Origin: Rhodamnia argentea | Lineage: Eukaryota; Streptophyta; Magnoliopsida; Myrtales; Myrtaceae | Direction of reading: 5' to 3' | DNA: 64,000 bases | NCBI RefSeq assembly: GCF_020921035.1 | Contig: NC_063151.1 | Span: forward strand, 32,680,934 to 32,744,933 | Part shown: piece after piece, positions 1-64,000 of the stretch | How positions within the stretch are numbered: position 1 is the stretch's first letter | How the letters are laid out: the number at the start of each line of letters is the position of its first letter | Notes under the pieces: generated by a model | Told to the model about the DNA's origin: nothing | What the model saw: the letters and a program-made list of their open reading frames with translations, nothing else | The model's database searches: none | Position numbers and translations under genes: made by a program

Positions 1-55
1 GGGGGACAACTTAAATCAATTTACAGATCCAATTTTTGGGGGTGCCTTAAAGCAG

Positions 56-3000
56 TTAAGCATCGACAACTTTCTTGCTCAACGAAGAATTCCGACCCCT
101 GAACCCAACTACGCTTAATTTGCCAGATTTGCTTTGCGTTTGTTTCCTCCCAGAAGAGGACGTTTTGGCGGACTTACCAACAGCGGAAGGCCTCATCACC
201 TTTGAAATCTTAACTGCCCTTGACGGTTTGGTCGAGGATGATGTTTTCACAGCTTTTGTTCCAACGGTTGTCCTTCCAGAAACTTGCGAGGATGCCGCCT
301 TAGTGCGAGAATTAGAAGATTTTGCGGCTGCTGATTTGCCCTTGTTTCTCTGATCCGATACCTTACTCGATTTGGTGTTCTTCCCCTTGTGTTCGCTTAT
401 TCTTGCCCTAGCTATGTCCCTGCGGACATTGTCCACAGTAAGAGCTTCCAAGCTCTCATTCTTCCTGATTGCTTCTTCTATTCGAGTGGCCAAAGCAAGG
501 TCCTTTTTCGCAATCAAGCTTGTCACTTTTCCTGTAGAAAGAAAAAAAAATGGGTTGTTTAAATGCATATTTGAGCTCAATAAGTAGCCGACCCATGCCA
601 TCGCTGTCAGTATCTAAAAGTGGAAAATTAGCTCCTTAATATCATCTTTATGATTATAGGATACATGCATAAGCAAACAAAACTTTCCAACAATGACTCG
701 ACCAGCTCTCCAAGCAAACCTTCTGCCTCAAATGTAATTGTGTCAGGTACAAGAGCATGATGTACTTGAGGTAGAGCTGACTACAGGAGAGTGAATAAGG
801 TTAATAGACTCTACATAAGCAACCGCCACCCACCTTTTGCACCCATTCGAGCAGTTCTTCCAGTGCGATGAAGGTAGTCAATCTAAAAGTCAAGAGAGAG
901 CGTTAGTTTCTCTCTGTGTGTGCATGTGCACGCAGAGAGAGAGAGAGAGAGAGAGAGAGTGCGCTTACAGAGTTCAGTGGGAAATCAAACATGATGACAT
1001 GATCTACATCCAAATCCAGTCCCCTAGCAGCCAAATCTGTGCAGACCAATGTCGGGCAATCTCCATCTTCATTCTTAAATTTCTTCAAATTTTCGACTCT
1101 GATATTGGCAGAGAATACTACTTATAAGCATTAAAACCTAGAGCTTCAAAATGACTATGGAAAATCAGAAGAAGACAGGCAAGCTATAGTGGAGTTACTA
1201 GTGATTGAACACATGCACGGGCACTTAAACGGATATCCATGAACAATATAAATCAGATTTCTAGGCGCTCTGTGATCACAGTTCTCATACAACAACTTTA
1301 AAGTTAACGAAAAAGGAAAAAAAAAAAAAAACAATCAATCATCATTTGAAGGCTGCAAGTAGAAAAAGGACAAGGGGTCTACTCATCGTTAACTTACCTT
1401 TGCTCAGCCGGCACTTCTCCGTGGTAGTTGACAGTAGAGATTTGGTTTTCATGGAGAAAATGATCCACAGCACGACTAGAATTCAGAGTATTACAAAACA
1501 CCATCACTTTGTTTCCCTTTGCCAAGCTAGGCTCAAGAACCTGCCTCCATGTAAGAACGAAATCAAAGTGAGACATCCATGTGTCCTCATTCCCACATTG
1601 AGTCACTAGTTAATTTACTCTTTCCACGTTTGATGTAATGAGTTGGACGTTTCTAATATAATGGGTTTTGAAGTGTTTGCAGCCAGAAGCTAATTAATAA
1701 AAATAACCAGACAGGTGATCACAAGGGAAGCTCATTTATACCAAAAAGGAAACTTCAGAAGTTCAACCCAACTTGTTTAATTCAGAAAGACCAGTTGGAA
1801 TACGATAACTGATATGCGAGTAGAGTGGTGCATATCTCAAACACCACATATCACCAGATTCTTTTCTTGCTGTAACATAACGCCCAGGTAAGTTAATTAT
1901 GCACTCTGCACAATAAAATATTCCCAGTCTGATTTCAGGCAAGTCTTTCAAAAAATTTCCATCCTGGTAAAAGATGAATCCTGTCTGATGCAACAACTCA
2001 CTTCCACAACACACAGAAAGTAATTTATTAATATCAGGATCAAACACTTGCACATACTGCCTCTTCTCACATAAGCAGACCCCATTCCCTTTTCATCTCA
2101 GAGAGTGAACAAGATTGATAAAGAAAGGAGTCACCAGCAACCTAAATCAACACAATGCACATAAAAGGCTTATTGAACCAAATTTGAGAATGACATAGTG
2201 AATGCGAATATAAGTTCAGATAGTCCATCAAGAATTCATGTATACCAGTGATATGGAAACATGTGAAATCAGCAGACTAGCTGTGGGATATCTAAAGTAG
2301 ACCTCTAAGAGGAAAAACTGAGGAGTGCAATAGATATGGACCTGTAGCAAGGATTCGAGCTTGTTTTCAGATCCCGAAATTTTAATGAAGTCATGGCGAG
2401 CAGAAGCAATTTTCTTATGCAGTGTAGATGTACGTAAATGTGCTATTCCTTGAAACTCTTCATCAACCAGCTTCTGCACAGCCTGCAAAACTTACAGCAC
2501 TCAGCTCTGACACTTTTTTGGACAGAATCAGTCCAACGAAAGAAAGTGAACACTTGTCCCAATAACAGATGTGGATTCCAATGTTCATAACACAATGGAA
2601 ATAAGCCTCCAAATTGAAAATAAACAAATACTGTCAAAATAATGCTTTTAGGAACATCTTCAAAGAATAAACCAACTCATCAAACAGAAATATGATTTTT
2701 TCACATATTGAACCACAACGTGAAATTTTTGGGAACACCTTCACAAACAGACCAATCAAATTGAGCATAAACAGTGACATTTTCCTAAGTAAACTGATAT
2801 GGGAATTGAAGCAGTAATCAAATCAAGAGTCTCAAGAATGTTTCTACAAGTTCAGTAGCAACGATGCTATCAAAAGAATGAGGGATAGAAGAAGATGATA
2901 GCGACTAAAGGTCATCAGAATTCATTGCAAACTGCATGATAAGAGTACAATTCATTCCCTGCACTAAGCATACAACAGACCAAGATCTGTTAAAGTTTTC

Positions 3001-4813
3001 GATGACTCGACAGAATTGGTAGGATTAAACAATTCAATACACTCTATGCATATGACGACTCCACAAACAAAAACAAAAAAAGCCTAGAGTTTGAGTCTCT
3101 TAAACAATGAAAGACAGTGATGCAGTTGATTCTGCACTCCCGCCCCCAAAAAAACAAAGAAAAAAACAATAAAAAACCTTCAGAAGCAAAAACAGGTGAG
3201 GTGACCATAAAAAAGGATGTGTACCTTAGTCATTGTGGCAGTTACCAAAACAGTCTGAAATCTCAGGCCATCCGATTTTAGGGCTCGATTTTTCAGTGGA
3301 CCAAGGAACTTACGAATGTCAGGACCAAAGCCACGATCAAACATAGTATCTGCTTCATCCAAAACCTTAAAAAAAGAAGCTCAATTAATCATGAACTACA
3401 TTTTCTTTTTGAATTCTCGGATGATTGTGGATCCACATCCTAAATATGAACCTTCAACAAAAATAACAATTACGATAAAGAGAGAAATGAATGGCATAAT
3501 CCAATACAACGCAAAACTAACCAAGTACTTAAGGTCACCGTACACCAAGTTCCCTTCTTCGACGTGCTGGAGAAGCCTGCCAGGAGTACCCACTACCATG
3601 TCGATCGGGTTATTCAAGGAATCTTCTTGCGGCCTTATCCGTCCACCACCACTCACCATAGTGCACCTGAATCGCGCATGATGGCTTATAGACTTGGCCA
3701 CTCGGAAGACCTGTCCAACAAATCAATTCAAACCAATTAACAGAAGTGAATACATGAAGTTAGTACGAAGTTACAGCAGCAAGTGAAGAACTACCTGCTC
3801 AGATAGCTCGCGAGTGGGGCAAAGAACCACCGCTCGAGGTCGCCGAGGCTTCATCAACTTCCCATAAAGTTCCTCATCCCTTCTCAGCAACTACAACATA
3901 AAGCTATGAAATTGATATTTCTCGCTCCAAACACACAGATCAACATATAGGCAGTATTTACAACTTGCGTGTGCGTTTTAAGCACATAGAAAAACCACAA
4001 AGAAGCCGAACCAAATGATAACCCAGCCTCAAATCGGGAAAGCAGGTAAAGGCTCGGTCCATCAAATGAAAAAAAATTGGATCCTTGAATTAGCCTAATG
4101 CCAACAAACACTCCTCCAAGTCGAAACAAACGACCCAACTCACATTTTCAAAGGGTTTATTCAAATCTAACCACACTGGCAAACAAAACAGCACCAAATT
4201 CGACTTAATCATGAAGGATATCCACAGCTAAGCACAAGTAAGCGAAATATACCTGAACAAGAGGCAACAAGTAAGCAAGAGTTTTGCCAGAGCCAGTGTG
4301 AGAGCCCAAAACCACACACTTTCTGTCCAAAACGGCAGGAATCCCCAAGCACTGAATCTCAGTGGGGACTTCAATCGCAAGCTCTCTCACAGCCCCCATC
4401 ACCTCCTCGCTCAGCCCCAGCTCCTCGAAACTCCCCACCATCGCCGCCTTCTTCTTCTTCTCCCCCTTCACCTCAAAAGCTTCTTCCTTTGGGCTCCTCG
4501 TCATTCCACTCCTGCTTTTGGTTTCTGGGGTACCACTCTGCTGTGGCTTTGGAGCGTCCTTCAAGTGCCTCAGCCTCAGCCTCTCGAGAAGTATCGTGTG
4601 CTTCATGGGCTGCATCGCCGCGTCCGACTCCATGCTCGCCGGCGCCTCGGCGGCGGCGGCGTAGCACATGGACCTGAGCTTGAGCCTCGCCAGCGACGCC
4701 GTCGCCGCGGGTGGTGACAGTCTGATGAGGCGCCTGGCGGAGGAGAGGCGAGACGGACGGAGGAGGTTGGAGGAGAGAGAGAGGGATAAGATTGCTCGAC
4801 CCGTGCTCCCCAT
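56..4813 (-). CDS. RH39: DEAD-box RNA helicase, RH39-type (plastid)
   Basis: ATP-dependent RNA helicase. Arabidopsis RH39 acts in chloroplast 23S rRNA processing, so a plastid rRNA role is inferred. Nine coding exons (reverse order): 4253-4813, 3795-3890, 3522-3710, 3225-3365, 2342-2482, 1398-1540, 969-1098, 834-882, 56-531; together 641 aa, close to the family length. Residues 1-60 are rich in Ser, Arg and Leu with few acids, like a transit peptide. Motif I is SHTGSGKT (Lys177), Ia PTREL, Ib TPGR, II DEAD (285-288), III TAT, V ARGLD (448-452), [10 protein letters not shown] (472-479), so both RecA lobes look active. The last 130 residues are a basic Ser/Lys/Arg tail. An in-frame ATG at 4906 has no stop before 4813 but would add an Arg-rich leader ahead of the targeting-like segment, so 4813 was chosen. 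The intron after exon 7 starts with a long CT repeat. A decayed tandem copy lies just upstream. Confidence 0.93.
934..958 (+). repeat. (GA)n microsatellite in RH39 intron 7
   Basis: About 25 bases of alternating GA on the plus strand. On the transcribed strand this is a CT run that begins about 10 bases after the 5' splice site at 968. It is one of nine such donor-adjacent CT tracts in the window. Confidence 0.9.
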
Positions 4814-6103
4814 AATTCGCCGTCGTCTCCGGCGGCGTAATGGAAGTTCGCGTGAACCTTGTTCTCGCGCCCAGCAACGGAAATGGGCACACGCGCGCAC
4901 CCACAATCTCCTTCTTCGCGACTCTCGACGGTGGACGACGATGGTGAAATCTCCCGCGTGGATAATGTCCGTGCTCGGGTCTCGCTCCAGTTCATCTCGG
5001 GTTTAGTCTTAAACCCTCAAGATCCATTTTGCCTACCAAAGATTCTCGTGCAACGTGTAATTGGGTCCTCGACTTTTCTTTCTTTTCGCAATCGACTCCC
5101 TAAAGTACAAGTACAGTACAGGAAGAGAGGGAACCCGTATGCATACGAATTAAAAAATATACACCTTTCAAATACGTAAAATAAGCAGATTATTTAGCAT
5201 TTTACAAAATTGGATCATTCTAAAAAAAAATTAATTCTAACCAATGCTGGATGAAAAATCATTGGAATTTAAATATGATTTGCGGATCGGTTAAGAAATC
5301 GTTCAATCATAAGATAATTATGATGAAAATTTTAGTTTAATTCGTTCACTACATAAGAATGCATTGTTTTCTCAGTTGGCAAGAATCCCATCACCTTCGG
5401 AAAAAATGCTGGCAAATCTTCTAGTCAACGCAGGTTTTTTCAACTAGATGCTCCAAAAGATCCATCCCGGCCAAAGTTCCGGCCCAAATTTGACTAGATA
5501 AGCTGACATGTAATGTATCAACCTTTGCATTGCCCCAAAGTATTTTGTACCGATATTGATCATACTCTTAATTTTGCATTCCTTGAAATATGATGCAATG
5601 TTTTTTCTCTCATTTTCAACTTGATTAGTCAAATTTGTAAATAAGTTTTCGTGCATCAAAATCAAGTTCTAAGCTTTGGTTTCAGTATTTCATGTTCATA
5701 TTCTATTCCATGAATTCCTCTCGAAAATTGATACTTGATTTTCTAATTATCATCATGAAGTTAGGAAATCGATTCATTAGAAACCCATATATCTTCTGGA
5801 TCAACAATGCTAGATGCACATGTATGACAAGCTTCAACTTCTAACAATCATGAATGTCAAACAGTCTGTCGTCACAAACATAAAACCACATGCGAAGAAA
5901 GCACAACTAAAACTGGTAACCTCAGCATGGACATACTATGTTAGATGATACGCCTCAAATTTCGGCAAAGCACAGGCCAGTGGCGACCAACGCCTACAAA
6001 GAACAAGCACGCCCGCATGCATCGTGAAATAACATCTTGAACCCTGTGACGGTATGTTGGCTAAGCCTATGTACAAACTACAAAGCTAGACCGAATGAGA
6101 TGA
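4814..6103. other. Spacer between RH39 and its tandem paralogue
   Basis: About 1.3 kb. It holds the RH39 promoter and 5' UTR next to 4813, with GC-rich sequence to about 5000, then AT-rich DNA. No coding sequence or transposon ends were recognised here. The paralogue's 3' UTR should occupy its right edge. Confidence 0.5.
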
Positions 6104-8212
6104 TCAAGAAGCCAAATGAAAGAACCCTACAGCATCCGCCATTTTCTTCCTCAAGGCATCTTGAGATTCAATCAGATAGAGTGCTTCTTTCAGGTCGATT
6201 TCCAGCAGCATTGCAGCCACTTTACCAGCTCGATCATGCTCCAGACGCTCCACAGCATGTTTTTCTAGTATCTGGTATTTGTATTGCACGACAGCACAAA
6301 AAAATCAGACGGAAAAAAAATGCGGCTCATTGGTACTTGTATGAAACAAATATCAGGTTTTTCCAATCTTGTATCCTAGTCAAATTACACGCATAGATTT
6401 CTAGATTCTGAAAATTGCCTCCGGTCGCGAGGTACCTTATTGTTGGGATTTTTAGTGCAGATTTGATCGGTCAATTAGCTATCTTGTCATTGTCAACCAG
6501 TTAGTCAGGATATTGTCTGCATGCAGAACACGTTAAGAGGGTGAAGCCTAGAGGGTGTTTGGTTAATTTAACCGAAGTATACTCAAGCTTATGCGCTAAC
6601 AGTTTAGCTTGAAGTTAGAAGCCTAACGGGGCAGTCAGATTGCGGGTGTTTAAGTTGTTATGATATCAGGATAGGTCAACATACCTTCGAGATAGGTGAA
6701 ATAACTAGAACCGCTTGAAATTGCTGAGCATCAGATTCAACAGCAAAGTTCTTCAAGTGGCTCGAAATCTTTTGAATTTTGGGAAGCAAGCCAGCATCTA
6801 ACATGATATCTGCCTCATCCAAAACCTAAGGAAAATTTATCCCATCATTCAGCATAATGCGAACCAACATGCAATTGAGACTTCACAGTAACAACAGAGA
6901 GTGAAAACATCCATTCTGATTACAAAGAAATGCACATACCAAGTACTTGACTGCACTGGTCATAACATCTCCTTCTTCAATTTGCTGAAGGACCTCTTCA
7001 GGGGTTCCAACCAACAACCCAATTGGGGCGTTCAGTGAACCTCCCTTATCTTCTGATCCATCACCACCGCATTTTTCACTTGATTTTACTTTTGCACAAC
7101 TGGTGATGAAACTTGCCATACGAAACACCTATACGCCCTATGAGATTAGATCTAGGACTAGAGCATAATAGGAGGTGAAAAAGAAAATGCAATCAGTGTC
7201 ACAAGCTAGAGCAGAAAAGGAGGACCTTGTCACATGATTCGTCCGAAGAACACAATAGGATGGCCCTCGGGGAGTCACGCTCGATTCCGAACAATTGCGA
7301 ATCCCGTCTCAGCATCTACTGAATCAAGCAAAAAGAGAGAGCCAGTTCTTACATTCTACAATGAAGAGAGCGTGATGGCTCCGATCAAAGTTTGTAACTC
7401 CAGTGATATGGTAATGGGCAACAGGAGCTCTTAAATAAGCAGTTCCATAAACTAACTCCCCAAGGGGTGGCAATTCATGTCGAGACATGAGAACATAACA
7501 TGGCATGAAAAACCCGAGTATGGTACAACAACTTGAAACTACTGCCGAAGCTCACGCTCTGACCCTGCCTTTCAATTGAAATCAGCTTCTCATCATAGCG
7601 GATGAAAAGTTATTTCAGCAAGGACAGCGCAATGACGCGAACTACCGACACGAGCACGAGCGCGACCATGATGACACGTCTCGAACGGTGAACGAAGAAG
7701 AGTACCTGAACGAGAGGCAACAAGTAAGCCAGAGTCCTGCCCGACCCGGAAGGAGAGCTCAGGACCACACTCTGCCCCTTCAAGATCGCGGGAATCCCAA
7801 CGCACTGAATCTCGCTCGGCACCAAGACGCCCATCTCTTCGGCCGCCTCCACCACCTCTCCGCTCAGCCCCAGCGGCCCCAAGCCCGAGAGGACCTCCTC
7901 GTCGCCACTCCTCTCTCCGGAAGGCGGCGGATGCGTCGGGGGCGCCTCGCTCAGTGGGGGTTTGGGAGAGCCTCTGAGTTGTCTAAGCCTGAAGCTTTCG
8001 AGAATCATGGAGTCTCGCCTGGAGTTGGAGTCGGACTCGGATGGTTTCGGCGGAGTCTGCTCATCGTCGGTGGGGGCGGGGGTGGCGGTGGATAGAGGCT
8101 TAATGGGTTGCGAGGTCTCGGCGGTCGGAGGTGATGTGGATGAGCGAAGCAAAGGAGGAAGAAGGTTCGAGCAGAGAGGTCGAACGGTTCTGCTAACGCT
8201 TCTAATGGCCAT
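6104..8212 (-). CDS. RH39-like pseudo-helicase with C-terminal MLLE (PABC)-like domain
   Basis: Five exons: 7706-8212, 7226-7315, 6940-7128, 6685-6825, 6104-6271; 364 aa with no stop or frameshift. Exons 3 and 4 have exactly the lengths of RH39 exons 3 and 4 (189 and 141 nt), and residues 70-169 align with RH39, so it is a tandem duplicate. Helicase chemistry looks lost: motif I has Arg159 in place of the Walker Lys, the Ia position reads SSDES instead of PTREL, Ib is TPEE instead of TPGR, and III is ISP. DEAD (265-268) is kept. There is no RecA2 lobe. Instead the last exon (310-364) carries [10 protein letters not shown] at 326-335 and [15 protein letters not shown], closely like the MLLE domain of poly(A)-binding proteins, which binds PAM2 peptides. 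A role as an RNA/PABP-pathway scaffold is inference. The exon 4-5 join (intron 6272-6684) is the least certain; the donor GTCCTCC after exon 2 is also weak. The N-terminus could be a plastid transit peptide. Confidence 0.68.
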
Positions 8213-9721
8213 CGCCGTGGCTAGTTTTGCTCACCCGCCGTTTCTTTCTTTTGGGAACAAGCTGCTAGCAAAAAGGTCCGACGTTTCCTTTGTTTGCCTC
8301 TTCTTAAAAGACGGTCCTAAATTGTGTTGGCAAGCCACCGGAGGGTTAGCAAATAGCAAGACATCCGATCAAATTGAGACTGTTTTCGGAGCTGCTAATT
8401 TTCGGTTCGATTCCCAGTTTCGGACTTGTCTAGATCGATTTTTTTTTTTTTTTTGTATATTTCTCAAAGATAAATCTAATGATCCGTTGATTTTTTTTTA
8501 AATGTTAACACAATTTTTAATTAATGTATTAAAATTAAAATTCATATAATCCACCGATTCCCCAATAATAATTCGCCAGTTTCGTTGGAGCGCCAAGAAC
8601 CGATTTTGTCCAGTCCAATCCCAAGACCATCCAGTCCGATTTCCAATCCCAGAAACTCAAAACCAATTCTTCTGCTTCCTAGGTGAGACTGGATCGGAAT
8701 CGACCACCCCTACATGCAACATAGTTGACCTTTCCTTTATTTTTTAAATGTTTTGCATTTGACTCGCTCTTTTGAATGCCTTTCTAAAGATTATTAACAT
8801 CACGGTATAAGTTTTTCTTTATTTTCCAAGATTAATCTTTTTAACCCTTTCATGTTGGAAGGGTAGCTTTTTTTTATTTTTATTTTTGTTTGCCCTGTCT
8901 CTGACTTTTATTTTGACACTTTGCAGAACACAAGAGTCAAATCCCGCTAGCGTCCCCATTACCCCCCCACCCCCTTAAATATCCCTTTATCAATAGGGCC
9001 ACATGCCTATTGGCTTACGAAGGGTAGTTAGACATGCACTCATTGATGCAACTCTATGCGATCTCATCTTCCAAATCAAGAGAGTTTAATGTGAAGCCGG
9101 ATGGTTCAATATTTGACATGCCTTCGGTGCACATATACCGGTTCAAGGAGAAAAAACCAGGTAATTGCGAATACGTACCAAACTTTCAGTTCTGTGTAGT
9201 TTATTCCAACTCGAGCAAATTGTTTCGCACATACCTTGTTTATAGCTTCCTTCGCTTATGCTTTATTCATGATTTGCTTCCTTCAACATGCATTGTCCCC
9301 AGGCTTAAGATCCGTGTCTTACGAGACCATGGTGATGAATTTCGACAATTACGGTCGAATTATGTGCCGACGACGATGCTAGAAACGAGTCACGTGAGAG
9401 CAACACGATGATTTCTCCCAACAGAGAGATTCAAGGTAAGAGGTCAGAAAGAAAAAGTTGCGAAAACATCATGGCCAATTTGATGCAAAATATATTTGGA
9501 GGGACAAAGTGAAACTAACATAAATCTTTAGTGGGGAAACCCTTTCATCACTTCTTTGCAGGACAATTCCTTGCCATGTCTGCATTCTCGACATGTTAAT
9601 AGCGCAATTAGTGTCTTATAATGGTTATGTCGATCACGGTAAGAATCAACCCTCATGGACCATATGGAATAAATATGTTGCTCATCGAAAAAGTATGCTT
9701 TGGTACCTGAATCCAGCTAAG
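8213..9721. other. Intergenic, promoter of RH39-like gene and 3' side of HGPRT
   Basis: Contains AT-rich DNA with poly-T runs (8440-8455). A CAGT/TCCAATCCC-rich stretch at about 8560-8720 ends in a reversed TAGGGGTGG, which looks like one end of a hAT-type MITE, but the other end was not found. Two short plus-strand open frames at 9034-9411 and 9593-9796 show no family and are not called. Confidence 0.4.
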
Positions 9722-12006
9722 CTATTTGAGGATGAGATCAGATCCCGTGTAGTACTCTTGCTTCAAGACACCGATGTAAGGCAAGTTCCTGTATAGCTCG
9801 GCATAATCCATTCCATATCCCACCACAAAATAATCCGGACACTGCCCAAAAAAACAGAGGATCACATCGACATTCTAGGTCCGTGTTCGATTTGTAAGCT
9901 GCAAACACATAAGAACCTATCGAGAAAAATTAATGAAAAGAATGTAAAACAAGGGGATGTTACCAAGATTATTGGCACTAAAATAATTTAGTATCACAAT
10001 TTGGTGTTCGCTTGGTTCAGAAATGCACTTGACCAAAAGAAAGACACTCGAAAAACTTATTGAGGGGAGAATGAATGATCAGGTTGCAACTTGCAAGGAA
10101 GGATCCCTTCCAAGTAATCAAAACAACCTAAAGCAAATCGACATCCAATGGACGGCACATAACCTTAATATAGTGAAGGAGAATGCAAGCCTTCTTTGCT
10201 AAACCAATTTACAGACAAAGCACAAGAACAAAGCAGCATCCTATCCAGTGCACAACCTCGAAATAAACTAGATGGCTGAAGGAAAAAGAAGAAGGTTGAT
10301 CAACAAATCTCATGAACCAGGCATGGAAAGCTGGTCAAATATATAACTGACAAATGGAGCAACGCTTACTAAAGGTAAAGAACAATCTGCAACTCTAGTC
10401 AACTTCTTCCTCATTTACAAACTTGTATAAGCTACAAAACATGTATTTATGATCTATAGTAACTAAATGACATTACCAAAGTAAGTAGCTCACACTTTTC
10501 TCATAGGGGATTTTAACCTTCCCAGCCAGAATATCTTGGTACACCTAAGAGAGGTGAACTGAACTAGCTAATTTGTCTCATCTTACCTCTTCCAAATTCT
10601 TGTCATTGTAATAGTTGGACAACACAAAGATATAACAAGACAGTTATGCAGAGAAAACTTTCTTAGTCTTCAACAAAAGAATTGCAAGGACCCGACAGAG
10701 AGAGAGAGAGAGAGAGACAGAGACAGAGAGAGAGAACCTCAAATCCACGGTAAAATTTTCCATCACCCACCAGCTGAAAATGAACCTTTCGCCTCACTGA
10801 TTTATCAAGAAAAGCACAAACTGAAATCGATGATGCTCCTTTCGACTTTAAGTGGCCAATAAGGCAGGACAAGGTGTTCCCCGTATCAACGATGTCCTCA
10901 ACCTGATAAAAATGATTTTCGGAGACATTAGCGAGCTTCATATCTGCAGTCCAGATCAGAAAATCACCAGTGAAGTCTGCCAACATGACTATTTCTATAT
11001 CAAAGAACCCAGTCTTGTTATAAGAAGAAAGTTGCACAAACATTTCGCTTTATCAGGAGGCAACACTCGTGCAAGAAGTTCCATAAATGTAGAATCGTCA
11101 TTGACATAGATGTCTATGAATGAGCCCATGTCAAGACATGTAATTATAAAAGGACGCCATTTTTAATATGGTGACATTCCAGCAAAACGACTGTTCTATT
11201 AGAAAAAGACTCACTTCGGAAACCTCATGAGATATCTCCACCAGTATTACCAACCTACAAAAATGACCTAAGCACCTGTCAGAGGCTTTTGACAAATCAA
11301 CATCAGACTATCAAAAATGGGCAGCCACAACTCCATAAGATGTACCTTCTCTTGGGTAGATTATGCAATCGCCCTGGTACTTTGCCAAGTCAAGCAAAAT
11401 TCAATAAGCCATACATGAGACATGATGAGCAGGTTCTAAAACTGGAGAAGTGCCAGTCTATGCCAACAACAAGATTATTCGGACTCGACTCCTAGTCAAT
11501 TTCCCAGCTTTGAGGATTCTTGATCTAATAGTAAAACGTCGCAGACAATAGTAGCAGTGCTCATATTATGATTCAGAATCACAGAAATAGAAACTAAGTA
11601 TTCTGGAGCATCTCATGCACAAGCATTTGTCACAACTTCGAATCACAAGAAGCAGCTTGCCGGTTCACTCTTCAACACTCAAAAGATGAAAACTTGAAAG
11701 CACGTCAATTACCAAGATGACATGCCTGCCTCGAACGTCCACCTTCAAGTCAAGGGAGACGGCGGGGGCCCCACTGGACGCCGTGCCGGAGCCGTAGGAA
11801 TCGGAGCGGACGAAATCGACGAACGCGGGCATCTCCACCTTCCTCACCAGGTCGGCCACGAAGAGGAAAGCGCCGGTGGCGACGGCGACGAAGACCGGAG
11901 GCGGGGTCGCGGCTTTGAAGTCGGAAGTGATCTCGGAGGCGAGCTCGGACACCCGGAGCGAAATCTGGTCCTGGGTCCACAGGACTCGCTCCATGTGAGA
12001 GTCCAT
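9722..12006 (-). CDS. HGPT: Hypoxanthine-guanine phosphoribosyltransferase
   Basis: Purine salvage enzyme: joins hypoxanthine or guanine to PRPP to give IMP or GMP, cytosolic. Three exons: 11713-12006, 10738-10902, 9722-9841; 192 aa, against about 188 aa in Arabidopsis. The PRPP-binding loop [10 protein letters not shown] sits at 99-108 directly after the exon 1-2 junction (HVIL|VEDIV). The C-terminus has the family signature [20 protein letters not shown] followed by YIGVL. All introns are phase 0 with GT..AG. The start at 12006 ([10 protein letters not shown]) was chosen because it gives the family length; an upstream in-frame ATG at 12054 would add 16 residues. Intron 2 begins with a long CT/CTGT tract. 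A Mutator-type foldback element lies 318 bases upstream of the ATG. It forms a divergent pair with the MRNIP-like gene. Confidence 0.95.
10696..10735 (+). repeat. GA/GACA microsatellite at HGPRT intron 2 donor
   Basis: Forty bases of GA with two GACA steps. On the transcript it is CT-rich and starts right after the GT of the 5' splice site at 10737. Confidence 0.9.
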
Positions 12007-12323
12007 TTTTGAGTCAATTGCTGGTGGATAATGACGATGAAGAGGGACGCGCAAGAGCAGACACTGGCGTTCGACTTCGACTATGAGCTACTTTGCTTTC
12101 CTGGAGGATCCGCGAATCGAAAGATTAATACCCAAAAATTACTTCAAAAATCATATCAAAAAATTCTCCGTCCGATTCTTTTCCTTTTGTGGTTAGCCTC
12201 GGAGTACACCTAGTCAATTGCCAAAATTGATACGTTAGAACTTTCTTTATATCCTCACATGTCCAATTTTTTTCGATAAACTGACCATACATGTAAATCC
12301 GGTCGTCCATGTTATTATTTGTA

Positions 12324-13125
12324 GGGAAAATAAGGATCCGAAATCCTTTTATTTTCTCAAATAAGAGGTCTAAGTGAATCTTATTTCAAATAAAGACTTG
12401 AAGTAACATAATATATTTTAAATAAGGGCTTGAAATGACCATAAAGTTTCAAAAAAGAGCCTAGCCTAAAAGGCATTTTCATAATTTCCTATTTTGATTT
12501 TTTTTGTTTAATTTTTTCCTTTTTCTATTTTTTTAAATTAAAAAATGAAAAACAGACACACATGCGGGAGGGCTACCCCTCCCGCTTGTGGCCGCAGCCT
12601 CACCGTTGGTGGGGGGTCGACGGGGGTGGTGAAGGCCGGCGGGATCATCGACACCTCAACGAGGGCCTCTTTAGCCCTTGCCCAAGACAGGGCCGGGGTC
12701 GCCGGCCCTCGCCTTGACCGGGGCGATGGTTCTTGGCCCTCCCCTAGTCAAGGCGGGGGTTGGCGACCCCGCCGGTCTTCGCTATCCCCTCCCTCGACGA
12801 TGGGGCGGTAGCCACAAGCGGGAGGGGTAACCCTCCGGGCTCAGTATCTTCTTTTTTTTTGGTTAATTTTTAAAGAAACAAAAAAAAGAAAATTCTAATA
12901 AAACTGAAAAAAATTTAAATGAGAACAAAATGAAAATGACCTTGAAATCATGCCTTTTTTTTTAATATTTTATGGCCACTTTAGGCCCCCATTTGAAATA
13001 ACATTCACTTGAGATCCTTTTTTAAGAAAGTAAAGGCACTTCAAGCCCGTATTTGAAATAAGATTCATTTGTAGCCCTTATTTGAAAAAGTGTGAGGACT
13101 TTGGGCCCTTTTTTGAAATTTTCCC
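12324..13125. mobile_element. Mutator-type foldback element, non-autonomous, with GC-rich core
   Basis: 802 bp flanked by a perfect 9-bp target duplication, TTATTTGTA, at 12315-12323 and 13126-13134. Nine-base duplications are typical of the Mutator superfamily. Ends begin GGGAAAAT and carry long, imperfect, internally repetitive inverted arms of the type 'TTATTTCAAATAAGGGCTTGAA' spread over about 200 bases each. The centre (about 12570-12835) is strikingly GC-rich and is itself bounded by a ~28-bp inverted repeat around CCCCTCCCGCTTGTGGC (12580-12596) and its complement (about 12812-12828). No transposase frame is present. It sits in the divergent HGPRT/MRNIP intergenic region, 318 bases from the HGPRT start. 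Confidence 0.82.
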
Positions 13126-13134
13126 TTATTTGTA

Positions 13135-14737
13135 GGTCAGATTGTGAGTCCGGCTACTCAAGTATCACAATTACATGAATTCAATTTGACTTTTCTGAAA
13201 ATCAACTACCCAATTAAATCGAGGTCGAGTTTGACAATACTTGCTTTTAATAAATAACGAACTCGTCAAACGGTAGCTTTTACGTGTTTCAATTATATTT
13301 ATTGGTTTAGCATTTCTTTAAAAGTATATACTGCTTTGAGGTTTCAATTTCCAACTTAATTGGAATCTAGACTTGAATTTGCTCGAGATTCGTATGTACT
13401 TTGAGTCAAGCTTTATATTATAGCATGACCAATCTATATACTCAATTCAATTAGTTCTTGATATTATTAGGCATTTCCTCATCGATCTATCCGAGTTTTT
13501 CTAGACGTGCATTTTTTTTTTTGTCAAAGGACATGCATAATTGATTCTAATCGAAATGAAGTATCGTTATACTCATTCAATTCGATTAGACTGCGCACTT
13601 TACACGAGTTTTCCATTATGTGACGGTCAATGATTAATTCACCTCATTTGGCATTCATCAAGAGATTGAATTTTCTTGAATTTTTATTCCATGTGAAGAC
13701 TAATTGTCTATTCGACCAAAAAGGACTAATTGTCTACGAAAAAAGAGACATCTTTCGCGTGTGGGGTGCATTGAGTGGACTTTATGGTTCAAATTTTGAG
13801 GTGCTAATACAGTGACTTTCTTTTAAGAAAAAATTGAACTTTTATAATACATAAATATTGACATGTTAATTAACATTAATATATTCTTGTACGCGGTATT
13901 TTAAAAGTTTGAACAAATATTGTAAATTATGGGGGGAAAGTATGGTTGTCAAAATGAATCACAAGTCTGTATTTCTAACATACATTTATTTAAATAGGTC
14001 ATAAATGGATCACCTCAAACTTAAAGTATGTATCATAATGGGTTTTAAAGTTAAAAGCTAAAAAACAAATGGGTTTTAGCATTCATTGTCAACCCATCTA
14101 ATAGATAGGTCAAGCTTACTCTGGTCCTTCTTCGCCGGTCTCTTCTTTCTCTTCTTTAATTTCGTGACTCGCAACCTTCTCCCTTCGTTGCTCCGCTTCC
14201 ACCATCATTGAGCTTCAACATCTGCCTCACAACTTCAAGCTACTATGACAAATTGCACTTATGGGGAAATCTAAATTTTCACCACTCCATTCATGTTCCC
14301 GTCCATAACTTGAGCCCTAAGCTCCCTCTTTTTTGGATCAAAGAGCCTAAGCTCCCCTACTAACTTGATGAATCGGTCCATGGAGCAGCCTATTATTATA
14401 AAAAAAAAAAAGGCAACAATTTAAAGGAAAAATTCGCTAAAAAAAAGGCAATAATTTAACTTGAGCATGGATAACTAAATTTGCATAGCATATAAATGGG
14501 TCAAATTAAATGAATCAATTTAGGTTAAACTATTTTCGACTCAATCTAAACTTGATCCAACCCACCCTTTTGTTCGGCGAAAAGGAGTTCAATGACATTT
14601 ATGAGAGAATTGGTTAAGCCCAAGCCCAGAAAAGTCCGAAAATGCTCGGCGCCAAATCCAATTTCTCAGTTTGAATAGAGAAATCCCCAAATACCGGCAA
14701 GATCAATTCGCTGCTCTGGCGGACTGCGATCTCAGCT
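13135..14737. other. AT-rich intergenic DNA upstream of MRNIP-like gene
   Basis: No coding sequence recognised. Around 13930-14570 there are phrases such as 'AAATGGGT' and 'CAACCCA' repeated in both orientations, which suggests decayed MITE arms, but clear ends were not found. The MRNIP-like promoter should lie at the right end. Confidence 0.35.
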
Positions 14738-16396
14738 ATGGCGACGACGATCTTCATCGCTCTCCAATGTTGCCAATGCGCCACAATGCAGGTCTCTGTC
14801 CCTGTCTCTGCCTCTGTCTTTCTCTCTTTCTCTTTCGGAGCACTAATGCGTCGTCCCAATGTCGTCGGATCGGCAGGTGAAGCAGCAGAAGAAGAGCAGC
14901 AGCAAGTGGACGTGCGTCGTCTGCAACCAGAAGCAGTCCGTAAGGAAGGTCTTCGCTCAGGGCTTCATGGCCAAGGACGTCCGCAAGTTCGTCCAGTCCT
15001 TCAACATGTCGCGCCTGTCCTCCGATCTCGAAGCCCTAGATCCACCGCTCGAAGGAGGAGGAGGAGGAGGAGGAGGAGCGGTCCACGATCGTGCGGGCAG
15101 TGGTGACTGGAAGAAGCTGAAGAGAAGCGATTGGGGCGAGTATCTCGATGTCGAGCAAGAAATGCGCGCCGAAGAAGAAGAAGGTCCCTATTTATTTAGC
15201 TGAGACCATTTGTCCATTCGCATCCCTTACAAAATATAATCTCAATTCTGATATAGAATCAAGAGCGACATTATTGCCCGAACTGTTGAAGTGCGATGTT
15301 TGGACATGTCTTAGTATGATTACTCTGGGACCGTGCGGACTGGATATTGGGTAGTATTGTTGTTCGTCTCTCACGTGATGAATTTTCTGGGTAGTATTGC
15401 AGAGGATGATGGGGGGATGAAGATTGTGACGGAAATTCCGAAAGAAATTCTCAAGAAGCCCAAACTGAACGTCTCCTCTTGTCAATCGCCTGGTTCAAAG
15501 GGCGGCAAGCTCTTTACACCATCGTTCACCAAGAGAAATGTCAGAAAACAGACTACTTTTCCAGGTAAGATCTGGCTTTGCATTCATCTAGCTGGAAGAG
15601 TCTTCTCTATTAGTTAATTGCAGAACTTTAATTAGGAAGACACACAATTCTCCATATGATATGTGATGACATTTGAGAAAAATTAATCGTTCTAGCAGTT
15701 AATTTCGATCCAGAGTTCTATTCTCGGAGCAAATCCGAGTGAAGCCCTGATTTGATCATCAAGGAGATGCTAATAGTAATTGAGTACCTTGTACCCTCAA
15801 ATATGCAAATTCAATGGGCATCAGCAACTTTCTTGTTAGCAAATCGTAGTTTGCTCAAACGAATCTGCAGTTATTGCTGAAGCTGGATACCTTTTCCGAT
15901 TAGTTGAGGAGTCTCGAGTGCCATTTGCCTACTTAAATTGTTAGCAGACCGTGAGAGGAGATTGCAGCTATTTGCTAACATCCATGCCTTTAGGATTATG
16001 AAAAACAACCAATTTGACTGCCCTATGACCTTCTCAGCTTGTTCACGGAAGATGAAGCCAAAATAGGTATGGGGACTAGTCATGGCAAATTCCTAACCTA
16101 AGCATATCTGACTTTTATTTGCAGATGAAGAACCGAAGAAGAACCAAAATGTGTTAGCTTTCAGGACTTCCGGTCGGACGAATTCCAAAGGAGTAAAGGA
16201 CATCGACCCAGTGATCAGTCAATCAACTGCAGTCACAAGGAGTACCACCAAATGGAGCAATTACATGTCACAAGATGAAGATACCTTGCAGGTAGGCATG
16301 TATAAAGATGACGTGGATCGATTTAGTAATGGTGTCTTGGAATCTAAAACAAATGATCAGAAGGTAGAGGACGATATTCACCCAGATTTTATGTGA
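14738..16396 (+). CDS. MRN complex-interacting protein (MRNIP) homologue
   Basis: Four exons: 14738-14791, 14877-15183, 15403-15564, 16125-16396; 264 aa. The N-terminal zinc ribbon has CCQC at 11-14 and CVVC at 31-34, followed by QSVRKVFAQGFMAKDVRKFV, the conserved MRNIP N-terminal block. The rest is acidic and low complexity (poly-Gly near 80, EEEE at the exon 2 end), with a short conserved KWSNY-like segment (about residues 214-218) in exon 4. In animals MRNIP binds MRE11-RAD50-NBS1 and aids double-strand-break signalling; the plant role is by homology only. Every junction keeps frame: EEEE|DDGG and TTFP|DEEPKK. Intron 1 is only 85 bases and almost pure pyrimidine. An ATG at 14859 lies inside intron 1 and gives a shorter frame without the first CxxC, so 14738 is preferred. 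Confidence 0.85.
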
Positions 16397-16814
16397 TGCT
16401 TCATTCTGCAAGCCTGATAATTTCCCTCAGGCATTCTAACCAGCCAACCATACATCAACCTTAGTAAATCAGTGTCTTTTTTTCACATGTGTTGGAGATC
16501 ATGTTCAACCATACATCACTGTAAAAAATCAGAGCATCTTTTTAATACTTGTCCAAATATCATGTATATCCGGCAGGAGTGCGCTAGTCTTCTGCATGCA
16601 TGTAGAATTTCTATGCCTGCCTACGAAGAACCTTAGCTGTGTGGTGCCGTTAGTCAACTGTAGTTATGCTTTTCCAGATATTGTTGAAATAGGTTTCACT
16701 GATTTCAGAACGACTCTGAAGTTGGGGCTGCATTTTTTCGAAGACCACCTTGGAGTTTCCAAGGTATTTCGGTCTCACAAGGTCGCCCTAAAGTATCCTC
16801 TGATCAGAGGCAGA
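16397..16814. other. 3' flank of MRNIP-like gene
   Basis: AT-rich, with the likely 3' UTR. A short open frame at 16596-16832 shows no recognisable family. Confidence 0.35.
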
Positions 16815-17000
16815 CGTCTATGCCAACTTTGAAACTGAAGCTGGCATCGACCGGTCTAAAGGTTCTAAAACCAAGACCACCTCCATCTTTAGGATGGCAA
16901 AGTCGCTGCCAGATTTTAGGGAGCAAGAAGTGACTCTTGTCCTTTCCGACACCCCACCGGAAAACTCCACCGGAAGAGTCCATGCGGTGAGGCAACTCCC
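16815..17000 (-). mobile_element. LINE (non-LTR retrotransposon) fragment
   Basis: Minus-strand frame reading FRWGVGKDKSH, then LCHPKDGGGLGFRTF. This matches the stretch just after the reverse transcriptase in plant L1-type ORF2, where 'W..LC.PK..GGLGFR' is a recurrent pattern. Only about 60 codons remain; no RT, endonuclease or poly-A tail is seen. A small relic. Confidence 0.55.
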
Positions 17001-17678
17001 CCCTTGATAATTCTTCCTTGGAGGGGATTCTACCGGTGTTTTTTTTTTTTTTTGGGACCATCTACTTTGTGTGACAAGATATATATCGACAGAGAGAGAG
17101 AGAGTGTGTGGGTGGGCCTGACATCATTGCTTTTACAAAACATGGGAGCTTCTAAGAGTGAGCGCGGTTGTTCATCATCATGTTGCTGAACTCTTGCATT
17201 CTCTCTTGGTTAGCCCACTCGCCCTTGTGGCCTCTGCCCAAGTGCGGGCTTTGCGCGGGTAAAACGGCGGGAGACCCCACTTCACTCACTTCGCTGTCGC
17301 ACATCAGACTTGATTACTTTCATGTTGTCGTGTCACCATCATATCAAGTTTTTCCCATTCATCTGTCGCTTCTTGGCCATCCCAAATGTGATTATTTCAG
17401 GGGTACATGGACTATCGCTAGCTATAGAGAGGGAAAGTTAGTTGCTTATTCAGACCATAGACCGGAGGTGTTAAAATGGGTCCAAAACCCGTTCTTTAAC
17501 TCATCTCTATGGGTCAAATCATAGATGTGTTGGTTAAAATGTCAAAAACGGGTTTAAATGGGTCCAAGAAATAAATACCTAAGCATGTATAGTTTAAATG
17601 GGTTGGGAAGACATACGCCCATTCCAACCCATTTTCATCTTGCTGCCCATTCCATTTATAACTCTACTTAATTCCAAA

Positions 17679-17991
17679 GGGAAAAAGCCACAAAAAATTT
17701 TAAATTATGTTCACTATGACATATTCATTTGAAACTTTTTTTAGATAAAAAAAATCCCAAACTTGTATCCGTGTGATACATTTACTCTAAACTTTTTCTT
17801 GTGACACCAACAATTCTAATTTAGGGTGAATGTATCATACGGGTATAAGTTTGAAATTTTTAGTGTTACACCAAAAAGCTTTGAGTAAATGTATTCACGG
17901 ATACAAGTTTGAGATTCTTGGTGTTATAAAAAAAAATTGAGATAAATGTGTGATAGTCGGTATAGTTTTTGATTTTTTGTGATTTTTTCCC
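17679..17991. mobile_element. Long-TIR MITE, 313 bp
   Basis: Ends GGGAAAAAGCCACAAAAAAT and, on the other strand, GGGAAAAAATCACAAAAAAT. Inside are repeated phrases 'AAACTTGTATCCGTG', 'GATACATTTACTC' and their complements, making most of the element a hairpin. Flanks AATTCCAAA and AATCCAAAA are similar over nine bases and may be a worn target duplication. No coding capacity. Related in wording to the element at 18854. Confidence 0.6.
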
Positions 17992-18138
17992 AATCCAAAA
18001 GACCAAAATCTCCTTCTCCCTTCTTTCCTTCTTCTGTCTCCTTCGCGTGCTCCTCTTCCTTTCTCTCAAACCCAATTACCGCCATTAACATCCACCCAAG
18101 GAAAAAAATAAACAACTCCTTGGACGCTTAACCTTGAC

Positions 18139-18297
18139 ATGGATGACATCAACCTCGACCTCTCCGACTTCTGTCGCTTCGTCACCCTCAAGAGGATCCC
18201 AATGGTCAACATCTTCAAGGCCTCTTGCGTTGGCGACATCGACCGCTTGAAGTATCTCCTCAAGACCGACGTCAATGTCAACACTCGGAACCAGTAG
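18139..18297 (+). pseudogene. 5' stub of a BTB/POZ-ankyrin repeat gene
   Basis: An ATG frame of 52 codons: MDDINLDLSDFCRFV, then VNIFKASCVGDIDRLKYLL and DVNVNTRNQ, then TAG. The second part is an ankyrin-repeat start ('D.F.A...GD.DRL..LL..GVNVN'). The whole resembles, from memory, the N-terminus of plant BTB/POZ-ankyrin proteins of the At2g04740 type. The normal protein runs to several hundred residues, so this is a truncated copy. CT-rich DNA before it (18000-18110) looks like a retained 5' UTR. It lies between two palindromic MITEs (17679-17991 and 18854-19233), which suggests it arrived by transposon-linked duplication. Confidence 0.55.
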
Positions 18298-18330
18298 GGG
18301 ATTGAGCTTCACCAACAGCGGTCGCAGAGT

Positions 18331-18400
18331 CCTTGGCGTCCCCCCTTCACCACCACAGGTACTGGCCTTGGCGTCCCCCCTTCACCACCACGGGTACTGG
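18331..18400 (+). repeat. 35-bp tandem repeat, two copies
   Basis: Two adjacent copies starting CCTTGGCGTCCCCCCTTCAC at 18331 and 18366, differing at one base. GC-rich; it follows the BTB/ankyrin stub. Confidence 0.85.
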
Positions 18401-18853
18401 CCTGGGTCTAGGCAATAAGAGTGGCTTGTCCTCGAGCGCAACCACTTCGTTGATGCTCCATCTTGGCTCCAACCTCCAGCAGCGTATTGGCGCTCGGCGG
18501 CTAGAGATAAGTGGCCGCTGAGGGACGCCACCAGGGCTGCGTTTGCGCTGGGTTGAGCTTGGAGCAACTTGAATTTCTATTGATTTAGTTTTGGAGATAT
18601 GATGACCTTATGTGGTGGGTTTGGGTTGAATTGGGTACAGATCATACGATGTGTTTAACAAGTAAATTTGTCAACGTGAGTTAAATGGGCGGATTTGGAT
18701 CGAACTCATTTATGATCCACTCAAATTCAACTCAACCCAATCACATCAATCAATAAACGAAAGAAACTGAAAAAATCAAGAAATCTAACTATTTTTGCCA
18801 TGTATACGGGAATCTATCAAGATTCGAGATAAGATGTGTGCTATAAGAATTAT

Positions 18854-19233
18854 GGTTAATACCACGAAAAGCTTCAAACCGGTACATGCGTGATAAATTT
18901 AACCAAAACTATTTTTTTTATAGCGAAAAACTTTAAATTGATATACTTGTGATAAATTTACCCTCCGTTAGTTTCCGTTAAATTATATTAATATCACGAA
19001 AAGTCTTAAACTAGTAAACATGTGACAAAACGAAGGGTAAAAATCCCAAATTGATACGCCTCTCAACTGTCATATGTAATTCAATTCAACAATTTGACGG
19101 TATAATTTAATCGAAACTAACAAAGGGTAAATGTGTTACAAATGTATTAGTTTGAGGGTTTTTTGTGATAAAAAAATAAGTTTGGAGTAAACTTATATAG
19201 GTGTACCACTTTAAGGTTTTTGTGGTATTAACC
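18854..19233. mobile_element. Long-TIR MITE, 380 bp
   Basis: Ends GGTTAATACCACGAAAAGCT and, on the other strand, GGTTAATACCACAAAAACCT. The arms contain 'GTGATAAATTTA' and 'GTAAATGTGTTAC'-type phrases repeated in both directions, so the strand can fold almost end to end. No coding capacity. Shares phrases with the 17679-17991 element. Confidence 0.7.
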
Positions 19234-20646
19234 TAAAAATTATAAACTTTGTGGAAAATCTTGTATGATTGAAGGAATAAATGTTTTACCTGAAAAAAAT
19301 AAATATAATTGTATAAGAATGATGGCATTTTTAAGAGATAAGTGCAATGAAAGTTTTAAAACTTGTCATGAAAATACAATTGAGTTATAAAACTTTCAAA
19401 TATAGCAATCAAGTCCTAAAATTTATCATAAAAATAAAATCGATTCCCGAACATTTAAAAAAAAAACAATCAAGTCTTAAAACTTGTTAATATTTTTCAT
19501 TTGTCATGCTGAGCTTGTGCTCGCCACCGAGCTCGAGCCTTGCTGGCCCCCCTTGTGGCCGATCGTCGAGGAAAAAGAAAAAGAAAAAAAGAAAAGAAGA
19601 AATGGATAAATCAGAAATAAAACTAGAAATAAAAAATATTTAAAAATTTGAATTAAAAAATAAAATATTAAATAAAAATATGAAGAAAAAAAAAATTCTT
19701 ACCAAACAACGGAAAATATTTTTTTAGCTTATTTTCATATCTTAACCAAATACCGATAAATATAGTCAATTTCTTCGCGAAAATATTTTTCAGAAACAGT
19801 TTATTTTTCACGAAAAAAAACGGACCCTTAATGATTGAATTCAGCGGGGGAATTGTCTTGAGAAGGCATTGGTGATTTTTTCAAGGGGAAGTTGCTCCCC
19901 CCATTCAAGGTAACAGAAAGCCTTTGAAGCCTCGAAACGACACTCATCACGTGCGTTTCACCTGCTCTCCATGTCCAACGCTGATCCCCAAGTTGTAGTC
20001 TTCCACGACAATGGTCAAGGATCCGATCATGGAGAATCGACCGATGGAAACACTCGGAGATGACTGATCTCCCGCGAGCCATTGGATGCGTGTTCTGCTC
20101 CAACGTGCGAAGCTCCTTACTGGTCGCTTCCCAACTGTTCTCAACAGATCCCACCGAAATGAAAGGGTTCCTCTCTCCGCGGCATTTCAACTGTGTTCAC
20201 GGGATTTGATATTCTGATCCATCCGACTAGATCGTCGCGTGACGAGTGCACGTGATGATGGGTAGCGACGGATGAGGGCGTCGTGTTGACTGATTGATGA
20301 GCACCCCAAACTGTCGCCCTTCTTTGTATCGCAAGTTAAATTTTTTCTGCATTAGCTCAATGATGCATGGGAGCGTAAGTTCTGTGGATTCGATTCTGTA
20401 TAAAACTGCGTCATCTCAAGCGGCTCGCCAAATTACCATTTCGTGTTCACGTGTCATATTTGAGTTTTGAATGTGATGTCAAAATTCATGTCATTACAGC
20501 AATTTTGTAGGATTTATTGGAAAAAGCCGGTACATTTCATGTTCATGCCGTTTTCAAGGTTATCGATGTCTCATTTTATTTACGAGGAAGCTCCGCTCAT
20601 AGGAATAGATTCTTGTTCACGAAATACTCTCGTTATCTCGAGAGCT
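19234..20646. other. AT-rich repeat-like DNA, no gene recognised
   Basis: Contains phrases typical of worn MITE ends ('GAAAATATTTTTCAGAAA', 19770-19800) and an isolated GC-rich patch at 19500-19560. The open frames on the minus strand at 19828-20190 overlap each other in two phases and match no family that I recognise. Confidence 0.35.
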
Positions 20647-21033
20647 GGGTTAAAGGACACTATAAGTGTCACAACTTTCGTACGACGCTAACTTGAGTGC
20701 CATAACTTTACTTTCGATGACTTGAGTGCCATAATTTATGTATAACGCTCACTTAAGTCCCATAATTTTTTTTTCAATCACTTGAATGTCGTATAACTTT
20801 CAATTGTTCACTTGAGTGTCATAATTTTTTTAAAAACGTTCACCACAAATGCTATGCCACGTCGGATTTACGGCACTTAGGTAAACATCTTTTAAAAAGA
20901 AAATTGGCACTTAAGTAATCGACCGAAAGTTATGGCCCTCAAATGAATGTTTTTTTAGAAGTCATGACACTTAAGTGGTCCACTCAAGTGAGCGCCATAT
21001 GAAAGCTATAGCACTTGTATTGTACTTATCCCC
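20647..21033. mobile_element. Long-TIR MITE, family of the 55544 element
   Basis: 387 bp. The left arm reads 'TCACAACTTTCGTACGACGC' then 'CACTTGAGTGCCATAA'. The complement of the right end reads 'GCTATAGCTTTCATATGGCG' then 'CTCACTTGAGTG'. The same kind of arms bound the element at 55544-56283. No coding capacity; the centre is AT-rich with several CACTTGAGTG/CACTTAAGTG palindromes. Confidence 0.6.
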
Positions 21034-23022
21034 GAGCTAGGTGAAATGCGAGCTAGAACCAGATAAGTGTCCGGAACATAAGATCATTTGCACTTGACAA
21101 TCGATATCACGAGGAATTGAATCTTTATAGTGTACCTAATCCATATACATTAACTGCTCATGTTGTGTTTAGGAAAACTTTGAAAAGCAATTTTTAACTC
21201 TTAAATCCATTTCCCTTCCAGCCGCAATTTTTTTTTTTTTAAGCTTGAAATTTTCACTCAACTTCCAAAGTTATTTCATAAAGTTTTCCCAAACTCTCCC
21301 TAGCCGTCCTCAAGGACCCAGATTATTTGGGTAAAACACCAACACTTTCAAGGCAAACTACATTTGAAAAACCGAAAATTAACAGTGGCATACGGTCGGA
21401 AAAAGTGTTCATCCTCTGCTTCCGCGAAAATTACCAAAAAAATTTTGAACTTACTGGCGCTAACGTGAATGTTGGCTGAGGCTACCGGCACAATTTTAAT
21501 GATCGCAAGGAGGAGAAAAGAAAAAAAAATAGCAATAAAAATACACAGAAAAAAAAAATCTTTTAAAAAATATTAAAATAATATAAAAAATTATCACATC
21601 GGTGCCGGTCGGCTAAAGCTGGCCGAATGGATTGAACTGGCCCAAATACAATGGTCTTAAGATTTAATTGATAAAAAAAATCACGATTAAAAAGACATAA
21701 TTACCATAAATTTAGAATTTTTTTAAATAATTTTTTCGAGCTCTAAACAGCCCCAACGTTGGCAAAAGTGTCTGAACCAATCGGTAACCGGAGCGTATAT
21801 ATTTTCCAGCCCGACCTCTCCCTGACCAGATTTGTGGTGGAATGGCAGGTTGTGCCCGAGGACTGGAGAACTCTTTTTTTTTTTTTTCTCTCTCTCTTTT
21901 GGTCGGAAGAGGACCGGAGAACTTCCCGAGCCACGTGGGTGAGACCATTTTCGAGAGGGGCAATGTTTTCCCGATCAGACGAAGAAATCTCGACACCAGA
22001 TGGCCCCGGAAGAGTCTCGAGGTCGACCTAAAGATTAAGATCGGACCGGATGCCTCGGTTTGGAGAGTGCTTGGGTACGATCCGGACCAGGTGGGCCCCT
22101 CTAGCATGTGAGACGTCCCGGTAAAGTACTGGTCGGATCTTTGTCGGTAGCGATGTCTTTTGTCGGATCGTTTTTCGAGGATGGCGTGCGGAGTCTCGGT
22201 CTAATCAATTTAGGGATGACCTGTCTCCTTGAAGTTTAGGTGCATCTGAAAACAATTAACCGGCACGTGTATTATGGGTTTGTTTTTATTTTTTATTTTT
22301 TATTTTTTTCCCCCTTCTCCGTTGTCGATTCAAGTTCGTTGTTGTTTATTTATATATGTTGCTCGATCGGAAATGGCGGGGGGAGAGGCGATCTGGGGAG
22401 CCTCGCCGTTCCATTGAGGTACTAGAAGTCCAAACCGACTCATCAGACTCATATACATGTATTGCGATCCGATAAAATCCTCGAATGAGGATGGACCATG
22501 ATGCGACCGACCGATCGGCCATGCCATGATGCATCCAACGATTCAATACATGGTTGGGCACAACGATCGATCGGGAACAATCTAGTATGGCCGAGCATGA
22601 ACCAAGACGGCCGAACAATGCATGGATCGTTGCACGATCTAGAACATGATCTGCACGATTCACTGCCTGATGCGGCGATCAAACAACGTGGGCCAGCGCA
22701 TGATGCAGCGCTCGTTTAACTTGAATGAGCGTACGATGTCTTACATCATGCAGCAAACGACCCGAGCAAGCAGGCGAAGAGTCACTGAGACCCCTCGCCT
22801 CCTCGAGCCTTTTAGAACTCCCATGGGGCTGTCCACTCAATCATTCAGCCGTGAGGGAGTCCAAAGGTCCCACAAAGGCCAAGCCACAGAAGACAAAGCA
22901 GGGAGAACTCAAACAAGCCTAGACAAGGGGAATAAGACGAGCAGACAATGGCGAAATTAGGCAGTCCAAGGGGCCAAATGACTGCCTTTATATGATAAAT
23001 ATGGGTTTTCCCCCAACACAAC
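21034..23022. other. Intergenic DNA with a CpG-rich block
   Basis: 21034-21720 is AT-rich. 21740-22150 is GC-richer and has overlapping frames on both strands with no recognisable product. 22440-22740 is unusual: about 50% GC, dense in CG, GATC and TGCA words, with open frames in several phases at once. No family could be assigned to any of it. Confidence 0.35.
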
Positions 23023-23248
23023 ATCAAGCAATAGGAACTCATTCATGGGTGGCTCAGTTGGTTAGGGCGTATTTGGGATTGTGTGGTTAAGCGTACTAGT
23101 CCCAGGTTCGATTCTTCAGTTGAGCATCCGTGATTTTAGTGGAGGGCCATGGCGGTGGGTTGCTGTACTAGTCTCTCCCGAGGAATAGTCGAGGTGCGCG
23201 TAAGCTAGCTTGGACACCTTGGTTATAAAAAAAAAAATCAAGCAATAG
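23023..23248 (+). mobile_element. tRNA-derived SINE with target duplications
   Basis: A 202-bp body (23035-23236) flanked by a perfect 12-bp duplication, ATCAAGCAATAG, at 23023-23034 and 23237-23248. Near its start TGGCTCAGTTGGTTAGGGCG is a Pol III box A region as in a tRNA D-arm, and GGTTCGATTC about 55 bases later is box B. It ends in a run of 11 A. The clean duplication and intact promoter boxes suggest a fairly young insertion. It is not a tRNA gene: no acceptor stem or anticodon arm can be formed. Confidence 0.88.
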
Positions 23249-25108
23249 ATATCCATTCTCTCTCACAACTCGATCTCTCTTGGTTCCATCTCGTCCCTCT
23301 ACGATTTGAGTGTTTGTGAGTGAGAGAATGATCCTCGGGCCAATGTTCGATTTGAGCAAATCACCCGCACACAAAGCTCAAGTCGCCACACGATCGTGGT
23401 TCGAACACCGGTCCGTGACACATGCATTACCGTTGTAATCGGATTGGAACTCTTGACCTCGCATTTGACGGCCTATGTTATTGGGCTACCGTTGCCGGCT
23501 GTCACCCGGTGGTGCCGGCGTGATCTTGTTACTAGTCCATTTTCCTTGTACCTCATGAACAAACAAAAGAATATCTCACCCTCGACCAAGCAAGAAATTA
23601 GAACCGAGACTCCGTTTGTTTCACAGAAAACAACTTTCGGGAAAAAGTTTTTCAAATTTTTCGGCGTTCGGTTCACAGAAAATAAATTAGTCAAGAAAAA
23701 TAATTTTTGTCAATGGAAAAAACACCTTTATAAGCAGGGAAAATGATTTTCTCTTTCCTCGTGTACTCCTTCACGTTCCTTTTCCTTTTTAATTATTCTT
23801 TCTTTAAATTTTTCTTTTTTCCTTCGTCCTCTCTCGGTCGTCGGCAATCGGCAGCTTGCCATAAAAATATTTTATTCCACTCTTTCGCAATTAGTTTAAT
23901 TACAGAGTGATAAGAATCATCTCTTATTATGCGTACCTTCGCAATGTTGAATGAAGAACATATGGCCTTCGCAAAGTTTCTAATAATTTTGGTTTTCCTA
24001 CGCAAAGCTTCAAGATAGAACTATAGAGGTCCATCCATGTCCATGTCCCCTCTTAGACAAAGGTGGGTATGATTCCCCGTATTCATCCAATCACAATAGA
24101 GCGCATAAATCTATTGATCGAATCGTGAGACTTTTGTTTTGAAAAAACCCTCGTAGACGTTCTTCGTTTTAACGGTGGGTAATGTGAGATTCGGATCGCT
24201 TAACATTAGGATTTTCGTTATATACGTGACATTACTCAAATCATGCCGTCCAAATGAAAATGGACGGCCTGATTTGAATCTTGTTTGGGATTCAAAATTT
24301 TTCAAACTCCAAAAAAGTTCCTGCCCACATTTTTTTCCTCCTTTTCAACACATGAAGTGGCTCAAATCGGGCCCCCTATTTTCAATTGAGCGGTCTGATT
24401 TGAGTAATATCACACATGTCATGAAAATCTTAATGTTAGGCGATCTAAATCCGGGTAATATACACTTCGCTATCTTGTTTGTGTACTCCATCCTGGTCCA
24501 TATATTATAGCATTCTCAAGTGTGCATCAATCGGGCTTAATTTGTCAATGTGATTCAGTCACGAGTTTACCGTCCAAGCCCCTCCTCCCATCAATGCCCG
24601 GCCTCGTCCGGCTGCCTGGCTCGTGATCACACTTGAGGCCCCCGATCAACGGGTGTGATGGACTCGATTCTGCTCGAGCCGAGGTAAGAAGCTGCTACAA
24701 AACGTGGGACGCGTGCCTGAGGAAGCAGGCTCCCCGACCCCGGAGGATTCTCCGGTGGGGAAGAGGAATCCCACTATTCAAAAATGGAAAAGGCACCAAC
24801 CATTTTCGTTCTTTTCCGTTTTGTCGCCATCGCTTCTGGGGACGCGACCTAACTAAATAGCCCAGAACGGTCGGTCAATCTTAATGTGAGCTTCACTCAT
24901 CTACCTGCAGACGGCGTTGAAGAGACGAGAAGACCGTGAAGTTCTGCATTAACTCTCGCTGTTAAAAACTGGTGGAGGGGAGAGCAATTACGGAAGTCGT
25001 GGGCATTGCTCAAAATCATCGCGGGGGGACCGACAGATAAAAAAAGAAAACCTGGGAATTGATTGTGACGCCTTCCTGCTCGTCGCCGACTACCGGAAGC
25101 GCCGACGG
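23249..25108. other. Intergenic DNA upstream of laccase
   Basis: Includes a palindromic stretch at about 24176-24468 (listed separately) and AT-rich DNA around 23640-23830 with worn MITE-like phrases ('TTTTTCAAATTTTTCGG'). 24500-25108 should hold the laccase promoter and 5' UTR. No other gene was recognised. Confidence 0.4.
24176..24468. mobile_element. Palindromic MITE-like element, about 290 bp
   Basis: The left arm contains GGATCGCTTAACATTAGGAT and GACATTACTCAAATCATGCC. The complement of the right arm contains AGATCGCCTAACATTAAGAT and GATATTACTCAAATCAGACC. The arms thus pair over about 90 bases with mismatches. Exact ends and target duplication were not resolved. No coding capacity. Confidence 0.55.
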
Positions 25109-28100
25109 ATGAGGATGGGCAGCAGATTGTGGTTGTTGTTGGAGTCGGCGGGGCTGATCCTGCTGCTGGGTTGCTGCGTTCTCTCCCCCTCCGCTCATGC
25201 CGAAGTCCATTACTACGACTTCATAGTAAGTTCTCGCATTGAAAACGCACGTTGTCCTGGTTTCGCACCCGCGTCGTGACAATGTCTCCCCTTCCTGAAC
25301 AGAAACTTCTTGTCCCTCGCACGTTTTCGCTTTCTTCTGGCGGACAAGTACTTGGGTTACGTTATGTTATGTTACGCTCTTTCCATTTCGTCTGAACTTT
25401 CTGGTAACGATCTCCTGCTGCCGCATAAAAAGTAATAGGAGCTCCGAAACTCCTCCTAAATCCCCGGATACATTACAAACTCGACATCGAAGCGGCACGC
25501 ACGGAGTGTTGTCATTAAACTCTTTCTTTCTGGGCTTGATCGCAGCTAAAAGAGACCAACTTCACAAGGCTGTGCAGCTCCAAGAGCATGTTGACCGTGA
25601 ACGATAGCTTGCCCGGGCCGGCGATTCGAGTTCGCAAAGGCGACACCGTCTACGTCAACGTCCACAATCACGGCGACTACGGAGTCACCATTCACTGGTA
25701 TGGTACCTCTCTCTCTCTCTCTTTCTGAGCATTCTTTCAAATGAAGGTGAAGTTATATGTCATGCGTTTTTCCACACCCGGACGCGTCTACGTCCTTTCG
25801 TAGCCAGATCGAGGTCCATCTCGTGAATACGAGACCCGCCAAACAATAAGGACAAGATACTGTACGGATGGATCCACGCGAACCCACCCGAAACAGTAAA
25901 AGTAGGAGCAACATGTAAATATCTTTAGCCTAAGTGGCTTTGGGAAAATAAAAATAGTATTTGGTAAAAAATGTTTTGAAATATAACTTTGGATTAAGTA
26001 ATGTTCGGGACCCAAAAAAAAAATTACAAAGGGTTTTTGGCTTCATATTTTTTTTCTTTTTCTTTTTTATTCATTCCTCCTTTTTCCAAACGAAATCAAA
26101 ACCCTTCGCCGGCCAAGTCTGGCACCGACGGCCATAGCACGAGGCCGCCTGAGGTCGGCGAACTAGGCGGCCTTCGCCGGCCCCACCAATTGAAGAAGAA
26201 GATGAACAGCAACAATCTAGGGTTCCACTTTTCAAAGGGAGATAAAAGTGGATTTTTAGTAAGGTTTTGAGGGCAAAATAAATAACTAACTAATTTTCAA
26301 TGATGGGCCTTCAACACCGATTTTTCAGCCTTTCCAAGGCTGGCATTTGACCAAATGCCCCTTAAAAATGCTTGCTAAACACCCCGGCAGTTTCTTAAGG
26401 GGCTTTAAAGGCCCATAACTCCTTGGGAAATATGAACCAAACGCACTATAAGAGCTCACAAAATCAAATATCGTCGCGAATTGGAACACGTGTCAAGTAC
26501 GGAGTGGTTTGGGCTGGGGGGAGAGTTCTACGTTAGTCAATTTAAAAACAGATAAAAGGTGTTGCTCGGCCATTATCCTTTTTTTTTTTTTTTTTTTGGG
26601 GTGTGTGTCGAAGGTTGGCCGTTGTCTCGCCGGTCAATTTTCTTCCTCCTCTTGCTGAAGGTTAGCTGCAATTTTACTCGCAAGACTCTGGCTGTCCAAC
26701 TGAGGACGTCACAAAAGCAGAGCTGCTCCGCAATAAATATTGTTTTGTACTGTAAGAAGCTCTGCCATCTAACCAACACCAACCATGTTAACGAAGAAAA
26801 TAATACAAAACGTCAACTCAGACTTCCGTCCCCTGAAAGGAGACGGATCTGATTAAAAGACTAATTATGACAAATTTTTAGAAATTAAATGACCCAAATT
26901 TTTTTTTTTTAGAGCTAGAGCAACGGACTAACACAAGTTTTAAGTCTTCCACTATGTTCAAACTAGTATATTTAGGGATAACTGCAGTGCAAATACCAAA
27001 ACTTGTCAACAAGTCCTAACGCTTATTGTCTCGTGCATTTAAACCCTAAAACTTATAACTGCCGTTTCGAGTCTTTCTATTAATGGCAGGAATGACATCA
27101 AGTGCATCTGAGTTGAAAGTGAGAATTTCGGTGAACGAAATGAAAGTTACAGTGATTAAGTACATTACATGACAAGTTTTAAGACTTGCATTCTAGTTAT
27201 CCTAAATTAGTGTCTTGGGTACTTGTTAAGTGCATCACGAACATAATATCCCCTGTATTTGTGTTTGGTTGCTTGAATCAGATACCTAAATCTTACAAAC
27301 AAAGTTCCATAATTGGTGGTGGCAATTGGTTGTGTCTCCTCGGGAAGAGAAAGGATCTTGAAAATTATTTCGATTTGCAAAAGGAAAAACAAAATGAGTT
27401 GAGGGCTTTGAGTTAAAGAGTCGCGAGTTTTGGAAAATATCTCGATTTGTTGTGAAAATTGCAGGCACGGCGTAAAGCAGCCAAGAAATCCATGGTCAGA
27501 TGGTCCAGAATACGTAACACAGTGCCCGATCGAACCCGGGACGAACTTTACTTATGAGGTCATATTTTCGAAAGAAGAGGGCACGCTTTGGTGGCATGCG
27601 CACAGCGACTGGACCAGAGCCGGAGTTCATGGGGCCATTGTCATATACCCTAAGGAGGGCACAACTTACCCTTTTGAGGAACCTGATGGTGAAGAAGTGG
27701 TAGTACTGGGTCAGTGATCATCATAACCTCCTTGTTCAGTCTTTTCTGATCAGAAAGATTTGTTTCTCGTCTGTTTTTATCTGTTGCTACTTCATGAATC
27801 ATAAGTTTCAATTTGAAGTTTCAGGGACGGATTCAAAAGAATTAAGTGAGTATCTGTTATGGTTTCTTTCATACTGTTAATATGGTTGGGGTCTAGGACA
27901 AGGACAACATAATGTTTCGCGGACAAGAAAGAGAAGAAAAGCATAGTGAAACAGCTATGAAGTTTCAGGAGTTGCTTGCATCGCTCTTGTCGCTTTTATT
28001 CGTTCACATTTCGTGCATCTCTGTTCATTCTGAACTTGCTCCACAAGGAGGCTGGGACATGTATACTGTGTTTTCTTCTGTCAAACATGAAAAGATGTGA

Positions 28101-30113
28101 AATTTCAGGATCACATACTTCCTTTCCTTCTGTCACTCCTCCTTGTTTTCTCTTGCTCCACGGTGATTGCATATTCATTTTGTTGGTCTCTCCGTATGAT
28201 TGCCTAAATTCTATGTTACTTGCCTATCCATAGGGTCTTGGTACACCGGAGATGTGAACAAGGAAGTTGAGGAGGACCTGAATGCAGGTTCAGACACTCC
28301 TCGCTCGGATGCATATGTTATCAACGGCCAACCGGGAGACTTTTGCGAATGTTCTAAAGGTAATCCACCGCTACATGAGACAGACAGAAAACAATTGCGC
28401 AACTCGTTTGCAGAACTAACTGACGATGGTTGCTAAGTCGGAGTTCATTCACTTGGTTTGATGTGCATTTGACCTATTCGGGGAATGTAAAATCAGCGGA
28501 ATTCGCTCAACTAGAGAAATGAACCCGACTGATCTTGTGTTACAATGCTAAGAGAACATATGACGGACTGTTGCATTGGCGTTTCCTGGCTAAAATGTTC
28601 TTTAGGTCTTGCCATTTACAAAGCTTTTGATTGCAGATTTCACCTACCGCTGGTCGGTCGATTATGGGAAAAGGTACCTCCTTCGTCTGGTCAATGCGGT
28701 GATGAATGCAGAGATGTTCTTTGCCATCGGACAACATAATTTCACCGTCATCGGGATGGATGGGGCCTACATAAAACCAGTTGTCACGAGTTTTGTGATG
28801 ATTGCCCCAGGGCAAACCATGGATATACTAGTCACTGCGAACCAATCTCTTGGTCAATACTACATGGCAACTAGACAGTACGACAGTGTTAAGCCAGACG
28901 TCACGGATTATGACAAAGTGAATGCCACCGCGATTCTTCAGTATGCCGGCAACTACACCGAGACATCAGCTCCTTTCTTTCCCGACACACTGCCGATCTA
29001 TTATGACTATAAATCTGCAATAAACTTCATGAGTCACATCAGGAGCTTAGCAAATGAAGAATACCCTGTTGACGTCCCCAGAAATATAACTACGTACATG
29101 TACATCACGGCTTCCATGGGCGAAGTTGAGTTTGTCAATGGTTCGAACACGAGAACTGGCCTTGCATCAAGCTTAAACAATGTTAGTTGGGTAAACCCAT
29201 CGACCGATGTGCTAATGGCTTACTACAGGTATTCGTCAATCATTCCTGTGTACATTTTGTTGATGAGCTTGTTCAATTTTTGGAACTACAATTTTAGGAC
29301 AGGAATGTTAAACGACAGAAATATTCATGCACGGTATCAAATTTATTGTGATCATCGTTGGACTCAGACTCACAGATGAATGTCCACAACAGGAACATGA
29401 GCGGTTATTTCACAACAGATTTTCCAGATTGGCCGGAAAAGTTTTTCAACTTTACCGCAGACGACGTGGCGGATGATTATGAGGTGGCACTACAAGGAAC
29501 CAAAGTCAAGATGCTAAATTACAATGAAGAAGTGGAGATTGTTTTCCAAGGAACCAATATTATGGATGCATCGGAGGATCACCCGATGCATTTGCACGGG
29601 TATGCCTTTTATGTCGTCGGAGCCGGTTATGGGAACTTTGACAACGAGACGGACCCCGAGGGTTACAATCTGGTCGATCCACCGGAAGTGAATACCGTCT
29701 CGCTGCCTAAAAAAGGATGGGCAGCCATCAGATTCCGAGCCAGCAATCCAGGTACTTGCCTTTGCGCTTCGGTCATGCAGTTACTATTACCTAGTCATTT
29801 AGGAGTAACCCATTTTAACACCAACTTCTGTCTTGTTTTGCTGGACGAATCTCGGTTGAAATGAATCTTTGTTTTACGCGGTTCTGTCTTTGATATCTGC
29901 TTCCTAATACCAGGAGTATGGCTATGGCACTGTCATCTGGATCGACACTACAGTTGGGGAATGACCACCGTGTTCATTGTGAAGAACGGCGGGACGCCTG
30001 AGACTAGCATCAGGGAACCCCCTCCCTACATGCCCCCCTGTAAAGATTCTTCACTTCGATTGCGAAAATCGGACGCTACTTCATCTGTCGAATTGGATAA
30101 ATCAGATGTATGA
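25109..30113 (+). CDS. Laccase (multicopper oxidase)
   Basis: Secreted p-diphenol:O2 oxidoreductase of the cell wall, used in monolignol or flavonoid polymerisation. Seven exons: 25109-25225, 25546-25697, 27465-27709, 28234-28359, 28637-29228, 29393-29751, 29914-30113; 596 aa. A signal peptide with a strong Leu core ends near SAHA (residue ~31). All four copper motifs are present: HWHG (89-92, split by intron 2), WHAH (133-136), HPMHLHG (473-479) and [12 protein letters not shown] (536-547, with the type-1 Cys and axial Met). Wording such as [18 protein letters not shown] and [13 protein letters not shown] suggests the LAC14/LAC15-like side of the family, a weak assignment. Several N-glycosylation sites (NFT, NVS, NMS) are visible. 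Intron 2 is long (1767 bp) and starts with CT repeats. After the usual end MPPC (573) there are 23 extra residues. An alternative start is the ATG at 25115. Confidence 0.93.
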
Positions 30114-30326
30114 ACCAACCAGCATATGGTCTTCCATATATATATATTTTTAACACTCCTGATTAGTAGATCACATTAGAGTGCCGTTGCTGTAGTCATG
30201 CGGAAAGTAGAGTTCAGGCCTGGAATTTTCAGCTTTATACTGCCCAACTAAGAGGCCTTCTCTTTCGCCTGATGAGTGCGAGATGTGCTGGAGTGACGCT
30301 ATCAGGACAATAATGGCAATACTTTG

Positions 30327-30463
30327 TCCATCAGATGCGTCCCTTGATTCATTTGTTTGATATGAAAAGCCATTCAGGACACTATCCGTTCCTTCAAATC
30401 CTTTGTTTTCCAATTCCATCAGATGCGTCCCTTGATTCATTTGTTTGATATGAAAAGCCATTC
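30327..30463. repeat. Two identical 49-bp direct repeats
   Basis: 30327-30375 and 30415-30463 are identical over 49 bases, beginning TCCATCAGATGCGTCCCTTG, with 39 unique bases between. They lie in the laccase/DUF1475 convergent spacer. No gene is recognised across them. Confidence 0.9.
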
Positions 30464-30987
30464 TTGGTCCATCCCAGGTTCAAAACTTGGCTCATGATTA
30501 TTTCCAAAGAAACCAGGCCCAGACAACGTGGTCAGAACCGACCCATTTCGGAGCAACTCCGGCGCTGGTTTCGAGCAGGTAGATTGATCGCTCAGGGTTA
30601 AGAATGAGCAGAAGAGTGTACGTCCCTGTTCTTACAGAAAGGGACCGTGTCGTCTCAAGGAGTTCATCTGGGGAGGATCCTTGCCGATTGCACGGTGCTC
30701 CTACCGCTTTAAATCTCTTTGGCGAAAACAGATAATCACTCAAGCAGGATTTGGCAACCATATTCAATACGTCAATAGTAGACATTCCCGTTCAAAGATG
30801 CTTGTGTAAAGAATATTTTACACCGTCTGTGTTTTTATAATGAATCATCACTGTGCAAACGCTGTAGAATAACACAGCACGAAAACTTTCCAGCAAGAAA
30901 TGGAATCTTTTGGCTCCGCCTGCGACCAAACCATCTTCAACATGGAATTCCACAAGTACTTCACTCGACACTCATTGTTGCGCCTTT

Positions 30988-33900
30988 TCATGCCGAAGTT
31001 CTCTCATACCTGTTTTCTGCCCTAGCATTTCCAATCGAATCACCTCAATCCTCAGGAGAAAATAGCCAAAAAAGCACTCATTGAATATATTGAACATACC
31101 ATGCAAGCTAGTTAGCTAAATCTCAACTATGCTGAGATCTACTACCCAAAAGGAGACAGAAAGCATGAAAACTCAATAGTAATGATATTAAGATAATCAT
31201 GTTCTTCCATATTACATTGGACAAATATGGTATGACAAAGCAATTATTAATGGTATGGTAGAAATCACAGTTTCCATCTTTCTGCTGTGCTTTCATGCTA
31301 AAAAACTATTGGAGGAATAAACAAAGTTTTGTTTGCGTCTGAATAATCCGTGCATCATGCTCATCATGTTTTCCTTTTAGCAATCAAAACTATGGTATAG
31401 TAGTTGAAGGCAAACTACATCATGGATGCCTGCATGATCAGCATGAACCTTAATTAACAGTATGAATCAAGAGAGAAACCAAGCATGGAGAGTTAGGAGT
31501 GCCAATGCTGGAAAACCAAAAGGCAATTCTGGTTGTTCAACCCATATGATATGACCAGAGCCCGAGGTAAAGGGATCCCAATATAGCTCAAGTTACTTGA
31601 ACATTTTTGTTTTTGGCCAAAGTACGTTTCTCATGACTCCTTCTTGAAAGTTGAAAAGAAGCTGTGTTCTCCTATAATACCAAAGAAAAGTTTCCCGGAA
31701 GCTTTTTCCCAAAGATTTGGAGATATCAAAAAGATATCAATGGCAATCCTTTCTGGAGAATCATATCTTGGGACAGAAGAAATGCAATTCTCTACTAGCA
31801 TTGACAAAACTGAAATCTAAACTCGGAGACAATTTGACATACCTATAACCGCTGTTAAACAAGACGAAGTAGAGTGGATCCAGGGAAGAAAGCTGGAAGA
31901 GTTCTCGCACTATGTAGGCACATGTACTAATACTGCACAAAACATTAAACAAAGTCTGTGACTTGCTGTAAAAAGGTTTATTTGACATCTTATGAATTGA
32001 AAACACAGTAGACAACTAGAGCATTCTAGACGATTTCCAAATGGTCCATTATAAACAATGAGCACTCGTATGTCCGATTGCAAGAAAACAAGGGACTATG
32101 ATCATGATGAGTGACGGGTGCCATTTTCAGGTTTTTGGCATATTGCCCAAGGTCTCCCTAACAAGGTCCAAGCAGGATGTCCATGCAAGCACCAAGAGAC
32201 TGAATGGCATGCTTATGTTCTCAAAATCCCCCTTCCAATTCAATTTTTCATGTGGAAACATATCGACAATATCATACACAACTTGCATTAGACTAAGCAT
32301 TGGCCAAGAAGATCATATCACAGATTAAACAAAGCCTCCGAGAGTTCATTATGTCGAGTAGAGGCTGTTGCTTGCCCTATGTGATGCAAGAGGGAAGAAT
32401 AAAGTAGGACTTTGAAGCTTAGGTGTGGATACAGGATCAATGGCCAACAGTAGAAGTCCGGAAAATGTAGGTAGATGGTCTTTGTCATTGATCATCAGTT
32501 TATAAACGATGAGTGATCATCAGCACATAAACGTTAAATAAAAACAATCAAATACCACCACATAATATGATCAATAATCATCCAATAACTTTAAAGTCCT
32601 CTGTAATGCTCAACCGGTCAATTCGATGTTACAGACAATGCTCACAGCTGTAACAGAAACTTGGGTAATATGGATACATTACCTGCCAGAGCATATCAAG
32701 AGAAAGATCCACACAAATGCACTAAGCCAACTTGATTCCTTATAAGCAACCCAAACCTGTAAGACCATGAGATGTAAATAGACATGAGTTATGCAGGGCA
32801 AAACAAGACAATTGTCTCATCACCAATCAGTAGCCATCAAACAAGAACTCCTATTTGTGGGTGTCTAAAACCAAAGGTGCTGCTCTCAGATCTAATAGGC
32901 ATGATCGCAGCAATGGTTCCATAAGCTTATGAAGCATGAACTCTGAAGTTGATTATCCATTAACTAAGATGTTGCATAGCCTCTGCTCGTTGCTAATTGA
33001 ACCATCTGATATCACTTCATAATCCTTCTATCCATTTCTACCACACACAGAGTCCTGTTTATGCACGTCCTCTGTTCTATCCGATGAGTCAAAAAATTGT
33101 ATGCACCAAAGTTAGCCAACAGAAGCATTAGAGACATACAGAAAGAGCAACAACGTTGATGTAGAAGTCAATTAGCGTCGCTGTCATCCACCTGCAAATT
33201 GATAGCACCATTCAGTACATTCACAGAGGACAGAGACTAATATGCTTACATGTTAAGACACTGACTAAGATGCAAATGAAAAAAGTATGCCCCCCCTCCT
33301 AATTTAAAATGAAAAGTACAGTCCTCCCATGGGGACTCACTTAAATTGCATGATCTCATGATAGAAGGATAAAACTTCAGAAAGCAAAAGCATAGAAACC
33401 TTCATACTTAAAGCGTCAATTTAATATCCCAAGGGAGTATATGGCTCTCGTTAATCGAGAGAAGCTCCTATTGAGAATTATACTATTTGGCCAACGCAGG
33501 GCATGGCATACCACTAGACAAAAAGAGAAGCAGGGAACGTATTGGCAAGGGTCATAGGTGCATCTTAAAATCAGCAACTCTTCCTACACACAACTCACAT
33601 ATCTAGTGCTAAAGCCCAACAATTATTTCCATGAACATTGGTTTTCTTAAGATTCAAACCAGCATCCAAGATATGTTGCTTCCCTCTAAAGATCCAGATG
33701 ATTTACGCACTGTAGATACAAGGGGAAAAAATGCCGGCTCCTAGCAGATGAATGAGTAAGAGAACTAATGCAACAAAAGGTACTTAAACCAAAAACTGCC
33801 AAGTCCCTAATCAGTTTTCAAGACACATGAATAGAAAGCTAAGCAGAGGCATTTGTTATAATCCTAGCTGTACTCCTTATAGTGCACCATGACCAAATAA

Positions 33901-36130
33901 AAAAACAACCTATCCTCATAACTTCTCCAACATAACGCCAAGTGTTAGGAAACCAAATGACAAAGACCCATTGAAGACAAAGCAATTAACTTACGGAGTC
34001 AAAAGTTCTTTCCGGAAAGGACTACCATTGGTGAAGATAGTGTAGAGAAGAGTCACCAGCATCAAACCACCCAAAGCAATGAAAGTGATTCTAGCAATTA
34101 TAACAGGAAAATGCTGCTTCTTCTGTTCCATGCCATCCCTGAAGAAAGAAATTGCTCAAATAAAAAGCTATTCCAGCATCCAAAATCATAATCGGAAATG
34201 ACAGAATTAGCACATTTAAACTTTCCATTTGCTGTTCAGCACAAGAAAGAGACTGCAGCTTAAAATTGAAAGCATAAGTTTGGAGTGGTTGGGCACGTTA
34301 GTAACCCTTTTTCAAAATTGAATCACATAAACAACATCTAAAAGACTCTAAGATTTATAGCTCCAGAGCAGAAAATTGTTCCTTTGCCATGATCTGGCGA
34401 AACCATGAGCTCATAATGTCTCCGTAAAGTACTTTATAGGTGCTACTCCAAAATACAGTAGAAACAACAATGACATACTCATACATAAAATGCCGTGTAA
34501 ACATACTTGCTCGAGTGCCGCAGCAGAACATGGTAGATGGGATCTTGTGAAGATTCTTGAGGTGAGAGTTTGAGAAATTGCAAAAGAATGTAGAAGCACG
34601 TTGTGACACTGAGAAAAGAATCGCATCATAATGCACATAAATGTCAGCTGAGAAATCAAATGAAAGCACTTTGCCCTTTAAAACAACTCAAAGCGGCTTT
34701 TGTGTAGCTCGCACCTACAAAATAAGAAGCAGAATTCCTGTCGAGAGAACTTAAGTCATACCTGCCCAGGCAGATAAGAAGCACTGTCCAAAGTAAAGCA
34801 CTGAAAAAGTTTGATTCCTTGTACCAAACCCAAGCCTGAAGACATATTAAGTGTAAGCATGCACCGTAAATTCACAGAACTTCATCCAAAAAAAGCTTCA
34901 ACAACAGATGAAATACATCATCTTCTACTTGTTCAACACTATACTTTGAATCCCCCCTTCAAAAAGGAACGTTGGGCATTGACATGAAAGCAGATTGAAT
35001 GCGTGCAATCGCCAGTTCCTTTTAAGGCATTATCGAAATGTCACCTTTCAGCTTCACGTGATTTTGAGTCAATTTTCCAACATATATAAACTCAGGGTCT
35101 GTTTGCTCTGGTGAAAAGCTGCTACTTGTCAGTTAAAACTGGAAAGAACTATCGCCAAACACATCAGGTACCATGTTTTAGTTTTTTTTTTTTTAATTCC
35201 TAGAAGCAGAAAATTTGATAAATGTGAGAGGAAACTGCATTACCTGAACATTACTGCACTTACGTAGTTGTAGCTATGTAATTAACCACATGCAGCATTC
35301 TTACATGGTGTTATAGTTGAGATGGTTTTCAAACTTATCCATTGATGAAGTTGAGTAAAGAGGAGTAATCTGTAATAGCGAGAAGATAAAATTTGTCCAT
35401 ACCGCAAGCGGAACAACATTTATATAGTAGTCAACCAACGTTGCTGCCATCCACCTGCAATGTAGTCAGAAAAAATTTATCAATAATCCATGTTTTGTGT
35501 TTGTATGATGTACTAAAGAAAATTTTTGCATGATAAAGTGACCAATAATTCGAGTTGTGACCAACATATACAAGAACTAAACATTTGTCCAGACGAACCA
35601 TCTAAAAGTCATTCTCTCCAGGATAAACCCAAGATATCTGTCTCTAGTAATATCAATATAGAACAGCCTGTTCCGACCACAAGTCCCGCATGAGACAGAT
35701 TCGCAAAAGTGGTCCGGTTCGACAAGTCCCTGCACTTGCCCGCTTCACGAAAGGTGACCTCCTAAAGATTCATATCACATTGGTAGGATCATCTCAAATT
35801 ACACAAATGCTGGGCAAGACAAAAAGGGGGATTGGATCATCTCAGACAAATTGTTAGCTGAACAGTTTCATACGTTCATTTCTGTCTCCCACGCGTATCA
35901 CGGAAAGATGACAGAGAAATAAGGTTCTTCATTCAATATGCGTTTGGGTTCAGTAGACTAGAGGACCAACTCTCCTAGTCCCGGAAACAACATAAGAGCA
36001 AAGTCGGCTTTTTTTTTTCCCTCGTCCTCCAAGATGAAGTAAGGACTGGTAAATGAGGTTGGCGTCGAATTAGACGTGCAAATCTTTTCCATGTTCCGAA
36101 ATGCATTCATAACAAAGGCACCATAAACAC

Positions 36131-36168
<38 letters not shown>

Positions 36169-36300
36169 CTACGGAGTGAGGAGGTCGGAGCGGAAAGGGA
36201 GGCCATCGACGGCGATGGTGTAGATGAGAGTGGCCACCATGAAGCAACCCAACACCAGGAAGAGAGCTTTCAGAGCCGTCACGACCGCCGACCCCGCCAT
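30988..36300 (-). CDS. DUF1475 family multi-pass membrane protein
   Basis: Plant membrane protein of unknown function (DUF1475). Nine exons: 36173-36300, 35403-35454, 34762-34835, 34507-34608, 33995-34138, 33140-33191, 32683-32756, 31843-31932, 30988-31021; 249 aa, the usual family size. It is two copies of one unit. Each has a hydrophobic helix, then DGLPFRSDLLTPWMAATL or NGSPFRKELLTPWMTATL, then (Y/F)YINVV, WYKES or AYKES, a second helix rich in Leu/Ile, and LSPQ or LSSLD. About six membrane segments are expected. Exon 2 and exon 6 are both 52 nt, exon 3 and exon 7 both 74 nt, with the same phases, and in both halves an intron splits the Pro codon of TPW. The last exon is only 34 nt (RAENRYERTSA); it was found by matching the family C-terminus and is the least certain piece. 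Intron 1 starts with a long CT tract. Confidence 0.88.
36133..36164 (+). repeat. (GA)n microsatellite at DUF1475 intron 1 donor
   Basis: About 32 bases of GA on the plus strand, read as CT in the transcript, beginning within ten bases of the 5' splice site at 36172. A second (GA)n run at 36495-36514 lies in the 5' flank. Confidence 0.9.
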
Positions 36301-37811
36301 TTTGCTTAGTTTGTCGTTCTTGCTCCGACGAATCTTCACTTGCAAGTGACACGAACAGAGGAATCAGAAACGCAGGGAGAGAGCCGTAATCGCAATGGCT
36401 GTACCAGAATTTTCCAAGACAGGGAACTACATATATAGATAGCGCTAGTCGGAAGCCCGTCTTAAACTGGGTACTACCAAACTCTCCTTTCTAGAGAGAG
36501 AGAGAGAGAGAGAGAGTTGATGGCCTCTGTTGGTTATGGAAGTCCAGAAGAGAGACCGACGATGTGGGCAGACTGAGTCCACGTCACCCATTTTCTTTTT
36601 GACCCGATTCGCAAGTTTCCGGATTGCTCCACCTTGCGTAAACCACTGTCAAATCGATGCTGTGACTCAGCATCGTATCTCATCCGACCAAATTAGCCGG
36701 GCGGCGGTCGCAGAGACACCGGAGGATGGACCGTGCGCGGCGGCGGCGGCGCCCGCGATCAGAATTGAGATTGGTTGTGTGCGCGCTAGTCATGACCAAA
36801 AGCAGAGACCGCATCTCGTAGAGCAGGTCGATTTACACCTTATTTTGAAAAAAAAAACTTAAACCAGCTTTCATTTATTTCACTAAAACCGAATAATTTC
36901 AAAAATATTTTTCTGAAAATATCATTTATATCACATAAAATTATTAGTCGATAAATAATGTTTTGATTATCGATAACAATCTACATCTAAATACTTTTAT
37001 AAACAATGAAAATATTATTGTTCGTTTATCTTTATAAGTGATATAAACGATCGTGTTAAAGAATATTTATTTTTTGCGAAATACCAAATCATATGCTTCA
37101 ATTTGATTCAAAATCATTTTGATTGGTGTCAATTCCATGGTTTAAAGTGTTCTTTCTCATCCTAAATCTTATATATAAGAAAGGGGCTCTTAATTGAGTG
37201 TTGTCGAGCCGATATAGTGTGGTACTCGAGCTTGACACGGGTTCATAGAATTGGCTTTGAAATAAGATTCTAGCATGAATTTCTTTTTCTCAGTTTCAAT
37301 TCAGCTAGAGCTCAAATTAGAGGGATTTGCAATTGAGCCGCCAATAAAAGGTGCACGTCTCTTGCCGCAGCAATTAGCAATTTTAAGAAAGTAACAAAAG
37401 ATCGATTAGAATCGCAAGAGTATCGAGGTTGAAAAAAATCCGAATAACTCAAATGACTAAATTCAAGATCAAGATACTCGAGTAATCATCCAATCGATGG
37501 TGAAGCTAAAAATATTTTCTAGCTACCTGACTCAATTCTATTCTTAACGATTAATTAATTTTTCGTCGAAAAGGGAAAAATGAAAATAATAGGATTGAAA
37601 ATTCCTTATAAAAAAGGAAAATATGAACGTCACTTCATTGCATGTGTAATTTCTCTATTCTTCCACCTCCTTATTTTAATTAATTTAATTCTTCTTGTTT
37701 TGTCCGCCGTGGATCTTCTCCGACCTCCTCCTCGAACCTACTAGAGAGCCTCGCCGGAGAAGGAGCGCGAGCAGAACGTCGAGGGGAAGCGAAGCCGAAG
37801 CGGGAGAGGCA
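36301..37811. other. Divergent intergenic region, DUF1475 / DEG1
   Basis: About 1.5 kb between two start codons facing away from each other. The DUF1475 side is GC-richer with a GA run at 36495-36514; the middle is AT-rich; 37700-37811 is the GC-rich 5' UTR of DEG1. No transposon ends were recognised. Confidence 0.5.
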
Positions 37812-40800
37812 ATGTCTGCTTCGCCCGATACTGATTCAGTCGACGCCCTTCGCTCCCAAATCGATTCTCTCCAGACGAGAGTCAACGTACTTCTCTCTCT
37901 CTCTCTTCTCGCGCCCGCCATTGGAAACGTTTCTTCCTCCTTCCCTTTCTGTCGAGAATTCGATCGCGATTATGTGGGAGTTTCGAATGCGTGTATGAGC
38001 TGTGCTTCCGAACGCCCACTGTGTTCGCTACGCTCCGTTCGTTTTCTTCACCCCGTCGCTGATTCGCCCGTCTTGCGTGCCTTTGGCGCTGCTCTTTGCA
38101 CGCACTAACTTTGTCGGTTTCGCGGCTTGCGCATTGCATTTCAGGAGCTGGAGGTGCAGAATGCGAGACTTTCTTCTCAACTGTCTAGATGTTGCTGTCA
38201 GAAGGTGAGCCAACTCGATTTTCCTTTAGTTGTTTTTTAAAGGATTTCACTGTCTTTGCAACTTTGTGATTGAATCTAAATATGTTAGAGTAGGCCCAAG
38301 CTGGTTTTGGTGTTAGGTCAAGCACGCGTTCGAGTTGAGGATGCGTTATTGTCGGTGATTTGAGTGAATGCGTGCATCTTTTGGTTGGCGCTTCTTTGTT
38401 ATTGGCTACGGCATATAGATGATAAGCAACTGTGATGTTCCGCGCTGAATCTGATGTACTTGAGGTTATTGCTTCATTTTTTGCAGATGGAAGATGAGGT
38501 TAGTTCTGCCGTAGATGGAGGCAGTGTGGTCGATGGAACTGGCAAATCAATGAACTTGGACAAGAAGACTAGGAAGAAAAAAGGTGTTACTGGGCAACTT
38601 TCTGAGCTTTAATTGCATGTTTAATCTGAACCATGACATCTTTGTATGTTTATTGCTCTTCAACTTCATTCCAGTTGAGGATTTTTCAGATGAGGTCAGT
38701 CAGGTTTCAGGAACAGGAGGAGTGGTTTAAGTTCAAAAGCCAACAATAATTAAGTGGCCTCGAGAGGTTATAGGATACTGTAGTGCTGAAATTTCTTGGA
38801 GTTGCATAATGTTCTGTGCTAGTTTTGACTCCAAACAGTCTAAAGAAAAACAAGCAACCCTAAGCATTAAAACTAGACATAATCAAAGCAGCAATGATGT
38901 CAATAGTTTCTGATTCTAAATTTTACAGGGTGGGTTCGAGTGAGTTATTTCTAACAACCATGTTTCCATAGACATGTGCATGTTGTTTGGCTGAAGTTCT
39001 TTCAATGTGCAGCCATATTAAAGTGAATGTTGCGATACCTCTTGATACAGATTTCAAAACAGGAATTCTCGAACACCATCCAAGGAGATACGTTGCTCTA
39101 AGATTGATGTATTTTGGGCAAAGGTACAGATTGTGGCCATTGTACTGTTTGTCGTACAATGTAACTGTTACATCATAAATACGATTTTAATCCAGTGCCG
39201 CATAATATCAGTTTCTTGGTCTTGATTTTGTCTGTTCTTAAGTTGCACCATGGAATATAGAATTCTCTGGAAATTGTGAAAGTTTAGCTGTTTAATAAGT
39301 TGAAGAAATTTCTGCTATGGAAGCATTCGTGTTCCAAAAAATTGAAATGCTAGGGTGTCGCTGTAGAAATCACTTAAGTTGCAGCATCCATCGCAAGTAA
39401 ATGTGTAGTGGATGTGATTCGTGAAATATGCAATTGAATTGCTGTTACATTGCATGGCAAGTCTGACTAATTTCCTAGACCAATGAAAGTCTGGATGTGT
39501 TGTGCCTTAGGCCGTTGAATGTAGTCTTTTCTTTGGCACAATGAAATCGCTTCACTTATGCTTTATTTTACAGGTTTTATGGTTTTGCCTCTGAAGCACA
39601 ATTTGATCCAACTGTCGAGGTCCGCCCCTAGATTCCATTTTCTCCTCAAAATTTCTGTTTATTTTCAGCATTGGGCCTAATGGAAATTTGTGCTATGAAA
39701 AGGGGTTCTCCTTCTTTGCAAGATGTTAACTTATGTTTTGAGTAAGGACACATATCTTTAGTTACACTAGTAGATCAGTTTGTTTTATGTGCACGAAGTC
39801 GCTGAGTTTCTTCTTATTATCAAAGATACACAGAAAAGAGCTTTTTAATATTGTGCAATGTGAATGTTTGAATCATGGATGCTATCGATTTAAAATCTGG
39901 AAATTTTCTGTGTTGGCATTCTTGATGGACACACGATCCATTTTTATCAGTATCCCGTCATACTGATTTTGGTATCATGCAGTCTGAAATTTTTAAAGCT
40001 CTTGAGAAGACAAAGCTTTTAGTTGGTGACAAGAAAAAGTCGCAGTACTCCAGATGTGGCAGAACAGACAAAGGAGTTTCATCTTTCGGGCAAGTAAGTT
40101 CATAAAAAAATTTCTACCCTGCTTCTAAGTTCTTGATAGATCAGTAGATTGTTATTTTGTTTACAGGCGCTAGATTGGAATTTATCTTTTTCCTTCATTT
40201 TTTCTATGCAATCACCATTTCCTTGCAAAGAGAATGTGAGTCTTTGTTTCAACTTGTATCAAAATGCTAAGCATTTTCTTGCAAAAACACGAGTCACCTT
40301 ATATTTTATTGAAAAGCACATTCTCATTTGTATTTTTGAATTTTGGATTATTTCTTAAACTTGGAAAAAACAGATGACAAGGCTCCTCAGAAACAAGTTT
40401 TTTAAGGGCTTCCGGAAAAAGATGGTTAACTGCTGCATGTTTACTACTTAGTACTTACAACTACTAAAATGCAATTATGGCATAAGTAGGGGACAACGGC
40501 AATTATCAGAGTTTTTCCCCATAAGAACCATATCTTTCCGTTCCCGTGATAGATGTGATTACTGCGAATATTCCTGATGATATTCCTTTTACGAGTGCTT
40601 TTGTGATTATCATCTTACTGGATAAGAATCAGTTAGGAGCATATGTGAAGCTCGATTTTCTCAAGGAATTTGAGATTGGGTGTTAATTCAGTCATAGAAT
40701 ATTGTAATCGGAGTGCAAGTTCTGAAGTAAACAGGTTTAGAGAAGCAATGATGTGAATTGGAGATGAGAAAGTAGCAAAGAGCGAGCATTCTGATTGCTG

Positions 40801-43800
40801 GGAGTCTTCTTGCAAGATGATTGAGAGGTTGACAGAGATGCCACCACAAGATACAAGAAGGATGTATGACGTGGACAAGTGTCTCTTATAAACTGTCATT
40901 TTACCTAGGATAATTATGTCTGCTGTTGGCTCTTTCTTTTATGATTCATGTGGATAAGTATCTCCTCAGGTTGCTTATTTTCTCAAGTACATCATAAGTA
41001 GGATATGATTTGCTTTCTGATGCAGGTCATTTCTCTGTTTCTACGATCAAACTTGCGACCTAAGAACACTGATGACGCAAACAGTTGGGAACTTTCTGTA
41101 GAGAGAGATGGTATGTTGTTTTTACTGAGTGACAGATCTTTAATTGTTTCGAGCTCTATTTTGTCACTATAAATTCTTTAAATTGCTTTTGAATGATAAA
41201 CTTGGAACTTCGCTGGAAACGTGTGACTCAATGTAATCGCTTCATACTTAAAAAGGAATTAATTGCTAAAATCTAGTGCATTTTGGGCATGGCTGATGTC
41301 CAAGCTGCATGTGGAAATAAACTGCTGGTACGGCAATAAAGCATGCATAAAATATACATATCGTATGCATACGTATGGACATCATACTGCTTTCCTCAAC
41401 AAAAGTGATTCATTTTGCAGGGTTATTCTTCAAGAGAGTGCATATATGTTGGGATTATGCAGTCATGCCAGTTTCTTACTTTATTTGATTTTCTGCAACA
41501 AATTATTTACAATGAAAAATGTATCATGTTTAATACGATGCTTACTTTCACTTATATGTCAGTCTTAGACGCGGAAATTGATTATGTGAGAGTGTTGAAT
41601 CGAATCTTACCCAAAGATATCCGAGTAACTGGCTGGTGTCCTGTTCCAATTGATTTTAGGGCAAGGTTGTTTTCCTTCTCATGGCGTACTTTATTTTGAT
41701 TCGATACGACAGGCTTTTACTGATGAAATGAGTTAGAGGTGCCTCCAATTTGTTGATTTTATAACGTAAGTCATTGCAGAAACTTGGGGTTTGCCTTTTC
41801 ACACGATTCTCTCTTCCTCAATATCTTGCAGGTTTAGCTGTATGAGCAGGGAGTACAAATATTTCTTTTGGAGAGATAATTTGGATATTAGGGTATCTCT
41901 TCATTTTTTTAGTTTATGACTTTCATAAACAAGTTTTTGCTGAGTTTCAAACAACAAATTTGTTAATGTGACTATTTCATTTCATTTGATAGAAGTCCTT
42001 TCTTTGTTATTATGCTAGGCAATGGAGAGTGCAGGCCAAAAGTTTGTTGGGGATCATGATTTCAGAAATTTTTGTAAGATGGATGCGTTTAATGTCCATA
42101 ACTACAGGCGTCATATAACATCCTTTGAACTTGCTTCTTGTGATAAGAGGTTGGTTCTGGTACATGTACATGCATTTTTTTTTTTTTTTAGATCATTGTA
42201 AGGAAAGAAGAGATGCATTTTTATTCCTTGTTTGGGGCAATGAAAGAGAAATCAAGGCGAAAAAACAGGCCCTTTCATGTTGGCCAGTTTCTCTCTTGTA
42301 CAAGTTATTGAATTAATAAGAACAATTTACTTTGCGTTGTCTTTTCTGATTTTAATAAACTTCCTTTTGTGCAGGTTAGAAAGTAATGAACTGTGGTGTT
42401 TCAAAATTAAGGGCAGTGCATTTTTGTGGCACCAAGTTCGTTGCATGGTCGCTGTGATGTTTATGGTTGGCCAAGGTCTTGAATCTCCTAATGTACGTAC
42501 TATTAAATACTTTACCATTCTGTGTCTTGTTTGCCATAAGTTGAACGTAGGAACTAGGTGAGAGATCTGATAACTCTAAGTTTGTTTGATTACTATGAGT
42601 TAAAGCGAAGGAAAGCGCGGTGCTATCAATATTGGACAAGACATGATGGGTAAAAGGCTTTCTATGAGAGGACATCGTGCGATCTGCATAACCATATAGT
42701 GACACAAATTAATCCTTTTTTTTAGTTAGTCAATTGTTTGGCATGTGGAAAATAAAGATGTGATGTTCAAATGCTGTGCTGACACAAGTTGGCAGGAGCA
42801 AGAAACATGCTTTTGCAAATTGTAGGCTCCAGAAAAAGAAAGCAAAATGCATTCCCTTGTATGTCACTTCTCATTATCAATTTTCTGTATCAAGCGCAGC
42901 CATGAGATTTTGGTTGCCGTCTTCATTCCTCATCCCAAAGAGCAGCAATGTCAACTCCGATTTTTTTTGGCTCTGGACTAGCATTTGAATTTAAAGACCA
43001 CGAAGTGTCTGATAATCATTAGCTTAAGGTAGCTCAGAACCGGTGGATCAATTGACATTACTTGATGTCTTTAATTATGGCACGAATTTGCAATGCATGC
43101 ACATGCTTGACTGTGTAAAAGCTGTAAAAGAGACATGGCTTACTAAATGTGAGAGCTAGAGTTCAGATCCAGCATACAAGACTCAAAACTTTGATGCCTT
43201 TTGGGTGAAGTAAGGCACATGAGAAAGAAAAAGGAGTGTTTTTGGTTTGAGAAATTGATTAGTTATACTGAAAGTTCTCCTATACATCTGAATGTAATTG
43301 CTTTGCATATGATAAGAGCATGACCTTCCTGGAAACTCTTCAGGTTGTCAGAAATTTGGAGCATTTACATTGGCAGAGTTGGCTGCAAAGCCGAATTACT
43401 TCATTGGCTGGTTAGGAGACTTAATATTTTGATTCTCGTGTCTATAGGTGATAGATGCCTTACTAGATACTGATGGGACACCGAGAAAGCCACAATACAC
43501 CATGGCTCCAGAAATGCCATTAATTCTTCAATCTTGTGAATTTCAAGGTGTCAGGTTTATCTGTTCCTCAGGTACTTGCCTCATTAAGTAGCATAATCTA
43601 TTCATCTTAGTTTATCGTTCGTGCTTTTGATAATGTCCTCTGGGTACAGCTCCCCATAGATTTTCTTTCTTTAAAAAAAAAAAAAAACGGTGATTTGCTT
43701 GAACTTTTATCCGTCGTTTGTGTTCCTTTTAGGTCATCTTAGTTCATTTGCTAGCTAGCATATTCTTTTTTCAAAATCTTATTGATGCTGATTATCTCAA

Positions 43801-44527
43801 AATAGATGCTCGGCAAGCATTACATGTGCACTTGGAGGAAGCCTATCAAACATACGAACTCCAAGCTGCAATGACTCATGAGGCTCTTCTGAGTTGCTTG
43901 CCTCAGGAACATGGTAGGAGGAAGTGATACTCTGATTTAACCACGTCAATATGATACTTTAATGTCTTTGCTATTTACAGTAATAAATACATCTTCAGGC
44001 TGCTCAGATCAGAGCTTATTAGGTACCCACCGAAAAAAGAAGGCAGCCTCACATATTTCTCTCATGTCTCGCCCAACTGAGCGTAAGTCCTCCTATACTG
44101 CTGAAGTTCATGTTGTTTTGCTCTTGAAATTATTGCATCATGCTCTGATGTGCAGTGCTATTTTATATTTGAATTCTATTACTTCCGGGAGAAAAAAAAA
44201 TCTTCATTGGGACTCTTGAACTAGGACAAACTAGGGTCATTGTGAACCTGGTCCCGCTTATGCTTATAGTTGCTTGCTTTATGGGACTTGCAATGTAGTT
44301 GGATTATCGTTGTAAACTTAAGCTCATTTTCCCCCATCAACTTCATTTGCCAGAGGGGGAGAGACGAGTGTATTGTTTCCTTGTCCTTTTCTTATTGTGG
44401 TGGGAAAACTATGTACGGCATTCTATTGATTCTTTACCCTTATTCTGCCACAGCATCTTATGAAGAGCGGCGTGCCAAATTGAACCTAAAAGTAGAAGCT
44501 TGTGAGCTTTCGGGCCAATCCATATAG
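37812..44527 (+). CDS. tRNA pseudouridine(38/39) synthase (DEG1/PUS3 type, TruA family)
   Basis: Converts U38/U39 in the tRNA anticodon stem to pseudouridine. Fifteen exons: 37812-37886, 38145-38204, 38487-38583, 39063-39123, 39574-39619, 39983-40093, 41026-41110, 41569-41665, 41832-41892, 42019-42149, 42375-42492, 43448-43571, 43806-43913, 43981-44082, 44454-44527; 449 aa, near the Arabidopsis length. Residues 1-45 form a coiled coil with regular Leu spacing. The catalytic Asp is in CGRTDKGVSS (Asp142). Other TruA blocks: RYVALRLMYFGQRFYGFA, DIRVTGWCPVPIDFRARFSC, REYKYFFW, DHDFRNFCKMD and GSAFLWHQVRCMVAVMF. Exon 8 may start six bases earlier, at 41563, which also keeps frame and adds two residues. 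The C-terminal 60 residues are variable. Intron 1 opens with CT repeats. It shares a divergent promoter region with DUF1475. Confidence 0.94.
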
Positions 44528-46388
44528 TCTGTCAAATGGGGATGCTTACTTTTGCTATTTGTGTGGTTCGTGTAACATTTTTGTGATCAAAATATTTGCT
44601 CTGGTGAAACAGCTATTTTCACTCGATTCTCCATCTAATTCTCCAGCTGATGTTTGTGTTGTAAAATGACTGGCGTTTGGTTATTCACTGGCCACTGTGA
44701 GTGTATCAGTAACTCACGATAGTAGAAAGGTGAAGGCTCGCCAAGACCTGATCTTGGAATACCTTACAAGCAAAAGTACCTAGGGATCTAAATTGCCGAT
44801 TTTGTAATCATGCTTTTGAACGGTAAGAGGTTATCTTGGCACTTTTCATTTATCAAATGCAACATACTGTTGATATTCTACTGGGCATGCGAGATTCTTT
44901 GCTTTCCAGGTTGATTGTCCGCTGCTATGAAGCTGTGATTTTCACTTAGAAAAACCTTCCTTTAATATGCATTGCAATCTGAAAGCTACCATAACCTTGA
45001 CTTTGCTTGGGTACGTACAATTTGGTGTACCCTAATCAATGAGAATGTCTTCAACCCACGATACCAATCAAAATAATGTCATCGATGCGCACGAAATGAC
45101 ATTAGCGTTATTCGAAAGACGTGGTACCGTGAAACTATTGGTGATTGAGAAATTTTTTGGTGCTTATCAATGACTTAGTGAGCATTAATATATCATAATC
45201 GCTTTCTCTGTCTCTGTCTCTGTCTCACTCTCTCTCGGAGAACAGAAACTATGATTTCGTCGGGCCTTTTTGCTTTTAAGTGGCCCCTTTCATCTCGCGT
45301 CATGGATGGCAGTAGTGAAAGTCCAGCGAGTCACATGGAGTGCAATCATCTGGATCGACAAAAGCCATGGTCCTGTCAGTTCGTAGGGTCCTGTCGGGCT
45401 CCTTATCAAAAGCGGCTCCCGAACTGCAGACTTTCCTTGTCCATATGAAGTGCATTCCACTCTACTCCTTGTTCTTTTCTTGGACAGTTTTTAGTTACGG
45501 GGTATGAAGTCCCGGAGCGCAATTTGGTGAGACTAGCTCTTAGCCTCTTACACACTAAATTAAAGCTTATAGAGCCCGGCACACCGATTTCGAAAGAGTA
45601 ATTTCACTTCTAGTCAGTGCTAATATCGAGGCTATGCACGACCTTTGCGCATGCCCGGCGAGGCGATTTGGTCCGAATCCACATCCCCAAGCTTTTAGCT
45701 TGACGGGGGATTTTTCTAGCTCAAGTCTCGTCCCTGCTCCTCATCCATATTAGTGGATGGTAACGACGGTTGAATTCACTGGGAGCTTTTACACTAAATT
45801 CGTCTCTAAAAAAGATTGTGAAGTATGTGAAATTGATTTCGACCAATCCCTTCTAATCCCCCGTGGGTCACGTACTTCCGTGTCGCATTCTTACACTCTC
45901 GTCTCTTCCCTCCGAATCTCCCCTCATGAGCGCAGGGTCGATACAGAAGAAACGAAACTGCAAAAACAAAGACAGGATTTTTCTGCACCAAACACTTGTC
46001 AAAATAAAACGGTAGAGAAATCTGAAAGTACAAAGGATGAAGTGAAGTTGACATTAAATTCCGCAGCTGTAGGCCTTTTGACTACCTAAATAATTCTATT
46101 TTCGAACTCGATTTGATCTCCCACCCAAATAATTGAACGTTTAATGCCCCCAAAAAAAGGCAACTGAAAACATAGAAATTTCAAACGTTGTCTGAGTCTG
46201 ACAATCCATGTTCGTAGAGAGAGGAGACAGAGAGAGAGAGAGAGGGTCGAATCAATCAGATGTTCCGGCGAGGGAAGCTCGGATCGAACAAGTAGTCGCA
46301 TCTCCTCTCTCTCTCTCTCTCTCTCTCTCTGCACTTTTCATTGCTTCGAGTTCGTCGAAAAAGAAGAAGAGAAGGAGGAGGAGAAGAA
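44528..46388. other. Intergenic, DEG1 3' side and CPB promoter/5' UTR
   Basis: AT-rich to about 45200, with a CT/CTGT run at 45199-45236. 45250-46089 has weak open frames that match no family. The CPB 5' UTR region has (GA)n at about 46219-46244 and (CT)n at 46307-46330, followed by a GA-rich leader just before the ATG. Confidence 0.45.
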
Positions 46389-46530
46389 ATGGAAGCGGCG
46401 TTGGGATTGATGAGAAGGATGCCCCCGAAGCACTCGGAGACCGCGCTCTCAGCGCTTCTCAGCCTCTTGCCTCACCGCTCCTCCGATCTTCTCTCCCAAG
46501 TCGATCAGCCTCTCCAGGTTCTTCGCTCGC

Positions 46531-46571
<41 letters not shown>

Positions 46572-49114
46572 CGAGAGACAATGCCGATGCAGAGTCTTTT
46601 CTTATCTTGCGCTTCGCATTTATCCCTTTCACCCGTCGGTTTTGGTGGCCGCCAGCCGATGTTTCTGATTCCGTCATGCTAGGGTTTCCCGGTTCCTTTG
46701 GTGTTCCTTCGGATTTTAGAGCCGATGCTGTTGTGTTTACCTTGACGTTGATTGACTCCATAAAATGTCGTTATTAGTCCCTCCATATCCTGGAAATAGA
46801 AGTCCAATGGGAGCGAAAGCTAAAATGGCAACGGCGGTGAACGTGAGAATAGACTGTTTGTGTTGGATAAGATGAGGTCCTAAGCGAGACGCCGATTTTG
46901 ATGTTGGATAGAACTAGATGAGTTTTGACACCGGATGAGACAAGATGATAGTCCAGGCAATGATACTGAAGAAGAACCAAAAATGAGGTCATTGTCGTTG
47001 ACGCATTACTGGGTAGCTTTGCAGAAAATTGCATGATGCTTTCGATCGATCCTGTCCTTTCTTCTTGTTTTTCATCTGCAGATCTTAGAACATGGTTTGT
47101 GTTGGCTCGACTCTACTGTTGATCTAAATTTGGTGACCTTGGGATTCCGAATTTCTGGGTCAAATGTGATCCCTGTATTGTAGAACTTGCAGCTGGAAAG
47201 AGGCAGGATTTATACTAGCCTACAATTTTTGCATTATCTACTGTTTAAAATAGCAAAAATATCTCACAAAAAAAAAAAAATAGCAAAAATATCGCTACAG
47301 AACTCACTCATGGAGCAAATGGCAGGTTTTGTGTGATATAGACTCTGGAAAGGAGTTTATTTTGTGTGAATACAACAGAGATGCCGACTCTTACAGGTGC
47401 GACTGTTAACTTTCTACTCTTGAAGTACTGCAGAACCTTAGTGTAATCTGATAGCTGCTTATAGTGTGCTGGTATTATTATAGGGGCTATCTGCATTGTA
47501 TTAGAAGTTTGCCAAGTTTTATGCTCCTTTTTGAATGTTGCTGTTTCTACTTTCAGCTTTGGGAAAACAAACGTGCATTTATTGCTTGTAGGTCAGATAT
47601 AGCGTAGTGATTACGTGACAATGACATTGTGTATTATAATTTCCTTTCTTCTCTAAGTTACCTTCTTTTACATTAAAAAAAAAAAAAGGGCAGAATAATC
47701 ATATTTTGGGCATGTGACACGGTAGGAATCAGTAATAACTTGGTAGAGTAAACAAATTGTTGGAACTTCATTGTGAGTCTTCAGTTTAGGATGTACTGTC
47801 ACTATCTATTTTGCTGTTGGTTATTGGTTTCTAGGTCTATAATGAATCTCCTCTTTTCTTACTGTGCTACCTACTATGTCCATGCAGGTCACCCTGGTCT
47901 AGTAAATACCATCCACCATTGGAAGATGGCACGCAGCCATCTTCAGAATTAAGGAAACTGGAGATCGAGGCGAATGACATCTTTGCAATATATCGTGACC
48001 AGTGAGGTCCTTTGCTTACCTCGTTCTCTATTTCGGTTATGAGGAAGAAACGGTATAATTGCCAATGAAAATACTAAGGAACAATCTAAGCATCTCAGAT
48101 GCCCTTGCCTGACCTCGTGCATGTTTGTATTTTATAACAAATGCCATTTTATATTCATAGATATCGCAATTTGATTAACCGGTGGATGCATAGGTACTAT
48201 GAAGGTGGCATTTCTTCGGTCTATATGTGGGAAGACGATAATGAAGGTTTTGTTGCCTGCTTTTTGATAAAGAAAGGTGAGGTTCTATTGTGCTAGATGG
48301 CTCATTTTATAGTGTACCAATTACTAATTCCTTCACATTCTATTTTCTCATCAAGATGGATCAAAGACGGCTCATGGAAGAAGGGGTTACCTGGAAGAAG
48401 GGGCATGGGATGCTATACATGTAATTGAGGTACAATCAGTTTAGCAGTTAGTTGTTCTTAGCCTCATCTTTTCACTGTTTCCTGCATCTCCTCTCTTTTT
48501 TTATTTGCTGTTGCCTTCAAGGGTTCCGTCACATTGCATCTTCGGTTTTGTGTATAGGTGGGTCCTGAAGAAGATGGGACAGCTCATTATTGTTTAACCA
48601 GCACTGTTATGCTCTCTCTCACTACGGATGATGAATCATCAGGCACATTCAGTTTGTCTGGGTCTATTAGAAGACAGGTAATTTGATTACATTGAACGTG
48701 GAGGATTTTAATTACCTGTTGACACAACTTTTAATAGATCCCCTATAATAGCTAAGTCGAAGAGGAAATGTCTTCCTCGATATTTTGGGAGATTCAAATA
48801 TAGCGTTGATAATACTAACTGAAGGTGATGTTTGCCTGAAACACATGAGAGTTACTGGGATGGAAAAGCATATGAGTGTCTAAATTCTTAGCAGAAAGCT
48901 TGACCCAGACAGGCCTTCCTATATATAGATACCAGTGTTGCCTGGACTTGGCACTTTAGGCCTAAGTACCCATTTCGATGCGACACAGATGTGTGCACGA
49001 AATTGAATGGGCTCTCTACTTTATTCTTTAGTAAAGTGGTTCTAATATGGATGGACTTTCAGCCAGCTTGACAAAGTTTGCAGTTAGGAAAACTATGCAC
49101 ATTGGGCCTTATTT

Positions 49115-49158
<44 letters not shown>

Positions 49159-49942
49159 ATTGGTTTTTAATTGTGTCATTTGGCGCGCGCGTGTGCGCAC
49201 CACTGCCTGATGGTTGCGTAATGTCTAGCAAATGATCTACGTAATTGTAAGCAGGATGTCTCTTGAAGTACTCTTTATGAGTTACTTCTTGCTGGTTTGC
49301 TATTATTGTTTCTTGAACCACAGTATAATCTTTTTGCGTACCCTGAGGGGAAGGTTCTCTTAGTTTTAGGGATAGCTAGCGAGCAAGTTCAGTTTTAGCA
49401 TCATTATGTCATTTAAAGCTTTGTTAGTCATGGAATTAATAAGGATCTAGTTTTAGCATCATTATGTTATTCAAGGCTTTGTTAATCATGCAACTAATTA
49501 GGATCTCATTTTGAAGCTATTATCTTGGGTTCTAGATATATTTGTTTACATCATGTGCATGTACAATTGAGTTTGCTTCATATGGAACTTTTCATGTTTT
49601 TTCGCCATGTAGATGAATATGGACCTCTCAATTGCTGAGGGCCATCTTTGTAACATGGGAAGGATGATAGAGGAAATGGAGGGTAAGCTGAGGAACTCGC
49701 TTGATCAGGTTTGGTGAATTCCATTGTTGCAATCTTCTCAATTTCTTTTTTTTGTTATTATTTTTTTGCCTTAGTGACTTGCATATATGCTTCGGCCATT
49801 TCTTGACCGGCATACCTAGAATCTCATACTATTTGTTGGCCTGTCACTTATAATGCAGGTCTATTTTGGAAAGACAAAAGAGATGGTCTGCACCTTGCGA
49901 CCACCAGCTGAAATAACGCAGATGAGAATGCCTGAGAGCTGA
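46389..49942 (+). CDS. CPB: F-actin-capping protein subunit beta
   Basis: The beta subunit pairs with alpha to cap actin-filament barbed ends and limit subunit exchange in the cytoplasm. Eight exons: 46389-46517, 47326-47396, 47888-48001, 48194-48276, 48356-48429, 48558-48677, 49613-49708, 49859-49942; 256 aa, the same as Arabidopsis CPB. Highly conserved blocks are obvious: [10 protein letters not shown] near residue 20, [30 protein letters not shown]-type ([10 protein letters not shown]), [54 protein letters not shown] and [17 protein letters not shown]. Every junction is GT..AG and in frame. Intron 1 starts with a (CT)n run 12 bases inside, and intron 6 has another plus a 58-bp tandem duplication. 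An ORF running through the repeat-laden 5' UTR in another frame is spurious. Confidence 0.96.
46532..46568 (+). repeat. (CT)n microsatellite after CPB intron 1 donor
   Basis: About 37 bases of CT, starting 15 bases after the exon 1 end at 46517. Two further GA/CT runs (46219-46244, 46307-46330) lie in the 5' UTR region. Confidence 0.92.
49117..49155 (+). repeat. (CT)n microsatellite in CPB intron 6
   Basis: About 38 bases of CT in the middle of the 935-bp intron 6, not next to a donor. Confidence 0.92.
49391..49506 (+). repeat. 58-bp tandem duplication in CPB intron 6
   Basis: Units 49391-49448 and 49449-49506 both begin AGTTTTAGCATCATTATGT and end AAGGATCT or TAGGATCT. They differ at roughly eight positions, so this is an old local duplication. 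Confidence 0.85.
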
Positions 49943-50974
49943 TATATGCCATGTTGTCATGAATTACATGTTGCCATTCTCCCAAGGCCTGATAATTAGT
50001 CTAATTATCCAACTTTGGAACTCCAGCCCTGCATGCAGCACGCTGCCAAGAGGAGGATGGTGGTAGATCCGATTCTGTTACTTTCTTAGGACTTAGAAAC
50101 TTCAAAGGGGACATTTTTCAGCTATCAATGTGCCGTTGCTTAAACATGATTTGTACATGTGAAATGATGTGTCTATTGCATGGCCTTTTAGTTTAGATGA
50201 AACATTCGAAAGGTGCATAGGGGATACTCTATTAAAACAATGTCCAGGCTGATGAGTTTCTTGGCAGGTGCACTTTTCCTACGGTTGGATTTGTTGGATA
50301 GTTGTACTTCTTTTTTCGGGTTATATCTTATCGCGGACTCGGGTGGAAATTCTGCTTTCGATTAAACTGTGCAGAGTGAATGTTAAGCAACCAAAGCAAA
50401 TAGACCTATGGTAAATCCGCGAATGATACACTGTCAACAAACCATGATTAAACCTGTTTGCAGCGTGAGGAACAGCGATCCTCGGGTAGTGGGCGCCCAG
50501 TAGTGAATAAAAGCTGCGGATGATATCAGGAAAATGATTTACGTGATTAAAGATATTTAACAAGTCTTGCAACAATCTTTATATTGAAAATTCAGATCAG
50601 CTTTGATAAAATTTTCTAATCTGATAAAGCACTTGAAGCTTAAATCAAGGCAATTTTTTCTTAATCTGTAGCTGATAGCAAGTTAATTGGTTTGCTCTTT
50701 ATTGAATCAGACAGCATTTTGATTTCTCAGAGAAAATTGAAGGGAGGGGAAACACCTCATACGAGGAATTTTGCGCTTGCAAGAAGAAGTACGCGATAAA
50801 ATAGTCCTTCAAATCAAAGATTAGCTACTCCTACGGTCCCTTGACTTTAATCTATTATAAAAGTAGAGAGAAAGTCATTCATTCCCACAGTATAGAAAAA
50901 TTGTTCTATTGTCTATTTGACATGAAGTACAAGTTTAGTGCAAGTAGACGTCAAAGCCTAGAAGATTAAAAAAA
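49943..50974. other. CPB 3' flank
   Basis: 3' UTR of CPB followed by AT-rich DNA. A short minus-strand frame at 50321-50575 has no recognisable family. Nothing else is supported here. Confidence 0.4.
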
Positions 50975-52060
50975 AATGATACAAATGATCCTTAAACTTT
51001 GACTTAATCTGCAATGTAATCCCTAAATTTTTAATTTGATCAAAACTTTAGCCCAATGTGAAATGTGGTTCCCGAACTTTTAATTTTACCAATATAATTC
51101 TTGAACTTTTGAAACATGTTCAACCTAGTCTTTGAATTTGCATCAATAGAAGGATTACATTGAACATCTGCCTATAGTTCGGCGACTAAGCTGAATATGT
51201 TCGAAGAGTTCATGAATTATATTTGTCAAATTAAAAATTCGGGGACCACTAGGGGTGTGCATGGTCCGGGCCGGTCCGGTCCCGACATGGAACCGAGGAC
51301 CGGACCGTAGTCCCGGTCCCCATATTTTCAGGACCAAGGACCGGACCGGGACCGCCGGTCTTGGTCCGGGCCGGTCCCGGTCCGGTCTCGGTCCCCGCCC
51401 AATGGGACCGCTAACTATTGAAAATCTAGTCAACTTAATAAATTATGCCATGGTAAAAACATAACGACTCGCTATGACTTTTATGATCGACGAACTTGAC
51501 CAAAATGTTCGAATTCAATACAAAATCCAGCCATTACATGATAAAAACATCACCAACTGCACTCAAAAAAGCCTGCAGTGAGAAAAGATGACCAAAAACA
51601 AGATGGAAAATAAGACTAAAAAAAAAGTCTTGAGGAAGAGAGTGCGACCGTGCAAGGTTGGGACAAAAATGGGCAGTGGACTTTTATTATTCTGTTTTGT
51701 TTTCAATTTTTTTTTGCAATTGTATATATTTATATATAAATAATTATATATTATTGGCGATCCGGTCCAGGCCGGGCCGGTCCGGTCCGGTCCCAATGCA
51801 AGAAACCCAAGGACCGGACCGCCCGACCACCGGTCCCATTTATTGGGACCGGGGACCGGACTGCCCACCTCAAGGACCGGACCAACCCGGCCGGTCCGGG
51901 CCGGTCCCGGGTTGGTCCGGGCCGGTCCGATCCAGTTTGCACACCCCTAGGGACCACATTACACATTAGGTTAAAGTTCGGGTCTTGTACTAGTCAAATT
52001 AAAAGTTTAAGAACTACATTGCACATTGGGTCAAAGTCTATGAACTATTTGTGCCATTAT
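50975..52060. mobile_element. Long-TIR MITE interrupted by a hAT-type MITE
   Basis: Outer element. The left end reads AATGATACAAATGATCCTTA, then AACTTTGACTTAATCTGCAA and 'TGTAATCCC'. The complement of the right end reads AATGGCACAAATAGTTCATA, then GACTTTGACCCAATGTGCAA and 'TGTAGTTC'. The arms pair over about 75 bases. Without the inner insertion (51250-51949 plus one copy of its target) it would be about 380 bp. Internal phrases 'TTTTAATTT' and 'CCGAACTT' recur. Exact borders are uncertain by a few bases. It lies in the CPB/SBH convergent spacer. Confidence 0.65.
51250..51949. mobile_element. hAT-type MITE with GGTCCGG-rich arms, 700 bp
   Basis: Perfect 12-bp terminal inverted repeat TAGGGGTGTGCA, flanked by a perfect 8-bp target duplication GGGACCAC (51242-51249 and 51950-51957). 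Eight-base duplications and TA(G)GGG ends fit the hAT superfamily. Both arms (about 51262-51410 and 51760-51935) are low-complexity strings of GGTCCGG, GGGCCGG and GGACCGG words, mirror images of each other; the middle is AT-rich and without a transposase. Inserted inside the outer MITE. Confidence 0.88.
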
Positions 52061-52436
52061 CCCTAAAAAAACCCAACAACACCACACAAAAATTCTATTC
52101 TCTAAGCAACCTCACAACAATACAATGCAACAAATGAATCTTCATCCTGTTCTTTACATCAGCTTCGATATGCCTGAAAAATCTAGCACATGCGTAAATA
52201 GAAATGGATTGAAGAGCAAACGACAGAATAGCTACCAAAGACTTCAATACCTTGGTGAAATTGGGCCAGCCAACTAAGAAAATAAGTACACTCAATCATC
52301 TAAAGACAAATTCACAACCCCAGAACAATGTCCTGCTAAACCCAGAGCCTTTTGAGAACATCTCTGCCCAACATCCCGAGAATGAAGTTCTCACCATGAA
52401 AATGCTTGAAATGCTGAAAAACAGAAAGTCATTGTG

Positions 52437-54428
52437 TCATTTGTCTTTCACCAGTTGTGCCTCAAAACCCCCTTCTGGTCGTTTTACAAGGTTGTAGGGC
52501 ATGTGAGTCCCTAAGAGCTTATCCCAAATGGAGAAGAATGGCTGAGAATAATTGTACTTAGTGCCTTGAAGCTGATGATGGATGTCATGATAAGCAGTGT
52601 TGTTCCTGAAGAATACATGAAAGATATTGCCAGGCAACCACAGCCCACAGTGATCATCAACTGTTTTAACCACCGCAAAGCAAAAGAAATACACAGCGGT
52701 TCTTGCGGTCATCCCAGACACAAGGAAAGAGATCGCCCCGCCAAAAGTGTCGAGCAAGAGACCCTCCAGTGGATGATTATACAGAGCACCAATTGCATAA
52801 GGGACGACCAGCCTATGATGCTGCGAGTGGACATGGCGGTACAGGAATTTGTTCTGATGCATATAGCGGTGCACAAAGTACTGCCACGTGTCCATGACCA
52901 GCATTGCAACTGAAAACTGCAATATTTGGATAGGTATCGAGGGTTGAACTGTCACTCCTGATAGATTGGCTTTCGATGTCAACTGCATTCAGATGGAAAC
53001 AGAGTGTTATTTTACGCTAAACATCAACCTCTCTCATGACAACGATAAACATGTGGGTATAGGTATGCAAAACTCTGTCGCAGAACTTGCCAATGTTAAA
53101 CTGCTCAACCATACGTCAAACTTGACCCAAAAAAAAAAAACGTACAGTCAAACAAGGATTTCCTGTTGATAATCGAAATGCTGCAAACAAGTACCAACAA
53201 TTTCGACAACATTAGTCATACAACACAACTGTAAAGGAAAGAACTCAACTGAAATGAGGTTGATGAAAACTAGGACTTGGGTCCATCATTGGAAACACTC
53301 AATCAATGTCATATCAACCTTAGATTATTTGCACAAGGGCAACAGGGCAAGCACATGGATCTTTTCTGCAACTCCACTTAATTTCCAACTCAGATTTAAA
53401 TCCAATTCTACAAGATGGTAATCAGTATCCATGATTTCAGTCACATTACGACGTTAGTTTACATCTTCATTTCCATTAAAGGTGATCATTTCTAACAAGT
53501 GCTGGTGTGTTTGCACCCTCCTGAATGGACAAGAAGGAATGCATTTGTGCATATGTTTCCTGTAGTCAACTCTTTAACAGTTATAATTTCTAACTTAAAC
53601 CACTAAGTTCTTCTAAGTCCAATTAACTCCATGAGATTGGTATCCTAACACACTGCCAGGTGATATTTATTCTGCTGTATTGTCGATTTTGAGCAACAAC
53701 ACATGATTGAAGGAAGTCTTCCTCCTCCTTCTAGGAGGGCTAGAACTGATACCTTGCTTATTGAAATAAATGGTGAAAATAAGCAAATGGAAGCCACTTT
53801 TAACTTTCATCTACATCAATCGGAAGAATCCAAAAGGCCGAGAATCCCCCCGGCCCCTGCCCCCAACAGCAAAAAGAATATTTAACAGATTAAATCTCCC
53901 CTATTGAAGGAAGCTAAATTTCGCAAGCTAGCTCCCATGTACCCAAGTTTCTTAACCGCCCAAGAAATAATCTAAACATATCCTTCTTCTCCAGTTATCA
54001 CGTATTCTCGACATGGAACTTAAAGCACTAGATTCTCCTATCTGATATGAATTTATTGTAGCTCATTGCTTCAACTGTAGCAATTAGGTTCTCTAAAACT
54101 AAAATACAAGAAGACCAGAAAAGTCCAAGAAACTTGTGATATTAATTCCAAGACTTAGACTACGGCTGACAAATGATTTTCAAATTAAAATACTAACCAC
54201 AAAGAGCCCCTGGGCAACAGTGGCTTGCACAAGTTGTTGAAGCAATACACCTTTCACAACCATCGTAAGCGGTACCGAATTCTTCTCTTCCTCCTCTTTT
54301 CTAGTATGTAACCGGTAATTGTCCAGGGGAGGCAAAAGTTGATAGAATCCTGCATACACCCAATAGACCACAATTGGGGCAAATGTGCCCATTGCTTCAT
54401 CACTTACATACCCTTCCCAAAGTACCAT
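52437..54428 (-). CDS. SBH: Sphinganine C-4 hydroxylase (sphingoid base hydroxylase)
   Basis: ER-membrane di-iron enzyme that adds the C-4 hydroxyl of phytosphingosine-type long-chain bases. Two coding exons: 54198-54428 and 52437-52982 (phase 0 intron of 1215 bp, GLFV|LTSK); 258 aa, against about 260 in Arabidopsis SBH1/2. Histidine clusters of the fatty-acid-hydroxylase superfamily are complete: HRYMH (115-119), HSQHH (129-133) and HDIHH (209-213). Hydrophobic segments lie near residues 12-32, 60-77, 92-110 and 155-182. The start (MVLWEGYVSDEAMG) matches the family; the in-frame ATG at 54482 lies in the 5' UTR. A 5' UTR intron is likely: donor at 55107 (GATAG|GTAAGCC) and acceptor next to 54512 (TTCTAG|G). 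Its first bases lead into a CT-rich tract. It is divergent from CstF64. Confidence 0.95.
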
Positions 54429-54512
54429 CTTTTCAACAGAACCAATCAACTCAGATAACTTCAGATCTCTTCGGAGATGCAAACACCAACACAGCTTATT
54501 GCATTCGCCAAC

Positions 54513-55107
54513 CTAGAATTGAGCAAGAAATCTGATGCCCTGCAATATATTCCATGTTCTGTCAAATCTCCCCCCTCATAAAGGAACCAAGATAAAATAA
54601 ACGAAAAGCCAGAGGAAATAAAATAAAAATACAACTAGAACTGTTCATCATCGTACTTTGAAAACACAAAAACATATTAATTGAACAAATGAAAAGAGGT
54701 GTCGGACACTGTACAGGCAACGGGTCGCCGACCGATAAAACTCGTAGAACTTGACAGCGACGAATTCCACAAGACAGTTCAGTTAGAGCACAGTATCAAG
54801 GATCTACATTACACCGATTTTAGTCCACGACATCAACTTTAAAACGCACATCTAACAAGAAAGCAGCTACGTTTCCTCCTCTTGCAGCTGTTTTAACTAT
54901 TCCCTCATTTGTTTGTGGACAATTTCACTTCCCCTCGCCCCAATCTAAGAACGTCCCGAGCTCCCACCGAAGCCAACACATTCAACACCAGAAGATAATT
55001 CCAATCCCCAGATCTAAATAACACAAGCAGGCAATGTCACTACTTCCTCATTATTCTTCCATATCTTATGGCAGGTGAGAGAGAGCGAGAGAGGTTTACT
55101 GGCTTAC
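54513..55107 (-). other. Probable 5' UTR intron of SBH
   Basis: Read on the minus strand it starts GTAAGCCAGTAAACCTCTCT and ends TTGCTCAATTCTAG, with good splice borders. It leaves a leader exon of about 84 bases directly before the start codon. Leader introns are common in plant housekeeping genes. Needs transcript support. Confidence 0.55.
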
Positions 55108-55543
55108 CTATCTTAGCAGTGCGCATGGCTTCCTTCGACAGCTGACCGACACAGGATCACGAACCCGATCTGAGCTTCACTCTGTTCAGGGTTTCGACCG
55201 CGAGACAGGGAACGGTGTTAGAAACACACAGCGAAAGATTTGATCTTGATGCGTTCCTCAGTTCAAAAATGTGTCAGCAGAGAGCACACCGTGATGGGTT
55301 TTGGTTTTACCCAGGAAAAGAAAAAAGGCCAAAAATATACGTCGATACGTTCATCGGAGTCAATGGAATTCGGTGGGAAGCCACAGGCTCAGCAAAGCAG
55401 TGGGCCGCACGCTGGTGTGGATGTTTCCCACGGTCAAGCAGAAACAACGTCGACTTTTCATTACAAATTGGATTTTGTTAACAAGTACTTCCCGACACTC
55501 TTTAAATATTCAAATGAAGAAATTTCGATATTTTACGATGGGA

Positions 55544-56283
55544 AAAAGTACAGCAGAGTATCAATATTTATGTACTGCGTTTACTTTAGTGTCAATATTT
55601 TTGTTTGAATCACTTAAATGCCAAATCGGAGAAAAAACAATTATCGAAGTGCCAATTCCGGCCAAAAATAATTATTTAAATGTTAATTTTGGCCAAACAA
55701 GACACGTGGCATTCTTTGTTAAATTTTTAATGTTACGTGTCAATTTAAAAAAAAAAAAAAAGCAACCCACGTGGCGTCAACGTGGATTGTTCAACTTAAA
55801 AATAATTATTTTAAAAAATAAAATTAAACAAAAAAATAGCCTAAAAAAAAGGGAACCGTGAGTTTATAGCGGAGCCGTCACCACCATCGCCCTCGCCATC
55901 GCCGACAATGGCCGGCGAGGGGTGGGGGATGGCCGAGGGGCTCGAGGTCGGGCTCGATCGGCCTCGCCAATCCTAGCGAGGCCTCGGCGGGGGTTGCCGA
56001 GGCTCGGCCATCCCCGAGCCCTCGCCCCTGTACCCGACTTCTTTTCTTTTTTAAAATTTTTTGACTTTTTTTAATGTTTTTAAATTTTTTCTTTTTTTTT
56101 ATTGTCGACTTGGAAGCTCCAACAAGCCATGTGGACGTCACGTAAGATTTTCGGTGAAGCTCGCTGGAATTAGCACCGAAATAACCGTTTTTTAAAAGAA
56201 TTGACACTTAAGTGATCCGAAAAAAAAATATTTGCATTAAAGTGAGCGTCATACAAAAATATTAACACTCCTGCTGTACTTTT
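55544..56283. mobile_element. Foldback/long-TIR element with GC-rich core, 740 bp
   Basis: Left end AAAAGTACAGCAGAGTATCA; complement of the right end AAAAGTACAGCAGGAGTGTT. The arms continue with 'TCACTTAAATG'/'TCACTTAAGTG' and 'AATATTTTTGT'. The core (about 55860-56030) is very GC-rich, with GGCGAGG/CCTCGCC words repeated in both directions. No transposase frame. Same family of ends as 20647-21033. No clear target duplication was found. It sits between the divergent SBH and CstF64 genes. Confidence 0.68.
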
Positions 56284-57554
56284 GCCTTTTTTGATGTATT
56301 GTCTTGCTAATATTACATGTAGTTGGTGCAGCGAAAAAAATCACATACATATAAAATTAGCATGTATATTTGTCACACGACTTTATAAATATTTGATTTT
56401 AATTGTACTCACCGAGTGACACGCCATTATGATATTTATATGTGCATTCATGTCGCGCTCCAAGGACCATGGGACGCTTGGCAAGTCAATCTATCGAGCC
56501 AGCTGTCTTTTTTAAAGGTCGTTCTCATAACTTTGTATGGTGCAAGAATGACTTGTTGAAACAGGTTGCACTGAATCTCACTTTAGCACGGATATCTCGT
56601 CTCCCGAGCAGGTCACGCGTCTCGATTCAACTTAGTCTATGAGGTCGTCCAATCTTTGTGAGAGTAACATCGGCTTCCGATCAATTTGTGCATGGATGGC
56701 TAACTCCGCATTCAAACATCTCCCACACGAAATCCATTTCGTTGTATAAAACCAACGCAATTCCCACAACCTAGTTGTACCGTCAATCTTGGATCCCTCG
56801 TGCTTCTCTTGGTGTCACAGATAGTTCACTTCCATGCCTTCATGAAACGTGAAAATGTCGTAATTCTCAAATCTCTATGTGCTATGTCTTGATACAGAGA
56901 TCGAGATCAAATGAAAATCATATAAGAATTCATGAAAATATTGCGATAATTGGGTTCGGATCGGACAAGCTCTGGTCTTGACATTCAGTTTCATTTGATC
57001 AAGACTAGAATAATGTTATATAAATGACTTTACTAGTATAATAATTTTTTGGTAACCTAAGAATATTATGAGTCATAAATTCTTAAAAGTACGATCTCTT
57101 CAATAATTTTTAATTAATTGTTATTTATCTTTTAGCTCAAAATAGACTGTTAGCATAATCTTCCTCAAAGGCTGTTATATAATGAATTTCCCCATATAAG
57201 CTAGCATGCAAACCTTAATCATGTCCTAATCTCGTTTTATTAATTAAAAACAAATAGTATATTTACTTGCCTATGGGCCTGGCCGGGGTTGGTGTGGTGT
57301 GACCGTGTGAGCGAGCGAGAGAGAAAGAGTCGAGAGCCGCCTATCAGCTCGAACCCCGTCGACTGTGGAACGCGACTACTTCCGCCCTTGTCGAATCCAC
57401 AAAAGTCTCACAACTTTGTGCTTTCATTGACGAATCGCATCCGGAGCGAAGGATGACGAAGATATAGGCGAGCAAGGGCGGCGGAGGAGGGAGAAGAAGG
57501 AAGAAGAAGATGAAGCCGAGCTTCACCTTCTCCCGCTCCTCATGTTGTTGATTC
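56284..57554. other. CstF64 promoter region
   Basis: AT-rich DNA with no recognised gene to about 57270, then a GC-richer, GA-containing leader (57300-57554) that should hold the transcription start of CstF64. Confidence 0.45.
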
Positions 57555-57585
57555 ATGGCCTCTTCCCAACATCGTTGCGTTTTCG

Positions 57586-57627
<42 letters not shown>

Positions 57628-60600
57628 CCTCCTTGATTCGATTTATCGTGAATCGGCAAAAAATAGGGGGAAAATCTCGACTTGTGGCCACGCGAACTGC
57701 GATTTCCTCTTAAAGACTGAATATTTTCTTCTGGATGCAGTTCTTCTTTATAATGAATTGAGGCTTTGACCACAGCGGTGGATTGTGGAAGTAATTGTTT
57801 GTTCTTTTTTTGTGTTTTTCTCAGTTGGAAACATTCCCTATGACGCCACCGAGGAGCAGCTTAAAGAAATCTGTCAGGAGGTCGGTCCTGTCGTGTCTTT
57901 CAGGTGTGTATCACTTCGATGAGATTTCGGTAGCGATAAGCTTGCTCTAGCGTTCATGCTTCACTACCAAGTTTGCTGATTATATAGAAACTTGTGGTGG
58001 TCCTTATGGAGCTTTCATTGGCTTCTCCTTGAATATTTTTCTAGTACCATGTGTGATGTTAAGTATAGGCGCATCCTTAATTGAGATGTAAGTGTATTTG
58101 CTTTACTTGCGATGTGTATTCTTGGAATGCGAAAAAGCTACATGGAGTGGGCGGCATTCTTCTCAGATGATGCTCTGGTTGCATTTGTTTCCAAGAACAA
58201 AAAAAGTTGGTTTTAGCTTGTCGGATATTTGTTCAATTGGCTGTGAGTTCCAGAATTGAAAAGTGAAAATTTTGAAGACTGAAAATATGCCAACAGTTAA
58301 ACTTTTGGGAATTCAATGCAAGAATGTGGTGTCTTCAATGACTGCTAGAGGTACTTCTTACAACACTTTTCTGCTATCAGCAGTGTTTTTAAACCCAGAC
58401 CATACTGGTCGGTTGAACTAGTTAGACCGGGAACTGGACCGCGGTCCGGTTCGGTTTTTATTTAATAACTGTGTTGGTGAAGAACTGGTGGTTTTCACCT
58501 GGTTCAACCAGTACATCCGCTGGACTACTCACCATTTGGACCCGTTCTTTAGACCTAAAAAAATATTGCACGGGCTGTAACAAGGGGAATCAATCCCGAC
58601 CCAAGAATATATGCCACCTCCCAAATTAACTGAGTTGGGTGTCATTAATGAATAATGGCGTCAATAATTATTTAAATCACCTTGTTTAGTTGTGAATCAT
58701 GATAAAGATCAATCCAGTGGTTCTGCCATTTCAACCGTTTGACCTGCAAATAGGAAGCTAGACCGGTTTTTCAAGCAGTCTGGGTTTATAAACACTGGTG
58801 TTAGGCTAAACTTTGGCAAGTAATGAGGCATCCCAGAGGCTTAAAGTAAATTTTACTCTTTAGCTCTCCTTCCAACTCATCTTTTTTCAACATGATTGAT
58901 TTCACTATGGATAAGCATTTTCACTCCAATTTGTTTGCACTATTTATCCTTGCGTGTTTCAGGTTGGTAATTGACAGAGAAACTGGAAAGCCAAAAGGTT
59001 ACGGTTTCTGTGAGTACAAGGATGAGGAAACAGCTTTGAGTGCTCGTCGAAACCTTCAGGGTTATGAGATCAATGGGAGGCAACTACGGGTGGATTTTGC
59101 TGAAAATGATAAAGGATCTGATAGAAATCGGGAGCAGGTTACTGTCACTGAACTCTTGAATTTTTGTATGGATACTTTCTTTTGTCGATTGTTTCATCAC
59201 CATGACAACATGCTACAGGCTCATCTGACATGTGCAGCAATGCATCGTAGTTTCTTTTGACGTAACTACTGTATGAGATATCTGTACAAGACGTTAGTAT
59301 CGTATTGAGAAGTGCCGTTTATGGGTTATTTGCGGAACATAAACTGATCTTGCAGTAGGAATAATGTGTTTAATTATGCAGTGCAACCCCGAAAATTGTA
59401 CGTGCCTTTGAATTTCGTTAGACTGCTTTCTGGTAGTTTGTTTGCAGAAGTGGATTGGTTTCCTTAGTCATACTTGGTGAGGCGAAATATATCCTCTTCA
59501 CTATTTATAAGCTAATTCAAACATTGTGTTTGCTATCTATTCCTCCTTTTATGGTGTCTGAATTGTTTCCTGTTGTTATGGATTTCAGCTAACGAGATTT
59601 GGGTAATGAAAAACAAATTTTCTCCTTTCCTCTATTGAGGATGAGATGGGAGGAATTCATGTTTGGTGGTTTGGATACGTATATGATGGCTTTATGGTGT
59701 CTGAATTGTTTTCGGTAATATGGATGTTGTTATGATGTTATGAGGTGGGAGTTGGAAGGGGTTTCAGCAATTGAGATTTTGGTAATCAAAAACAAATATT
59801 CTCGTCTTTTTCTTCAAGGTTAAGATGGGGGAACTTACTATTGGTGGTTTGGATAGGTAAATAATGGCTTTATACGATCTAGTAGGAAGGTGAAATTTTT
59901 CGGTGGTCATGCAGGTTGAAAAGGACTATGAGTTCTACTTTTTATTATCACTTAGGAGACCGTGGGATAAATTTGAGCACCCACAACATACATAGATGTA
60001 TAACCAGGCAAAAATGAAATTCTTCTTTGCTGTTTCATACTATTTTTTGGATTCTTTTCCATATGTTGACTTATCTTTGTTGGCTTCCCTGTTTACAGGG
60101 TGAATTTAGAGATTCTTCGACTGTTATGTATGATAAAGGATCAAGAAACTAGTGTTAACTGAAAGCATGGTACATAAATGAATTAGGGCCAATCTTTGAA
60201 CTAAGTTAAGTTTTAGAAGATCTGATTTTATGCAGGGCAATAACCTTGATATGGAATTTGAGAAGAAAATGATATGGAATGGTCCAAAAATATCATGGAC
60301 TTCACCAGAGTTGAGACCCCCCATGGGTTCTCTTTACTGTCATAGTTGGCTGACTTGGTAAATGATGTGAGCAAAATATCGATGCAGAAAAAGAGACAAA
60401 AAGAGTCATTTCGTTAAGAGTCATTCCAATGTATCTCATCTTCATGGCTCCCTCCCAACCCCTTCATCGACTTGAATACATTGGTTATTTTGTGTAAATT
60501 TTGGTGGAGTATGAAGATTATCTATTTATGGCTTTTCTTTCAGGGCCGTGGTGGGCCTGGATTGTCTTCAAGTACCGGTCAGTTTTCTCTGTTCTATGAG

Positions 60601-63600
60601 CTGTTTTTGTTCAGTCATCTTAGGCTACCTGAATAGAATCTTAAAATAGATTTGTTTTTCCCCCAATTTCTATATGCAGATCCTGCAAGGCAAGTAGGGG
60701 GCCCTGCCATCCATGGAGAGTCTGTTAATCAGCCCATTGGTCTCCATATTGCTATAACTGCTGCGGCAGCCATGGCGGGAGCTCTGGGTGGTGCCCAGGT
60801 CAGCATGCTACCAAATCAAAATGGTCTTCAGAGTCAATCAGCTCTAACAAATGATCCATTAACCCTTCAACTGGCCAAAATGTCAAGGAGCCAACTTAAT
60901 GAAGTTATATCTGAGCTCAAAGTAAGCACATGCAGAAAAGCTGATCATCTTCTCTTTGTTTGATCATGGATTGGTCCATCAGAAACTTCTGCTTTGATTC
61001 AGGCAATGGCTACTCGTAGTAAGGAATCTGCAAGGCAGCTGCTGCTATCAAACCCACAATTGTGTAAAGCTCTTTTTCAGGTACTTGACAGTACTTTGAA
61101 TTCTCCTTTCTTATCATAGTTTATACCATAGAATCTCCAGAAAGAGTTCTTATCCTGGTCATTCTTTTATATGATGCCTATATCCACACACAAAATCTTT
61201 TCCTGGGCCTACTTTAGAACCTTTTATATGCCTGGCAATTATTATTCTCACTTTCTTCCTATTTGATGAATCTTGCAAGAGCCCTTTTGGGGTTCTTCCA
61301 ACTTCACTAATTTATTAAGACTGATTATGCCGCAAAAATTACATTTTTTGTGGAAGAAGGAACATGAGCTTGGTGATATGAAAGGTTTTATGGACACTTT
61401 TATTACTCTTACTGGCCTTAAATGCTTTTTTATGTTATTGGAGATCTAAAATGTTCCAGCCTGAGGTTATCTTGTTTTATAGTTTTCAATCTTTTTTTTT
61501 AGGAGAAGTTAAAACTACATTTTCCTTTTTGTGGATAAGATGTTGATTGTGTATAGAGGGGATCGTTGAAGTTCTAGCATTGCCTACTTTCGCCTTTGTT
61601 CAGAGCCAGTTTATTATGATGTGCTTCTATGTCAATATTCATGAGCTTTTTCATCACTTGATTACTGGTTGTCCTGAGTTTGCAATATTGATTTACTTTT
61701 TCTTTTATTGGGGAATCATGTAGGCAGAAATAATGCTTGGATTGGTGACTCCACAAATGGTTAGTTTCTCACCTGCTTTCCTGTTGGGGGTTAGTTCATG
61801 TTATTACATGTCAAAGTCAGCATCTTGTTTGAAATTTGCAGTTGCATATGCAAAGTATTAGACAGGGTCCTACTCAACCTTCAGAGCCAGCAGCCAGAGA
61901 TGGTCATATGATTCAGCAGCAAGCAATTCAAACACTTTCAGGGCTGCCCCCACTTGGACAGAGGGTGCAACAACCTGGATTGATGCCCAAACTGCAGCAT
62001 GGACAAGTTTCTTCAGTGCCTCAAGGTTCTCATGCACAAAACCAAATATCTGGGTTATCACAACTCGTGATGCAACCTCAAATCCAATTTCCACAAGTTA
62101 ACTATCCACAGGGGATGTTCACGGGCCCGTCAGGAGCTTCCACCAGCTTACCTATCACAACACGAGGTCCCGTGCCGAATGCTGCTTCCGTTACTCAGCA
62201 AATGCACTCCTTTTCATCTCAACAACCAAGAATGGTTGGTGCTGCAGATTTAGCTCATAACTTGCAGGTGGGTCTTTCACATGGAGCAGCACTCCTCCTA
62301 TTTTGCCTCATCCTTCCACATCAGATGTCAGGGATCAGGTTTTAAAACATTTCGCTGTTTCCAAAATCACAAATCTAAGAATCAGTTGATGAATACTGTT
62401 AGTTAAAACTAGGGAACTTTACTATGTTTTGAGGCCGAATCTCTAGCAGCATTATAGAAGAACTGATGAATCGAATTTGGGCAGTTATAATGGGCATTTG
62501 GTGAGCATACATTACATTCCGGAGTCTGCAGTGATTTATTTTCAGAGAGTGTGGATAATTAAATCTATCAAATTTTACAAAATTTCGTAGAGAATCGATT
62601 TAATGTTGGACTCTCGAAATCTATGTCGTGCGTGGGTCTTTTTTCTGTACTACTTCTCCGTTGATCTACACATTGCAGTTTAGCAAGTGGCAAAAGTTTA
62701 ACTAGGTTAAGTTCTTGTTTGTTAACATGTTATGCTTAGAAACTTTGAAGTGCTTGAAGAATCTTTGGATCATGTCATAAATCAAACCTCGCGAATTCTT
62801 CTAATTCTTTGCTTTTGCAGAAAAAGAACTGCTTTGTAATGTTGATAGTCTCTCTTCTATAAAATCTTATCATTTCTTCGTATAAGCAATTTCTTCTGGG
62901 AGATGAATCTTATCATTTCTTTGTATAAGCAATTTCTTCTGTCTAATGTCCTTTGAAATAACAGCCTGGCCCCTCAATATCATCAGGCATTTCAGGTAGA
63001 ATTGGCGGTGAGCTTTCTGAACCAAGCAATCACCCTTCTAAGCTGATGAGAGTAGAAGATGTCAGGGCCAGCTCTTTCTCTTTGGGGGGTCCGAATAATG
63101 CTGGGGGACTTGGGGCACCTCCCTTCGGTCCAGTTTCTCTTAATCCGGCTCCCCAAATGGAACTGCAGCACCCTGAAAGGCAAGCATCTCAGGTAATTTC
63201 TTTTCGATGATACTTGCAAAGTCCAATGGGTTGCAGTGATACAACTTTGTATTGTTATCTGGCTGCACCTTCCAAGATAAAATTATCTGTTTTGAGATCT
63301 TTATATCTATGCATGGGAAGGTTTCTAGTTTCAACTCTGACATGGAATTTTTTTGTTTATATTTTGCCGTGCTTTCCTGATTCTCTGTGCTCTGAAGCTT
63401 AATAGAGGATATTGAACCAAATGAAGTCCTATCTGCCTAATTCTTTTGTTTTTTCCAATGACAGGTTTCGTCAAATGCGGAGTCTGTGTTGCTTCAGCAA
63501 GTCATGAGCTTAACAGCAGAACAGTTGAGTTCTCTGCCGCCAGAACAGAGGGAACAAGTGCTTCAACTGCAACAAATGCTTCGGCGTGATCAGAACCAGG

Positions 63601-63608
63601 CTACTTAG
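57555..63608 (+). CDS. CSTF64: Cleavage stimulation factor 64 kDa subunit (CstF64)
   Basis: Binds the U/GU-rich element downstream of poly(A) sites and works with CstF77 in nuclear pre-mRNA 3'-end formation. Ten exons: 57555-57585, 57825-57903, 58963-59137, 60544-60577, 60680-60921, 61003-61080, 61724-61759, 61842-62267, 62965-63192, 63465-63608; 490 aa. One RRM at about 9-86 with RNP2 VFVGNI (9-14) and RNP1 KGYGFCEY (47-54). The hinge domain that binds CstF77 follows ([20 protein letters not shown] to [10 protein letters not shown]), then a Gln/Pro/Ser-rich region, and the C-terminal helix bundle ([20 protein letters not shown], last 35 residues) that meets PCF11-type partners. Intron 1 starts with CT repeats, intron 2 carries a hAT-type MITE, and introns 3 and 8 hold local tandem duplications. 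An ORF ending inside intron 8 is read-through only. Confidence 0.96.
57591..57622 (+). repeat. (CT)n microsatellite at CstF64 intron 1 donor
   Basis: About 32 bases of CT that begin six bases after the exon 1 end at 57585 (G|GTACCCTCTCT). Confidence 0.92.
58381..58797. mobile_element. hAT-like MITE in CstF64 intron 2, 417 bp
   Basis: Left end CAGTGTTTTTAAACCCAGAC; complement of the right end CAGTGTTTATAAACCCAGAC, one mismatch in 20. CAGTG-type ends fit hAT. Both arms contain GGTCCGGTT/GAACCAG/AGACCGG words. The flanking eight bases do not match well, so the target duplication is worn or the ends are slightly off. No coding capacity. Confidence 0.72.
59549..59874 (+). repeat. Diverged tandem duplication in CstF64 intron 3
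   Basis: Units starting TTATGGTGTCTGAATTGTTT at 59549 and 59692 share ordered blocks: 'TTTCAGC.A..GAGATTT.GGTAAT.AAAAACAAAT', 'GGTGGTTTGGATA' and 'ATGGCTTTAT'. The second is longer by insertions. An old intronic duplication without coding content. Confidence 0.75.
62863..62940 (+). repeat. 43-bp tandem duplication in CstF64 intron 8
   Basis: Two head-to-tail units beginning AATCTTATCATTTCTT at 62863 and 62906, nearly identical through TATAAGCAATTTCTTCT. They lie just before the exon 9 acceptor and add pyrimidine-rich sequence there. Confidence 0.88.
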
Positions 63609-64000
63609 TTTGCGCAGTGACAGATCAAATGATGGCTTTTACATGAGGCTCCTAAGTTATGCTCTGTTGGGATGCGAGGAGCGCGTGAATCCTACACTTG
63701 AGTTCAGGAATCGTCGCAGGAAAATAACTCGTGAAGAGGTTCAGCCTAGCTGCAGTATGCGTGACTGCGACTGCACCCTTGTAACGTTAAGTATACGATG
63801 AGCATGCTGAATACAAGCACGAAAATTTTGTAAAACTTTCACGATTCAGAAAAACCCTTGTCACTTCAGGTGCCTCTTATTGCACCTGGCCTGTTTATTG
63901 GAGAAACCATTGGGCATTGCGGATCTGGACAATAAGAAGAATAAGACTTTGTGGTCTTTCTTAATACGAGAGACTGCTTGCTAGAGGACTGTTATGAAGT
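63609..64000. other. CstF64 3' UTR and downstream flank
   Basis: Sequence after the TAG at 63606-63608. The open frame at 63586-63801 only overlaps the last exon in another phase. No further gene begins before the window ends. Confidence 0.5.

Follow-up and report, generated by a model that had tools for sequence, protein, structure and literature searches.

A DEAD-box helicase/MLLE chimera encoded in the DNA of Rhodamnia argentea by a tandem helicase copy with a partial MLLE exon

The window, the whole stretch of 64,000 nucleotides from Rhodamnia argentea that was analysed here, contains two helicase genes arranged head to tail on the minus strand (Table 1). Copy 1 encodes a protein of 641 residues with DEAD and Helicase_C domains (its joins from exon 6 onward were set by eye), which we take to be RH39-like, after the Arabidopsis protein. 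Copy 2 carries exons homologous to exons 1-4 of copy 1 and a last exon of a different kind. Several other genes lie in the window. A phosphoribosyltransferase domain (PF00156, E = 3.5e-10) is encoded at 11665-12087 (-), upstream of copy 2 and in the same orientation, and the gene probably extends, as judged by eye, down to about 9740. The remaining genes include an MRN-interacting protein frame (PF15749, E = 3.9e-16; 14847-15203, +), multicopper oxidase frames (PF00394 and PF07731; 28606-29864, +), a fatty acid hydroxylase (PF04116, E = 6.7e-26; 52437-52988, -) and, at 58850-62345 (+), an RRM (PF00076; 58850-59260) followed by a Gln/Pro-rich frame that has no Pfam match; this last gene is presumably cleavage stimulation factor CstF64.

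Table 1. Features of the tandem helicase copies, in window coordinates (a slash marks a splice junction)
Feature	Position	Strand	Description
Copy 2, exon 1	7706-8212	-	Ser/Thr/Arg-rich leader, Q-motif region (VPSEIQ), altered Walker A (SPSGSGRT)
Copy 2, intron 1 tandem acceptor CAGTAG	7316-7321	-	Frame kept by the distal AG; in-frame TAG by the proximal AG
Copy 2, exon 2	7226-7315	-	Motif Ia PTRELSEQ replaced by SSDESCDK; both ends phase 0
Copy 2, intron 2	7129-7225	-	Donor AAG/GTCCTC, weak-looking
Copy 2, exon 3	6940-7128	-	Motif Ib GTPGR replaced by GTPEE
Copy 2, exon 4	6685-6825	-	DEAD retained, motif III TAT replaced by ISP; donor AAG/GTATGT homologous in position to that of copy 1 exon 4
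Copy 2, intron 4	6272-6684	-	Homology between copies 1 and 2 ends inside
Copy 2, exon 5	6104-6271	-	Partial MLLE (PF00658 positions 21-63 of 66), followed by the stop codon
Copy 1	59-4813	-	RH39-like DEAD-box helicase, complete with both lobes; lies head to tail with copy 2, on its downstream side

At the DNA level, copy 2 is a helicase/MLLE chimera. Its five minus-strand exons, which run from 8212 to 6104 and measure 507, 90, 189, 141 and 168 nt, are each divisible by three, and all of its introns are in phase 0. An earlier note on this DNA had read 6271-6104 (minus strand) as a 55-residue MLLE-like peptide in frame with four upstream helicase exons; translation gives that peptide, ending in a stop, and splicing in silico joins the five exons into an open frame of 364 codons plus the stop. 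The 364-residue product matches DEAD (PF00270, residues 134-294, E = 1e-22, 81.1 bits against a gathering threshold of 26) and MLLE (PF00658, residues 315-357, E = 1.8e-9, 37.9 bits against 27). Helicase_C, which covers motifs IV-VI, is found by Pfam in copy 1 and is absent from the copy 2 product, in agreement with the note's description of a tandem helicase copy with an MLLE instead of lobe 2. The acceptor of exon 5 is preceded by a T-rich tract, and the 50 or so bases before it hold no competing AG; both other reading frames of the exon contain stops. A GTCC donor like that of intron 2 also occurs in copy 1, 3' of its exon 5.

The two copies have intron positions and phases in common through exon 4, and their exon 4 donors lie at the homologous place (AAG/GTACAC in copy 1, AAG/GTATGT in copy 2). 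A homologous donor followed by different exons suggests that the switch of partner took place in or at intron 4. Between the copies, intron 4 shows no significant similarity (best E = 0.12), and no alignment of any of the four intron pairs improves on E = 0.05. The proteins are 46% identical over 301 aligned codons, with a pS of 0.69 (dS about 1.9, which is near saturation and makes dN/dS rough), a pN of 0.343 (dN 0.46) and a bootstrap range for pN/pS of 0.43-0.58. With DDX17 as outgroup (156 columns), copy 1 alone agrees at 21 positions and copy 2 alone at 7; with DDX1 (197 columns), the counts are 27 and 14. By these counts copy 2 is the faster-evolving copy.

Copy 2 has lost most of the motifs of the helicase motor. 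Relative to copy 1 and two solved helicases, TGSGKT has become SGSGRT, PTREL has become SSDES, TPGR has become TPEE and TAT has become ISP. Only one of the five motifs I, Ia, Ib, II and III is retained (DEAD), along with the Q-motif region. Given the established roles of these motifs, their loss together with the missing lobe 2 suggests a product that has no helicase cycle and would be catalytically dead.

The Pfam comparison that the earlier note had proposed for exon 5 gives a clear match to PF00658 (E = 5.8e-11, 42.7 bits against a gathering threshold of 27). The match covers profile positions 21-63 of 66 and leaves the first 20 unmatched, so that the exon encodes a partial MLLE. It falls short of a whole domain, taken as helices 2-5 at least, since no more than the end of helix 2 can be recognised. 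The closest solved relative is 2dyd, a poly(A)-binding protein (PABP) that we take to be from wheat, which aligns ungapped with 24 of 44 residues identical (E = 4.4e-10). Wheat is named among the solved MLLEs (PMC9249222). The MLLE domains of UBR5 and HYD match exon 5 weakly (E = 0.015 and 0.016). The strength of the 2dyd match, against the far weaker ones to UBR5 and HYD, makes it most likely that the MLLE part derives from a PABP. A single-sequence AlphaFold2 model of exon 5 alone gives one helix (residues 2-54) and no bundle, and is uninformative in the absence of an alignment.

The residues that recognise the PAM2 motif can be located in an ungapped alignment of exon 5 with human PABPC1, in which K17 of exon 5 corresponds to K580. 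In PABPC1, the Phe pocket and its hydrogen bonds involve Q560, G563, E564, F567, G579, T582 and L586 (PMC2854688). Only G579 and L586 of these seven are retained in copy 2, the helix 2 residues being placed by extending the alignment upstream into a region with no detectable similarity; the replacements are Q560 to Pro, G563 to Lys, E564 to Ile, F567 to Lys and T582 to Ala, and the positions aligned to Q560 and G563 fall in exon 4 rather than exon 5. Within the set G563, E564, F567, T582 and L586, one of five is kept (L586), too few for the Phe pocket to count as conserved. In the pocket between helix 3 and helix 5, M584, L585, I588, K606 and A610 are the same as in PABPC1, E609 is Asp, and V613, L614 and H617 are changed to Phe, Phe and Ala. 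Phe binding is described as the single most important determinant of PAM2 recognition (PMC2854688), and MLLE1 and MLLE2 of Rrm4, which carry Ser and Arg at the Phe-pocket Gly, make no contribution to the binding of PAM2 or PAM2-like motifs (PMC9249222). PAM2 binding in the usual mode by the MLLE remnant is, on these residues, unlikely. The proposal of the earlier note that the chimera links RNP factors to PAM2 proteins is not upheld, as most of the Phe-pocket residues are replaced and the G563 position is a Lys.

Searches around exon 5 bear on where it came from. A tblastn search with exon 5 (MLLE only) over the whole window returns the exon itself only, the next match having an E value of 0.44, and Pfam on the three minus-strand frames of 4990-6700 returns MLLE and no other match. 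For other PABP parts, Pfam on ten frames elsewhere in the window gives a single RRM match, at 58850-59260. The alternative raised in the earlier note, in which exon 5 is part of a separate PABP-derived pseudogene, finds no sign in the window-wide tblastn or in the minus-strand Pfam search of 4990-6700. In viral and genome contig collections, which are non-plant and silent on orthologues, none of 10 and none of 113 pattern matches, respectively, was confirmed as a relative. Capture by a mobile element was considered and rejected: blastn of 5000-6700 against the window gives the segment itself and one 23-base match (E = 0.32). Direct repeats of at least 14 bases are absent from 5000-6830, which contains three imperfect inverted pairs. 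One of these pairs, of 21 nt (6048-6068/6668-6688, 76%), flanks exon 5 and intron 4, and is probably due to chance. A helicase source for exon 5 was likewise rejected. The first codons loosely resemble, by eye, those that open exon 5 of copy 1; blastn of this part of copy 1 against 5000-6684 gives one match, with an E value of 0.66, and residues 7-50 of exon 5 are accounted for by the PABP alignment. The search for a remnant of lobe 2 in 5000-6700 gives one chance match only (E = 7.6, plus strand).

The open frame of copy 2 can be compared with what neutral drift would leave. In simulations of 364 codons (2000 runs starting from the present sequence, with substitutions only and no indels), the median distance to the first stop is 0.019 substitutions per site, and 95% of the runs have acquired one by 0.08. 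An intact frame at the divergence seen between the copies argues that the copy 2 frame was under selection at the protein level for most of its history, until recently. For exon 5 by itself, a 2dyd fragment was back-translated and left to drift neutrally, and 808 of 3000 runs remain stop-free at the same divergence; 18 of these 808 match exon 5 in mean BLOSUM62 and 68 in the number of positive-scoring changes, which is the weaker measure of the two, the starting point being 2dyd and not the true donor, so that conservative change may partly predate the capture. Because stop-free drift is not rare in this test, constraint on exon 5 alone is weakly shown.

Whether the full product is made at present depends on a feature absent from the earlier note, namely the intron 1 acceptor, TTCAGTAG/ATG. 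The 364-residue frame is obtained only with the distal AG; use of the proximal CAG places an in-frame TAG after codon 169. Skipping of exon 2, which begins and ends in phase 0, would also preserve the frame. Among Arabidopsis SR and SR-related genes tabulated in one study, upstream TAG use is predicted at 7-25% for four TAG-then-CAG acceptors, two CAG-CAG rows have ESTs for the downstream site only (8 and 12), and CAGTAG is not among the cases given (PMC2375911). As the upstream TAG is predicted to be the minor site in these TAG-then-CAG acceptors, a first-placed CAG should beat TAG, and by this analogy the proximal CAG of CAGTAG is probably favoured. Among 5,031 moss NAGNAG sites, 2,695 are spliced at the upstream site only, 2,041 at the downstream site only and 295 at both, and no CAGTAG case is given with these counts (PMC3095350). 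NAGNAG splicing that removes a UAG is recorded in CFTR (PMC2951375). Because of the CAGTAG acceptor, present expression of the full-length copy 2 product is doubtful. The CAGTAG site (7316-7321, -) could also act as a switch that determines whether the gene gives a 169-residue stub or its full product.

The leader of copy 2 resembles a plastid-type leader, judged by composition alone. Its first 45 residues include 14 Ser/Thr, 5 Lys/Arg and 1 acidic residue; those of copy 1 include 12 Ser/Thr, 8 Lys/Arg and no acidic residue. A plastid location would put cytosolic PAM2 proteins beyond the reach of the copy 2 product.

The explanation that we favour, with a probability of roughly 0.55, is that copy 2 is an old RH39-type tandem duplicate whose 3' exons were swapped for a PABP MLLE exon, and which is non-catalytic and possibly now decaying. 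The gene for an RH39-type plastid DEAD-box helicase would have been duplicated head to tail long ago. The 3' exons from intron 4 on would then have been lost, with a single terminal MLLE exon from a PABP in their place, presumably by recombination in intron 4. The resulting product would consist of a first RecA-like lobe that keeps the Q-motif and DEAD but lacks an intact Walker A, Ia, Ib, III and lobe 2, and the MLLE piece would most likely be a helical tail in which the helix 3/helix 5 groove is at best partly formed. Such a protein, if made, would most likely have no enzymatic role and work alongside RH39 as an organelle-targeted scaffold or competitor.

Quite possible, although we place less trust in it, is that copy 2 was long a coding chimera and is now a pseudogene or nearly so, giving mostly TAG-bearing transcripts that are degraded or yield the 169-residue stub. 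The CAGTAG acceptor, where the first-placed CAG should win over TAG on the Arabidopsis comparison (PMC2375911), speaks for such decay, as do the weak-looking intron 2 donor and the eroded motifs. However, the 364 codons are free of stops and frameshifts, whereas the neutral median to a stop is 0.019 substitutions per site; moreover, distal-AG use or exon 2 skipping preserves the frame, the removal of a UAG in CFTR provides a precedent (PMC2951375), and the Arabidopsis CAG-CAG rows do not favour the upstream AG (PMC2375911).

The conserved frame, the MLLE core and the five helix 3/helix 5 residues shared with PABPC1 (M584, L585, I588, K606 and A610) would also fit a working adaptor, with an MLLE tail that captures PAM2 or PAM2-like peptides and an RNA-binding RecA lobe tethered to them through it. 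We regard this as very unlikely: Q560, G563, E564, F567 and T582 are replaced, V613, L614 and H617 are changed, binding of the Phe is the determinant that matters most (PMC2854688), and the leader, plastid-like in composition alone, would keep the product from cytosolic PAM2 proteins. Least probable is that exon 5 is a separate PABP-derived fragment that happens to sit 3' of the helicase exons and does not join them by splicing. Gene fragments can be inserted anywhere, but exon 5 is on the same strand and in phase, has a T-rich tract with no rival AG nearby, and has an open frame with no ATG before the Met of the MLLE core. The window holds no more MLLE-like sequence, no other minus-strand Pfam match occurs around exon 5, and the changes in the exon relative to 2dyd are conservative.

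Set beside known systems, the combination in copy 2 is a new build from known parts. RH39, represented by copy 1, has homologous exons 1-4 with like intron positions and phases; copy 2 differs from it in lacking Helicase_C, in the loss of motifs I, Ia, Ib and III, and in its added MLLE tail. The PABP MLLE of 2dyd is the nearest relative of that tail, over the ungapped stretch described above; unlike a PABP, copy 2 has no RRMs, reads KVAAMLLE for KVTGMLLE, leaves 20 of the 66 profile positions unmatched at the start and meets a stop soon after the match. Rrm4 of Ustilago maydis also carries MLLE on a protein other than PABP, and the Phe-pocket Gly is replaced in its MLLE1 and MLLE2 as in copy 2; in contrast to copy 2, it has three MLLEs together with RRMs, and its MLLE3 retains the Gly and binds PAM2-like motifs (PMC9249222). 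UBR5 and HYD likewise have an MLLE outside PABP, with the short helix 1 absent (PMC9249222), but their sequence match is weak and exon 5 is nearer to PABP.

Besides human PABPC1, only two further kinds of MLLE protein, UBR5 and the fungal Rrm4 type, had been described according to PMC9249222 (2022). The MLLE of plant PABPs is treated in PMC4574140, in passages that do not give its exon structure. No plant MLLE-helicase protein appears in the open-licence literature among the matches listed, judged by title and the start of the abstract. A plant helicase-derived gene with an MLLE-derived last exon would be an additional build of MLLE protein. It is a tentative and rather improbable further step that a plant lineage made and kept a new MLLE-bearing protein through the exchange of exons in a tandem duplicate, in which the MLLE-derived tail on a non-catalytic organellar RecA lobe would have a new ligand other than PAM2. 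The exchange of a terminal exon in a tandem copy that sits beside its intact parent would make the origin, decay and possible reuse of such a gene traceable, and the chimera, if translated, would test what an MLLE is capable of when it lacks the PAM2 Phe pocket.
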